A stretch of 64,000 bases of DNA from Nitzschia sp. DOCU1 (Eukaryota > Bacillariophyta > Bacillariophyceae > Bacillariales > Bacillariaceae): the NCBI GenBank assembly GCA_951394045.1, contig OX596001.1, positions 806,001 to 870,000 on the forward strand. Direction: 5' to 3'. The notes beneath the pieces are model-generated. The model searched no databases. It was not told the DNA's origin and worked only from the letters and a program-made list of their open reading frames with translations. The stretch's first letter is position 1, and each line of letters starts with the position of its first letter. A program made the position numbers and the translations under genes. Positions 1-64,000 of this stretch are shown piece by piece.

Positions 1-1701
1 TTGTTGAACAGACAGTAGAGACAACTGGTATGCAATGATGTCTCCAAAAATGCAATCTTTGTGGAGGGTGGCGCTTGATGGATGAGCTCATTTTTTCCTT
101 CCATTCTTTCAACCCAAGAACAACAATGGCAGTGTACACAGTCTATGACAATCAAATTCCCTGGATTTCAGTTGCTCTGCTCGCTTATAAACTGCTGCTA
201 TCGCACTATATTGTCAACAGAGAAAAATTTCTTCCACTCAGCGCCACTGGTGGGTTCTGTGGGTGTCACTCACCCAGTATTATGCCTTTGGAAGCTTGTA
301 GTGACAAAAATAGCCAGAGTAGTAATTCCATTTGGAGGACTGCTATGACTTAAGATGCAGGTCAACATTCATACAGGACTGCAAGAAGATGCTACATTTG
401 TTTCACTACTGGAATTAAAATCAATTGAACTGAAAGCCATCAGCTCCGAATACGGGATATTTGCTCTCATTCCTTGCGAGGAAGGAGACATTATCACTTT
501 GAAATATCTTCACAAAACCTTTGAAGCCAATGATGGAGTGTTACACTTTAGCGTGCGTTTATTTGCTTGTCGCATGAAAATACTTGCAATGGGGTTTTGT
601 GATAATTTGTTTTTTATTTTAATGAGAACTACAAAATGAACAAATGTTTGTGATTTTTGTTGTTTTGGTTTTGAATCTTGTTTTTATAGAGACTCTGAGA
701 GACTCTAAGACACTCTGAAGTAGAGTCTTGCTTTCATGGAGACTCTTAGAATCATAGTTTTCAGTCTTGTTTGTAGTTAGTCCTTTTGTTTTGGTCCTGT
801 AAGTCAAATCATGGATTGGTGTGACTTCTTTGATTACATGTATAGGCAGATAAACTCTAGTTCAACAGTTAGATCCTCTTACTACGGACCATTCAAATTA
901 GGCTGGGTAAGATGCTGACATAAAAGAATGCAATAAGCCTGTGGCATTCTTGACTATTCGATGTTTGAAAGAACGTTTTTATGTTTCAGGCCAATCTCTG
1001 CAACTGAGTTGTTCTCCCCTTGGCTATACCACCATTATTATCTCGATTTACCAGGCCCATCCAATTATTGCACAACATAGAATCGTAAAATGAGTTCATC
1101 ATCTTGCTCGATGCCGTCCTCCAAGGACAAAATTATGGTTTGTCTTTCCACTCTCAGGCCATCATCCAAATGTGCTGGTGCTGGGGGGGGCCGCTGCTTC
1201 CGTGGTGCTGGTGCTCCTGCTGATTGTCTCATTCCGTCCAACCCCATCCTTTCACGAAATCTGCGCCAATCCAATAGTAATGAATATCAGAGTTGCCTTC
1301 TCAGCAAGGATGATGTTGATTGATCATTATGTTCATCATGACACTTGACTTCGATGCAGTTGGATACACAAAAATCCGAAACAGTCATTCCCGCCATTTT
1401 GTGCTGCGCGTGCGCACTTTCTCAATTGACTCAACGATGGAAGATTCGAGGCTCATTCAAATTCCGAAATTCCCCATGTCATCGTTTTCTCATAAGTTTT
1501 CAAAGTATTTTTAGAGTCAAAAGGAATCTTGCGATTTGGTAGGATTTTGGATACCGGCGATTTGGTAGGATTTTGGATACCGACAGATCTCGGATTGCAT
1601 GTAATTCTCGCGGGCAACCGCAATATTCGGGATCTTCTCGCGATAGCTTGGAAAAGATCGTTATTGTTACACTGAAATCTCCCAGTAATCCTAGCAGCAC
1701 C
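1..1701. other. No supported gene; upstream region of the chromodomain-RdRP gene
   Basis: Short open frames (for example 75-353 and 355-639) have no recognisable domain and no clear start context, so no gene is called. Around 685-760 there is a degenerate cluster of gagactct-type words in both orientations. A perfect 26-bp tandem duplication lies at 1531-1582, just upstream of the next gene. A reading frame open from a TTG at 1573 continues into that gene but is treated here as leader. Confidence 0.5.
1531..1582. repeat. Perfect 26-bp tandem duplication
   Basis: Two adjacent identical copies (1531-1556 and 1557-1582) begin gcgatttggtaggattttgg. They lie about 120 bases before the chosen start codon of the chromodomain-RdRP gene, in its probable promoter or 5' leader. 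The sequence shows the duplication directly; any regulatory role is unknown. Confidence 0.9.
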
Positions 1702-4389
1702 ATGTCGTCCCGTGAACATCCCATCGAAGTGCTGCAAGATGATAGCGATGATGAAAGCGATGTGGATAGCATTGGGCTCATCTCGGAGAGCAGTGAAGAT
1801 GGCAGCAATGAGGATGAGAGGGAAGTCATCGAGCTGATGAGTGACGATGACGCGGAACCAGCGGCAAAGATTGCTGCTGCCGTAACTCCTGATCGCAACA
1901 GTCCCGAATTGAGGTACGATAGTGACAGCGATGATTATGAGGATGCCGAGGAGGGACCAACGGAAATGCCAGGGGTAGCTCCCGATGGCAATAACCCAGC
2001 ATTAATGGCAGCTCAACAACTTCAGGATGATCCGCCACCGGCTGCACAAGGCAGGAGGCAGGATCGTCCCGATGATTCGGCACGAAAGAGAGCCGCAAAG
2101 AAGACCAAGCGGCCGAGCGGTGTCATTGTTGAGAAAGGCCATTCAGTAGGCGATGTCTACTGGGAGGTGGAATCGATTTGTGGTTATCGCCCGAAGTCGG
2201 CCGACAACGACGAAGAGGAATGGCTTGTGTCTTGGGTCGGCTACCCCAAGAGGACTTGGGAGCTAGACTCCAATCTTTGTGATAGCGCAAAACAAGAAGC
2301 AGAGCGATATCGCACAGCTTTGGAGCAGAAGGGGAAGGCCGGTGACAATCCGATCGATATCCTCTCATCGGCATCTGATGACGATTATAGTGACGATGAA
2401 AGTGAAGACGACAGTGACGATGACCTGGGATCAATGCAGGGCGCCGAGCGGTCACATCAACAGGGCAAGCAAAAGCCCCCCCGTAGCTCAGGCACTCGTT
2501 CCAAAGAAAGAGGAGGCAAAAAGAGGAAGAGCTCAAATAATAAGAAGTCTTCTTCCTCGAACTGGCGAAAGAGAGTAAGCCGCCATCGGGATCCAGAAAC
2601 GAATAGCCCCGTGCTAAGATTTGACGATCCTTTCAGGACACCTGATGCCATGAGGCAGCACACAAAAGAACTGATACAAGGCACACAGGCCGAGAACAGA
2701 TACTTCCTCGCTTATTTGATTGGAGATAGGCCTCAACATAGCAAAATACTTCAGTGCGCTATGTCAGCAAATCAGATAAAGGATTTGGAAAAAGAGCTAA
2801 AGAAGGAAAAATTTCCTGACGGGCTTGAGTATACCCTATTTGCTGCAAAAGACCACGGGGCCAAGGGCGATAGGCAGTTTCTGACAAAGAATGAGATTGA
2901 GTTTGTTTATGTCTGTACGGGTGGGACATGTTCCAGAACCGGAAAAACCTATACCCCTTGGAGGCTAGATGAAGCCCTGGAGCGAATCGCCAACTTTAGT
3001 GCACTGCCCACGACAAAGGTCCCTGCACGCTTGGAGCTTTTCTTGACTCCTGCGAAAGACGAGAAGTCTATTCTTCGCAACCTCAGCGCTTCCAACTTTG
3101 AGGTACTGAAAGAGGAAGACTCGCACATGGGCTGCGGGTTTATTCCTCAAGATTTTTTGGCACGTCTGTTTCCCACGAAGAAAAAGGAGACCATTGCTAA
3201 GATTGTGGCACTTCAAGTGCGAATTTTTGCTCCGCGAATCGGGGTAGCAAAAGGCGAACTGGTGGTGAAGCAAGGTATCAACAAGATCCAAGTGCCACCA
3301 TCGATGATAAAAGTTGGGCCCTCCCTTGTATGCGACGATGAGTGGGCTATTGTTGTCGTGAAAGGCACAGACCCCAGTAACCCCAACGAAAATTTGGGCA
3401 AGCACTTGGATCCCGACTCGGACAGTCCATGTAACAGTTTCAGAGAGGAATCTAAGATCAAATTAAGTGAAATGTAAGAGGGAAAGCCCTGATGGTTGGT
3501 GGAGAAAACAATGCCACAATTGCTGACGCGCGTTTCTTGTATTTAAAGGTATCAAATTTTGCTTTGTGGCCTTGGTGTCTCAGAAGTCCTCATGGAGAAC
3601 TATGTGCGACAAGCACGTTCGCTGCAGGGTCTCAAACACACGCATGTCATGGGCGTGTGCGACCCTACAGGATTGCTTCCCGAAGGTTCTGTCTTCATTA
3701 CAGGCCATTGCGCGAATGAATCAGGAGATCGAATTCACTTTTCGGAATCGCTCAGTGAAATTTTCGTCTCGCGCTCGCCTTGTTTAGATCCCACGGATGG
3801 CAAGCTCGTACCTCTTGCGAGTAGTAAGCCGCCACAGATGTCGCAAGACACGTGGGAATGGTTGCGCAACTTGCCGTTTGGGGTAATCATCTTCGGCAAG
3901 CCTCGGGATCGTTTAAATTGTGCTCCTCTCCCCATGCTCATTGGTGACGGCGATTTGGACGGGGACCGTTACTTTATTATTTGGGACAAAGCCATACTGA
4001 AGTCCCTGGGTAAAACGTTTCGTAGTCCAAGGATGCAAGCAGCCATAAAGAAACAAGAAGCCGAAGTTCGTGCACAAAACATCAATTTGAATGAAGGCCC
4101 GTTGCCTCCTCATAAGGGTCCCGACAACTGGCTCGAACTAGCCCAAGAACGAATCCTGCAATTGGGGCACCTGACTTGTGTTGGAAAGGCACGAGGGCAT
4201 TTTTACAAGAAAAGCCACGCTGTTTCCAAAGCAAGTGCCGAAGGAATCTGGGACACAGATGCCCGAGCGTTTGGAAGGGCTTTCAAGGACGCGTTGGATG
4301 CTCTGAAGCACGGGAATCCTGTGATGTTGCCTCAACGGCTCCAGGAATCAACTGATAAAACGCTCCACCAGTTTATTACTTGGACTTGA
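1702..4389 (+). CDS. Chromodomain fused to cellular RNA-dependent RNA polymerase (RNA-silencing type)
   Basis: Exons are 1702-3473 and 3549-4389; the 75-base intron reads GTAAGA...TTTAAAG and keeps frame, giving 870 aa. The start is the ATG at 1702 in a CACCATG context. Layout: acidic N-terminus; basic stretch RKRAAKKTKRPSG (about 130-142); chromodomain at about 147-205 with YWEVES, LVSWVGYP and RTWE, where W154, W178 and Y181 align with the HP1 methyl-lysine cage; acidic then Lys/Arg/Ser-rich linker; RdRP from about 330. The polymerase has the first barrel (VAKGELVV...PPSMIKV, SMIK at 534-537), GVCDPTG, and the catalytic DLDGD at 726-730 followed by RYFIIWD. DLDGD with SMxK is the signature of cellular two-barrel RdRPs that make dsRNA for small-RNA pathways, not of viral enzymes. 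A nuclear, H3K9me- or H3K27me-guided RdRP is inference. It converges on the ECM29 gene, with 89 bases between stops. Confidence 0.85.
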
Positions 4390-4478
4390 TGATTCGGTCA
4401 GAGTTTTATAAGATTACTTTACATTAGCAATGACTACTTTTCCAGATTAAGCTAGTGGTGCAACTGAGCCATTGCTGT

Positions 4479-7400
4479 TTAGGGCCACCAGGCCATTAAG
4501 CTTAAAATGCGACTTGCCAACTCAGTCACTTTTGCCTCCGGATCCGTGAGCGAGCGCTTTGCCAACGTAGAAACGATTTCTTTTTGTGGAAGGACGGCCT
4601 CTAAAAGGAGTTGTCGTTCTTGGGTCGGATGGTCTTTTTGGCTTGAATTTCCACAGCGAGAAACCAGAGCATGGAGTGCCTCAAGGCCAGCGTGCCTGAA
4701 CAATAATTAGTTGGGTAGGTTAGAACAGCTCGGTCAATTATTCATTTTTTGTCGACAGCGATGTACTCACCGAACTTTCCAAAATTTACGGTCTTTCATG
4801 GCTAACGACGCGCATTCCACAACGGAAGCAATTGTTCCATAGTCCCGCAGAAAGTTTGAATTCGCTTTCGAAACCAAACGCGCGCAGGCCATGAGAGCTG
4901 AAGACTTGATTGTCCACGGGCGTTCCACAATCGAACATTGTTCGAAGATCTTGATGAGCTCAGGAACCTTTACGTGTGTGTTATTTGGCGATCCCTCGCT
5001 CGAGCCATCAAAGTCTTTCCAAAACGAGGCTGCAAAGCAGTCGATGGCTTTGGACACTATCAAGGGCGATTCTTCCTTCTGTTCGCTATCATCACTTTCG
5101 TTGTCCGTAAAAAGTGGGAGCAAGCGACTTGCCAGAAAAGCAAAGACAATTTTCTTTTGTTCAAGTTCATGGACCGTGGCATCTAACGATTCCAATACCA
5201 GGCGGAGGGCATTCAGAGCGGAAGATCGGTATGGAAGCACCTCTTCTTCCTTCACGGACATCGTACTTCGTTCTGTCGGAAAGGCCTGAACAAGAAACAT
5301 TCTGCATATTCCAACGTAAGTCGGGACTAATTTTCTCGCTTCAGGCATGTCAACATCTTCAGCAGCCGATTCGAGACCACTAGTTTCCGCCTCCTCGTCC
5401 AGCGACCCATGGTCGTCATCAAAGCCCAATCGTGCTTGAGCAACTGGTTCTTCATTTTGATCCAGAGACATATCGTTAGCTTGTTCCGATTCGTCAGCCA
5501 AATCTCGTTCTGCTTCTTGGTTGAAGCGGCGGTCGTCCAGAAACAAGCAATTGATTTGGTCTGTATCTGTCAGAATAAGAGGCGCTCGGAGCCGAGCGGA
5601 AGAAAAATTATCTATCTCACCCAACCCTAGAATTTCTCTTGAATCTTCCACGTTAGCAAGTGCTGATGACCACTTCGATGCAATGAGGGCACATGCTTCC
5701 ACAACCTTCTCCTTGCCAGACCAGAGCCGTGTGTCCGCAATGGCGTTTACAAGAGCAGCCAAAGCAGCATTGCTCGCTTCTGCTCGTCTCTGGGCACGAA
5801 CTGACTCCTCAAGGATAAAATCTTTCGCGTTACCATTCAACCTGCGAGGGGCCGGCGACAGGATTTCTTTTCTAGCCAGTTCCTTCAGTGCGTCGGCTCC
5901 TGTAACACGGCGCGCCCACGAAACGTCCCTCACTGCCTTCACGCATTCAGCAACAAGAGATATAATCAACTTCTCTTCCAACAACGTGCCAAAACCATCG
6001 GCTGCGCCAGAATGATTTGCCGTGGATCCACCCTCCTCCCAAACGTCCGAAAACAGGCTCGCCACTTTGGGATCAGTATCCCTCATTCCAAGGAAGGCAA
6101 CTGGAAGGACGCGACGGCACCAAATATCAGAGTTTCCGCCGTCGAGAAATTGATTGGACGCTTTTACGGCAATCGCTCGCAAAGTGATGGCAGCAGCTTT
6201 TCTTGCCGCTGGATCATCGTTGTTGCCGGTTGACGAGTTGTACTTGTGGGAAGCACGCAAGGCCAAAGATCGCACACTGGAACCCGGACAAAGAGCTGCT
6301 AGGTTCCCACAAGCATGAGCATACTTATCGCGGGCCGCTTGCCCACGTTCGCGCTCGGATGCCCAATACAAAGCGCGGAGCAAGCTAACAGAGGGGTTTG
6401 TAGAGGACGGACCACTATTCCGAAAGGCATCCGGACAAGTAGAGCAAAGCGTCGATACACAGTCTGCCGCAGCTGTTCTCGTGGTCAACCCAGCAGAAAG
6501 CCGAATCGCCGAATCCAATTCTGGAACGACGGCTTTCTGAATTTTAATATCCATATCTGGCATCATGTCCAAACATTTCGTCACCGCCATCGCCATCGGT
6601 CCACTTTGAACGACTTGAAGTCTCAATCTTTCCAGAGCGTCGTATGACTCTCCAGATCCCCGGTCTTGCCCAGCGGCCCTCACCTGCAAGTAGTTGAATG
6701 CAGCCGGTTCCAAACTTGACATTGAGAGCAGCAGCGAGCGTAACAGATCGGGAACAAGCGGTTGAAGGATGGCAGGGTTTGCGACATCAACAATACCAAC
6801 AAGACATGAAACACAGACTCCAGCCGCTTCTGCACAGGGTTGCTTGAGCCCGTGTTTGATCAGCCATCGAAGGGCGGTAGCAGCTGCAGCGCTCGCGTCT
6901 CGTTCGTGGGATATGATGCTGTTGGAGCTTTCTTCTTCTTCCTTAGGCGTTTGCGGGTTGACCAGGCGCAACGTCAAACTACGGACTCCTCGTCCAAGCG
7001 TTTCGCCGGCTTCGCGTACATTGGATCTCACGTCATCCAAAGATCGCATGGCCACTCGCCAAAGTCGAAGCAGCCGGATGCCAGCACTAGTCACTTCAGT
7101 TGTAGTCTTGGTAACCACATCATCATCAAATAAAACCTCTAGTCCACCACCAAGCTCTTTCCATGATCTGCCAACAATCACCTGCGCCAAAGCAGCACAT
7201 GCCCCATATCTTGTCCGCCAAAGTTTGCTGGTAGTATCGTCAATAAGTGTATCAATCGTCACAAGCAAATGCTGAGAAATCAACGACCGAGCCTCGGCGC
7301 CGCCTCCCGTGAGCCCATTCCACAGATTCTGCATCTGTTCTCGTGTGTCCTTGTTAGGAGAGTGGCAACCGCGTAGGATTCGAGGCATGAGTTTCCCCAA

Positions 7401-10400
7401 GTGCCCTTTGAGAGCAACGCGCATCTCGGCTGCATTGCTGCGGCTCCCAAAAGACGACGACTGCTGCCCTAGGAGGGCCGAAGGACCATAGTCTCGCCCT
7501 TCGGAGGTCCAAGCAGCATTAGATACAGACAACATAAGAAGGGCGTACAATATATCCGGTCGACCGAGTGACATGGCCGCCGCTGCCATTTCTCGATATG
7601 CTCCAAGCGATGCTTCACCTATTCCAGATGCTCCACCGACTTCTGCGTCAGCCATTGGAGCGTCGTTGGTGCTATCCGCAGAGGCGCTTGCTTCGGCTCT
7701 TCTTCTCTCCGCCGCTTGCTCCGCGGTTTCTTGCATCGCACTCCCGCCATGGATTGTAGTTTGCCCAAATGCTCTGAGTAATCTCCCATTCATCTCATCG
7801 CCAGCATTTTGCGAGGACGAAAGATTCGCTAGACTTCGGCACGCAGCCAGGCCAAGGCAGCAGCTTTCACGTGACAAATGTTTGCTCTTGGGATCTGACA
7901 AGAGACTTATGAAACATCGCTGAATATCATCGAGGCGCCTACCTAGCTCCTGGACCAGACATCTATCAGCGCGGCTGGAATGGAGGTTGACCTGGAGAAA
8001 CACATTGTAAGGAAGTAGTCCGACAAGTTTTGTGATCCACAACGACCCCAACGACTCTGCTTACCTGTTTTGCTGCTCTAGCTACAACCGCTAATAAAGC
8101 GGGTGCGGTTGCGGTGCGCTTCTGAGGATTGCTCTCATATTTGGCTCGTCGCAATAGAACATAGATCACTTGCTGGTGAGGAGGAAGCCCCTTGGAGAAC
8201 TCTTCCTCCAATGAATCTGGCCAATCATCTTGTTCGGTACTCCATTTCACATCCTTTGGACTGTATGCGTCGGCATACTCGGCCAGTGCCTCACCAGCCC
8301 AAAGGGCGACTTCTTCTTCCTTTCGGAAGGCGACCGAGCCCAACAGGGAAAAGAGAGCATCCACACATTTAAGACGGGCCTCGCCTAGTTCGTTGCCAGT
8401 ATTAGCGCCCGAGGTCGCCGTCGTTGCCGCCAAGCAGGTCCCTGCTGACTTGGCCAGCTTGGAAACTCGAGCGACATCAATCGTTTCTCCGTTGCCATAT
8501 TTGCGAATGGCGTCCGTCAACTTTGATAAAGCGACGGATGCACCAGGAATCAATGCGTCGTCCATGACTGGCGCGTCAAGTTGATCATAGGAGCACGCAA
8601 TGGCCAATCCATCAGCAAAGGCATTGGCTACCACGTCATCGGAGCTCATAACTTCGTTGCCCATGTGACTCATTATCCTAGCGAGAACATCGAATGTTAA
8701 AAGACAAAGAACGAACAGGGAGTTTGGCAACCCGACATACAAACCTACCTTGACGCCGATGCTCCCATAGACGACTCGGGATCTTGATAAACAGCCGTGC
8801 GTTGCCTATAGACCTGAATACACGATCCCGCCAAAAAGGCTGCCCCATGCTTGTTCCCGACTGAAGATACTGATCGCTCCATAATCTCCTCGCATGTCCG
8901 CAACGTAGATTGGACCTTTTCCACCCAAACCTCGTCCTTCCATGGCGACGAGTCGTTTTGTAAATGTCCCCAACATTTCGCCAATAGTCGACGTGCTTTT
9001 GACGAAGGGCATGACAAGGCCAAGTCACAAAGCGTATCGGGTCCCAAGTCCACCTCTTGCGTACTAGCCACCAAAGAGCGGGCTAGGATGGAGGTGGATA
9101 GACACAAGGACAAGGCACCCGCACATTGGTCCAACCATGTCAAGTTTTCTTGACGAGCAGACGCCACATGACCAGCACCACTCCGAGTCGCCTCTACAAT
9201 CGATGTGGCCAAGGCTGCCACAAACAATTTCATGGAGTCATCGTCATCATCGCCGCCGTAGACATCATGAAGAAGACACGACAGTAAATACTCGATTGCC
9301 ACTGCTCGACCCTTGGGCGTGAATTCCCAATAACTAGGCCGCCATGATGATGATCCACTGCCACCGACTCCTCGCGTCGTCGCGGTAGAATCCGTCAATA
9401 ACACTCGTGCCAATTGTCCAAAGTCGGCCAATGTAGTGGTAGCAGTTGTATCCAAAGTGTCTTGGTCCTTATTTTTCGTCGCTAGCAACGTGTCTCGAGC
9501 AATCGCAGAGGCTGTCACATCGGCATCTCCCGCCACAAAACACAACAAATGACAAGCATTGGTAATATCCAAAGACAATAACAAATCACTGGCCCAACGG
9601 GCGGCCGCCACACGGGCTTGTTTGGGCTGAAAATGTTGAGCCGAATTCCAAAGGAGAGGCAATAATTGTTTGGCCAAGTTATTGTCGGTTGGCTGGGCAG
9701 CTGTTGTTGTTGTTGTTGTCGTCGTCGTCGCAACCGTTGACGTGGAAGTAGCTGGTTGACCCCACGGATTATCCACGACCGGGGTAGTTGTTGCCTTGCT
9801 GTTGTTCTCGGCAATTTGTTTCTGTTGCTCCTTGACAAGCCGACAATACGAGGACAACAAGGCATCCAAGGCTGCTACCGCCCGTGGCCGTAAGACTTCT
9901 TCCTCTCCAGTAATACATCCAAACAAGAGCTTGGCGGTTTCCATATTGCTGCTATTGTCGTCGTTTGTACTTGCACCCGCCGCAAAGAGCCATTCACCCT
10001 TCCAATATGCTTGAGAACTTCGACAAAGGATACAAATGGCTCCATACAAGGCATCTCGAACAGCAATATTACCTTCACTACCGACACTGTTGTTATTGCC
10101 ATTGTTGGACGTAGTAGATCTCGAAGATAGTACCGTCGATAGGCAAGTACAAGCGATTCCCATGCATTTGGCCAATACTAGAGCCAAGGATTCATTATTG
10201 TCATTGGATGTGGTCGATAATGTCGTCAATCGTATGACCAAGGCTTGTAATAATTGTGCCGACGCGATATAGGGCTTACCCCTTGCCAGAGTTAGCCCAG
10301 TAGCTGTATGTAATTCCCCTAGGCGTTTGGATGTTGCCAAAATGATCAAACTAGCAATTCCCTTGTAGTCTTGCTGTTGAAACAGGCTGGGTGAATCTTG

Positions 10401-11729
10401 TAAAATTTGACAGGCAAATTCCATCAAGGCACAAAACGTGGTTGACAGGTCATTGGACGATATCATGCGACGTTTCAAAGCTAGCGTAGCTTGTGTATTC
10501 CCTGAATCTTCGTGCGTCCACCCCAGTCCCTGGGATGTTGATAAGAGCATTTGGGCATTACTCGAACCAACGCACAACGTCAACAATTCCTGTAACAAGA
10601 CTTGAGCATTTCCAAATGGTTCTTGTTGTTGTTGTTGTGTATCCATGTATTGTTTCCAATACAGACTGGCGCGCTGCGAAACTTCGGGAGTCGAATCGCC
10701 TGCGGCTACCATGAGCAAGGCACAGGTCCGCGTTTTATTCCGAATTGACTCAGAGTCGGACGACGATAAGAACAACCCCCATGATTTCGAGGGAGCAATC
10801 CAATCGATCATGCGACCCTTGATTTCGACTAATTTTTGTCGAGAGGCCATTTCGGCCGCCCAATCTCGTGCCGTTGTAGAATTTCCTTTGGCCAAACGTT
10901 CTTGTCCGGCCTGACTTGCCCCCGGGGGTGGAACATTGGAATTGAGGGGGGACGTTTGATACAACAAGACATCCAAGATCAAATCATAGAGCGTCGATGC
11001 GACTTTGGAATCTTGGGCAATCAATCGACGAGCCTGGGCAATGGGGTCATGGTCAGTGTCTTCGGCTGATATAGCCGTAGTACTTTCGGTAGCATTTGTA
11101 GCCTTGAATCGTTTATTGGAAGCCGTCGTACCATTGACTAGTGTTCCAGGCCGTTCTTGGGGTTGCCATAACAAGATCGAATCCATGGTTCTCAATAATA
11201 AATGAGTCGTTTGATGCCATTGCGATTTCGTCGAAGCCTGCTGGAGCTGATCCGGCGTCAGGGTCGAAAAATGGGAATGCCATACTAAGAGGCCGGGCAG
11301 TAGCCTGGCGGCTTCATCAGCCGCTATCAATCGCCCCACGCCCAAGGTTAAAAACGCCAAGCCTAAATTGAGAGTAAACGGATCCACGTGGGGTTTGACT
11401 TTGTTCCCGTCCAGCAAAAACAATTGCAGAATTCCGAGGCAAGGAAGTGGCGTCGACTGGTCGTCTCGGACTCGTTTCATGACATGGGACAACATTTCCA
11501 CTAATCGAGCATGAATCTTGGAATATAACGCGGCAAGCGTGGCATCTGTCGCCAAAAGTTGAGCTTGATGATTGTCTCCAATGCGTTGCAACAATCGTGG
11601 CAATAACTTGTCGAGGACGGCGCCTAATTCTGTCGAAGTAGACAACAACGCCAAGCGATGCGAGACGCGATTTAAACTTGCCAAGTCGGATTGAGCCGTC
11701 GCAATGGGATCGGCTGGGGAAGACGCCAT
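4479..11729 (-). CDS. ECM29: ECM29-like proteasome adaptor/scaffold (HEAT-repeat protein)
   Basis: Four exons in coding order: 11729-8749, 8677-8065, 7991-4771, 4695-4479. All junctions are good GT-AG sites (CAAG/GTAGGT, ACAG/GTAAGC, TTCG/GTGAGT), and joined they give 2343 aa in frame. The start is the ATG at 11729 (ATCATGGCG context); an in-frame ATG at 11780 is possible. ECM29 is a HEAT-repeat protein that tethers and remodels 26S proteasomes. Recognition rests on the N-terminal pattern LPRLLQRIG...EMLSHVMKRVR...FLTLGVGRL, the mid-region LLSDPKSKHLSRESCCLGL, and the C-terminal HACGNLAALCPGS...LPVAFLGMRDTDPKVASLF. It is longer than the roughly 1850 aa usual in yeast and animals, largely from Ser/Thr/Gln-rich insertions in exon 1, including a run of ten Thr. 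The family call is from motif memory, without alignment. Confidence 0.8.
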
Positions 11730-12202
11730 GATAATAGTTTGTATTCTATGAGCAACGTCAACAATTGGAAGTTGTTCCACATCCCATTGTCAAAAATGCA
11801 AAGAACCTTGCCGAAGCGATTCGATCAGACTGATGCAGATTTTGTCTTGCATTTTGGATTCGGCCCGCTGGTCGGCCAGACGGTAAAAGAGACCAGGAGT
11901 AGTAACATCTCTCTGGAAAGGCAGCTGAGTCTCAAGACTCATCCGACTTTTTCACCCATTAGGGATCATCAGCGCTAGTAGTTTGCACACCTACAGAGAC
12001 GATGAAACCGAGCTTTGTGCTTGCATCCCTCATCAATTTCATTGAGTGAGTTCAGGAGGCAGTTGGGCTGCTGCCAAGATGCTCGAAGTAAAGCGAGTTT
12101 TTCTTCTAAGCATATTGTATAGACCTTAGGAGTTGGCCATTGCTACAATGAATTTACCCAATGTTCCGACTGCTGGCAGCCATAGTTCTTCATAAAGGTC
12201 TT
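11730..12202. other. Intergenic: ECM29 promoter side and 3' flank of the next minus gene
   Basis: About 470 bases between the 5' end of the ECM29-like gene and the 3' end of the membrane-protein gene. No ORF with domain or composition support, no RNA gene and no repeat recognised. It must hold the ECM29 promoter. Confidence 0.5.
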
Positions 12203-14987
12203 CTAGGTATACGATGATGGAGGAATCCAACGTCCGCCTTCTCCTTCGTCGTCGTCATCATCCTGCACAGAAAGCAAACGTGTCGTCTCTTCGGGCATAT
12301 GGGTCTCTTCTTGGCGTCGTGGATTCCTTGAAGGCTGCTGCTGTTGCTCTTCCTCCTCTTCCTTTTCTTCGTCCGGATGACTGTTGATGGTAGCCATGAG
12401 ATTGCGATTACTACTCGATCGATAGGGCTGCTCTTCACTATTAGGTTGTCGCATCATCAAATTGCGCCGACTATTCGACCGATATCCAGTGCCGACATTG
12501 CCATCATGCATGCTATGCTTGTTGGAGCGATGGCCACCTTCCCCGTCATCGAAAGTTGACATTAGATTTCGCCGGCTGTTGGAACGATATCCCCCGGTCA
12601 ATCGATTATCATGTGCCATTGTTGCGTCTTCCGCCTTGACATGTCCCGCACTATGCGATCGTCCTCGTTGCCGATCAATTGAAGAAGGAGGAGGATTCGT
12701 TGATCCATGCATAGCCAGCCACGCCGACGCCACGGATGGGGGCTGCGAATATATCGTATTTTGTTGGTGGTGCTTTTGTTCTTCTACCAATCTTTCTTGA
12801 CTTGCTAAATCGGGCGCTAAGGGCATATCCAAGGACGCTCGGATAGCGTTTTCCTCCTCCAGTTCGTCTTCGGCTGGAGTGGGTAGGGGAATGAATCCCA
12901 AGATAGATCCAGCACTGCGGCGACTGGCACTGGAACGGCGGCGATGTGATAGACGGGTTGGACGGCCATGCGGAGGAGGACGAGATGACGAGGCGGAGCT
13001 CGGAGGCGGGGCATTGGACAGGAGCGGGTGCCTCTGATGGTCCTGCTGCTGCGGTGGCTGTGAGTATGGCCCGTAGTACCCATAGGAAGGGGGTGGTGGC
13101 GGGGGAATGGGCGCGTAGTACCTGGATAATCCTAGTGTAGTATCGGGGAACGGGTATCGCATGCCGGCGTGAATATTGTCGATGCTATCCTCTTGGGTCG
13201 TCGGGGAAGGAACAAGCGGCAACATCAATCGGGGACTTCCGCCACCAGAACTCAACTGACGTCTATGTCCAGTACTATTCGGTGCCGAGATGTTGCGGGT
13301 CAAACCAGCCGGGGTAGCAATTGTCTCTGGACCAGTTCCTTTGCTGGGTGGCGAAGCCACGAAATCTTTTTCATCTGCGTCATCGTCGTCACTTCTGCCG
13401 CCACTCCTCGATGGAATGACTTTTTCGGGATTCGTCTCATCGTGATTCTTGTCGCCTTTGGCACCTTCTTGCGACACGGGTAATTTTTCGACCTTGGGGA
13501 TTGTACTTCTGTGCAATGGATGTTGTTGTTGCTGTTGATGCTGCGATGGATCGGACGACATCGCTCCTGAATAGACGGAAGATTGTGCATTCGTAGCCCC
13601 ATCTGCTCCTGATGCTGACAAGTACATGGATTGTTGCACAATTTCATGAATTTCTCGGGCAGACGTTGTCGAATTCAAAATATGGGCCTGTGGAAAAAAG
13701 AAATTATCCGAACCCACCTAAAGTAGTATCCAAACAGTGCACGAGATGAGGACCTAGAAGGAAGCAGTTTCTTCCTCATGGAAGGAATCCTTTGTTACTC
13801 ACCGTATCCACAGTTTGCATCCTTCGATGCCTGTTCCCATCCGAGTAGTTTCGGTTCAAGATTTCAGGATCAATACCACCAATAAAGACATGATGGTCAC
13901 CCTGATTATCCATCATCATAATATTGCCATCTGCATCGTAATCCAATGGTGGTTGTTCCTCATCGCCTTCCATGGTTAAATCGTCTGATTCATGATCGTT
14001 TCGCGATCTTCCAAACGTGATATCACGGGGCAACCGTTGCTGTTGCGAAGTACTATCCCCACGTGTATAAGTAGAGGCTGGAATATTTGAACCATACGCT
14101 GTCGAGGAGGGCACGGAAGCCGACGCGGCTGTCGTCGATCCACGAGGATTGTGATGATGTGATCTGGTATTCTTTCGATATTGATCCGTCGCAGAACTAT
14201 TGTATTTGCGTTTGCGATCCGTCGCTCGAATCAGCAACGAATTGTGCAATCCACTCGGCAACAATTCCTTTTCTAGCTCCACATCTAAGACGGGTCGTCG
14301 TCCCATGGCCCCCGTATGAATAATGAGTCGTCCAAATGCGGATAAGGGAATAATGACATGAAAGAACATGAGTAGAACCATCAATAAGAAAAAGTAGTGA
14401 ATGGGTCCTGTAAAGAATTCCCAAATAAACATGGCAATCCATAACAAAAACAAATACAGTGCTGCCACGGTAAATCGAGAAGGCAGGACGGCCACATAAC
14501 TTCCAATGGACGACCGTAACATGGCATGGGCATTGGAATCCGAAATACTGGCAATCAATTTTGACAGGGTATACGTATTAACCAGGGCAAGGATCGTGAC
14601 ACAAATGTCCGACATGATCACCACACCAATCCAATACTTTAAAGTGCCCATGCGCTGAGTTTCTAAACAAGCTCTCATTTCGGTAATCTCTTTGGAAGAA
14701 TTGAAAAATACATTGATCTACAACGATGCATGCATGTAGTGAGTCGTGTGTTTTGGATACGCTTGAACGTTTCGTTCCAGGCTTACCTGCGCTGCTAATA
14801 GACATGACAAGAAGACCATACTGGAAGCATAGCGTTGCGTAATGTGTTGTCGCAAATCTTCTCCACCCGACTTGGCCCAGCTAATGTGCTTTTGCCACAA
14901 CGACGAGTGATCCACGGTGACAAAGTACTCGGAGGGTTCGAGCAAGCCCAACAAGGAAAACAAGGAAGTAATTTCATCGTCAAACAT
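12203..14987 (-). CDS. Multipass membrane protein with long low-complexity cytosolic tail, unknown function
   Basis: Exons in coding order: 14987-14787, 14717-13803, 13717-12203; 876 aa, all junctions phase 0 with GTAAGC and GTGAGT donors. About four hydrophobic segments are visible: one across the exon 1/2 junction (SSMVFLSCLLAAQ), YWIGVVIMSDICVTILAL, FTVAALYLFLLWIAMFIW and YFFLLMVLLMFFHVIIPL. The remaining ~600 residues are Ser/Gln/Pro/Asp-rich, with a polyproline patch and three copies of a basic motif, YRSNSRRNLM (twice) and YRSSSNRNLM. Exon 3 has two usable in-frame acceptors, one at 13718-13719 and one with a better pyrimidine tract at 13688-13689, so isoforms differing by ten residues are possible. 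I do not recognise the family. The four-helix layout recalls small channel subunits, but no diagnostic residue supports that. Confidence 0.7.
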
Positions 14988-15411
14988 AATGGAGATCTAC
15001 TATCATTCATTCAAGGGCGATCGGATACCGGTGGTTGAAACGAATTGCAGGGATAGAAGAGTAACTGAAGCGTCAAAAGTGGCACTGCCAGCCCCCACCT
15101 CATTCGACAACTATGTTCGAACAGCGCAGACGCCCTTCTCCCTTTTCCTTTTTTTGTGTGAGAAATTCGAGAGAAGACAAAAGGTCGAAAGAATCGAAAA
15201 AACTCAAAGAAATCGACCACCAGAGTTATTTCAGCGATCGAAGAAATCAATTGCGCGAAGTCACGCGCACCATAACAAAAGATCGCAAAGATTCGATTTC
15301 TTCCTTGCCATCCCTCGGAAGATACGTTCTGCCGCTCTTCCCAAACTGACTATGATACACTCTCTGAAGTCCTTCTTTATTTCCGAAAAAGAAAAGGAGA
15401 CATTGTTGAGA
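14988..15411. other. Divergent intergenic region
   Basis: About 420 bases between the head-to-head membrane-protein gene (minus) and flavoenzyme gene (plus), so both promoters should lie here. An open plus-strand frame runs through it into the flavoenzyme and even overlaps the neighbour's first exon, but it is Lys/Arg-rich and looks like chance read-through. No further structure seen. Confidence 0.5.
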
Positions 15412-17265
15412 ATGAAGGTCGTGATTGCGGGAGCTGGTATTGCCGGCAATTGCATGCTTCGACAACTTTGCAAAAGGCCCGATATTCATGACTTGAAAGC
15501 CTATGAACAACGAAGTGCTCGAGATGCCTCACCGCCCGGTCTCAATGTGGTCATGAACCATAATGGCATGGCTGCCATTCGAGAAATGGACCCCAACTTG
15601 TATGATTTGTTTTGGATGACTGGTGGTACCACTAGTGGATCGTCCTCGGGACTTTGCAATTGGTCGGCACGGACCGTCACGGGACAAATCTTGTATCATT
15701 TAACAGACGTGGTGGCAAGTGGCGATGCGGCAACTCCCGCCATGGTGGCAAGATGGGATTACATTCATCAAGCGACACGATGTGATGAGCTGACAGAATA
15801 CTCTACCAAGGTTGTAGAAGTACAACAAGACGATGACAACGACAAGCTCCGAATTCGACTGGAACGCCCTGGCGCTACTAGCGAGGAATGGGTACATGGA
15901 ATTGATGTATTGATTGCCGCCGATGGACGATATTCGACCATTCGAGAACAATTGGCACCTACCGATATTTACTTTGGTCCACCTTATATTGCGGATTTTC
16001 GGCTAGTGATTCATGACATGCATGACATTGACGACTTTTTGACACCCCAGGAACCAATGTGGAGAGTCTACAATCGTCCATGTCTAGACGATATTCGACA
16101 ACAATTCCAAGAGTGCGAGTCGAGCCATGCTATGATGACGGCAGCCTCCAATCATGTACGAGTGGGTATAATGAAGTTGGGTGATGACTGTCTAGGAGTG
16201 TTTGGAAATATTGCCATTCCAGAACCATCCCCAGATGGATCCACCTCCTTTGACGACATCAAACGGGCGGATTTCATGGCAGCTCTTTTTGAAACCACGG
16301 TTGATCCACCCGATCGAATGGGGCAAATGGTCATTGACATGTTGCGACGGCATGGTCAAAATGCTCATTGGACACGAAAGCAAGAAACCGAAACATGTTA
16401 TCAAGCCTTGGGAGGGCGTGTGTTGTTCATTGGAGACGCGGCTGGAGCCATTTATCCGACCTTGGGACAAGGTGCCAATTTGTCCTTGGAAGACGTGGCC
16501 GTTGCTGCGGCCGCCTTTCCAAACGTTGCTCTCATATCCGAGCTCCGACATGAGCGCCGTGAATTTATCAAACTCATGTCTCGTCAAAATGCCATGCATG
16601 TGGCGTTTCCCGAGCTCTATGATCAAGAAATGGAGAATTGGTCCAACCCTCAATCGCAATGGCGAGCGGATTTGAAACGCCTCTGGGGATGTGGGCCCCA
16701 ATTTGCTCTCAAGGCTCAAGTTGCCACAAAAGAAAACATTGCTGAATTCGGGCAGTTAATAACAGAATGCTTGGACGGAAATGTCTTTGATCCTGTCACA
16801 TCCGATGCGAGGTTGTATTTATCTCAGGGAACGCCGCGCCTTTACTACATGAAGTTAACGGGTGGTCGACCTCTGGTTGTAGATCGAATCACGCGACACA
16901 ACAAGGTGACGCAGTGTTTGGGTGCCTTGGAGTCGGACACGCCCTTTTACATGGTTTTGCACGCGCCAACGACGACAGATCATCCTCCGACTTTGAATGG
17001 CCTCAAGGCGTTTCAAATTCCACCTCGCCACTTTCTCAAGCTGGATGTAGGGACGTGGCATGCCGGGCCCATGTGGGACGGACCGGATGATAGCAGGACA
17101 TTTATCAACTTGGAGTTGGCGGATACCAATGTTGCGGACCACGATACGGTCATACTTTCATCACTACCACCACATGGTGATGGCACCTCGAACAACGCAA
17201 GTAGTAGTAGTAGGAATGTAGGCCTCAGGATTCCGATACTGGCAGTTTTGAATGATAAAATGTAA
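15412..17265 (+). CDS. FAD-dependent aromatic-type monooxygenase fused to ureidoglycolate-lyase-like domain
   Basis: Single exon, 617 aa from the ATG at 15412, chosen because the dinucleotide fold starts at once (MKVVIAGAGIAG, GAGIAG at 7-12); an ATG at 15352 would add 20 residues. Class A flavin monooxygenase marks: the N-terminal Rossmann glycines, a DG motif in LIAADGRYSTIR, and GDAAG at 341-345 followed by GQGANLSLEDV. From about residue 442 a second domain matches the AllA/ureidoglycolate lyase family (cupin-like): FGQLITE, a VDRITRH segment, FYMVLHAP, and GTWHAGP with His550. AllA splits ureidoglycolate to glyoxylate and urea late in purine breakdown. Bacterial HpxO, a urate 5-hydroxylase, belongs to the same flavoprotein class, so a bifunctional purine-catabolic enzyme is conceivable, but the substrate is not determined by what I can see. 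Its 3' end faces the armadillo gene. Confidence 0.78.
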   Translation: MKVVIAGAGIAGNCMLRQLCKRPDIHDLKAYEQRSARDASPPGLNVVMNHNGMAAIREMDPNLYDLFWMTGGTTSGSSSGLCNWSARTVTGQILYHLTDVVASGDAATPAMVARWDYIHQATRCDELTEYSTKVVEVQQDDDNDKLRIRLERPGATSEEWVHGIDVLIAADGRYSTIREQLAPTDIYFGPPYIADFRLVIHDMHDIDDFLTPQEPMWRVYNRPCLDDIRQQFQECESSHAMMTAASNHVRVGIMKLGDDCLGVFGNIAIPEPSPDGSTSFDDIKRADFMAALFETTVDPPDRMGQMVIDMLRRHGQNAHWTRKQETETCYQALGGRVLFIGDAAGAIYPTLGQGANLSLEDVAVAAAAFPNVALISELRHERREFIKLMSRQNAMHVAFPELYDQEMENWSNPQSQWRADLKRLWGCGPQFALKAQVATKENIAEFGQLITECLDGNVFDPVTSDARLYLSQGTPRLYYMKLTGGRPLVVDRITRHNKVTQCLGALESDTPFYMVLHAPTTTDHPPTLNGLKAFQIPPRHFLKLDVGTWHAGPMWDGPDDSRTFINLELADTNVADHDTVILSSLPPHGDGTSNNASSSSRNVGLRIPILAVLNDKM

Positions 17266-17372
17266 ATAACGATTTTGGGTTTTGGAAGATGATAATAGGA
17301 TTGTCCTGTCTGACTCAAAATAGGTAGATCCTGTTCCGGCGTACTCGGGACGCAATGCTGTATTCGAAGCAA

Positions 17373-19946
17373 TCAGCCTGCAACCTTTTTCTTCCTTAGA
17401 CTTCCACCAAACTTGGCCAAAAAGACTCGAGCCGACTGCAAATGTTGAATCAACGAACGGATCGTGGCTCGAGCCTCCGACCGTCTAGCAAAACTTGTCT
17501 CTATTCCTTGCAACCATGGAATCATGTCATGGCGTTTCATCCACAAGGTTGCATCATGATTCGCCGACAGGTTTGATAAGAATACAATGCCTCGTTCCAA
17601 CAATACTAGCGATGGAGTCTCAGCAGCTGATGCCGAAAGCCGTCGTTCCTGTTGCTGTTCGGTCGAAGAAAATCCTGCTGCTAAGGGTTGTTGCTGCTGC
17701 TCTCGTAGAATTTCGACCACCAGATCAAGCCCTTTTCGGCCGACTAGTTCCACTTGCATGGATGGTACAGTCGCAAGATATCCCAGTAGCTCCAAGAGAC
17801 ACAAGACCAAGTCGAGTTCATGGTTGTGTTGTTGCTGCTGCTGATCTCGTCCTCGGTGTTTGGATAAAATCATTAGCAAGGTTGGAATCAAACTTTTGGA
17901 GCTTCCGCCCTGTTGTTCTAAATGAATCAAATTGTCGGAATTGCGTGCAACATTACAAATCGTTTCACACGCTGCCGATTGGACTCCGACATGATGGAGG
18001 AGTTGTGGTTGTTGCAATATCATGAGGCAGACATTAATTCCGTTCTTGACAATGACGGCTAACTGATAGTCGTAATTTTCTTCCGAAACATTCGCCAAAA
18101 CGCGACATCCATGTTGTAACAATAGAAAGTTCGGAGCCTGCTGCTGCTGCTTTGGCGGTGGGTGTTGTTCTTGTTTCTTTGGTTGTGGTGGCTTTTTATT
18201 GGTATGAAATCGATATAGAGCTGCCAAGACCAAATCCAAAGCTTGTTCCGAAACGATACGTTCTTGTAATGACTTCGTCTCGGAAAGGTAGGCCAAACAA
18301 CCCAATCCGACCAATTGAATTCGAGGATGCGTAGCATACCTCCGCAATGTTTCCAAGAGCGATTCCAATCCTCCTTCTGTCACAAAGGACATGGCAATAT
18401 CGTTTTCGCTCCTACTAGTGATACTGGAGCGCTGGGCACCAGCTGCAGTACCAGCAGTACTATCAGTCATTGTTGCAGTCGGTTGTAACAATAAATAGAT
18501 AGCACCCCATGCTTGTTCTTGAATGGCTGGTCGAGCCTTGTATTCACGAAGAGTCACCAACAAGGTGGCGATACCTCCCGCTTCCACCACGGCATGAGAA
18601 TGGACCTTGCTCAGATTCCGTAATGCCGCACATCCATAAAAGTGAATTTGAGCCGCTGCAACATTAGGATTGTCCCTGGTGGTAGTCGTAGTCTTGCTTT
18701 GCAAGTCGTCATCGCCATTGCTATCTTCGACCTCTTCCGTTATAATGAGACGCGGTGGATGTGTCCGCATGGCTCGTAACAAGGGTTTGATACACAGAGA
18801 TCCCTTTTTAGATCGAAGTTCCGTGGAGGTACCCGCAAATAAATTGGCCATGGCTCGACACCCAGTCGCTTGAAGTTGGGCATGCATGGGGTGTTCCTTG
18901 AGACAAGTCAAAATACCGTCGAGGCCACCCTTTTCCAACAAGACCGTTTTCGAATCTTGTCCGTACGCCAAACTGGCCAATAATTGCAAAAGAGACACCT
19001 GCAGGGGAAGATGATGCGCATACAAGGTCATGGTATCCATTAAATTCGAAAAGCCAAACGGATGTGATGCAATCAAGGCTTGATTGGTAGGATGATTCAA
19101 ACACAGGGCCGCCAATGCTTCACAGACATTTGATTTGAGTTGCAATCCCAGTTGCTTGTCGCTATTGGACGATGGTGGTTGATTTTGTTGTTGCGTTGGT
19201 CGACGCATCATGGCTTCAAACAAAATGGTAACCCCACCCGTCAACTCGAGCAACGACATGGCTTGGGTTTGTCGATTGGTCAACGTAGAAGTCGGCGTGG
19301 GCGACAAGAGACGAGTTAATACCACCATGCCAGCATTCCACAACGCGACATTGTGACGATGCCAATTCATGGCTTGTAACACGGGAAATAGAATGCGTTG
19401 AAATTGTTGTTCTTGTTCATGAGGGGATGATAAAACGGCAAGTAGATGATTGGATAATAGTTGAGATAAGGTGACACAGGCAGCTTCTTGTAAGCTTGCA
19501 TTCTGAGGAAATTTGGTCATGTTTTCACACAACAAATCCAACAAGACAGTAGCCGAGGATTGTATTTGTTGTTGTTGCGTTTGGGTTTGCAAGCAGAACC
19601 AGTACCTCAAGACTTGAATCCCCGCTTCCATGAATGGTTCTATTGGTTCAGAGGAGGAAGACTCTTCCATTCGTAACGTTTGTAATACCAGACTTGGCAA
19701 ATCTGCCGTTGTCGTTGGAGCAACGGCATTGTCGGTATAATCTTCAGCAGTCAACGATTGTGGTTGCTGTGATGTTGTTTTGGGGGTGGATTCTTTTAAT
19801 TTCGTTTGCAACAAACCCGACAATGTTTTGAAACACAACAAGGCTTCCTCTCCATACGCTTGCAAGAGCTTGGACGTTTGGGTCGCAATTGCATCGTCTG
19901 TCGAAGTATCAACAGTTGCGGCATCAGTGGCATTATCCAGCGACAT
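17373..19946 (-). CDS. Armadillo-repeat protein
   Basis: Single exon, 857 aa, ATG at 19946. Repeated helical units of about 40-45 residues with the armadillo pattern, for example GCAALRNLSKVHSHAVVEAG, GCRVLANVSEENY and SAACETICNVARNSDNLIHL, spaced by Gln-rich linkers (several Gln runs from CAA/CAG tracts). The C-terminus ends in a basic segment (FGGSLRKKKVAG). Such proteins act as scaffolds or adaptors; nothing here gives a specific partner. No signal peptide or membrane segment. The 5' end faces the LRR gene; the 3' end is 107 bases from the flavoenzyme stop. Confidence 0.75.
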   Translation of the reverse strand: MSLDNATDAATVDTSTDDAIATQTSKLLQAYGEEALLCFKTLSGLLQTKLKESTPKTTSQQPQSLTAEDYTDNAVAPTTTADLPSLVLQTLRMEESSSSEPIEPFMEAGIQVLRYWFCLQTQTQQQQIQSSATVLLDLLCENMTKFPQNASLQEAACVTLSQLLSNHLLAVLSSPHEQEQQFQRILFPVLQAMNWHRHNVALWNAGMVVLTRLLSPTPTSTLTNRQTQAMSLLELTGGVTILFEAMMRRPTQQQNQPPSSNSDKQLGLQLKSNVCEALAALCLNHPTNQALIASHPFGFSNLMDTMTLYAHHLPLQVSLLQLLASLAYGQDSKTVLLEKGGLDGILTCLKEHPMHAQLQATGCRAMANLFAGTSTELRSKKGSLCIKPLLRAMRTHPPRLIITEEVEDSNGDDDLQSKTTTTTRDNPNVAAAQIHFYGCAALRNLSKVHSHAVVEAGGIATLLVTLREYKARPAIQEQAWGAIYLLLQPTATMTDSTAGTAAGAQRSSITSRSENDIAMSFVTEGGLESLLETLRRYATHPRIQLVGLGCLAYLSETKSLQERIVSEQALDLVLAALYRFHTNKKPPQPKKQEQHPPPKQQQQAPNFLLLQHGCRVLANVSEENYDYQLAVIVKNGINVCLMILQQPQLLHHVGVQSAACETICNVARNSDNLIHLEQQGGSSKSLIPTLLMILSKHRGRDQQQQQHNHELDLVLCLLELLGYLATVPSMQVELVGRKGLDLVVEILREQQQQPLAAGFSSTEQQQERRLSASAAETPSLVLLERGIVFLSNLSANHDATLWMKRHDMIPWLQGIETSFARRSEARATIRSLIQHLQSARVFLAKFGGSLRKKKVAG

Positions 19947-20436
19947 TATTATCGGTTAAATTGCTGTGCTACCTGGTAGGTGTACGATGGAGGATGCTAG
20001 ACAGCAGCAGCTTTCATTCTCGCCAAGGATGTGTGCCTTCATCAAAAATCTGCATCCTATCGTCGGCAAAACGTTGGAGGAAAAGCGTTTTGAAATACAA
20101 CCGTGAAAATACGATGGTTCGACTAATAGGAAAGAAATTCTTCCATGTGAGGACGGAGAATCTATGTGACTCCGTCGCCAAGCGGTTACCCTCTCTTTAA
20201 GGGGAGCCGCATCTCCAACGACTATGGCTGTCTATCATGGTAGCCCCTTGCGTATCCATGAGGGTCGAATTGTTCCCTCGAAGCGAACCCAAACTGGCGA
20301 AGGAATCGCCTTGGGCTTTTTCCCGCCGTCTCGGCGACTGTCCGTCAACCACGGCACAACATTTTCACATCCCTCCGCCTTATGATCGCTTCATTTCGAT
20401 TGATCCTTTCATTGCCTCCGTCACTATCGTACCATC
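19947..20436. other. Divergent promoter region
   Basis: 490 bases between the head-to-head armadillo (minus) and LRR (plus) genes. Short open frames here have no support. No repeat or RNA gene seen. Confidence 0.5.
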
Positions 20437-22342
20437 ATGTCCAGTAGCAGCAATGCTAATACTTCTACTCTTGTTGTGGTAGACCACAACGGCCAGCAGC
20501 AGCAGCCGCCATCACCACCAGAACCACTCAAAAAGAAGCGCAGGACGACACCCCCCTTGCCAACAGAGCTTACATCTTCCAAAGTGGGCGATATGAGTGA
20601 AGACCTCGAGGAAGTCAAGTCAACAGTCGCCCATAGCAGTGCCATCATATATCCGGATCACAAGGACCCTTCCGGGGGAACTGCGGAAGTGAATGATGGA
20701 CCGGATGTTGTCATTCCTGACAGTCTCTTGATGAGAATCGCTTCATTTGGTTCACTCAGTTCAGCTCAAAAGCTTGTACTTTATCGTGGAAGATTGAATG
20801 AGGTTAAAATTCAAAGTTCTGAGGAGCTCTATCAATGGGAAGAGTTTATACGCCAAAATAAGGGATTCGCCAGACTTGTTCCTTGCCTCCGGCTTGACTT
20901 GTATTCCCATTTACAGGAGCATCCAGGTCAGTTTCACTTCCACAACTGGTCGTACACACGAATTTCAAAATTGGATGCTAACATCTGCTGGTCCAGAACA
21001 TGATATCTTCGCTGCTACTTTGCCGCATTTTCCAAATCTCATGACGCTTAGCCTGAAGGAAAACTATATTAATGCCATTCGTGCTGAACAGCTCTCAAAT
21101 GCATTGCAACACGTGCGACAACTCACAACGCTGGACCTCCTTGAGAATAGCATCGGTGAGGATGGTGTAAGACACCTTGCTGACGCGTTGCAATATGTTC
21201 CAAATCTCAAAAGGCTCGAGCTGGAAGGGAGCAACATTGGTGACATTGGTGCCCGACACCTATCCAATGGATTTCAGTATGTTCCTTATCTAGAGACTCT
21301 GGCCCTCGGTCTCAATGGTATTGACGAGCATGGTCCAATACGAATCTCCAAGGGATTAAAGCATATTCAAAATCTCAAAATTTTGAAGCTTGATATGAAC
21401 CGAATCGATCACATTGGTGCAAAACACGTTGCCCAAGGATTACAGCAGGTTCCAAATCTAACAACTTTGAACCTGTATGGGAATGATGATATAGGTACCA
21501 TTGGTGCAGAACATATCGCCAATGGACTACTACACGTTCGAAATCTCACGACGCTGGACCTGGGGGGTAATAACATCGATGATGTCGCCGCAGAGCACAT
21601 CGCAAATGGATTACAATACGTTCCACATCTCACGACTCTGAAGCTTCATCAGAACAACATTGGTGCAACCGGTGCAGAACATATCTCCAATCGATTACAG
21701 TATGTTCCACAACTCACCACGCTGGACCTGGCGGCCAATTTCTTTGACGCTACTGGTGCTGAACATATCTCCATTGGGTTGCAACATGTTCGACATCTCA
21801 TGACGCTGGACCTAGGTTGTAACTTCATTGAGGACATGGGGGCAGAACATATCGCCAATGGATTACAACATGTTCCACATCTCACGACACTCAGCCTATA
21901 TTTAAATGGAATCGGTGCGATTGGAACTGGACACGTATCCAATGGATTGCAACATGTTGAACATCTCATAACGCTCGATCTGGGGGAGAACAGAATTGGT
22001 AACGTGGGAGCGGAGCACATCTCCAATGGATTACACCACGTTCCACATCTTAGGACACTGAAGCTCAATGAGAATCGCATCGGCCACATTGGTGCCGAAC
22101 ACATCTCCAGCGGGTTGCAGTATGTTCGAACCCTCACGACGCTCGACCTCATGCGCAACGCAATTGGTGACAAAGGTGCAGAACACATCTCCAATGGGTT
22201 GCAACATGTTCGAGATCTCACGACGCTTGACGTCAGGTATAACAACATTGGTGAAATCGGTGCAGAACACATTTCCAATGGATTGCATTATGTTCCAAAT
22301 CTAACGGCACTGAAACTCCATGGACGGACATCGGCGATATAA
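20437..22342 (+). CDS. Leucine-rich-repeat protein (ribonuclease-inhibitor type, 28-residue repeats)
   Basis: Exons 20437-20926 and 20997-22342; the 70-base intron (CCAG/GTCAGT...GGTCCAG) joins two frames with a codon split G/AA, giving 611 aa. The N-terminal ~175 residues are Ser/Pro/Gln-rich with a basic PLKKKRRTT patch (possible nuclear signal). Then about 15 tandem repeats of 28 residues follow the form LDLxxNxIGxxGAEHISNGLQHVPHLTT, typical of the RI/NLRC LRR class, a protein-binding solenoid. There is no NACHT, kinase or transmembrane part. The repeats are similar at DNA level (84-bp period), suggesting recent expansion or gene conversion. The last repeat is cut short: after LKLH the frame reads a few unrelated residues and stops, while a neighbouring frame continues an LRR-like DIGDIS to a stop at 22417-22419, so the end may be a frameshift. 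Confidence 0.8.
20990..22330 (+). repeat. 84-bp tandem coding repeats of the LRR array
   Basis: About fifteen 84-bp units within the LRR gene. Words such as gcagaacatatctccaatgg and caacatgttcgacatctcac recur every 84 bases. One unit has 29 codons. Units in the second half are more alike than those at the 5' end, the pattern left by unequal exchange inside the array. Confidence 0.8.
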
Positions 22343-22520
22343 GTGTTCTGTGCATTACGTACTATCTCTTGGACTTGCCCAGTTCGTCGCTGAAAGATGA
22401 CCAAGAGACATGCATTTGATTGAAATACAATAAACTAATAGACAATTTTAAAATACAAATGGACCTTTCCTAGGACTCCTCCTGTGGCAGCCTGCAAATA
22501 CCACTTGGCGAGTCAAAGTG

Positions 22521-25185
22521 TCATTTTTCTTGTTGGGCAGTTTCCCATTCGAACTCGATGTTCCCAAAGGCATGCTCCAAGCGCCCCGTTAATCGACGAA
22601 CAGCATCCCAGTCATCCTTCCCTACCGCCAGTCCACTCATGACTCGACTGTTGATCAAGTCAAGTTCCCCTTGTAAGTCGATCATCCGCAGCATCAATTG
22701 CTTTGAGGGCGCCGCACCCTCTTTGACCACGATTTTCCGGGACAAAGCTGGCTTGTCTGATAAAGCCGCCGGGGCTCGCGCAGTACCTTGTTTGCTGGTC
22801 CCAGTAGCATCGCCGCTGAAACTCACTCTTCGTTTTGCCGGTTCTCGGCATGATGCCGTCAAATTCGTGGAACGGTTTGCCGTTGATGCAGGAGCTGTGT
22901 CGGGCTCATCCTGAATGGCCACCACGTTATCGAGCCAGATTGCCTGCGACGAGGAGGCCTGAAGATGAGATGTTTGGCTACTATTGTGAGATGGACTGAT
23001 GCATCGTCCACCGCCGCCCTCCAAGTCTTCGTCCGTGTTATCCGATGAACACTGTTCGGTCTCGCACCCCATCATCAAATTGCCTGCGTCGCTTCCCTTG
23101 ACGTCAACCTTTTCGTCGTCTCCTTCCAGGTCTTCCAATTGGAAGGAAGAGGACTGAATACCGCTGCTGAGATTGTTTCGTCCGGGTTTAGAAGGAACTT
23201 CATGTGATGATACTCGTGGGCTATTCGTTGTTCTCCTGACCCCCAGGCTTTCGCTGGGATCCTCCAAGCCGGTAACGTTGTACATGTCGCTAGTTTTGCT
23301 AAACGTGGACTTGCGACGCAACGATTGTTTGTGATCTTCGACCAACTGACTCACCAGAACTTGTTGTCCCCTCCAAACCATGGTGAGCTTGGGCATCATG
23401 GTACGCAGAGACGCGTTCAACGTAATACTCAAGACCAAGACGATGTTTACCATGTAAGGAACGTCTGGCGAAGTGGTAGGGGCATTCGTGACAGCAATCA
23501 CCCCTTCTCCAAGTACTAGCAAAAGAATGCTGAGCAAAGAGCAATCGTAGATCACAGAAGACTCATTCAAGAGACTCGGTAGACGGCGAGCCACGTGAGC
23601 CATGATCAACAGGACCACGACTAGCAACAGTAGGAGGTAGAGCGCATAGCTAGCAAGTGACTGGCCGACCTTGAATCCGTTGGTACAAGCGCATCGTCCA
23701 ATAGTTTGACTCTCATTATATTCGACAATCTTGGATTGCGGCTGGGTGACTAGACTTGCGACTTGGAAAGCAATTTGCGGGAGAGTACAAAAGGCGCTGA
23801 TCCAAACCACTGTGGACGCCGAGACCGTCCGTCGAAGGTTAGACTTCGTTTTCGATCTGCTAGTAGTTCGATCGCCAAACATGCTAGTACGAATCTTCTT
23901 CCACATGTTGTACATAGGGTTGTCATTATGACGCTTGGATGTAGCTCGTTGCAATCGATCCCGCAAAAGAGGCGATACCACAGAGTTGATGCGCCACAAG
24001 CGCCCCAATGTGATGGAATAAAAGAGTTGAAGAGGAATCAAAATCATGGGCTGGGACATGTTGCAAAACAGATCATTCTTGGGTTCCAACAACACGCAAC
24101 TGACAGTGGCCACAAGTGCTGCAAACAAAAAGACAATCAAAAAGTTTGCCTGGGCAATCTGCATCACTTGATGTGACCGATATCGAATCGTCGCCCCAAT
24201 CAGAAAGAGCAAGACCGCCGAAGCGAGACCGATAATCACATAGGACAGGATTCGGACCGTATCAGAAACCATCAGAATCGTTGCTGGTTCCTGATAGGCA
24301 ACGAGACGGTGGATAGACTGAAGGGCATTCGCAACATCATATCTGGAACGGGGTGTAGAAGTCGAGTTCCCGGTAAAGAACTGCAAAGTTCCTACCACAA
24401 AGAAGTGGCCCGGATCATTGATAATCACTGGAACCTGTACTTCAAATTCAAACGACACATTGGCTTTGGGTGGAATGTCCAAAATGACCGCTGGTGCATG
24501 AACGTGTGTGCCCCCGTGCCGATCCCCCACTTTCTTCTTTTTCATCATTGCGGCATGCGCATCCACTCCCGATGTTTCCATTTCTTTCGCCAGTCGAATG
24601 TTTGCCTTTTGAATAACAAAAGAGAAAAAGAGCCGGTAAGTTATTCATTGCAAATGAAACAGGTATGTTGCGTGCTGCTCCAAGTTTAGTCGCTCTTACC
24701 TGTTCATGAACAAAGGGACTACAGAATCCTGCAGTTACAGAATCGCATGCCAGAATGGCAACAGCTACCTTGCTTCCAGTGTCACTAGCCACAAAAGCGT
24801 CACTCAACGCTGATACATCGAGTCTTCCTTTGACTGTGTAATTGTACCACTGCAAGGTTCGAGGCCGGAAATCAGGATCGTCGAATTCCGGTGGGGCTTG
24901 AGCCGTGAGCCATGTTCCGTTAGGGCAACTACGGTGAAGCAGGACTTGGTCCGCCAATGAGAAATTTTGCACCAGTACTCCATTCGGAAAGGGAATACCC
25001 TCTTCTGGGGTGGCACTGGCAACGCTAGACCAGCACATGGCGTCCTCACCGAGTTCCGTATCATAGCCGCTAAGTGTCGAGGTTGTACCAGGAATTCCCA
25101 AAGCGTCGGCTTCTTTGCGAAAGGTCGTCCATAATGACAAAGCCACAACGCATAAACGGGGCAAGTCCCATCGAAAGGTCTTCAT
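22521..25185 (-). CDS. Class C (GABA-B/mGluR-like) seven-transmembrane receptor without Venus-flytrap domain
   Basis: Exons in coding order 25185-24700 and 24605-22521, phase 0 (AACAG/GTAAGA...CAAAAG); 856 aa. The chosen ATG at 25185 opens a signal peptide (MKTFRWDLPRLCVVALSLW); an ATG at 25218 adds eleven residues. About 270 extracellular residues carry several N-glycosylation sequons but are too short for a ligand-binding flytrap. Seven hydrophobic helices follow, from SYVIIGLASAVLLFLIG to MVNIVLVLSITLNASL. The class C pattern is seen around TM3 (LQLFYSITLGRLWRI), with a long basic third region (SRSKTKSNLRR) and a ~270-residue Ser-rich tail. A G-protein-coupled role is the family expectation; the ligand is unknown. 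A different 7TM class remains possible. Confidence 0.7.
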
Positions 25186-25947
25186 GGTGGTAGTGTTTTG
25201 TTGCTGGGGTATAGGCAATGGCTTTGTTTTGGATACCTTTCACTGCTGACAACGATGAATGAGAGCGCTAATCAATCACAGGTGGACGCCGAAAAAGACT
25301 TGAGCAAACTTCTTTAGCTTGGGCACGCCTTTTCAATCGATGAATCACGCCGCCATAATTGTCTAAAGCATTCTTTCATATTCCTTAACATTAACATACA
25401 AAGTTCCTTATGCCCTTTGTGCACTTTCTACCAATGGGGCTATGTCTCAATGGATAACAATGTTACCGGTAGTTGATTCTACTAAACAAATGGACATCGT
25501 GAAGTGTTTTCACATCTAAAACGAAAAGAATTCCAGAACGTCGTCTATGTCTCACTGGATAAAAATTGTTCCATGATTTACCACATATTTAAGGTTAGCA
25601 TCGATTTCGAATCTGCAAGTGTTCTGGAAGAGAACATACCGGTAGGACGTCCTCAGTGCCGTGTTAGTGAAGTGGATAAAGACCTTCAACGACGCTCGGG
25701 CTACTATGCATGCAAACTTCAATTCTTCTTGGACCCTCTACTACCGGTAGAGTAAAAGGCTGGCGTTCGATAGTTCTTGATTGCAAACAAAAGAAGCTAT
25801 TTCGGCTTGTCAAGAAAGGAGTCTTGGCGGGAAGATGCTAGCTTAGTGACGAGATAGTATTACATTAGTAAGTATCCCCCTTGCCGTTAAGAAGAATTAC
25901 TACCGCGTGTCGTCTGTGGAAGGCATGGACACGATATCGCGATGAAT
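25186..25947. other. Intergenic between receptor and LEA array
   Basis: About 760 bases. Two related segments occur (atgtctcaatggataacaat near 25442 and atgtctcactggataaaaat near 25546), and the word accggtag recurs (about 25467, 25639, 25743). No gene supported. The receptor promoter should be at its left end. Confidence 0.45.
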
Positions 25948-26577
25948 CTAAGAGCTCTTGACCTTTTCCCAGGCATCCGAAATATCGTCGCGTGCTTCGC
26001 CCAAGGTATCTCCAGCATCATTCATGGCATCGCCAACATCATTCCTGGCGTCCTCAATACTATCCGTTACTTTGCCCGACGCATCTTGAAACTTGTGCTT
26101 GGCATCCTCCATCTTATCTCGGGCAGTTTCTTTGGTGCCAGTAATGGCATCCTTTACTTTGCCCGCCTTGTCTTTGACGTCGTCCTTGGCGTCTCCCATT
26201 TTGTCTTTGACATAGTCCTTGGAGTCTACGGCAAAGTCCTTGGCGTCTCCCATCTTGTCTTTTACATAGTCCTTGGAATCAATGGCAGCATCCTTGACAG
26301 TTCCGGCCTTGTCCTTTACATAGTCCTTGGTATCGACAGCCATGTCCTTGACAGCTCCTGCTTTATCTTTCACGTAGCCCTTGACGCTAACGGCTGCGTC
26401 TGTGACAGTATCAAGAATGCCCTCGCCATCCTTATTGTCATTGGATGATCCATAAAGATGAGTGAGCAGTTGCCTTGTCGATGAAAATTGTGAGGCCACA
26501 AAAGGGGGTTTGGATTGAAAGGCACCAGAGGCGGTAATGGCGATTAGAAATAGAAGGGAAGTGTTTTGGGCGAACAT
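25948..26577 (-). CDS. LEA-like 11-mer-repeat protein with probable plastid leader (LEA array, gene 1)
   Basis: Single exon, 209 aa. The N-terminus is a signal peptide (MFAQNTSLLFLIAITASGAF) with a Phe just after the predicted cleavage point, then a Ser/Thr/Gln-rich stretch (SSTRQLLTHLYG). This is the bipartite pre-sequence used for complex plastids. The rest is hydrophilic and Lys/Asp/Ala-rich with imperfect 11-residue steps (KDYVKDKAGTVKDAAIDS, KDYVKDKMGDAKDFAVDS), as in group-3 LEA proteins, which are disordered and fold into amphipathic helices on drying or freezing. The tail reads DAGDTLGEARDDISDAWEKV. First of three paralogues in one orientation. A stress-protective role in the plastid is inferred, not shown. 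Confidence 0.75.
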   Translation of the reverse strand: MFAQNTSLLFLIAITASGAFQSKPPFVASQFSSTRQLLTHLYGSSNDNKDGEGILDTVTDAAVSVKGYVKDKAGAVKDMAVDTKDYVKDKAGTVKDAAIDSKDYVKDKMGDAKDFAVDSKDYVKDKMGDAKDDVKDKAGKVKDAITGTKETARDKMEDAKHKFQDASGKVTDSIEDARNDVGDAMNDAGDTLGEARDDISDAWEKVKSS

Positions 26578-27422
26578 GATGGTTGTTGTTGGATTGTGAT
26601 ATCAATTTGTCTGAATCAATTTTATGAGATAGGAAGCAACCTTTTTGTAAAGAAGAAGCGTTTCGAAAGCATCGAATGCGGAAGTCGGGGTTGGGGAAGG
26701 TGACGAAGGTCCATGTGGGATCGACCGAAATGGCCGAGACCCACGACAAGATGTGCAAAGTTGTCTCATCTCATTGGGATTCCTTATGGAACAAAGCGAA
26801 TAAAGTCAATGTATCCATCCACTTTGGTGTTCTCTTGGTTCGAAAAAGAATATCCTGTGTCAATACCTCTATCCATCTTCTTTCGTTTGGTTGGATTTGA
26901 TTGCTGCTGGCTTGGTGGCAATCCGAATGAGATGGTAGCGAATCCTTGGATTCTCAATCGTGGATAAAGAGACGACTTCTACGAATCAATCATAAGAGTC
27001 GAAATGGTCAATGGGGAGAGTAGTCTTCCATAGTTGCTAGTAGCTAGCTTCCGGTCATCAACGCAAAGGCAGATTGCGTTGTCGGGGTCTTCGAATAAGA
27101 CGAGACGAAAATCAGCTCATAGCCTATCTAGTTGGCCGGAGATCCATAGCACTTGATTCCAAAGGAGAGTATAATGCTGCGGCACCAAGAAAGATCGACA
27201 ATCAACAATCTACTACCGGTACTAGTATTACTACTATTTTGAAGTTACAACAATTATGTCGGCTGGGCATACTAGCCAAAGTGGTTATCGGTGTCATGGT
27301 CAGAGAATAACTAGGTAACTAAGAGCTTTCTGGTTTAACGAGATTGCATTTAAAAATGATGCTATCGCCGCCGCAACTTGCTGATGGAGCTCTTATTAAC
27401 ATTTTCTTTCACGATCAACAAT
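26578..27422. other. Intergenic: LEA gene 1 promoter and LEA gene 2 3' flank
   Basis: About 845 bases. The part next to gene 1 carries the upstream block shared by all three LEA genes (annotated separately) and a longer stretch similar to the region above gene 2 (gttctcttggttcgaaaaag near 26834 versus gttctcttcgttcggtaaag near 28860), so the flanks were duplicated with the genes. No other gene supported. Confidence 0.5.
26650..26712 (-). promoter_or_regulatory. Conserved upstream block of LEA gene 1
   Basis: On the plus strand the words cgaaagcatcgaatgc and ggaaggtgacgaaggtcc lie 75-135 bases upstream of the gene 1 start. The same order of words with similar spacing is found above LEA genes 2 and 3. 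TGACG is the core of bZIP/CRE-type sites, but binding is not shown. Confidence 0.5.
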
Positions 27423-28595
27423 CTAAGAAAAGACCCAAACATCCGAAATGTCGTCGGCTGTAATGGCGTCACCAGCGGCATTCCTTGCAGCGCCAACACC
27501 GTCCCTTTCCGTACCATCTTGATTCTTGTTCTTGGTATCGTCCGCCTTGTCATGGGAAGAATCGTCGCTGTCAATCACGGCATCCTTTACGTTGCCCGCT
27601 TGTTCTTTGACAAGTCGCCTGGCGTCTCTCATTTTGCCGCTGACATAATCCTTGGAGTCGATGGCAGCGTCCTTGACAGTTGCCGCCTTTTCTTTCACAT
27701 AGTCTTTCGTGTTCACAGCCATATCAATCACAGTTTCTGCATTCTCTTCGACGTAGTTCTTCGCGTGACTGGCGGAGTCTTTCACGCTACCAGAAATATC
27801 GTCGGCTGCGTCGCCCAAATTATTTCTAGCGTGACCAAGGGCGTCGCCGACGTCAATCTTTGCATCCTTCATCCCGCCTACTACCGTGCTCGACGCTTCT
27901 TGGATCTTGCTCTTGGCATCGTCCAGCTTGTCTTTTGCTGTGTCTTTACCCGACGCGTCTTCTGTTTTGTTCTTGTCTTGGGAAGTCTCTTTACTGCCAA
28001 GGACGGCATCCTTTACGTTGCCCACTTTGTCTTTGACAAAATCCGTGGCGTGCCCTATCTTGCCTTTGACGGTACCAGAAATATCGTGGGCTACGTCTCC
28101 AACATGATCCATAGCGTTACTAACATCACTGCCGTCCACTCTAGTACCAGACGAATCTTGCTGCTTGTTCTTATCATCATCCGCCTTGTCTTGGGCAGTT
28201 TCTTTGCCGCCAACGACGGCATCCTTCACATGACCCAATTGGTCTTTGACAAAGTCCTTGGTGTCGCTCATCTTGTCTTTCACGGTGCCAGCCGCATGAT
28301 CAATAGAGTCACCAACATCATTAGCTGCGTCGTCAGCACCATCCACATCTTGCTGCTTGTTCTTATCATCATCAGCCTTGTCTTGGGCAGTCTCTTTGCT
28401 GCCAAAAACGGCATCCTTTACGCTGCCCACTTTGTTTGTGACAAAGTCCTTGACGTCGCCCATCTTTTCGTTGATAGGATTTTTGGAGTCAATTGCAGCG
28501 TCTTTTACAGTGCTAGCGTTCTCTTTCGAAAAGTCCTTCCTGTCAACGGGCGATTCCTTGACAGTTTCTGGCTTGTTGTTCGCGTAGTTCGTCAT
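27423..28595 (-). CDS. LEA-like 11-mer-repeat protein (LEA array, gene 2)
   Basis: Single exon, 390 aa from the ATG at 28595, chosen because LEA gene 3 starts with the same MTNYANNKPETVKESPVDRK; an in-frame ATG at 28631 adds twelve residues. The whole protein is Lys/Asp/Ala/Gly-rich with repeats such as KDFVKDQLGHVKDAVVGGKE and KETAQDKADDDKNKQQD, the amphipathic 11-mer style of LEA group 3. The tail (DDISDVWVFS) matches the gene 1 tail. No signal peptide: the product should be cytosolic or nuclear. The middle appears to have grown by internal duplication of about 85-residue blocks. Confidence 0.72.
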   Translation of the reverse strand: MTNYANNKPETVKESPVDRKDFSKENASTVKDAAIDSKNPINEKMGDVKDFVTNKVGSVKDAVFGSKETAQDKADDDKNKQQDVDGADDAANDVGDSIDHAAGTVKDKMSDTKDFVKDQLGHVKDAVVGGKETAQDKADDDKNKQQDSSGTRVDGSDVSNAMDHVGDVAHDISGTVKGKIGHATDFVKDKVGNVKDAVLGSKETSQDKNKTEDASGKDTAKDKLDDAKSKIQEASSTVVGGMKDAKIDVGDALGHARNNLGDAADDISGSVKDSASHAKNYVEENAETVIDMAVNTKDYVKEKAATVKDAAIDSKDYVSGKMRDARRLVKEQAGNVKDAVIDSDDSSHDKADDTKNKNQDGTERDGVGAARNAAGDAITADDISDVWVFS

Positions 28596-29467
28596 GTTGT
28601 TGTTGATGTCGATCGAAATTGTGATTTTCAATTTTATGCGACTGGATGAAAGGCTCGGCTGCGGAAGATTGTTGCGAAAGCGTCGAATGCAGCAGTCAAA
28701 GTTGAAGAAGGTGACGAATTCCTCGTGGGATCAGCATAACTCAAGTCATGCCCCGTTTAGATGATGCCCCCGCCGCAGCAAGAACATTGGAGCGTTCCAC
28801 AAGAACATGATGTGCAAAGGAACCAAGCGAATGATGCCGATGCATCAATCAGCTATCACGTTCTCTTCGTTCGGTAAAGAGCACATCCTGTATCGCTAAC
28901 ATATTCAATCACTGCAACTACTTGATTTGGATGTGATTTTGCTTGTTTTGCTGGAAACCGTCGCTGGTGTAGTCAAATGACGTATGCGTAGTAGGGAATT
29001 CTCAGTCGTGGATATTGAAACGACCTCCACGAGTCCAATCGAACTTTTGTTCCGACTATGGAAGGCGAGGACGCTAGATTGCTTGCATAGAGCAACATAC
29101 AGCTTTCGAAAGGGCCGCCCATCAAAAAGGCAGAAGTCAGTACTTTGGCTACCTAGTAGACTTGATTTCAACAGACAGTCTATTTCGGACTCTCGACAAC
29201 CCTGTTCTTAGGTCCGAATACGTCTGGTGGTGCTGTAGACTTCAAAACTCATGCCACAATAGTTGTCGTCCGTGCCCTGGTGTTTAGGATGTTGCCGGCT
29301 TCCGAAAGAGTACTGGGTTAACGAAATTGTATAGAATATCATTGTCTTCTTTAATATGCTGCTGCTGCTGCTACGTTTTGACGGGTATATCGACGCTATA
29401 ACGCTGATAATGTCATTAATCACAGAAGACCAGCATCAACCTAAGTGCTCTGCGTGTTTCCCGAACA
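28596..29467. other. Intergenic: LEA gene 2 promoter and region beyond the LEA gene 3 relic
   Basis: About 870 bases. Holds the gene 2 copy of the shared upstream block (annotated separately), a (CTG)n-like run near 29357, and stretches similar to the gene 1 and gene 3 flanks. No separate gene supported. Confidence 0.45.
28672..28719 (-). promoter_or_regulatory. Conserved upstream block of LEA gene 2
   Basis: Plus-strand words gcgaaagcgtcgaatgcagc and gaaggtgacgaattcctcgt lie 77-125 bases upstream of the gene 2 start, matching the blocks above genes 1 and 3. Confidence 0.5.
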
Positions 29468-29545
29468 TCAAAAATTGTCGCGTGCTTCACCCAAGGCATC
29501 TCCAGCATCACCACTGGCATCACGGACAACGTTTCTCACATTCTC
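29468..29545 (-). pseudogene. Detached C-terminal relic of LEA gene 3
   Basis: Directly past the stop of LEA gene 3, in another frame, 25 codons and a stop read ENVRNVVRDASGDAGDALGEARDNF in two parts (ENVRNVVRDASG, DAGDALGEARDNF). They match the gene 1 tail EDARNDVGDAMNDAGDTLGE. The original gene 3 C-terminus has therefore been lost from the reading frame by an indel or premature stop. I see no donor/acceptor pair that would splice it back. Confidence 0.65.
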
Positions 29546-29556
29546 CATTATTAAAT

Positions 29557-30132
29557 CTACTTCTTGGTATCGTCAGACTTGTTCGGGGAAGCCTTGTCTC
29601 TGCCGATGAAAGCATCCTTTACGTTGCCCGCTTTGTCAATGACAATGGCCTTCGCGTCGCCCATCTTGCCGTCGACGCGCTCCTTGGAGTCTATGACAGC
29701 ATTTTTGACAGTCCCAGCCCTCTCTTTCACGTTCCCCTTCGCGTCTTCAGCCGTGTTCTTCGCAATTTCTGTCTTATCTGCCAAGAAGTTCTTCGCATTG
29801 GCGGCCCCATCTTTCACGGCACCAAATGTATCCTCAGCGGTCTTACCCAAGGTATCTTGAGCATGATCAATGTGATCGCCAACGACATTCTTTGCATCTT
29901 CAATACCACCCAATACCACGCCCGACGCATCCTGAATCTTGTTCTTTGTATCGTTCATCATGCCTTGAGCGGTCTCTTTGCTGCCAATGACAACACCATT
30001 TAAGTCGTTCACAAAACCCTTCACATCTTCTAACTTGTTTTCTACATTTGCGACCTCAGCTTTCGCAAAGTCCTTCCTGTCAACAGGCGATTCCTTGACA
30101 GTTTCTGGCTTGTTGTTCGCGTAGTTCGTCAT
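29557..30132 (-). CDS. LEA-like protein, shortened (LEA array, gene 3)
   Basis: Single exon, 191 aa from the ATG at 30132. The first ~70 bases are almost identical to LEA gene 2. Repeats of the same style are more degenerate (VENKLEDVKGFVNDLNG, KERAGTVKNAVIDSKERV). It ends in a lysine-rich DDTKK at 29557, just before an out-of-frame relic of the ancestral tail, so it is a truncated but still open copy. No signal peptide. Whether it is expressed cannot be judged. Confidence 0.65.
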   Translation of the reverse strand: MTNYANNKPETVKESPVDRKDFAKAEVANVENKLEDVKGFVNDLNGVVIGSKETAQGMMNDTKNKIQDASGVVLGGIEDAKNVVGDHIDHAQDTLGKTAEDTFGAVKDGAANAKNFLADKTEIAKNTAEDAKGNVKERAGTVKNAVIDSKERVDGKMGDAKAIVIDKAGNVKDAFIGRDKASPNKSDDTKK

Positions 30133-30568
30133 GGTGTTCGTTGATGTCAAAATCGAGATTTGCGTCGATGGATTTTATGAGATTCGAAGGGACGTTTCTT
30201 CGAGAGTCCCAAAAGCGTCGAATGCAAGCGTCCTTTTGGTTGGAAGGTGACGAATTCTCATCCTTCAGTTAGGTGTTCTCTTCGTTCTATAAAGAGCATG
30301 ACTTGTATCAGGAACCTTCCATCATTTGCTGTGTTTGTTTTGGAAGGTGTCGCCCCAAATTGTCTTGGTAGTTAGTGGAAGCAAATCCGAATGAGATGAT
30401 GGCGAATGTGTGACGAACGGGGAACGTTGATTCTCATTCGTCGATACTGAATCGACCTCCACGAGTCACAAATCAGTCGAAGCCGTCTATCGGATGGCGA
30501 AGTAGTTGTGGCCGAAACTACTTGTTCCTGAATCCGGGCAACAAAAAGCAAAGAAGGCGCATTTCATG
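30133..30568. other. Intergenic: LEA gene 3 promoter and ankyrin 3' flank
   Basis: About 435 bases. The end next to LEA gene 3 holds its copy of the shared upstream block. Further on are similarities to the other LEA flanks (gttctcttcgttctataaag near 30271). No gene seen. Confidence 0.45.
30208..30256 (-). promoter_or_regulatory. Conserved upstream block of LEA gene 3
   Basis: Plus-strand words aaaagcgtcgaatgcaagcg and ggaaggtgacgaattctcat lie about 76-124 bases upstream of the gene 3 start, matching genes 1 and 2. Confidence 0.5.
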
Positions 30569-31114
30569 CTAGTCCATTCCTTGTCCGCTCTTGGCAAAAA
30601 CTCGGGGTTGTTGCTTGCCGGTGGGATCTATTCTGACACGAATGTGGTCAAGACGCCGCAGGACATTGGTACATTTTGCAAGCCAATGGGCCACTCCACA
30701 TCCCCAGGAATTTACAAAATGCACATCTGCCCCGAATTCTTCGACCAGCACGCGACAAGTCTGCAAATGTCCTTGCCAGATGGCAAGTTGCAAAGGCGTC
30801 ACTTGTCCCTTGGCTAGCACATCGACTGGAATATTGTCAGAGACCAATAGCCGACAAATCTCCATGTGTCCATTCCTGGCCGCCCAGTGAAGTGCGGTAC
30901 GACCATTGTTTCGAGAGGAAATCGTGGCATCTATTTCTTTCAATAGCAGCCATTGGCATGTCTCTAGGGCTCCTGACCCAGCCGCATAATGGAGAGCCGT
31001 CGATCCATGCTTATCTCGGGCATTGATAACGATATTGCTATCTAATTTGGACAGGGACTTGTAATCATTTGCAGCTGCCAAGTCGAGAATGTCGGCGTTC
31101 GAGACAGGAAGCAT
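30569..31114 (-). CDS. Ankyrin-repeat protein cut off from its promoter by a retrotransposon
   Basis: 181 aa from the ATG at 31114, which lies inside the 15-bp duplication bordering the retrotransposon. Three to four ankyrin repeats are clear (GSTALHYAAGSGALETCQWL, GRTALHWAARNGHMEICRLL, TPLQLAIWQGHLQTCRVLVE), then VNSWGCGVAHWLAKC and a less regular tail. Ankyrin repeats mediate protein contacts; no other domain is present. Upstream sequence, with a TATA-like tataaaaa, is now found 6.7 kb away beyond the element (37849 onward). The body is intact but probably silent, or driven from within the element. The tail after the last repeat may also be short, since a stop follows soon. Confidence 0.7.
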   Translation of the reverse strand: MLPVSNADILDLAAANDYKSLSKLDSNIVINARDKHGSTALHYAAGSGALETCQWLLLKEIDATISSRNNGRTALHWAARNGHMEICRLLVSDNIPVDVLAKGQVTPLQLAIWQGHLQTCRVLVEEFGADVHFVNSWGCGVAHWLAKCTNVLRRLDHIRVRIDPTGKQQPRVFAKSGQGMD

Positions 31115-31120
31115 GAAAGC
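31106..31120. repeat. Target-site duplication, left copy
   Basis: aggaagcatgaaagc, identical to 37834-37848. Read on the minus strand it contains the ankyrin gene's start codon. It marks the left boundary of the non-LTR retrotransposon. Confidence 0.85.
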
Positions 31121-31133
31121 TACTGTGGGTGAA

Positions 31134-31580
31134 ATGCTTGCCAACCGCAACATCCTTGCCAACGATGATCAATCCCTTGGGGATTATGTGGGCCGGGATC
31201 ATGATGGAGACACGGTTGTCACTGAAGCCCCGCCTCCGGCGGCACCAGACCCTAATACCAAGGTCTCCTTTGACCTTGTTCCGGATGAAATTGCCACCAC
31301 GTTGGCAGCAACCAATGACGACCATTCTACTCCCCGTGATGCTGGTTCCGTCAGCACCATGGGATCCGGCTTCACGACCGAGTCTACTCGTCGCAATCTC
31401 CGCCATGAGCGCATGATCTCTGCTCAGCTCCGTGATGAAAATAAGGAAATTGAAGCGGAACGTGCCGCCGCTATTTCTCAAGTCGACGTCCTTCGTGCCA
31501 TGCTGCAGGCCGCTGGAATATCTGCGGACGCTATCGATGCAGTGCCTGGCACCGGTGTCGGTGCCCAGGAGGATGAATAG
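31134..31580 (+). CDS. Retrotransposon ORF1 (possibly 5'-truncated)
   Basis: 148 aa from the first in-element ATG. Acidic/Ala-rich N-terminal half, then a charged helical segment (RHERMISAQLRDENKEIEAE) that could form a coiled coil, as in LINE ORF1 nucleic-acid chaperones. No CCHC knuckle or RRM is seen. An open frame runs back into host DNA through the duplication, but those codons are not element sequence. It ends in ATGAATAG, where its TAG overlaps the ORF2 ATG. Confidence 0.6.
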   Translation: MLANRNILANDDQSLGDYVGRDHDGDTVVTEAPPPAAPDPNTKVSFDLVPDEIATTLAATNDDHSTPRDAGSVSTMGSGFTTESTRRNLRHERMISAQLRDENKEIEAERAAAISQVDVLRAMLQAAGISADAIDAVPGTGVGAQEDE

Positions 31581-34500
31581 GCGCCGAGGCAACTCCCGAC
31601 GATCTCGACGGCCGTCAGGAGGGTGCCCTTCTTCACGTCGAAATTGGAATGGTCCTGTCGGCAGCCCCCTAGTGGCATCAGCCACACCTGGTACTACGAG
31701 GTTTGGTTTCCTCAACATTAGCGGGTTGCACACAGAACCAAGTTCCCCCCAATATCAAGAGTTCTTTAAATTCATTCCATCCAAGGACTTTTCGTTTTTG
31801 GGAATTCAAGAAGTTAATATCAATCTTTCGAAATGTAATGCGGCAGGATCATGGTCACGACGCACAGCGAAATATGCTGGGTTCTCCCGTGCTGAAGTCA
31901 ATGTTCATTCCGCCTCCACCGAAAATGTCCTTTTTGGTGGAACAGCCTACTTCGTGGAGCCTAAGCTTCAAATCCGTCTTGGTCTCCATGGCACTGATCC
32001 CTCCGGACTGGGTCGTTGGAGTTGGATCACTTTGTTGGGAAAACATGGCATGCGGACCCGTGTTATCACTGGGTATCGCCCGGTCCTCGATTCTTCTGAT
32101 CGGCCAAATTCTGTGTACTCTCAACATGAACTTTTTTGGAAGGAATCGGGTGCATCTTACCGATGTCCCCGAGCAGCCTTTCTTGAGGATTTGGGCCAGG
32201 CTATTCGCCAGTGGATGGCCGATGGGGACCAAATTATCTTGGGCCTCGATGCTAATGAAAACACCAGGGCTTCTCGCCTACAGGAATGGACGGCCGGTCT
32301 TGGTCTGCTTGACGTTCACGATCAAATGTGGGGGGAGTCCACGTTTGTTCCCACCTGCAATAAAAGTACGGTATCCTCCCATCCGATCGATGCCGTGTGG
32401 TGCTCTCCGGGTCTTGACATTGTTGCCTGTGGTCTCTCTGGGTTTGGTTCCTTGGATTTGGGAGTGAATACTGATCATCGTTTGCTGTGGTTGGATGTGC
32501 AAGATGAATCACTTTTTGGCTTTGCAGCTCCCCGCCCTGCTAAAAAGGAAATTCGAAATTTCCCACTTGATGACCCACGTGCTCGCAAACGTTATTGCCG
32601 TCTTCTCAGCAAGCTGCGTAGCCAACATGACCTACAGGGACAGCTGGCCTCCCTTGCTCTCAAGGCTGAGGGTAATTTGTTCACGGCCACGGATGAGATC
32701 CGGTATACTAATTTGGCGGCACTGGATCTGCGACTGCGCGAAGAGGCTCGTTTAAAATGCGCTCCCTTTTTTGCTGGTCGAGTGCTTTACTCTGAAGAAA
32801 TTGGGGCTCTTCGGGAGGAGATTTACCTTTGGAACCTGGTCTTCATTCATCGGTCTAAACGCCGTGTGGATAGCCGCAAGATCCGAAGGCTCATGCTGAA
32901 ACTCCATATCACGGACGCCTTACGGCTCACGCGGGAACAGATCGCAGAACAAAAACGTGATGTCCGCAAACGCTACCGTCATGCGAAACGCCATCAAGCC
33001 AAGCTCCACAAGGAAAACCGTGCCCGTCGCAATCGAAGTCGCGCTGAAGCTCGCGGAATCGACCCTGCTGCGCAAGAACGAGCGGACATTCATACTGCTG
33101 GTATGCGCCGCCATTTTGGGCATGTGCGCCGGGTCATGGAACGAAGGCCCCGAACCAACATTAGTATCCTTGAGACCGTGGATGAGGAGGGCCAAACAAT
33201 TCAGTGCACTACTCGGGAGGATATTGAGGCAGCCTGCGCTGATGAAGGAGCTCGTCGTTTTTCACAAACTGTGGATACCCCTTTTATGACGGGCTCCTTG
33301 CATCAACAGCTGGGTTTTCAGGCTTGCCAGTCCGTGGTTGATGCTATTCTGGCGGGTGAATTTGTTCCAGGAGAGGACGTGGATGAACCCACAAGATTGT
33401 TTCTTGCCGAATTGAAGATGCCAGATGCTATTCGCTCCACCGCTCCTATAACTGGTTTTGTTGATGCAAGAGCACATACTGCTGGCTGGCAACGTATGAA
33501 GGGCCGTGTTGCTGCTAGCCCTTTTGGTCCCAGCTTTGCTGATTTTATTGCCGGAAGCGACCATCAAGAAACCGCAGCTATTGATGCGGCTTTTGCCAAC
33601 ATTCCAATTGCCGCCGGTTTTTCTCCTGAATTGTGGAAGAAGTCTTTAGACGTTATGATTCCAAAGAAGGTAACCTCTGTCAATGTTCAAAAGTTGCGGA
33701 TCATCGTGTTATTTCATTCCCTGTTCAATATGTTGAATAAGCGAGTTGGCCGAGCCATGATACGACAAGCAGATAATCTTGGTCTCATCCCTTTGGAGGC
33801 CTATGGCAGTCGCCCGGGATGTCGTGCTAATATTTGCGCTCTAAACAAGGTGCTGGCTATCGATATCCTCTACCAGCTTCGCCGGGCTGGCATCATCTGT
33901 GGGAACGATGCCGCTTCTTGCTACGATCGGATTGTGCACGTAGTTGCTAGCATATGCATGCAACGTTTGGGTGTGACTCCAGAGGTATGCAAGGTTATGT
34001 TTGGGACGCTGCAGGAATTAAATCACTACATCTCTACAGTTTTTGGACAGAGCTCGACTGCCTATGGTGCCCTTCGCATTCCACTCCAAGGAATTGGTCA
34101 AGGGAATGGGGCCGGCCCAGCGATTTGGTTGGTGATGACCATTCCGCTAATCAATATGCTCCGGAATCGTGGCTTTGGTATTGAGGCGGTTGCTCCCTTC
34201 TCTAACGAACATATCTTTTTCAGCTGCTTTACCTTTGTTGATGACTCGGATTCCATCATCGCTCCCTTACATTGCCCTACTATCCAAGGCCTTATCCAGG
34301 AGGCGCAAGCAGCACTGGATCTTTGGGGTGGCGGGCTTCGCGCAACTGGTGGTGCTTTATCTGTTGACAAGACCTACTGGTGGCTAATTGATTTCTTTTG
34401 GCACCCAAGTTGTCAGGAATGGCGGCCTTGCACGATTACTTCTCGTCCTGGTTCTCTTTGGCTTCGGTCTTTGGCCTCAGCCCCTGAGTTAATTCGGCGC

Positions 34501-37158
34501 CTTGAACCCTCCGATGCGGAAGAGACACTTGGTATTTGGATCGCCCCAGATGGTAACCAAGTTGCACAAATCGCCGCCATGACGGCAAAAGTGGATGCTT
34601 GGGCGGCAAAGATTGCCACGAGGCAGTTGACCCACACCGAGGGATGGCTCTCTCTTACTTCGGGCATTACTCGGTCCTTGGTTTATCCGTTGGTCGCTAC
34701 GCGCCTGTCCTATAAAGATTGCACACGTGTCACCAAGAGCTTGAAGGTCTCAGCCCTACCTGCCCTGGGCCTCCCCAAGTCTATGCCCCTCTCTATTGTG
34801 CACAGTCCCCGACGATACTTAGGTTATGGCGTCTTTGATTGCTGGTTTGAACAAGGTTACGAACAAGTCGAGAATTACATCTTTCATGCCAACAAACTCC
34901 GCGATATTACCGGGGGGCAACTTCGGTGTACTATTGAAAATTTGCGACTAGAATTGGGACTTCCTGGTTGCCCATTGTCGTACGACTTCCACCAGTGGCA
35001 TCGGTGTGGTACTCCGGTGCAGCTTTATATCATGTGGGAATTCCTTAGTCGATTGGGACTGTCCTTGCAGGATCATTTACCTGCTCTGGAGGCGCAACGT
35101 GAAAATGATGTATTTCTTATGGAAGCTTTTGCCCATCACGGCTACAGCCCAAAGCAGCTGGCCATGCTTAACCGATGTCGAATGTTTCGTCGTCTGATTT
35201 ACCTCTCTGACCTTACGACTGGTGATGGCACCAGCCTTACGCATGATGCTTTGCTGTCACGAGAGCCGGTTGATTTGCACTGCAATTTGGCATGGCCTCG
35301 TTCAACTTCCCCAAATGCTCATACTTGGCGGCTGTGGCATGACGCCCTCCTTGCGTGTTTCCTTGGTCCGACTTCCGACTCCCGTCAACGCCTTATTCGG
35401 CCATTGGGGTCCTGGCTTTCCGTTCCTCCCGGATGGCCTGTTTTCCTCGACCCCTCGACTTGTCACGTGTACATTCGGCAATCTTCTCCGTGTACGGGCT
35501 TTTCTCGCTACGTTCTTACCAACACAGGGCATGCCTCTCGCTCCCTTCGCGTTCGTTTCCTCGATTCCACTGATGCGCTTCCGCTGGGCTCCCTTCCTGC
35601 TTCGGCTACGGGTCGTGGTAATTGGCGGCTGGTCTCCTCGGCTTTCCCTGTGCTCCCACGGGCTCCTTCGCGTCCACCTTCTTCTTGGTGGGGAGTGGTG
35701 GTCCGGTGGCCTTCCTCTCTGCGGCGGCTCCGGGACAGTATTCTATCAGGTCATTCTGTTACCCTTACCGATGGCTCTTTCAAGAATGGGTGGGGCACTG
35801 CGGCTTATACTATCCGAGGCGACCTTCAGGACTCCCACGATGATATGATCCTTGCCAACCAAACGCCGGGCGACCCTGAGGATATTGACCCATATCGGGC
35901 AGAACTTGCTGGGGCTTATGGCATTCTACGCACCACCGCCCAGATCCTCTCTTCGCCAGGGCCAGGGGTTCGTAGTGGAACTACTATTACGCTCGCATGT
36001 GATTGCAAAGCGGTTTTGAACAATTTGTTTTCTAACTTTGACCCACGCCCCAGTGCCCCACATTACGACCTCATCATGGCGGCTCGTTTTGAACTTCATC
36101 GTAGCCCATTACAGTGGATTCCCCACCATGTGCATGGCCACAGGGATCGCTTGCTGCCGTATCACCTGTTGAACCCATGGGAACGTTTGAACTGCAACAT
36201 GGATGCACTTGCAAAAACATTTTGGAAAACGCTTGATCGTGGTGGCTTTCAGGCCCACCACCTTGATGAACCCGACACTGGCCAGTGGTCTCTTTGGCGT
36301 GGCACTCGACGCATTTGTAGCTGGTCGCGCACACGGGTCGAAGATCTGTACTATGGGGCCTCTTCGAGGGAGTACTGGTCTAAACGCCTGCGTTTGGATA
36401 CTTCGGCTTGCAATTGGGACGCCCTAGGAAATGCTTTCCAACGCCTTCCTCTATTCCGGCAGATTTGGCTTCCACGCTTTCTATCATCATTTCTTCCCCT
36501 CCAAAGCACCCTTTTCCGTTGGCAGACAGTGGATAATGACCTTTGCCCACGTTGTGATCTGGTTGAAACACGACATCATTTGATACAGTGCAAACATTCC
36601 GACAATTTGGCCCACGTCCAGCGTTCCTTAAATGAACTGGAGTCGTGGCTTCGGGAACAAAGGACACATCCATCGCTCGAAGCCGGTGTATTGTCAATCC
36701 TTCGCGCTTGCATTTTTTCTGAACCGTGGACACCCCCGAACGATGTGCCACTTATTCATCATGACCTCCTCTCCGCTCAAGCATCCTTGGGTCTCTCTGC
36801 CTTGTTGGATGGTTTTGTGCTACGCTCGTGGACTGCTCTACAGCATGCACATTACCAGTATTTGGGCTCACGGCGCACTGGCAACCGATGGCACTCCTTG
36901 TTGATTCGGCGTATTTGGCAAATCGCGTGGGGTTCATGGCAGCTACGCTGCTCCCTTTCTCGATCGGATGACTCACTTGTTCTTTCCCGCCGTCATGCTG
37001 ATCTTGATGCAGCGATTAATGCTGCCTTCTCTCGGGATCGTTCTGACCTGCCTGCACCTGCCAGGCGTTGGTTCCAACGATCTCCCTCCGCTTTACATTC
37101 TGAAACCCTTGACTTTAAACTTCTTTGGCTTCGCAACGTTCAGGCCTGGTTGTCCTGA
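31573..37158 (+). CDS. Retrotransposon ORF2: endonuclease, reverse transcriptase, RNase H, zinc knuckle
   Basis: 1861 aa, no internal stop. Order: EEP/APE-type endonuclease from ~40 (FGFLNISG, LGIQEVNI, ILGLDANEN, VNTDHRLLWL); long basic linker (RKRYRHAKRHQAKLHK); reverse transcriptase with GSRPGCRANI, NDAASCYDRI, LQGIGQGNGAGP and catalytic FVDD at 888-891 instead of the usual F/YADD; RNase H with DGSFKNG (Asp1400), a YRAELAGAYG glutamate, ACDCKAVL and GHRD; C-terminal knuckle CPRCDLVETRHHLIQC (1658-1673). Target-primed reverse transcription is the family mechanism. The ATG lies in ATGAATAG, overlapping the ORF1 stop, which suggests termination-coupled reinitiation. Codon use is richer in C/T than nearby host genes. 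Confidence 0.88.
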   Translation: MNRRRGNSRRSRRPSGGCPSSRRNWNGPVGSPLVASATPGTTRFGFLNISGLHTEPSSPQYQEFFKFIPSKDFSFLGIQEVNINLSKCNAAGSWSRRTAKYAGFSRAEVNVHSASTENVLFGGTAYFVEPKLQIRLGLHGTDPSGLGRWSWITLLGKHGMRTRVITGYRPVLDSSDRPNSVYSQHELFWKESGASYRCPRAAFLEDLGQAIRQWMADGDQIILGLDANENTRASRLQEWTAGLGLLDVHDQMWGESTFVPTCNKSTVSSHPIDAVWCSPGLDIVACGLSGFGSLDLGVNTDHRLLWLDVQDESLFGFAAPRPAKKEIRNFPLDDPRARKRYCRLLSKLRSQHDLQGQLASLALKAEGNLFTATDEIRYTNLAALDLRLREEARLKCAPFFAGRVLYSEEIGALREEIYLWNLVFIHRSKRRVDSRKIRRLMLKLHITDALRLTREQIAEQKRDVRKRYRHAKRHQAKLHKENRARRNRSRAEARGIDPAAQERADIHTAGMRRHFGHVRRVMERRPRTNISILETVDEEGQTIQCTTREDIEAACADEGARRFSQTVDTPFMTGSLHQQLGFQACQSVVDAILAGEFVPGEDVDEPTRLFLAELKMPDAIRSTAPITGFVDARAHTAGWQRMKGRVAASPFGPSFADFIAGSDHQETAAIDAAFANIPIAAGFSPELWKKSLDVMIPKKVTSVNVQKLRIIVLFHSLFNMLNKRVGRAMIRQADNLGLIPLEAYGSRPGCRANICALNKVLAIDILYQLRRAGIICGNDAASCYDRIVHVVASICMQRLGVTPEVCKVMFGTLQELNHYISTVFGQSSTAYGALRIPLQGIGQGNGAGPAIWLVMTIPLINMLRNRGFGIEAVAPFSNEHIFFSCFTFVDDSDSIIAPLHCPTIQGLIQEAQAALDLWGGGLRATGGALSVDKTYWWLIDFFWHPSCQEWRPCTITSRPGSLWLRSLASAPELIRRLEPSDAEETLGIWIAPDGNQVAQIAAMTAKVDAWAAKIATRQLTHTEGWLSLTSGITRSLVYPLVATRLSYKDCTRVTKSLKVSALPALGLPKSMPLSIVHSPRRYLGYGVFDCWFEQGYEQVENYIFHANKLRDITGGQLRCTIENLRLELGLPGCPLSYDFHQWHRCGTPVQLYIMWEFLSRLGLSLQDHLPALEAQRENDVFLMEAFAHHGYSPKQLAMLNRCRMFRRLIYLSDLTTGDGTSLTHDALLSREPVDLHCNLAWPRSTSPNAHTWRLWHDALLACFLGPTSDSRQRLIRPLGSWLSVPPGWPVFLDPSTCHVYIRQSSPCTGFSRYVLTNTGHASRSLRVRFLDSTDALPLGSLPASATGRGNWRLVSSAFPVLPRAPSRPPSSWWGVVVRWPSSLRRLRDSILSGHSVTLTDGSFKNGWGTAAYTIRGDLQDSHDDMILANQTPGDPEDIDPYRAELAGAYGILRTTAQILSSPGPGVRSGTTITLACDCKAVLNNLFSNFDPRPSAPHYDLIMAARFELHRSPLQWIPHHVHGHRDRLLPYHLLNPWERLNCNMDALAKTFWKTLDRGGFQAHHLDEPDTGQWSLWRGTRRICSWSRTRVEDLYYGASSREYWSKRLRLDTSACNWDALGNAFQRLPLFRQIWLPRFLSSFLPLQSTLFRWQTVDNDLCPRCDLVETRHHLIQCKHSDNLAHVQRSLNELESWLREQRTHPSLEAGVLSILRACIFSEPWTPPNDVPLIHHDLLSAQASLGLSALLDGFVLRSWTALQHAHYQYLGSRRTGNRWHSLLIRRIWQIAWGSWQLRCSLSRSDDSLVLSRRHADLDAAINAAFSRDRSDLPAPARRWFQRSPSALHSETLDFKLLWLRNVQAWLS

Positions 37159-37333
37159 ATATTGTGTGGACGGAGTGACATGAGACAGCCTCGCGTCTCA
37201 TCTCTCTCATTCCTCTCAGCTGTTGATTCTCTCTTCTGTCGTTTCAAGCTCGCCCGCCTGGTGTTGGTGAGGGTGCCCCTGAGCGACGTTAAAGCCTTGA
37301 TGGGCGGCTACTGGCGTCTAATTTGATTGCCTT
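37159..37333 (+). other. 3' untranslated part of the retrotransposon
   Basis: From the ORF2 stop to the TTAA at which a foldback element inserted; the remaining 3' UTR continues at 37805-37833. Contains gggtgcccctgagcgacgtt and similar G/C-rich words but no ORF. Confidence 0.6.
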
Positions 37334-37337
37334 TTAA

Positions 37338-37800
37338 CGGTCGGTCCACGACTCAACCAGGCATTTTTTCGCCTTTTCGATGAAATAGCCGAACAATGGC
37401 CTCCTCACCAACTGCTCCTCAATCGTTGAAAATTGGGGGATCGATAGTTTGGTATCTCCCCAGTTTTGCATTCAAGTTTGAGACTAATCGTACATGTAGT
37501 TGTTGAGATATCTTGAGTCGGCTGCGCAGGGACCATACCCGTGATAATGCTAAGTAAAATTTAATCCAATTGAACTTTCCGATTACATTTTACTTAGCAT
37601 TATCACGGGTATGGACCCTGCGCAGCCGACTCAAGATATCTCAACAACTACCTGTTCGATTAGTCTCAAGCTTGAATGCAAAACTGGGGAGATACCAAAC
37701 TATCGATCCCCCAATTTTCAACGATTGAGGAGCAGTTGGTGAGGAGGCCATTGTTCGGCTATTTCATCGGTTTTTGCCTGGTTGAGTCCTGGACCGACTG
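37338..37800. mobile_element. Foldback MITE-like element with >200-bp inverted arms, TTAA-flanked
   Basis: Left arm 37338-37560 and right arm 37587-37800 are near-perfect reverse complements around a 26-base loop. By eye the differences are about half a dozen single bases plus one short length difference near the outer ends. TTAA occurs immediately outside both ends (37334-37337 and 37801-37804), the target of piggyBac-type transposases, although the ends (cggtcggtcca / cagtcggtcca) lack piggyBac's CCC. No coding capacity. Transcribed, it would form a long dsRNA hairpin. Confidence 0.85.
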
Positions 37801-37833
37801 TTAAGTAGTAAATCCTGCGTTTTTATTTATTTT

Positions 37834-37848
37834 AGGAAGCATGAAAGC
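37834..37848. repeat. Target-site duplication, right copy
   Basis: aggaagcatgaaagc, identical to 31106-31120, marking the right boundary of the retrotransposon. Confidence 0.85.
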
Positions 37849-38425
37849 GTATATCCTCACTTTTTATACCGTCGCCCTACTCAATAGGACGAATCGGCCG
37901 CATTTATTTCTTCCAGCAGCAGCAAGTTCGAAGTGACTATCTGTGTGTGGGATTGCAGCTGCAGCTTTATCATCCGCCAGCAGGAATGTGCTCCACACCA
38001 TGGTCATCATCGCCGACGATGCATCGACTGGACGATCCTGCACGTGTTGCGATGATCCGATTTTTTCTCTCTGCCACAAAAAAAAGAGACGATTCATTCG
38101 ACCGATGTGACTTCTCAAAGTAGACTCAAAGGACCTAATTTAGATTAAAATCTGAGTCAAAATAAAATGGTAAAAGAATGGCCGGCCCTCATCCACGACG
38201 GCCTCTGCTGTTGCTCCGTTTGGCATTGGAATGTCATTACAGGCTACAAACCGTGCAGTGGATGATATACTTCCATCTCGAATGGTTCCTTCCCTTGAGG
38301 ATGCTCCTGAGACCGCAGATTCTTTGCCGCATCTCCAATTACTAAGCCAAGAACGACTCGACCATAGTATTCTTCTTTCTTCGAAATGGAACCAACATGG
38401 GGCCGTGTTGTTCTTCCATGAATGA
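37849..38425. other. Displaced ankyrin promoter and sulfotransferase 3' flank
   Basis: Before the insertion this was upstream of the ankyrin gene. On the minus strand a tataaaaa word (37861-37868) sits about 20 bases above the duplicated ATG. A gactcaaa/gagtcaaa-type pair flanks 38125-38160. No gene supported. Confidence 0.5.
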
Positions 38426-39893
38426 TCAAGATGGCACTGACCGATATCCGAGTGCCTTTAAAACTGGTGAATCGTTCAATACATGGGTCACATATTCTAT
38501 ATCTTGCAGAGTCATTCCTTTGGAACGGTTCGTGTAAATGTGCGAAATCATGGCACCAACCAAATCCGTCTTGTTGGATCCATGGACCTTGGAGGGTTCT
38601 TTTTTGCTGGTATCCCCCACCAAGGATACAGGGTGCGAAACAAGCGTACCACCGACACAATCGCAAATGAATTGTAGGACTTGTTGAGGGAAAAAGACCA
38701 AATCTTCCATGCGAATCATTAATCGAGGAAATGTGTTGGAACGACCGTCGATTGTATCGTAATAATCTTGATTCCAATCCCTCCAAAAATGAGCCAAGGA
38801 TTCATGATAGACATTGTCCGTTTTGTAGCGTACTTGTACGGGAACAACTGACGAGCTCCAGGTGAAATTGGCCTTGTTGACGACATTATCCAACAAAATG
38901 AGATCGTCTTGAAAATACTGCTTTAATTCCGCTTTGGTCTTGTTGTACCACTCGCGTTCTACTTGGTTGGGAATGAAATTGGGACAATGGTCTGGAACTA
39001 CTCGGTCGCAAGAACATAAAAGGAAAACAGCGAGTTAAGGATGATTTCTGACAGAGACTTGATCATTATTTTCATCACACAAACCAAGCCGTGCACAATT
39101 ATCAGCACCTACCATGAAACCAGTGGGCCGTATACCTCGCTTTGCACATGGATTGGAACCATGTCCAAGGATCTCGCACCATGACCACGGGAAAGACATC
39201 TTGGTTATTTGAAATTTCCTTTCGAACTCGATGAACAAAACGATAACGAGAACTCCGATGCTTGCCCCAGTTGACCTGCCAGTCCACACCTGTAAACCGA
39301 TCCATCCATCCTCGAACCACACAATTTCGTTGTAGCACCTGAAACAATAAATTCGTACCCGTACTAAACATACCACTGGGAGCTACCACACGACGACTCT
39401 GACGGACGTTTTGTCGATATATTTCACATGTTTCGAGTCCAATGATCCGGGGTTGGTCGCCGAATCGTTCGACGACTTGTTGCCAACTTGGAAGGCTTTC
39501 CCACTCGTCGTCAGTCACGTTAGAGATCCCAGCAAGTTTCAAAATATCCAAAAGAGGCTGCTTGTCGGGTTTTGTGGTGGTCGTCCTTGTCTTCGTCGCG
39601 CTGCTGCTGCTTGCACCACCAGCAGTACTAGTAGTAGCAGCCGTATCACCAGATAGTACTAAATCGATAGTACTAGAATGGGAAAAGGGCGGTGGAACAT
39701 TCGAAGTTTGTTGTTCAAGGCGGTCGACCAAGGAAAGATTGACAGTCACAAACACAGCCGCCACGAAGAGAAGCAAGGTCGTCCAGCAAAAGCGCTCATC
39801 ATTGGTGTGCGTGTTTTTCAAACAACATGATCGCTGCTGTTTGCGGGGGTGTCCTCCTGTCGTCGTCCTGCTGTCTACCTTCATCAACATCAT
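38426..39893 (-). CDS. Membrane-anchored P-loop sulfotransferase-like protein
   Basis: Exons in coding order 39893-39113 and 38997-38426 (CATG/GTAGGT donor), 450 aa. Acceptor choice is uncertain: AG at 39001, 38998 and 38992 all keep frame, so three-residue steps are possible. The N-terminus has one hydrophobic anchor (FCWTTLLLFVAAVFVTVNL), then a Ser/Thr-rich stem: type II topology as in Golgi enzymes. PAPS-binding elements: 5'-phosphosulfate loop PSGMFSTGTNLLF (172-184) and 3'-phosphate segment VVMVRDPWTWFQSM (236-249). Later, RLMIRMEDLVFFPQQVLQFI resembles the usual sulfotransferase C-terminal region. Transfer of sulfate to a cell-wall or matrix glycan is the likely role; the acceptor is unknown. 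Confidence 0.7.
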
Positions 39894-40949
39894 CGTTGTC
39901 TATCGTCATTGTATGGGAAACATGTGCATCTGACGCCGAATGTATGGTGGGAGCGATGGTCTCACAGAAGGGGTGATATTCAATATGAAGCAAGATTCCT
40001 TCATTCGATTGATTTGGATACTTATGTCTGCTGTGGCAGAAAAATGACTTGTCGACGTCAGTGTGTAAAGATGGATTCTGATTGGCCTTTAAAAGTCGCT
40101 TTAGTCCAAAAAGTCGATTCAGTCCTTTGAGGGAGTGAAAAATGCTTCGGGAGTGAAATTTGAACGTAAAACGCGTAGGTTTTTCCCAGTACATACGTGA
40201 CGTCAGCAGGTGGTGATTCTGATAAAGTACCGATGTTATTATGTGTTATTACAGAAACGTGCGGTGTTATTAAAGAAACGAGCCATATTATTCCATCTGA
40301 TTGCCCACTTATTCAAGGAATCAGTCCTTCACAGGACTCCAGTAGTCCTGTTGGAAATCAACCCACCGGCTATCCAACTGGTGGTGGTATGTACTAGCAA
40401 ATTAATACCATAATCTGACCTGCCACGCTGAGTGAAACTCAAAAGAATGAGCGCTTACTCTACTTTGCCATTTGTTTCTTCTTTCTTCCTCGTGCTGACT
40501 CAGTTCCAGTAGTTAGAGATTTTGATGGAAAACTCCAGGTCCTCAACACCATTTGAATCAATTGACTCAATTGACCGCATGAAATTATTTTCATCCAACA
40601 CACTCCTTTGCACAAGCATGTGATCCATTGGTATCTTCTGAGGTCAAATGGGATTGGCCTCCCTTTTTGGCCCACTTCGGGCATTCAGTCTTTTTGTGCC
40701 CTTCTTTGATCTCTAAAGTAGAGGGTACTAATTGATAACATCAATCTCTAAACAAATAGTTAGTTCCGTATACATATTTAATCAACTATTCCTACTTTCC
40801 AGATCCTTTCACTTCCTCCTCCATCTCAAATTCCTCACAAAATCCTTTGAGCTCTCTCTACACATAGGCTGTGTGATCACTTAATGACAGATCCATTGAC
40901 TTCTCACTCATAATTTCCAAGGCAGCCAGCATATTGAAAGAGGGAAACT
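39894..40949. other. Intergenic, AT-rich toward its right end
   Basis: About 1.05 kb with no supported gene. Composition shifts to AT-rich from about 40450, like the decayed gene that follows. The sulfotransferase promoter is at its left end. Confidence 0.5.
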
Positions 40950-40952
40950 CCT

Positions 40953-42310
40953 TCAAAATCTTTCTATGAACGCCTGCACAGTCAGCTTCCGATACCTATC
41001 CTTCCTCTTCTCAACATTGGCTTTCATTTCGCTAACTTCAGTCCCATTCAATGGCAACTTGTCATATGTGTACTCCTTCCAAGGATAGTTCTCCAAGGTC
41101 TTGTACTTTGTAAGAGGAAAGTACAATGATTCATTAGGACCACTGAAAACTTTCCTGGATTGTTCTTCAATCACCCCATACAAACGCAAGTTCCTTTTAC
41201 TGCCATAGTGCCCAGAATGGAAGACATCTGCATGAAGAAAGATGCACCCACCAAAGTCAATTTTGTAGACCACTTCTTTCAACTTTCTGGATTCGTCATC
41301 CACTTGATGCACTACAATGAAAGTACGATGAAAAAGTTGTAGTGGAAATAATTGTGCTCTAAAACACGGAGCCACATACCCTCCTTCTCCAACGGCATAT
41401 AAAAAATAGTCGAAATCATGTTTATTTGTCACTGACACATGGTGACCAATAGTTAGAAACAACTTCTTACAACTTTCATTTATTGTGAAGCCTGACATCA
41501 TCATAACTTACCTAGATCCACCTTTCCTTCTTCCTTGTCCTCCTTGATAAGAGCCTCTGGGAGATCAATATGCATTTCTTGATGTGAGGGTTGTTCCGTT
41601 CAATCAACCCCAAACCTCATGACTCTCTTTTCTGTTTTACCTAGCAGGATCTGCAAATCATTCACCAACAAACACTCCAGGTCATCCAAAGCATACAGCA
41701 ATGCATTATTGACCAGTAGATTGTCCTTCCTTGGAGTGTCATTGTCTTCAAACATGGAATATGAACCACCCTTTGCATAAAATACCTTCTTTTCACCAGT
41801 TTCTAAAGCCTTTTGGGCCATATCATCCTCAGCCTGGTCCTTCACTATTGTTTCAAAATCAATCGTCTTGAGGAAACTCTCATCCTTCAGATGCAGCAAC
41901 AATCGGCCCACGATTGACTCTGGCAGTATGCAAACTATCACTTTGGGGGGGGTCCTCATCCTTTCCCACCACCAATGGTAGTTCACTGAAATGGTTATGA
42001 GGTTTTCCTCTTCTTGCCTTCGGTGGAGAATGAAACCCAGCTTGAGCATAGCTGCTTTCTAAGAAGCCTCTTCTTCCTCTGACTGTTTCTCTGGCTTTTT
42101 CTTCTGCTCCTCCCCCCTCTGTTTCTTGAGATTTTGCAACTCAGTGTTATGCTGAGTGATGAGCCTCTCTTTCTCAATTTTGCTCCTAGCAGTAGTGAAA
42201 TGCATATGCACCACCGGGATAACAACACCAGGGGTTTCCTGTTTTCCCTTTCCAGGATGCTTTCCTGCTGGCTCAGCATTCCCTGTATTATGTCTTTGTG
42301 TTCCGCTCAT
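40953..42310 (-). pseudogene. Decayed or many-exon gene with 2-oxoglutarate-oxygenase-like pieces
   Basis: Minus-strand coding-like blocks: 42310-42059 (Lys/Glu-rich, ending at TAG), 42049-41600 in the same frame after that single stop (CILPESIVGRLLLHLKDESF), a short block near 41561-41590 with a His-x-Asp (HQEMHIDLPEAL), and 41504-40953 (GGCIFLHADVFHSGH, KRNLRLYG). A His-x-Asp followed by a distal His and Arg is the pattern of Fe(II)/2OG oxygenases. The pieces need introns or have lost frame. Base and codon use are clearly more AT-rich than in neighbouring genes, suggesting foreign or repeat-borne origin. Assignment is tentative. Confidence 0.35.
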
Positions 42311-43650
42311 GATTCATCAGCATCAACAGATGGCTTGATCAACACTTCCAAACAATGTGCGTATGTTGCAACAACATCCTCCAACCTTCTCTCCGCCTTG
42401 CATTGTTTGCTGATTCAGCAAGCTTGGCAATTCTCTGTGGCATAACTGTGACAAAATGGTTATATCTATCATCATATATCAGCTTTACGCATGTGCAACT
42501 ATGTGAATATATATATATCAATATATTGCACTCTAGCATGCTTTTTCATCCTCCCTTCCACCAACATGGTTTATTCTCCCTGTCTTAAAATAATATAATA
42601 GTACCGCCATTTTTTATTTAGTAGAGTCTCCTTGTCCTGATCTGATTACTCTGAAAGTAACTGAAAACCAAGGGTATTGCACTGGAAGGGAGAATCTACT
42701 GGTAACTACCGTGGTGATTTCAGATGAGGGCTTCTATAGCTCTTTCGAATTGCGGGGTTATTTACGTAGGCTACATAGCCTCAGTACAATAAACGGCCAT
42801 GTTGTTTATCCCCTTAGTAACGCAACAACATCATAATGATATCAAGGCATACCTTGGTGACCAAAGAGGACCAGTCGCTTCGCTCGCCGGAGCGATATCG
42901 GCCACTTAGAAATAAGTCAAGTGAGTCTAATCAGCTTTTAGACTCAGTCGACTCAGTTACCACGTAATAATCTATCCGTACTTTCTGCTGCTGCAGATTT
43001 CACCATTGCGAACCCCGATAATTTGTGGACCTTAAGGTTTCTATACCATCAGAGGTACTTTCAGATGGAGTATGATACATAGGGTCCACGAATCTCCTGG
43101 AAGGACAGCTTCTATTGAGGGTAGAGTGTCATCGTCGGTAGCTAGCAAAAGCCGCCGATAATTTGGGCGGGAAACGAAAATTTGGGGTGGGCAGGCTCAT
43201 TTTTTTAAGTCAAGTACCAGCCTCGTAGGATTCTACAGTTCTAACTTGAAGTACAGAAAGAGCCGTACCAGCAGACATCGTCCCAAATGAAGTAAATGAG
43301 CCTTGGCGAGGCTTGCAATGTCCAGGGCATATGAGAGTTGTTTAGGGCATATGTATGTCGAATGACTTTCCGACCACGAGCAGATGATGTGATACGAGAG
43401 CGACGGACGGTGAAGTTGCCACCCGCCACCACCACGAATAACGGGTGCGTTTTCCCGCCACGACTCTCTCATCAGAACTATCGAAGTGACCGACACCAAC
43501 ACATTTCAACTCTTTTCAACATCGGACAACTGTATCGACCAGGAGGAGATCTATACATGTTGGCGGCACGCCTGCACTAGTTGATTGGTTTCATCATTGA
43601 CTCGTCAACGGACTGCGGGGCTGTCATCGTCTGTGGCCGTCGTCCTCACC
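42311..43650. other. Intergenic, upstream of the ArfGAP gene
   Basis: About 1.3 kb. The left half is AT-rich with a tatatata run near 42510. A gactcagtcgactcag word (about 42942-42957) contains overlapping TGACTC-type half-sites resembling bZIP/AP-1 elements. No gene or RNA seen. Confidence 0.45.
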
Positions 43651-46600
43651 ATGACATCGTCCAGCAGCAATCCCCAAAAGGCACTGAAAAAACGGCTGGC
43701 GGCCTTGGCACGAAAAACCAACAACCGCGTATGCTGCGACTGTCCAGAAAAGGCACCCACATGGGCAGCAATTATCCCTCCTCATGAACATGCTCCTCTT
43801 GGAAGTAGAGATTTGGTGGCGTTTATTTGCTTTAATTGTGCTGGAGCCCATCGGCAGCTGGGACCGCTGGTGTCGCAGGTGAAGAGCATCGCTTTGGACG
43901 AATGTGAGTAGTAGCAAAACCTGGCTTTGTTGTGTTGCAATATTTGTCCTCCCAGAACTACCAGCTCATACTGTCTTTTATTATTTTGGGTCATGACAGG
44001 GGAAGAGTATGATCTCGAGTCGGCAGAACGATCTGGCAACAAACGGGTCAATCAAATTTACGAGGCCACATTAAAAGAACAAAATACGGGCAATGGAATC
44101 ATGATCAAACCTTTAGCGGGGGCTCACGAGGCATCGAGGCAACGTTTTGTCAGGGACAAATATGCAGAGCGGACGTATTATAGCAAGGGAATCCATTTTA
44201 AACATGTGGCTTTGGATCAGAGTAAGGCGGCACCTTCGACGCCGTCGAAATCATTGTCCAATCGACGGAATTCTCTCATGGTGTTTCTCAAAAACAAAGA
44301 CGACGATGGAGATAAAGTGGCGGCCGCGGCGTTTGGAAAGGAAGCTTCCGTAGGAACCCACAGCACGAGATCATCTGGCGTGGAAGGCGGGGGCGGAAGC
44401 GATGGTCGCAAAGCACTTCACCTATCGGCGACAACAAAATTAGAACAGGCGGCCCGCGAAGCTGCATCCGCTCTGTTGACGAGTAGTCCTGGTACCTTTG
44501 GTAAACGGAGGCATTCAGTAGGGCCACTTAGCTCTGGTGGTGGTCGAACTTCCATCGCGCCGCCGAACTTGGAGGGCAGTTTTGTGTCGAAACCCAGTCA
44601 AACAACAACCAAGGGCTCTCGTGAGAATTCGCAACGATCGCGACGGACAGACACAACACCCACTGACAGTCCTGGTACCTTTGGTAAACGGAGACATTCA
44701 GTAGGACCACTTAGCTCTGGTGGGGGTCGAACTTCCAGCGCGCCGCCCAACTTGGAGGGCAGTTTTGTGTCGAAACCCAGTCCAACAACAACCAAGAGCT
44801 CTCGTGAGAATTCGCAACGATCGCGACGGACAGACACGACACCCACTGGGAGTCCCTCCAAAAAATCGTCCAAGAAAAAGACCAGCAAAGAAAAGGACAA
44901 ACATGAGTCGTTTGACAATTCTGAAGGTTCCATGGCTATCAATGATGCCGAGTTTGATGGCGAAGAAATCAATGGGCCATATATAATAATCGACACCAGT
45001 GCGCCCACGCCGCCAGAGACACCCCGAACAAACAAACCAAAACTAATGACAATACCTACCATGCCGTCTCCCGCCAATTCAAGGGTCAGCTTGTACTCTT
45101 CCAAATCAGGAAAGGTGCGGGGAAGAAGTTCATCGAGACGAGGGGAAAGAACCATTCCGGCCGAGGACGGAGAAAAAGAGCCGCGGAGCTCGTCGAGGTC
45201 TCACAGGGATAGCAGCAGTAAACGAGAAAAGAGTAGAGGTCGAAGTACAGGAGCTCATCAGCGAGACAAGAAGGATTTAGAAAAGGGACTGAAAAGTCCC
45301 TCCTCGACCAAGTCAGAAAAGGATGAAAAAAGGTCCTCGAGCAAAAGCCATCGCAAGCGAACTTCCCAGAGCCCATTGGCCAGAAAGTCTTCCACGAGAT
45401 CCCCCAGCCCTGGCAAAACGACGACTACTACTAAGAAAGAGAGATCATCATCTTCCCCGCTGCGGACTCATCGAGAGAGGAGTAGTTCACGACGGAGAGG
45501 AGAAGCTGGCGAGGCGGCTGACGATGAAACTTCTAAACGGCGCAGCCATCGATCGCCTTCGGCATCTAGTTCGAAGAAACGGACGGAAGATTCTTCAAAC
45601 GATGCAGCAGCGACAACATCTGCTACCAAATCATCTTCTCGAGATAGAGGCCGTAGTGGTTCCAGGTTGCGATCACGAGGCAAGTCTCTCGACAGCAAGG
45701 AGCCTCGTACGTCGGCCATTCGTGAAAGTGCTAGCCATCGTTCGGCACGGGAACGAAGTCGCAGCCGATCCAAGTACGATGCATTAGGAGAACTAAAGAA
45801 GGCGACCACTCGACGAAGCCAGAGGGATGGTGGTGCAAACAACAATGGCAGTAGTGCTCTCACCGACTCAACCACTCCTGGCCTAGCAGCGCATATGGAT
45901 GCTGAAGAACAGTCCAACAGAAAAGCTGCTGAACATGGGGTAGTGAATGATGATGCTTCCAAGAGTACACAAGGCAGCCGATCCAAGAAATTCGACGGAA
46001 ACATGTCGATAGGAATTGACTCTATCTTTTCAGAGGGTAGTAGCAAGTCTCCTGGAGCAGCAGCAGATGCCAAGACCAGACTCCACCACTCCACAACTGC
46101 TGACAACATGCTAAAGGAAGGGGAAGAAAGTTTCCAAGTCATATCCACGGCTGCCGGACGTTCGTATACATTTGGAGTTGGAAGTCGAAAGGGCTCCAAA
46201 GTGAAAATACCGGCTATTACTGCTGAGCAAGGGGACGTTGTTACGCCCTCTCTCAAGATTGTTCACGGGGGCCAAGACAAGTTTGAAAACTCCAAGCGTC
46301 GCCAGAGCCGAACCAAAGTAGCCGAAATCCAATCCGAGCGGTCTTCTAGAAAGCACAACATCCTTTCTTCACTAGCCCGGGAAGAAGACGACGACGATGA
46401 AGATATCGGTCCGTTGGTCCGAATGCCGAATACTCCCCGGTCACGGGAAAGTCTTCCCGACTGCGGTGGAAGTGGTGGTGGGCGGACCAGTCAACCGAAC
46501 CGAACGAGGAGCTTGGCAGGGGTGGGCAACAGGAGCGCCCCAATGATGCTGGATTTGACGCGAAGTAATAGTTGGCACGAACGTGACAAGAAGGATGACG

Positions 46601-46692
46601 ATGGTCCTGCTGATTGGGCGATCGAAACGAAGAATTCGGATGAACGACGGGCAGATTTTGACAAGAGTTTCAGCATCGCGGAGCTGTCGTGA
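43651..46692 (+). CDS. ArfGAP-domain protein with long Ser/Arg/Lys-rich tail
   Basis: Exons 43651-43903 and 44000-46692; the 96-base intron (GAAT/GTGAGT...GACAG) splits a Trp codon and restores the conserved LDEWEE; 981 aa. The N-terminus is an ArfGAP zinc finger: NNRVCCDCPEKAPTWAAI, then FICFNCAGAHRQLG, an Arg/His-containing GAHRQLG like the family's GIHRSLG, and VKSIALDEW. A stretch rich in Pro/His/Gly (PPHEHAPLGSRD) is inserted between the Cys pairs. The family activates GTP hydrolysis on Arf in vesicle traffic. After ~130 residues the protein is disordered, Ser/Arg/Lys-rich (SRSRSK-like), with a 61-residue direct duplication. The tail resembles SR-type or cytoskeleton-binding regions; its role is unknown. 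Confidence 0.8.
44485..44850 (+). repeat. 183-bp coding tandem duplication in the ArfGAP gene
   Basis: Two nearly identical units, 44485-44667 and 44668-44850, each starting agtcctggtacctttggtaa and encoding SPGTFGKRRHSVGPLSSGGG plus 41 further residues. A third copy starts and ends within a few codons (agtccc at 44851). Recent duplication in frame. Confidence 0.85.
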
Positions 46693-47611
46693 TCGCTCTA
46701 TGGAATTTCAGCTGCTGCAATCTAATGCTCTCTATTGCTCCTACCAACAGTAGTGAGTATGCCATACTCGTGTGTTACCAAGTACTAGCTAGAACCGGGT
46801 GCAGAAGTCCTGGATCCCGCGTTGTCGGTCACGAACTCTTTCGTTCGAATGGGTCAATTGTGTTTCGAAATGATGGATGACGGAAGGACGCTGTTTCGCT
46901 GATTTTTGAATCACACTACGCGGACTTTTCTTACAAGCACCTCCACGCGCGTATCAGTTGGAACGAAGTGTAAGCATCCGTTAAGAATCCAAATAAAGTA
47001 TACAGGCACTTATACATCATTTTTTGGTACTTAGACATGACTCTTACAATGCCGCCGCTATTTAGATTTAAATCCATCACAACCCTAAATCCTGCCTTGC
47101 TTGGCTTCACCAAACCGACAACAACGCGCACTGGATGCGTAAAACGGATACATGTGGTAGGCGACTGCATCCACCTTCTGTCGATCGGATTCAACGTCCC
47201 AAACGGCAGTATGCGATAGACGGCTTGTGTGTTTGTATGCGTGCCTTTTACTACCGGAAGAATTAGCTTCCGCTCCTCTCTTGCATGTACCTGGTATGTG
47301 TCGGATGTAAACGAAAGAAAGAAGGACGCAAGAATAAACAGTGGAATCGACATCAATCGCATCCAACCATTAATCCCACACGAACCACGCTACCCCAACA
47401 CTAGCTACTGTAGAAATATTCATTCACACTGAAGAAAGGGACGAATCAATCAGATTTACAAATTTCGTGGTCCCGGGGGGTTGGACTTGTGGGTGTTATC
47501 GTAGCAGTAGCACGAAGATCGGTCAGGACCACAAAGTAGTGATTGATTGACGACGTTAAGGTCCCCAGGCGAGAAGGAGGCGGTGGTGTTATTGCAACCA
47601 GTTACGATACC
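46693..47611. other. Intergenic with one weak small ORF on the minus strand
   Basis: About 920 bases. A minus-strand ORF at 47362-46931 (143 aa) starts with a signal-peptide-like MRLMSIPLFILASFFLSFTS but has no recognised domain, so it is only a candidate. Otherwise nothing seen; the promoter of the following gene lies at the right. Confidence 0.4.
46931..47362 (-). CDS. Candidate small secreted protein, unsupported by homology
   Basis: 143 aa beginning with a hydrophobic leader (MRLMSIPLFILASFFLSFTS) followed by a basic, mostly polar region with two Cys residues (near TTCIRF and MYKCLY). I recognise no family. Length and leader are the only support; it may be chance. Confidence 0.25.
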   Translation of the reverse strand: MRLMSIPLFILASFFLSFTSDTYQVHAREERKLILPVVKGTHTNTQAVYRILPFGTLNPIDRRWMQSPTTCIRFTHPVRVVVGLVKPSKAGFRVVMDLNLNSGGIVRVMSKYQKMMYKCLYTLFGFLTDAYTSFQLIRAWRCL

Positions 47612-50600
47612 ATGGGCGTACGGAGTTTCTCGTTAGCTGTCCTCGTCTGGAGTCAGTTACTGATAGGATGTGTGGGGTCTCGGATGGAAGGCGGCATGGT
47701 GCCGCAGCACCCGGCAAGAATATCACTTGCGCTCAACAGTAGCAATAGCAGCCCACGCCTTTCGAGGCGGACGGAGGATGGTCAAATGGATTGTTTCGAT
47801 GCTCTCATCTATTCCGATGTGGATTACAATCGACAAGTCAACAAGACAGAGTACATTACGTTCCTGGAATTGTATGGACCCCCGGAATTTTTACCTCCGG
47901 AAACGGAAGATTTCAACGATTTACCCCTGTGAGTACGGCTAGTTGCCGGGTTGCCACAAATATCGCGAGCCGTCTTTCTCACGCTTTCTCTTTCTCGCAG
48001 TGTCCTCAAGTCCAACTTTTTGATCTTGGCATGTCTCTGTCTGCAACGTGAGGGAGCCGATCCAAGCTGTTGTGTGGGCGATTCAGCCTACATTAGTAAC
48101 CTGGGTGCCGCCCCTGACGAGACGCCCACGGCAGCGGAACAGATTGCACTGATGCAAGTGTGCTATTTGACAGAGACGAGTATAGACCGATACGTTTCGT
48201 CCTTTCCACCCTCGGCCGCCCCAGTGGGGGCTCCCACTGTTGAAACGCTGCCGACCTCCATGCCAGTTGTAGCACCCACATCTGCGTCGCCGACGTTGGC
48301 GCCCAACAGTGCTCCGACGGTCGGACCAACCTTTTTGCCTACGCCATCGTCGAGTGGAGGCGCAACGCCACCTCCAACGACAGGAGCACCAACAAGCCCA
48401 ACGACAACGGCACCAGCAGGTACACCTAGCCCTGCACCTGTGACGTCGCCTCCCGCAGCTTTGCCAACCTCCATGCCGATGAGTTATCCGCCGGCTTCAC
48501 CAACTTCCATGCCATCCTCTGGTGGTGTTAATACTACGGGTAGCCCAACAGGGCTTCCATCCAATGAAACAACGTTCCCGCCTACCAATGCACCAGCAGT
48601 GGATGCTGTTGCACAGACCACGTACATAATTGCTGTCACACAAGTGAATGGTGTACCAGCGCAACCGTCAGAGTACGAAAGTGATTTGAGACAGGCCATG
48701 GATCGATTGGCAGTCATTGTGGCAACCAATTTCACATTCCCTGAAAGCCGCAGATTGCATCAACAGCCTCAACTTCGGGCAGCACCAGGAGTTCATCATA
48801 CTCGTCGTCTTGAGAATATCTATGTCGCCTTGCCGACCTTTGTCGATGGGTTAATAGCTACAGGTAAGTTGCTGATACCGCTTACCTTTGAAACGCTTGG
48901 ATATATCCCTAACTGGTGTTGTTTTACTTATTTCAGTTTGTCCAGCAAGCGTTGTGAATGAAGATCGCTGTGAGGATGTGAGTGCATCGATTGGCTTGTA
49001 CCTTGATGGTTTTGGGGGCCTGGTCAATGTGACAGAAGTGAAGTTGGCGTACGAGGTGGAATTGAAGGCCGCCATCGATAGAGGCGCTCTACAAGCTCAC
49101 TTGGATCTAGTCAATCCCGATTCTCCCGTATACATTGTAACCCCCGATGATAGTGGCGGTAATGGTGGTCCAACTGAAAGTCCGACCGGCGCCGATGATG
49201 ATGCAGACTCGGTGAACAGAGACCCGGATAATAGCGACGGGCTGAGTGGTGGTGCCATTTCTGGAATCGTTGTAGGAGGAATGGCGGGAATTCTTCTGGC
49301 GATTGGTTTAATGTCACGCCGTCGTCAGCAAAACAATGACACGGAAGAATACTTCTTGAAAGAGAATCAAGGCAACGAGATTGAAGACGATATCATGGCT
49401 AGCGATGTCGACAAAGGCAGCGACGACGGCGATGTATACAGTAGTACTCCACCCGTGGTTACTCAACCAACTGAAGATACCAATTTGACGAATGCTGGCG
49501 CAGTCGCTGCTGTTGGTGCTGGAGTAGTCGCTGTCGGAGCAGCAGCATTGGCGGTAAAATCTCATTCGCCGCCACAATCACCCAAAGATCTCAAGGAAAC
49601 CAGGAAAATTGATTCGACAGCTGCCGTGGCGGCACACAGCGCCGAACGTGATCGTGAGAAACAAGATTCCGATGCTGGATCTTCGGGCTGGTCATCGCGT
49701 GAGGGCATGTCCTCCGTGGAATCTGGAGCGGACGATGATACCACCCGGGCCTCCTCGCGCAATGGTGCTGCTTCCACGGCGGCAAGTGCAGCTCAGTCTG
49801 AAACGTTAGCGTCTAGCTCGGCTCCCGAAGACAGCGACCCAGGGTTACAATTGACCTATTCGGAACTTGATCAAGCCATTCAAAAGGGCGACTGGGCCGC
49901 CGTTGGTGTAACTGCGGCGTTGCTAGCGTCGCAATCTCATGATACGTCAGTTGACTCTCGGGATAATAAGAAGGTCAACTTCCAACGGGATATATCCAAC
50001 ACTCGTGCGGCTGAGCTGGACCGTCTAGTGGAAGCTGGAGACTGGGCAGGAGTTGTCGCAGCCGCTGCCAAGTACGATGCTTCTGAGACGGTTCAAGGCT
50101 CTGCCAGCTCTGTCAAATCAGAAAGCCGAGCTTCAGAGGCAGGATCAAGCGCCGGTTCGGTGAATTCAGGCTACTCGGGTTCTGGAACTGCTTTGACAGC
50201 GGGCTCTGGACCTTTCACAAGCGGAGGAACAACGAACAGTGACACCAACTCCCGGGTCAAGAAGCTTGATGAAATCCGTGCGGAAGTCGAGCATCTTGTT
50301 GAAAAGGTTGTGCCAGAAGAGAAGGACAATATCGACGAAATGCTTCTGCAGTTCCGGGGCCGAGAAGAAGAATTGGTGGAAACTCTCCGAACCATGCAGG
50401 AGCGAGAAGTGGCACAGAAAGCTCGTTTAGAAGGTCAGAAACGCGCCAAACGCGATGCTCGACAGAAGGTGGAACAAAACAAACAGACCCCAGCCTCGGC
50501 AATTGACAACACTGGAGAGCCAGCGGACGATAATTGGATTCGAGAGATTGATAATACTCCCTCTGATGACGCCGATCTGGACGCGCCCGGTGTCGAAGCG

Positions 50601-51182
50601 GCTGGCTCATCTGGACTTGGAAGTGGAACCTCCCAGGAAGAAGATAAACGAATTGAAGTCGAAATGGATTTCAAGGCCATGCAGGACAGCCTGAAGGCAG
50701 CGATCGACTCGGAAGACTGGGAAAAGGTTGCTGAGGCCGCCGCAGGGTTATCTGGACGCTTCTCGGACAATGATGCCATGTCAACCGCCAGTACCAATCA
50801 GTCAGATAGGAGTTTGAACTCCCTGGTAGATAAAGGAGACTGGGATGGAGTCGTCCGTGTGGCAGGCAAGAGGGCTGAAAGGGACATTTCAACGTCAGCT
50901 GATTCAGAGGCAGAAGTGCGACGAGCCAGACGTGAACAGCGCCTCAAGGAAGAGCGAGAAGCTCTAGCACAAGCAGATATTTGGAAGGCGATTGCAGAAC
51001 AAACGAAGAAGGACACCGCGGTTTCGGAATCCGAGGCCAGCCGGGCGGCAACTGTGGCCGCGGATTGGGCCATCGCTCGTAGTCTCAGTGAACTCCAAGC
51101 TGCCGAGAAGGAAGGTGGCGACGACGCGGCAAAAAGCGATGCATCAGATTCTGGTGATGACGAAAAAGATCGAACAATATAA
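47612..51182 (+). CDS. EF-hand / Thr-Pro stalk / single-pass membrane protein with cytosolic GDW repeats (paralogue A)
   Basis: Exons 47612-47928, 48001-48863, 48937-51182; 1141 aa. The splice joins are confirmed by the intronless paralogue at 54666 (both read DLPL then CCVGD). Signal peptide (SFSLAVLVWSQLLIGCVG); an EF-hand loop DVDYNRQVNKTE; a Cys-rich stretch ending SCCVGDSAYISNLG; a long Pro/Thr/Ser stalk (PTSMPVVAPTSASP-like); a conserved ectodomain (YIIAVTQVNG...CPASVVNEDRCEDV); and one TM helix (GIVVGGMAGILLAIGLM, ~500-523) followed by RRR. The cytosolic half is acidic and Ser-rich with four copies of a motif LxxLIxxGDWxxVxxAAA (GDWAAV ~712, GDWAGV ~762, EDWEKV ~985, GDWDGV ~1027), plus a conserved block VVPEEKDNIDEMLLQFRGRE. 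Probably a surface-to-cytoplasm adaptor; function unknown. Confidence 0.75.
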
Positions 51183-51771
51183 TTGTCACGTGGGGAAGAA
51201 AGAGTCCTCTACTTTTATTATTCATAATGTATTGACAGTGCATAACTTTCGATGCAGTGGTGTTAGTTCAGCTGCTCAGGCCGGACGACAGAAGCTGCCA
51301 TAACTGATAAGTTACGTTACTAGAACTATTGTTTGCACCGTAAGCTAAGCTAGGTAGCTAGAAGACCTTCAGAGTGGATGGAGACCACGACTACAGAACT
51401 ACCATCTTTCGGCCGGTCGCCGCTACTGACCGCTCGCTCGCCGCGCTCTCGGCCAGCTGGCCTGCGTCAGCAATGTGGGGGAAGGCCAGCTTGCAACGAC
51501 AGCTGGTTCTACTCTTTGCCCCTCCTCTCTGACGTCTGCACGGTCAGTTCGTCGTCTCCGTCTTCTCCTCTACTGTGCACATGCATGTCGATGATGAAAG
51601 AGAGTTCTTCTTCGTGTCGACCATGACAGAAAACATTCAGCCGAAGGTAGATGAGTGCCTTCTACTACTCTAGTAGAAAGCGTTTAGTATCCAAGCTAGC
51701 TCAAGAGACTTGCCTTTTGCTGATTGAAGAACAGCCGATAGTCGTCCATCTAGTGAGAAAATCAAAGAGCC
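51183..51771. other. Intergenic upstream of the RelA/SpoT homologue
   Basis: About 590 bases, no supported gene. GC-rich patch around 51390-51500; otherwise nothing recognised. Confidence 0.45.
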
Positions 51772-54168
51772 ATGTTGTCGCCGTTGAATCATCATCCATT
51801 CCAGGGAGATGAAGAATCCGCTCAGGGCAAAACTCGAAAGCGGCCTCGACAACAGCAACCGTTGTCGCGTGCCTCCATGGTCGTCACGGCACTCTTGGGA
51901 CTTGTCGTCGTCGCTCAGCAAGCTCATGGATTTGACACGAGGCTACTGCTTGTTTCTTCGACTAGTAGTAGTATCGGGATCAGGCCCCTTGCCACAAGAA
52001 CAACCAGCACTCGATGTTGGATCAAGCATGATCGCGTACGGATGCGGTCGTCCGTCGCGCTGTTGGAGGATAATCCAACAGAAAACAGATGGAACAATGA
52101 CGACGACGACGATTCCTTTCTCCCGCCCTGGCTCCGAGCTCCCTCGTCCAGACTACAAGGCGAGTCGTCTGCGGATATACTCCAGGAAGAACTGGAATTT
52201 CTAAAGTGGGAATTGTCCGAACGTCATCGATGGTCCTCTCAGGATATTGACGATCTAATTCAAACTCTGTGGGTGACGTTTAGTCATCCAAAATGGATGC
52301 TGGGATGTCTGGACTTTATGGAAACGTTGCTCAAATTAGAAGAGTTAGCGACACCCTCCATCCTCTTGGCGAGTATTGTGCATTATGCCGAATGTTTGGG
52401 GGCACGCCAAGATGGCGTCTACCCGGCTGTTCAAGAACAATTATTAAGGGGCAGTACGGGTATAGTACAAAACGATGCCAAGGCGCAGAAACACAGACTC
52501 GCCTTGGCACCATCTTTGCAAGACGACCACGGGGATATCAAGCCTTTGCAGATTCAAGGAAACGAATCCAACGTCGATGCAACGAGGAGGTCAAGGCGAA
52601 GACGACTCCATTCCTCCAAGTCTTTGAAACGGTCCAAGTCTCTCTTAGGCTCTGGGTCTTTTAGCCCTCTCATTACACCCCTTGCCCCTGAAATCCAAAG
52701 TATTTCCAAAGCGGCATCCCAAATCAAACGTGCCGAAATTGTTTCGGAAATTGTTTTGGTGCACAAGGATTATGAACAAATTCAAAACTTGTTGCTGAGT
52801 GTGAGTGGTGACGATTGGCGAGCCTTGGCAATTCGATGTGTGGCTAGTTTGTATCGCATTCAAGGTATATTGCGATTCTCTATGAGCAGCGGTAAACAGC
52901 CACATCGACTCAACATGAGTCTAGCGGCAGCACGCTCGGCTCTCTATATCTATGCTCCATTGGCACAACGCCTGGGATTACATGCCTTGAAAACGCAATT
53001 GGAATCCAAGGCCTTTGGAATTTTGTATCCTCGTCAATACAAGGCGGCTCTAGGGTTATTTGAACGTCAAGGCGCTTCCATGCGTGCCGTATGTCAATAT
53101 TTGCAACACCAAATTCGGCATCTCCTGGATCAAGACCCTACACTGGCCAATGTGGACGTGTCCATTTCGGCGCGGGTCAAGGAACCCTACAGTTTTTGGA
53201 AAAAACTCTTGCGAAAATCGAGTAAAGGCGGGACTGGCAGAAGTATGATTCTGCGGTTTGATTCGGAATTATCCCGACATGAATTATCTTCGATTTTAAA
53301 AGTACGGGATGGAGTGGCACTCCGAGTCATTATTCAATCTCACGACGACGACGACGACAAGTCTCCCGACGAACGCCGACACCATGAACAACTCTTGTGT
53401 TATCACATTCATCATTTGATTCGTGCCGTCTTTCCTGAATCTCATCCCTCTCGTGTCAAGGATTATATTCGAGAGCCCAAACCCAATGGCTATCAAAGTT
53501 TGCACCACACGTCGGTGATTCGCTATGGGAATCTAGAAATTCCCTTTGAAGTTCAGGTACGCACACTAGAAATGCATCGCGTAGCTGAATTTGGCGTCGC
53601 AGCCCACTGGGACTACAAACAACAGCAAGCAGTCCAGGCAACAGCAGCAGTGGGAAATGATGTACGATTGGCCAAAACGCGAAATCTACCAGCACTTCCT
53701 CCAGCAGATCCTCGTTTGCTGCAGTCTACTACGGCTAGTACCATCCCCAGGGATACGTCAGTGGTTGCGTTGGGAAAAGAAAGAAAACAAGAGCCAAACA
53801 AGCCCCCCATGTTGGTAACGACGCCCTACTTACAGGCCCTGGAACGAGCACGTCAATCGTTGGTGGATTCGAGTGTGTTTGTATTTTTGGCAGGAAAGAT
53901 GGAACATGGACAATTGGTTTCCGTACGTAAGGGTCAACCAATACGGGATATCCTCCATGAATATCTCGACGCTGATGACAAGAAGAAGAACGAGTGGCAG
54001 GTTTGGCGGAATGGAAGATTGGCATCCTGGGAGGAACCCGTTCAAAATGGAGATGTTCTCTTGTTTCAACCCGATAATTCGTCACACGAACAAGAGCGAC
54101 TGCTGGATGCTTCCGACAAGGAGCATGTTTTGTTGCAAGCCAAGGGGAGTCTGACCCGTGTCGAATAG
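51772..54168 (+). CDS. RSH: Plastid-targeted RelA/SpoT homologue, synthetase-type
   Basis: Single exon, 798 aa. A hydrophobic leader (MVVTALLGLVVVAQQAHGF) with Phe right after the cleavage region and a following Ser/Thr/Arg-rich stretch fit a bipartite plastid pre-sequence; the ATG at 51877 would put the leader exactly at the N-terminus. The hydrolase region (~180-400) keeps the helical framework (SALYIYAPLAQRLGLHALKT) but the His-Asp pair is absent (SILLASIVHYAEC where active enzymes have HDxxED). The (p)ppGpp synthetase domain is well kept: RVKEPYSFWKKL, RDGVALRVII, DYIREPKPNGYQSLHHT (564-580) and EVQVRT (593-598). A TGS-like segment (FVFLAGKMEHGQLVSVRKGQ) ends the protein. Expected to make the alarmone in the plastid without degrading it. 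Confidence 0.82.
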   Translation: MLSPLNHHPFQGDEESAQGKTRKRPRQQQPLSRASMVVTALLGLVVVAQQAHGFDTRLLLVSSTSSSIGIRPLATRTTSTRCWIKHDRVRMRSSVALLEDNPTENRWNNDDDDDSFLPPWLRAPSSRLQGESSADILQEELEFLKWELSERHRWSSQDIDDLIQTLWVTFSHPKWMLGCLDFMETLLKLEELATPSILLASIVHYAECLGARQDGVYPAVQEQLLRGSTGIVQNDAKAQKHRLALAPSLQDDHGDIKPLQIQGNESNVDATRRSRRRRLHSSKSLKRSKSLLGSGSFSPLITPLAPEIQSISKAASQIKRAEIVSEIVLVHKDYEQIQNLLLSVSGDDWRALAIRCVASLYRIQGILRFSMSSGKQPHRLNMSLAAARSALYIYAPLAQRLGLHALKTQLESKAFGILYPRQYKAALGLFERQGASMRAVCQYLQHQIRHLLDQDPTLANVDVSISARVKEPYSFWKKLLRKSSKGGTGRSMILRFDSELSRHELSSILKVRDGVALRVIIQSHDDDDDKSPDERRHHEQLLCYHIHHLIRAVFPESHPSRVKDYIREPKPNGYQSLHHTSVIRYGNLEIPFEVQVRTLEMHRVAEFGVAAHWDYKQQQAVQATAAVGNDVRLAKTRNLPALPPADPRLLQSTTASTIPRDTSVVALGKERKQEPNKPPMLVTTPYLQALERARQSLVDSSVFVFLAGKMEHGQLVSVRKGQPIRDILHEYLDADDKKKNEWQVWRNGRLASWEEPVQNGDVLLFQPDNSSHEQERLLDASDKEHVLLQAKGSLTRVE

Positions 54169-54665
54169 AAAACAGGACAACTCATAATAATCCATCACAG
54201 CTAGGAGTATTTTTGATTTCTCCTTCTACTACTACTGTGTAGGCTGAGACGACACACCAGGCAACTCTCTCTCTCTCTCTCTACTGCTACTAGAGAAGTA
54301 TATCACCTACGTACTCGGGTCGAGGGATAGTTCCGAGTCATGTGTCGTGGTGGCTGCAAGCGAAAAGCGGCCAAGGTTACTTAGAAGAAGTCGTACGTTC
54401 TTTGTCACGACCTTTTGGCGACTATGGCCTAACTTGGGGCCTAATTCGGCCATGCCCACATACAGCCATGAATATTTACATACATGCCAGCAGGGGGCGA
54501 TGACCGCGACGGATTCTGATCCTGCGTCTTGCTTTCGAAAATCCCACCATTGACAATGAGACAGAAGGAGTGTTACACAATTCCTTTTCTCTCTACCGTT
54601 ACTACCGCTAGAGAGCACAGCGCCTCCGCCTCTATAATTTAAACCAACGTTCTGCTACCAACAGA
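54169..54665. other. Intergenic with (CT)n tract
   Basis: About 500 bases between the RelA/SpoT homologue and paralogue B. A (CT)n microsatellite lies at about 54264-54282; a second ttctctctaccg tract near 54589 precedes the gene. No gene seen. Confidence 0.5.
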
Positions 54666-57176
54666 ATGTCACGTTCCAGGTGTTGCTTTGGGCGATGGCG
54701 AAAGCAGTCCGTCGTCCTACTTCTGCTCCTTCTCACCCTACTACCACCCGTGGTGAGGAGTCAACGGCCAACATCATCGAGTAAAGCCCTCGATCTCGAG
54801 GCTTGCTACGAAGCACTTTATACTGCCGACTCTAACGAAGATCGTCGCGTCGACAGTGATGAATACGTGACCTTTCTTCAATTATTTCATCCTGAGGTGT
54901 TGGATGACGACAGTGCCTTTACCGATCTTCCTCTGTCATTACAAAGCAGCTTTTATACTCTGGCGTGTGCTTGTCAACAAGAAAGTGGCAACTCAGATTG
55001 TTGTGTGGGAGACAATGCACATCTCTCCAACCAGGGGACCGCCCCCAAGGAAACTCCGACGGCCGCACAAGAAACAAAACTATATAGAATTTGTTTCTTT
55101 ACGGAATCGACCCTGGATCGAGAGTTTACTCCCTCGCCGACACGTGCACCCGCAACGCCAACGACGCCAACACCAATCACAGTCACAGTCTCGTATGTGA
55201 TTGTGACGGCCAATGATACTCTTTTTGAGGACTATGAACCAGACTTAGTGGCTGCCATGAATGACTTGTCGGTTCAATTAGTAGGTCCACAGAGAAGAAA
55301 AGCTTTGAGGGCCAGCAGCAGTATGCCAGGCAATCTTCGTTCTCGTCAGTTACAAAAAACAATAGAAGAGGAGGCAGGTCAAGTAAAAGTGGAATTACCC
55401 ACGACCATTTTAGAGGTCATGGATGCGGGAGGATTTACCATGACACCTGTGACTATTGCAGGTATATATACAGGGCAAGGTCCTTGTCCTGCCGATTTGG
55501 GAGATCCTTCCCAGGATAAATGTGAACGCATCATGGCGGAAATTACACTGATCCTAACGGGCAATGACGATAGTGTCTTTGCCACGGCATTGGCATCTTC
55601 GTATCAAACAACTCTGGAATCTGCCATTTTGAACGGACAATTGCAATTGAGTTTGGAACGCGTGCAACCAGATTCGGTCGTCGTCGTTGTATCGGGACAA
55701 GCCACGAGTTTGGCAATACCAAGTACAGAGGCACCTACTACAACAACAACAAGTGATACACCCCGACAAGCACCCCTCGAGACGGATGGGACTGGAATCG
55801 GGGGCGGAGCGACTGCGGGGATTATTATAGGCGCCTTTTGCGTGGTGGGAGTCTTTGGATTATTTGTCGTGCGTCGAAAACAAAATGCTGCTGCGGCTAG
55901 TGACGAACAACCGGCCAAGGAGACCATGATTCCAGTTTCGGGGGACGACGAGACCAATGGCCAAGCGTTGGAGTCGGAACTCATATCTTCCAAATTGGGG
56001 AGTGTGGAATCTTCCGTGATTGATATGAGTCTTACTCACAAACTATCTTCCAAGGAATTGTCAAACGGTATGGAAGGAGTGGCGACCTCGTCTGTGGATC
56101 TGGGTGTGGAGCACCCGAAACAAGATGACACGGTCGAACAAGAATTCAGCGACTACTCGAATGGTGACGAGACTCCTGTTGTATCTACTCCTGCTGCTGT
56201 CGAAGTAGACAAGAAATCCTCGCCGCCAAAAAGTCCAGACTCGGAGGCATCCGAGTCGGGCTGGAGTACGGACGATGTCTACACAGCATCCAGCATGGGC
56301 ACACAAGATGAGGATGACAATGACAGTCTCAATGACGACGGTGAAGGTATGCTAACTACTCAAATGATTGACTTGCAAGCCATGGAAGCTGCCAGTATGG
56401 AAGAAAAAGACAATGCCAGGTTGGCCTTGATCAACGGAGGAGAAAACAATGGCGTGACAAATCTTGCCGATTTGGAAGCCGCCATTATGGTTGGTGATTG
56501 GGCAGCGGTCGGCGCTTCTGCAGCAGCCTTGGCATCTAGCAATTACGACAGTGAAAGTACTACAGACGCTGCTAGTAGTAGAAGCAACATGAGCGAAAGT
56601 GCGACGGATGAATGGAAGGGTAATCTGGGTAATGGTCCCAAACATGCGACTTTGGACAATCACAAGGCGGCGGAATTGGATCAATTAATTGAAAAGGGAG
56701 ACTGGGAAGCTGTCATTCAAGCCGCCGCCAAATTTGAAGCTGAACAACAAGTTGGGGGAGAATCTACCGTGGAAAAGTCGTACGAAAGCAGCGATGATGA
56801 CTTTTCTAGCGTGGAGGGCGGCGAGGATTCGACGGCAGCCACGGCACGCCCACCAGGTGATAATGTGACGCAAGGACCTTCTGCTGCTGCTACTACTAGC
56901 AATAACGGCGGCGACCAAGAACAAGAAAACGAGACTGTGGCAAAGATTCGATCAGACGTAATCGAACTCCTTCGCAGGGTTGTACCAGAAGAGTTGGAAA
57001 GTGTCGATGAAATGCTGGCACAATTCGAAGGGCGGGAAGAGGATTTGATTGACACACTGAAAGCCATGGAACAACGACACCAATCATCGTCGTCATCTCC
57101 AAAGGCGAAGGAAGATTCTTCGTTGGAATCATCAGGAGACGACAACAAAGCATCATCAACGACCGAGACGCAATGA
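54666..57176 (+). CDS. EF-hand / single-pass membrane protein with cytosolic GDW repeats (paralogue B)
   Basis: Single exon, 836 aa; paralogue of the three-exon gene at 47612, which makes the two a good mutual check of structure. Signal peptide (VVLLLLLLTLLPPVVRS), EF-hand loop DSNEDRRVDSDE (55-66) with Asp/Asn/Asp and the terminal Glu, Cys-rich block DCCVGDNAHLSNQG, short Thr/Pro stalk, ectodomain with paired Cys (GQGPCPADLG, DKCERIMAE), and TM helix (AGIIIGAFCVVGVFGLFVV, ~383-402) followed by RRKQN. Cytosol: acidic Ser-rich, two repeat units (GDWAAVGASAAALAS ~610, GDWEAVIQAAAKFEAE ~679) and the block VVPEELESVDEMLAQFEGRE. Fewer repeats than paralogue A. Function unknown; calcium sensing at the surface is inference. 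Confidence 0.75.
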   Translation: MSRSRCCFGRWRKQSVVLLLLLLTLLPPVVRSQRPTSSSKALDLEACYEALYTADSNEDRRVDSDEYVTFLQLFHPEVLDDDSAFTDLPLSLQSSFYTLACACQQESGNSDCCVGDNAHLSNQGTAPKETPTAAQETKLYRICFFTESTLDREFTPSPTRAPATPTTPTPITVTVSYVIVTANDTLFEDYEPDLVAAMNDLSVQLVGPQRRKALRASSSMPGNLRSRQLQKTIEEEAGQVKVELPTTILEVMDAGGFTMTPVTIAGIYTGQGPCPADLGDPSQDKCERIMAEITLILTGNDDSVFATALASSYQTTLESAILNGQLQLSLERVQPDSVVVVVSGQATSLAIPSTEAPTTTTTSDTPRQAPLETDGTGIGGGATAGIIIGAFCVVGVFGLFVVRRKQNAAAASDEQPAKETMIPVSGDDETNGQALESELISSKLGSVESSVIDMSLTHKLSSKELSNGMEGVATSSVDLGVEHPKQDDTVEQEFSDYSNGDETPVVSTPAAVEVDKKSSPPKSPDSEASESGWSTDDVYTASSMGTQDEDDNDSLNDDGEGMLTTQMIDLQAMEAASMEEKDNARLALINGGENNGVTNLADLEAAIMVGDWAAVGASAAALASSNYDSESTTDAASSRSNMSESATDEWKGNLGNGPKHATLDNHKAAELDQLIEKGDWEAVIQAAAKFEAEQQVGGESTVEKSYESSDDDFSSVEGGEDSTAATARPPGDNVTQGPSAAATTSNNGGDQEQENETVAKIRSDVIELLRRVVPEELESVDEMLAQFEGREEDLIDTLKAMEQRHQSSSSSPKAKEDSSLESSGDDNKASSTTETQ

Positions 57177-57725
57177 TGACGCTAGACCTTGCGTCTAAAG
57201 TACGATATCTAGTCAATTCACTCATCTGGGCGCTCGCTGGATGACAGTTAATTCCATTATTCTACCAGTAGTAGTGGCGGCGGTGACCGAAAAATGGTAT
57301 CTCTGTAGTGGTTCATCCGCTGGAAGGTCTTCAAACTAGGCTTGCGGTGCCGACATAGTCGTCGTCGAGTATCCCGATTGTAATGGGGGTCCATAACGAG
57401 GGGAGTTCGATTCACCCCTTCGTCGATTTCCCCCTTTTCATCCTATGAGCGCAAGGCGAAGGACAGACAGTCTGACGGTGAAAAGTAGAAGATACCATTT
57501 TTGAATAGCCCGCCCAAACTACCGCGTGGCGTCGGCCCCGCCCGTGGGGATTTTTTTCAAATTTACCGTAGTAGGACGGCGCGAATCCGAATCATCAGGA
57601 CGGATGAGATGTGTAGATTGTTGACCCCACAAAACGCACATCATTTTTTATGCATTGCGGCAACCACACACCGATCATTTTTCGTCGCTTTCCATAGCAA
57701 CCCCCAGGTGGAGGCAAGCAAAATA
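57177..57725. other. Intergenic upstream of sulfotransferase paralogue 1
   Basis: About 550 bases. An open frame from 57501 runs into the next gene, but its codons lack support and the membrane-anchor layout fits the later ATG. Nothing else recognised. Confidence 0.5.
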
Positions 57726-59153
57726 ATGAATCACTACTACTCTCCAACAAGAAGAGAAGAAGGAAGAAGACCCAGCAACACGAGAACTTCGGACGATCAT
57801 GATCATGTTGTTGCCCTGTCCCCTCGGTGGAACGAACGAGAAGCAGGCCAACGAGGAGAACAACGAAAAGCTCCTGCCGCCCACAAAGCTGTCACACGCA
57901 GCATGACACTCTTCCTTGGGCTTTCTGTGCTGGTGTCGTTGAGTTGCATGCGATTTGAATCCATCATGAATAAAACGTTCCTTCGTGATAGCTTAAGCAC
58001 ACGATCCAGCAGCAGTCACTCCCCACTGCAGCAACAGCAGTCAAAGGTGAAATCTAGCAGCATGAATCCAATGCTCATGAAAATGATTTCTTCTTCCAAA
58101 AACAGCTACAACAATAATCATCGTTCCATCTGGCAGGACACAATCCAAGGATGGTTCGAGTCACTCTTTACTTGGATTCACGAGACCACCACCGTGTCTT
58201 ACTATCCTTGTCCTACTGTCCAGGAAATCGGTGTCGACCCAAAGAAATACAATCCCTTTTGGTTGGCAGTGTCGGGTAAGTTACAGTTGGCCGTGACGAT
58301 TATTCCCAAAAACATGTGCTCGTCCATTCGAGATGCCTTGAATCGATTGGAATGTTCTTCTCAAAATAATCAAAGATGTGCGGAGGCCCGTCACAACAAA
58401 CTGTTAACAGAAAACCTTCAAAGACTCAACGGCATGACGCGCGTGCTCATGGTTCGAGATCCCATTGAACGTGCCTTGTCGGCTTACCACAACTCGAAAA
58501 CAAATCGATTCATTTTTACGGACAAGTGTCCATCTTCCGCGAATTGTACGTTTGCGGAATGGATCGACGATATTTATCGGCATGGAAATTCGTGGCAGAA
58601 GCATTCGGATGGCAATGAACATTTTTATTCGCAAAAGAGCATTGCTCAATTCGACAAGATGCATTATCATTATATACTGCGCATGTCATCTCCGATCGAT
58701 CAAGACTTTTTCTGGACTACCTTGATGAAAAAAGAATCCAAACTCATGAGCAACGCAAGTAGTAATCATACCAAAACACAACGACAAAGTCCTCGCCAAA
58801 AAGCACAAAACACCTATCAGCAATTATCTCGAACAACCTTGGAGCAGTTGGAGGCCTTGTACCAGGACGATTTTGACTTGTGGGAATCGTTGTTACAAGG
58901 AGGAACGCGGCGGCGGACTCGTGGAGAAGTGACTGTATATGATATATACAAGGCCGATCGGGTCAAGTGGCCCAAAACGAAGAACGAGGCTAGTACTACG
59001 ACAAGGGTATCATTACCGTCGCCAAAGAAAAAGGAGAATGATAAGAAAGCTCGTCCCGTCGCAAAAAGAAAGGTCATTGGAAAGGTATCTTCATCCTCAT
59101 CGCCGCCAAAGAAGAATCCTGCAACAAAAACAGCGACGAAAAAATCACCATAG
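57726..59153 (+). CDS. Sulfotransferase family 2-like (Golgi carbohydrate sulfotransferase type), paralogue 1
   Basis: Single exon, 475 aa from the ATG at 57726, chosen by comparison with the paralogue at 62583-63632; the frame is open to 57501. A single anchor (MTLFLGLSVLVSLSCM) follows a ~60-residue polar cytosolic head: type II Golgi topology. The 5'-phosphosulfate loop IPKNMCSSIR (PKNMC 194-198) and 3'-phosphate motif VRDPIERALSAYHNS (from 243) match the Sulfotransfer_2 family that modifies glycans such as chondroitin or HNK-1 epitopes. Other conserved parts: CTFAEWIDDIYRH, NEHFYSQ and HYHYILRMSSP. The C-terminus is a Lys/Ser/Pro-rich extension. The acceptor glycan is unknown. Confidence 0.78.
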   Translation: MNHYYSPTRREEGRRPSNTRTSDDHDHVVALSPRWNEREAGQRGEQRKAPAAHKAVTRSMTLFLGLSVLVSLSCMRFESIMNKTFLRDSLSTRSSSSHSPLQQQQSKVKSSSMNPMLMKMISSSKNSYNNNHRSIWQDTIQGWFESLFTWIHETTTVSYYPCPTVQEIGVDPKKYNPFWLAVSGKLQLAVTIIPKNMCSSIRDALNRLECSSQNNQRCAEARHNKLLTENLQRLNGMTRVLMVRDPIERALSAYHNSKTNRFIFTDKCPSSANCTFAEWIDDIYRHGNSWQKHSDGNEHFYSQKSIAQFDKMHYHYILRMSSPIDQDFFWTTLMKKESKLMSNASSNHTKTQRQSPRQKAQNTYQQLSRTTLEQLEALYQDDFDLWESLLQGGTRRRTRGEVTVYDIYKADRVKWPKTKNEASTTTRVSLPSPKKKENDKKARPVAKRKVIGKVSSSSSPPKKNPATKTATKKSP

Positions 59154-59495
59154 TAGCTTCCATTCTACTTTTTTCTCATCTTCTTCTAGAACGTCTAGTC
59201 ACAGCCTATCATACAGAACCGTAACCCTAAAGGGGGATAGAAGAAGGGGCCAAACCAGACGAGGGGACCCTGCTCCCCTCGCTATCGATAACTATCTCCA
59301 AACAGGATGCTTGCCGGCGCGCGCAGAACCGGAAAGCGTGTATGACGTTCGTGGAAAAAGTATCAACGACGATGGCGATGACATCCTTCTCGGCAACGCG
59401 CGAGCCTTTGCACGAAAATCTGAATCGAAGGACCAGCATCCATCCACGTTGTATGACGTTGTCATTGTCTTTGCCCCCATCGTCGTCGTCTCATT
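59154..59495. other. Intergenic upstream of the methyltransferase
   Basis: About 340 bases between the sulfotransferase stop and the methyltransferase ATG. No further exon or repeat recognised. Confidence 0.45.
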
Positions 59496-62150
59496 ATGCG
59501 AGATAAATCCCGCCCCGATCAACGACTGAGCAAACGCCTGAAAAGTGTGCGCGCTCATAAGAAGCAACTTGAGGAAGAACGTGGCAATCAGAGTGATGAT
59601 GAGGATCATCAAAAAGCCGAGCAAATCTTTGAGAATCGTAGGCGTTTGGAAGAGAAGCTGGCCTCCCGTCCAAAGCGCCAGAAAGTGGATGGACGTCAAG
59701 TGAGATTAAATCCCTCTGCTCGTGGCCGCAAGATGGACATGTCGGATGAGGAAATTGAAGCGAATTTGGCGTTTTGTTGCCACAGATGTCGGTGCTCGAA
59801 GGAGCGTAAAGATATGTACGGTCAACTAAACGACGATCCATACATTGAGGAGGATGGAGACGGCATGGAGTTGTTATGGCATCGCCGATGTTGCCATGGT
59901 GTGAGTGACGAAATCGTGGAAGAAGGCCATTGGATATCCCCGTGGACCGAAGCGACAGAGGCTGGCACGGAACGTACCTTGGCAGTGATGAGGGAACGAG
60001 AAAACCTGACCGACGATGAGAAGCACTGGGATAACATGTATCACAAATACGATATTCGCTTGGAGGATGATGTCAAGGCCGTCCATCAGCGGTATCTAGA
60101 TAGTAAACGCTTTGAGACGCAACTGTACCGTGAAGACCATGAGCACAGTAAGTTTTGATGTGTTCTGTGTTGTTTTGCCCTGCCCGGACTACACTATTGA
60201 ATTCACTGACACACAATGTCGCCTCCTCCTCCATATCTCCTCAGCCCATGCGAATAAATTGAGGCTAGAGAATGCCCATTATAGAGAGATGGAGAAAGAA
60301 TTCCGCAAGCTAGAACAAAGCGCCAAGGAATCACCCAAGAAGAAGGCTGTAGTTTTGGAGTTGTTTGCTGGCATTGGAGCTGGGATCGTCTGTCTAAAGC
60401 GTCTGGGCATTGGTATATCCAAAATAGTTCGGGTCGAACATGACAAGGTAGCCACCTTTGTTTATGACTATTGGCACTGCCAAGAATTCAAAGATGGCGA
60501 TGACGAAGACATCGAGTATGTGACCATTCGTACATTTGAAAGTTTTGAAAAGAACCTGGAACTTATAAAGAATACGTATGGACGTAAGTGGCTTCAAAAA
60601 GAGGAGATGACCTTGTTGCAGTGGGCTCACCGAATTTTGTTTCCTTCGCCCCGACGACGATGGCTACTAGCTTTTGATTTGGTCATTGGAGGACCACCCT
60701 GTGTGGATTATTCTGGTGTTAATGCCAATCGACAAGGCGTTAGCGGAGCTCAGGGTTCGTACTTGCCTCGTATGGGCGAGGCAGTACAGCGCCTCCAAAA
60801 ACTCCAACCCGAGACCAAGCTATTTTTCTTGGCGGAAAATGTAGTGTTTCGAGAAAATGACAAGGGCAATGAAAATTACGCCAAGGAAGAACAGCCATTG
60901 GAAAAAGAAGACATGGCGGTAGTGATAGAAGCCTTTGGCGGTCCCGCCCAGTGTTTCCACATAAATTTGGATTCGCGCGTCCATACTCCGGTTCGGCGTA
61001 ACCGCTCGTACTTCTCAAATATTCCGATCGCTGATTTCCATTACGTCGATCCTCATCCTTCGTCTTGTTTGGAGGGTGGATTTTCTCTAGTGCAACACAT
61101 ATTTGAGCCCGACATGGAGGCCGCAAAGATGAATTGTCTCATGGCGAGCAAAGGCCGACTAGATGATCGACCAAGAATGAGTATCTACAAAGAATTTGGA
61201 AACAAGGAATTTGAAGAACGAAGTCGAGACAGCAAGTTTGAAGTTCGAACTCCCAATGTCCTAGAACGAGAACGTCTCATGGGCTTGAAAGAAGGATACG
61301 TGTCGAAACCAGGTGAGTAGTACTAGCGTCTTGTGAATGTTGGACGGCGATGGAACTGGGGACAGAACTCACCATGGATTTTGTGTTTTGCTGTTGCTGA
61401 CCTGCGTATCAGTCCATGAACTCTTTCAAATGTTGCTGCGGCAGGGATTTGCTCGAAATGCTAGGGGCAAGGAAAGTTGGCACCAACACATGCCCGAGGA
61501 ACTGAAAACATTCGCCGGAGACTATCATCGTTTCAAGGGCAAGTTTCCGGGGTATAAATTGGAAACGAATCCGGCGGGAGATCTCGATGAACTTGTATTG
61601 TTGAACATGGCACCTCCTCTGGCAACAAAAACGGTACGCAGTGAATGGTTCTCGTGGTTGTGAATTCATCGCCTGACACTCACGCGGTGGTCATCTTTAG
61701 CCGGACTACTACACAGCGGACGAATATGCGAAACGATTGATTGGCAACACGTTTGCCATTCCCACGGTAGAGGTTCTCTTGGAGCATCTCAAGCCGTTGT
61801 TTGAGGAGCACGAATACCCCGATTTCCATTATAAATTCCGCTGGGAGCAAGACAGTCCCCATGACTGGTCCACGAAACGCAGTAAAGGGATCGATGCTCT
61901 TATCAGACAACTTCCCGAAACCTTGCCAGAAAATTACAAATCCAATGCTCCCGACAGTGATGACGATGAGGAGGACGACGATAACCTACTTTTGGGAGAC
62001 CACACGGAACCAAATGCCGGGGCAGCGGTCCAGGCAAGGCGAAAGGAGGCCAGCAGTAGTACAATGGATGTATTACCCACCGTTCCAATGAAGATTGGCA
62101 AAGGCAGTGAGGGTGATGATGAAATCATGGAGGAGTTTGCGGATGTATAA
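59496..62150 (+). CDS. DNMT3: DNMT3-like C5-cytosine DNA methyltransferase with Cys-rich N-terminus
   Basis: Exons 59496-60147, 60245-61312, 61413-61633, 61701-62150; four in-frame joins (donors GTAAGT, GTGAGT, GTACGC), 796 aa. Catalytic motifs in order: I ELFAGIGAG (FAGIGAG 258-264), IV GGPPCVDYSGVN with Cys370, VI AENVV (Glu415), VIII VHTPVRRNRSYFSN, X IGNTFAIPTV (Gly662-Asn663). PC-x-D-x-S-x-x-N in motif IV and the short span between VIII and X are DNMT3-like rather than DNMT1- or DNMT5-like. The N-terminus is basic and charged, with a Cys cluster CCHRCRC (~94-101) and HRRCC ~35 residues later, possibly a metal site but not a standard ADD or PWWP domain. The C-terminus is acidic. A de novo methylation role is the family expectation; the symbol denotes family only. 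Confidence 0.8.
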
Positions 62151-62582
62151 TGCATATAGTATATTTTTCAGAATAGAAATCTTTGCGTATGAAATGGCGA
62201 TTGTCAACTGGCTTCTAGAGCCCAAACTTTTACGCTTTCGACGGATACTACTACTACTCTCCTTAAGAGTTCCTCTAGTAGAAAGATCACAGGCGCGTGC
62301 TTGCCACCATGTGTGGTCGGCATGGAATTTTAAGAGGCTATGGGACCTGTTATGCACTGGAGTAGCAGGACCAGGTGAGGCAGTTGCAGAAACCGGTGAA
62401 AGAGTAGAAGATTTCGGCGCTGAAGTAGCCGCACCAGGATTCAAAATGGCCGCTCTCGTTCTAGTGGGTGCTGGAGTAGTTCCTGCTGTCGGGCTTCGTT
62501 GGAGAAGAGTCGTTCAACGATTCTTCCTGTTTCTGTGGCTTCCTGCAGCATACGAGGTAGAAGAATCCTTCTCCTGGGACTA
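62151..62582. other. Convergent 3' flanks
   Basis: About 430 bases between the stops of the methyltransferase (plus) and sulfotransferase paralogue 2 (minus). Open frames here on both strands are without support. Confidence 0.5.
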
Positions 62583-63632
62583 CTATTCGTCCTCGTTGTG
62601 TTTTCGCCGCCACTTTTTCGACCGAGGATCCGCCTTGAAAATATCGTACAAGGTTGTTTCGCCAGGTATCCGACGAGTTCCTCGATGTAACAGGGTATCC
62701 CACAATTCAAAATCGTCACGATATAAATTGTATAGTTTCTCCAAAGTTTGGGTGGAAAGAGTGTCATATGTCCTCTGCGCGTGTAATTTGGCATCCTCTG
62801 TCGTGTTGTGATTGCTGGGATTGAGAATTTGCGGCTCCACAGCCCCTCGCAACAAGACTTTCCAGAAAAAATCCTGATCAATCGGTGATGACAATCGTAG
62901 TATGTAATGATAATGTACATGGTCCAATTGAGCAATGCCGACCTGCGAGTAAAAATGTTCATTTCCACTTCGCTTATTGCCCGGAATCTTTCGCCAAGAA
63001 GACATTTGATGGTGATACAGATCGTCGACCCATTCTGCAAACGTACAATTCACCAACGAAGGACAAGTTGGAGTAAAAATGTTTAGATTGCGTTGCGAGT
63101 TCTGGTAGGCCGATAAGGCCCGTTCGATAGGATCTCGAATCCACAAGACTCGTGTCATGCTATTGAGGAGAAGCAAATGCTCGCGCCAATAGCGATTTTT
63201 ACGGGCTTCTGCACAATTTGGATTCGGAACGCCATGGCATTCAATGGTGTTCATGGCTTTTTTGATGGCCGAGCACATGTTTTTCGGAATAAAGGTCACG
63301 GCCAGATTGAGTTTCGGGGATACAATCAACCAGTGTGGGTCGTACTTCTGGACTTGTATGCCCGTCGAAGTAGTAGTAGGAAAGTAGACGGTTCGTTTTT
63401 GGATTTGAGACACCCTAGAAACGAACCATACCGCTGTTGCACGCCAAATGGAAAGATGATCCGAAAGCATCGGATTCATTGTATTAGAGAATCCATTGTC
63501 ATCGTTTACTTCTGGGCGCAAAAACGTTTCCATCATGGATTCGGATCGCATCCAAGTCACAAAGACAAAAAAGGATAACACAAAGAACAACAAAATGTTT
63601 CTTTTCTCTTTGTTTCGGGGCTTTGTCGACAT
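62583..63632 (-). CDS. Sulfotransferase family 2-like, paralogue 2
   Basis: Single exon, 349 aa from the ATG at 63632 (MSTKPRNKEKRN), which places the anchor NILLFFVLSFFVFVTWM near the N-terminus; the frame is open to 63806. Motifs parallel paralogue 1: IPKNMCSAIKK (5'-phosphosulfate loop), WIRDPIERALSAYQNS (3'-phosphate site), CTFAEWVDDLYHH, NEHFYSQ, HYHYILRLSSPIDQDFFW, and a shared tail with YRDDFELWDTLL and TLYDIFKAD. Type II Golgi topology predicted. It lies in inverted orientation to paralogue 1 across the methyltransferase gene and lacks the Lys/Pro-rich C-terminal extension. Confidence 0.78.
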   Translation of the reverse strand: MSTKPRNKEKRNILLFFVLSFFVFVTWMRSESMMETFLRPEVNDDNGFSNTMNPMLSDHLSIWRATAVWFVSRVSQIQKRTVYFPTTTSTGIQVQKYDPHWLIVSPKLNLAVTFIPKNMCSAIKKAMNTIECHGVPNPNCAEARKNRYWREHLLLLNSMTRVLWIRDPIERALSAYQNSQRNLNIFTPTCPSLVNCTFAEWVDDLYHHQMSSWRKIPGNKRSGNEHFYSQVGIAQLDHVHYHYILRLSSPIDQDFFWKVLLRGAVEPQILNPSNHNTTEDAKLHAQRTYDTLSTQTLEKLYNLYRDDFELWDTLLHRGTRRIPGETTLYDIFKADPRSKKWRRKHNEDE

Positions 63633-64000
63633 GATGATGACACTAACAAGATCAATGTTGGATTCTGTGCGGATGATGATAATGATGAGAAGCGAAGTTG
63701 TGTCGGATTCTTGCTCGTATCGTTTTCTCGCGCCGCCGTCTTTGTCGCTAGTAGGGGTCCGTGGTTCGATTCCACGTCTTGGTAGTTGTTTTTGGTATTG
63801 CATCAATTTTCAGCTGTTTTTACTACGATAAAGGGGGCAATCGCATCCACTACTACGAAGTAGCAGACTGCCAGGAATCATATGCGATATTAGCAGCAGA
63901 GGGAAGTTACACGTGTTGATCTAGCTAGTTGATTAAACTGTCTGTCGCCTTAGCAAATACGGCAACAGCCCCGTTCAATGGGGTTGAAATCAGGGGATAT
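63633..64000. other. Window end, upstream of sulfotransferase paralogue 2
   Basis: About 370 bases to the window edge. A 17-base stem-loop cgtggttcgattccacg (63760-63776) looks like a tRNA T-arm, but no matching acceptor, D or anticodon arm is found, so no tRNA is called. Nothing else seen. Confidence 0.45.

Follow-up and report, generated by a model that had tools for sequence, protein, structure and literature searches.

A chromodomain and an RNA-silencing RNA-dependent RNA polymerase are joined in one predicted diatom protein

Is there a protein that can both read methylated histones and make double-stranded RNA (dsRNA) on the spot? The question is raised by a gene in the window, the 64-kb stretch of DNA analysed here, where a sequence-only reading had placed a chromodomain in the same frame as an RNA-dependent RNA polymerase (RdRP). 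The gene lies on the + strand and has two exons (1702-3473 and 3549-4389), with a product of 870 residues. Its frame is open from 1543, the first ATG in frame being at 1702. Exon 1 (1702..3473; 590 codons plus 2 nt) encodes an acidic N-terminus, a basic patch, the chromodomain, a linker and the first half of the RdRP including the SMIK motif; its frame runs without a break from the chromodomain into the first part of the polymerase. Exon 2 (3549..4389) encodes the remainder of the RdRP with the catalytic DLDGD, and the stop. Between them is a predicted GT-AG intron of 75 nt (3474..3548), whose splicing is deduced from the sequence and from continuity with uninterrupted homologs: the database proteins P0001, P0002, P0003 and P0006 run unbroken across the position of the junction, and retention of the intron gives an in-frame stop at its start. 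It is practically certain that the chromodomain and the RdRP are fused in one protein, as had been claimed, and the 870-residue product holds both domains together with SMIK and DLDGD.

Upstream of the chromodomain is the basic patch RKRAAKKTKR (residues 128-137; 2083..2112, + strand), which by its sequence is a possible nuclear localisation signal, and the basic patches of the protein suggest nuclear import. The N-terminal part also contains three SUMO-interaction-like motifs, each a hydrophobic core followed by an acidic run, at residues 8, 42 and 218 (window 1723-1734, 1825-1836 and 2353-2364). Three such motifs were reached by none of 5000 shuffles of residues 1-335, with a pattern framed after the motifs had been seen; there are none in the relatives P0030 or P0046, and the motifs are not used as evidence here. 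Rfam and tRNA scans of the 64-kb window were empty. The gene has a convergent neighbour on the - strand (4767-11789). Matches to families of the proteasome adaptor ECM29 are found in two of its frames, 4767-8057 and 8748-11789, and no family match in the frame between them (7969-8805).

The chromodomain occupies residues about 152-212 (2155..2337, + strand), as judged from profile searches, the predicted fold and alignments. The Pfam Chromo family (PF00385) scored 18.6 bits on the exon 1 protein and 23.5 on 80 residues, and the cut-off of 25.1 was not reached; yet a profile of related chromodomains, trained without the window domain, gave 53.4 bits (E 1.1e-15), with a best score of 4.6 among 940 shuffled control sequences. 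Structure prediction gives a three-stranded sheet and a C-terminal helix, with fold matches to the chromodomains of SUV39H1, Rhino, MPP8, HP1 and Chp1, and many of the best matches are complexes with H3K9me3. Comparison with solved chromodomains by sequence only was weak. A chance resemblance was considered and is ruled out by the predicted fold, the fold matches and the leave-out profile against its shuffled controls. As to a possible origin from a retrotransposon or chromovirus, two frames on C1 with equal Chromo scores match the window domain weakly (E 0.056); the closest match within the genome is a protein on C11 with an HA domain and a chromodomain.

The RdRP region spans residues about 335-870 (2704..4386, + strand, with the intron inside) and was delimited by Pfam, protein search and predicted fold. 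The match to PF05183 is 71.8 bits against a cut-off of 23.8, which identifies a eukaryotic RNAi RdRP, the type that had been read from the sequence. In the SMIK motif (residues 534-537; 3301..3312, + strand) the S, M and K are invariant in eight aligned rows. The catalytic DLDGD (residues 726-730; 3952..3966, + strand) was placed by alignment of the GDxDGD motif, present in 43 of the 47 RdRP rows of the tree described below, the remaining four containing only part of the region. Structure prediction confirms the RdRP fold of the first half. By its sequence the polymerase half is of the RNA-silencing type with its motifs intact, and RNA synthesis is predicted. The sequence-only reading had proposed confirming the two domains by their Pfam families and by structure prediction. 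PF05183 was indeed passed, PF00385 was not, its domain standing above noise on the leave-out profile, and both the chromodomain fold and the fold of the first half of the RdRP were recovered.

A protein search with residues 300-870 scored 7993 candidates, of which at least 44 proteins had an E of 0.01 or better. A narrow region search (526 candidates) returned P0030 and, newly, P0046, and an alignment-based search gave only P0030 and P0045 among the matches listed (7988 candidates scored). P0045 has a chromodomain but no RdRP and is not in the tree, which has 47 rows, none dropped: database relatives, the window protein and the second RdRP of the same genome (C14). On the leave-out profile, a chromodomain lies N-terminal to the RdRP in six of these rows, namely the window protein, P0030, P0046, P0006, P0042 and P0016. 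Three of the five relatives pass the Pfam Chromo cut-off (P0006, P0016 and P0030), P0042 has a weak match to chromo-like families in Pfam, and P0046 gives nothing with Pfam Chromo at E 0.5. The catalytic half is also present in only P0006 and P0016, in both of which Pfam finds the RdRP. P0030, P0042 and P0046 have the first part only (238-267 core residues), which was identified by its resemblance to the window protein (E 1.4e-52, 5.3e-36 and 2.6e-34, respectively). P0030 stops at the aligned Met, where a reading without splicing would also stop, a hint that it may have the same intron; P0046 continues a few residues past that Met.

In the tree, P0030 and P0046, both of which carry the chromodomain, form the sister group of the window protein. 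The clade of these three has support 99/94 and is nested in a ten-row clade with support 100/100, whose other members are P0001 and P0002 (both from Nitzschia), P0003, P0006, P0042, P0004 and P0005. By path length the nearest rows to the window protein are P0030, P0001, P0003 and then P0046. P0016 falls outside the ten-row clade. The chromodomain label requires four changes of state, between whose gains and losses the tree cannot separate. The two Nitzschia proteins have no chromodomain by Pfam or by the leave-out profile, but these gene models could be short, and a domain missing from a gene prediction counts for little.

Other domains also accompany the RdRP in relatives. P0004 and P0005 have HA repeats fused to the RdRP. 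Pfam gives KOW-type matches (E 0.5 or better) for 22 of the 47 rows, and in seven of these the KOW cut-off is exceeded; KOW or Spt5-KOW-like matches lie beside the RdRP, mostly N-terminal, in P0010, P0019, P0023 (a Symbiodinium protein named RDR2), P0025, P0028, P0032 and others, and C-terminal in P0014. P0044 has a weak KOW match, and P0011 and P0021 show KOW by eye, without a Pfam match. The KOW label on the tree was given to 23 rows, P0011 and P0021 included and P0044 not, and has no bearing on the number of chromodomain rows. P0003, in the same clade as the window protein, has an MBD-like match of 19 bits (cut-off 21) and a PDZ-like match of 18.8 (cut-off 23.2), and is on this sequence evidence a possible methyl-DNA-reading RdRP.

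Binding of methyl-lysine by a chromodomain calls attention to its aromatic cage, for which W154 (2161..2163), W178 (2233..2235) and Y181 (2242..2244, all + strand) had been proposed from the sequence. This assignment proved right by alignment to the corresponding positions of MPP8, SUV39H1 and CBX7. In HMMER alignments W154 pairs with the Phe of the first strand of CBX7, and W178 and Y181 pair with Trp and Tyr of KWRGY in SUV39H1 and with two Trp in CBX7. In the structural alignment with MPP8 (3r93; model 12 to chain 57), W154 lies on Phe59, provided that the first three residues of the alignment hold no gap. The cage residues of MPP8 are Phe59, Trp80 and Tyr83 according to an excerpt of PMC3192050, and HP1 tolerates Trp at the first cage place according to one of PMC7764450. 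The predicted three-residue cage is complete in the window protein (W/W/Y). The same triplet is found in the first domain of P0030, with W/W/C in its second domain, in P0046 and in P0006; P0042 has Y/W/gap, P0016 has W/W/W in the first domain and Y/W/Y in the second, and the HA and chromodomain protein on C11 has Y/W/Y. With Cys or a gap at the third place in several of these, methyl-lysine binding may not be common to the whole group.

The genome has 18 places matching silicon transporters (PF03842), which are typical of diatoms. Together with the kinship to Nitzschia proteins, these mark it as a diatom genome, and the stramenopile origin assumed in the sequence-only reading was right. Its second RdRP, at C14 (L011 2092-5739), is an uninterrupted stop-to-stop frame of 1215 residues, 36% identical to the window protein over residues 419-869, and in place of the chromodomain it has a weak KOW match and, by eye, a second KOW-like stretch. 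Argonaute domains, Piwi and PAZ together, are found at C3 and C17; the latter (C17:785910-788353) is about 19 kb upstream of the chromo-RdRP gene and in the same orientation, and several other open frames lie between the two. RNase III is found at three places, one of them with an in-frame stop, and matches to C5-DNA-methylase at seven. The C11 protein (L027 3479-4297) stands alone, its HA domain being followed by a chromodomain 43% identical to that of the window; HA here and HA repeats on the RdRPs P0004 and P0005 suggest domain shuffling. Scans for Pre-SET and chromoshadow domains gave no match in the genome, but none in 14 controls either, and are uninformative.

As to what the fused protein does, we lean towards chromatin-tethered dsRNA synthesis. 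It would be a nuclear RNAi-type RdRP with its own built-in chromatin reader. The chromodomain would anchor the enzyme at transposons and repeats by binding H3 tails with methylated K9 and/or K27, and the polymerase, going by the function of its family, would copy nascent, chromatin-bound transcripts there into dsRNA. The dsRNA may then be cut by RNase III proteins, and Argonaute loaded with the small RNAs may reinforce silencing; the domains of both are in the genome. One protein would thus combine what in S. pombe is the work of two, Chp1 (RITS) and Rdp1 (RDRC).

Four other explanations have to be weighed. That two genes, or a misassembly, have been taken for one is barely credible and was rejected: besides the uninterrupted frame in the window, the same domain order is found in single predicted proteins from other records (P0006, P0016, P0030, P0042 and P0046), as a test of the linked architecture. 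More serious, though unlikely, is that the chromodomain binds a methylated non-histone protein, such as an autoregulatory tail or a silencing factor, or some other partner, and holds the RdRP at a complex instead of directly on nucleosomes. Among the fold matches are cpSRP43 chromodomains with Alb3 or cpSRP54 tails, and MPP8 solved with a methylated DNMT3A peptide (3svm), and the cage varies among relatives; against this, none of the three cage aromatics has been lost from the window protein, and its best fold matches include the many H3K9me3 complexes.

A little less likely again is an N-terminal module that mainly binds nucleic acid and aids template capture, with chromo, KOW, HA and MBD domains as interchangeable adaptors in this RdRP family. 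It would account for relatives in which KOW-type, HA or MBD-like matches adjoin the RdRP and for the KOW-like stretches of the second RdRP of this genome, but the fold here is that of a short, canonical chromodomain and its cage is full, and basic patches in the linker could bind RNA without it. It is improbable that the protein is a cytoplasmic RdRP silencing viral or transposon RNA, with the chromodomain a relic without present function. The rarity of the domain (six of 47 rows) and its absence from the Nitzschia relatives P0001 and P0002 would fit, whereas the cage and fold have been kept despite divergence to 47.5% identity with the domain of P0030, and the basic patches suggest nuclear import.

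If chromatin-tethered synthesis is the true function, one molecule may find silenced DNA and start RNA silencing there. In yeast and plants the coupling of histone methylation to RdRP requires adaptor proteins and complexes. A natural fusion is strong genetic evidence for both activities in one pathway. One gene and one point mutation would suffice for a direct test of how small RNAs are linked to transposable element (TE) methylation in diatoms, and the chromo-RdRP would be a minimal tool to target dsRNA synthesis to methylated chromatin. More tentatively, we propose that diatoms and related algae may have evolved a family of RNA-silencing polymerases into which readers of chromatin or nucleic acid are built (chromodomain, MBD-like, KOW and HA), perhaps with more than one origin of fusion. 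Its chromodomain member would be a self-contained enzyme of heterochromatin nucleation and amplification, which reads H3K9/K27 methylation, makes dsRNA there and closes the loop in one protein.

Published work on diatoms gives the context. P. tricornutum has H3K9me2/3 and H3K27me3, which together with methylated DNA are signs of repression (PMC10421102), H3K27me3 occurs together with H3K9me3 on its TEs (PMC6586856), and TE methylation is accompanied by sRNAs (PMC4247016). According to a review (Maumus et al. 2011, PMC3145265), P. tricornutum has one RdRP homolog and T. pseudonana two; the portion available lists JMJ-CHROMO fusions, and no mention of a chromo-RdRP was found in it. The figure legend of PMC3155517 has no chromodomain among the motifs drawn for T. 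pseudonana RNAi genes. No chromodomain-RdRP fusion was found among the matches listed in a literature search that did not extend to preprints, to most subscription journals or to an early account of diatom RNAi genes (De Riso et al. 2009); this agrees with the earlier remark that no described fusion was known.

The polymerase has DLDGD in common with QDE-1 and plant RDR2 (PF05183), and in its first half the same catalytic core fold, but its polymerase region is only about 530 residues, and we know of no chromodomain in QDE-1 or plant RDR2. The structure title of the RDR2 fold match 7eu0 places RDR2 next to Pol IV. With the chromodomains of HP1, SUV39H1, MPP8 and Rhino the window domain has the fold and cage positions in common, and its first cage Trp is as in the engineered HP1 Y24W (6mha), whereas its loop before strand 2 is longer and its GY-TW turn is short (GYPKRTW). 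The diatom JMJ-CHROMO proteins, from the available part of PMC3145265, likewise fuse a chromodomain to a chromatin-related enzyme, but this is a JmjC demethylase and not an RdRP. The Phytophthora RdRP, from that of PMC4030286, is also a stramenopile RNAi RdRP, but is fused to a DEAD/H helicase in place of a chromodomain. The pairing of a chromodomain reader with an RNAi RdRP in heterochromatic silencing is what the window protein would share with Chp1 and Rdp1 of S. pombe, and the Chp1 chromodomain (3g7l) is one of its fold matches. In fission yeast Chp1 (RITS) and Rdp1 (RDRC) are two proteins in two complexes, whereas in the diatom the two domains are in one polypeptide.
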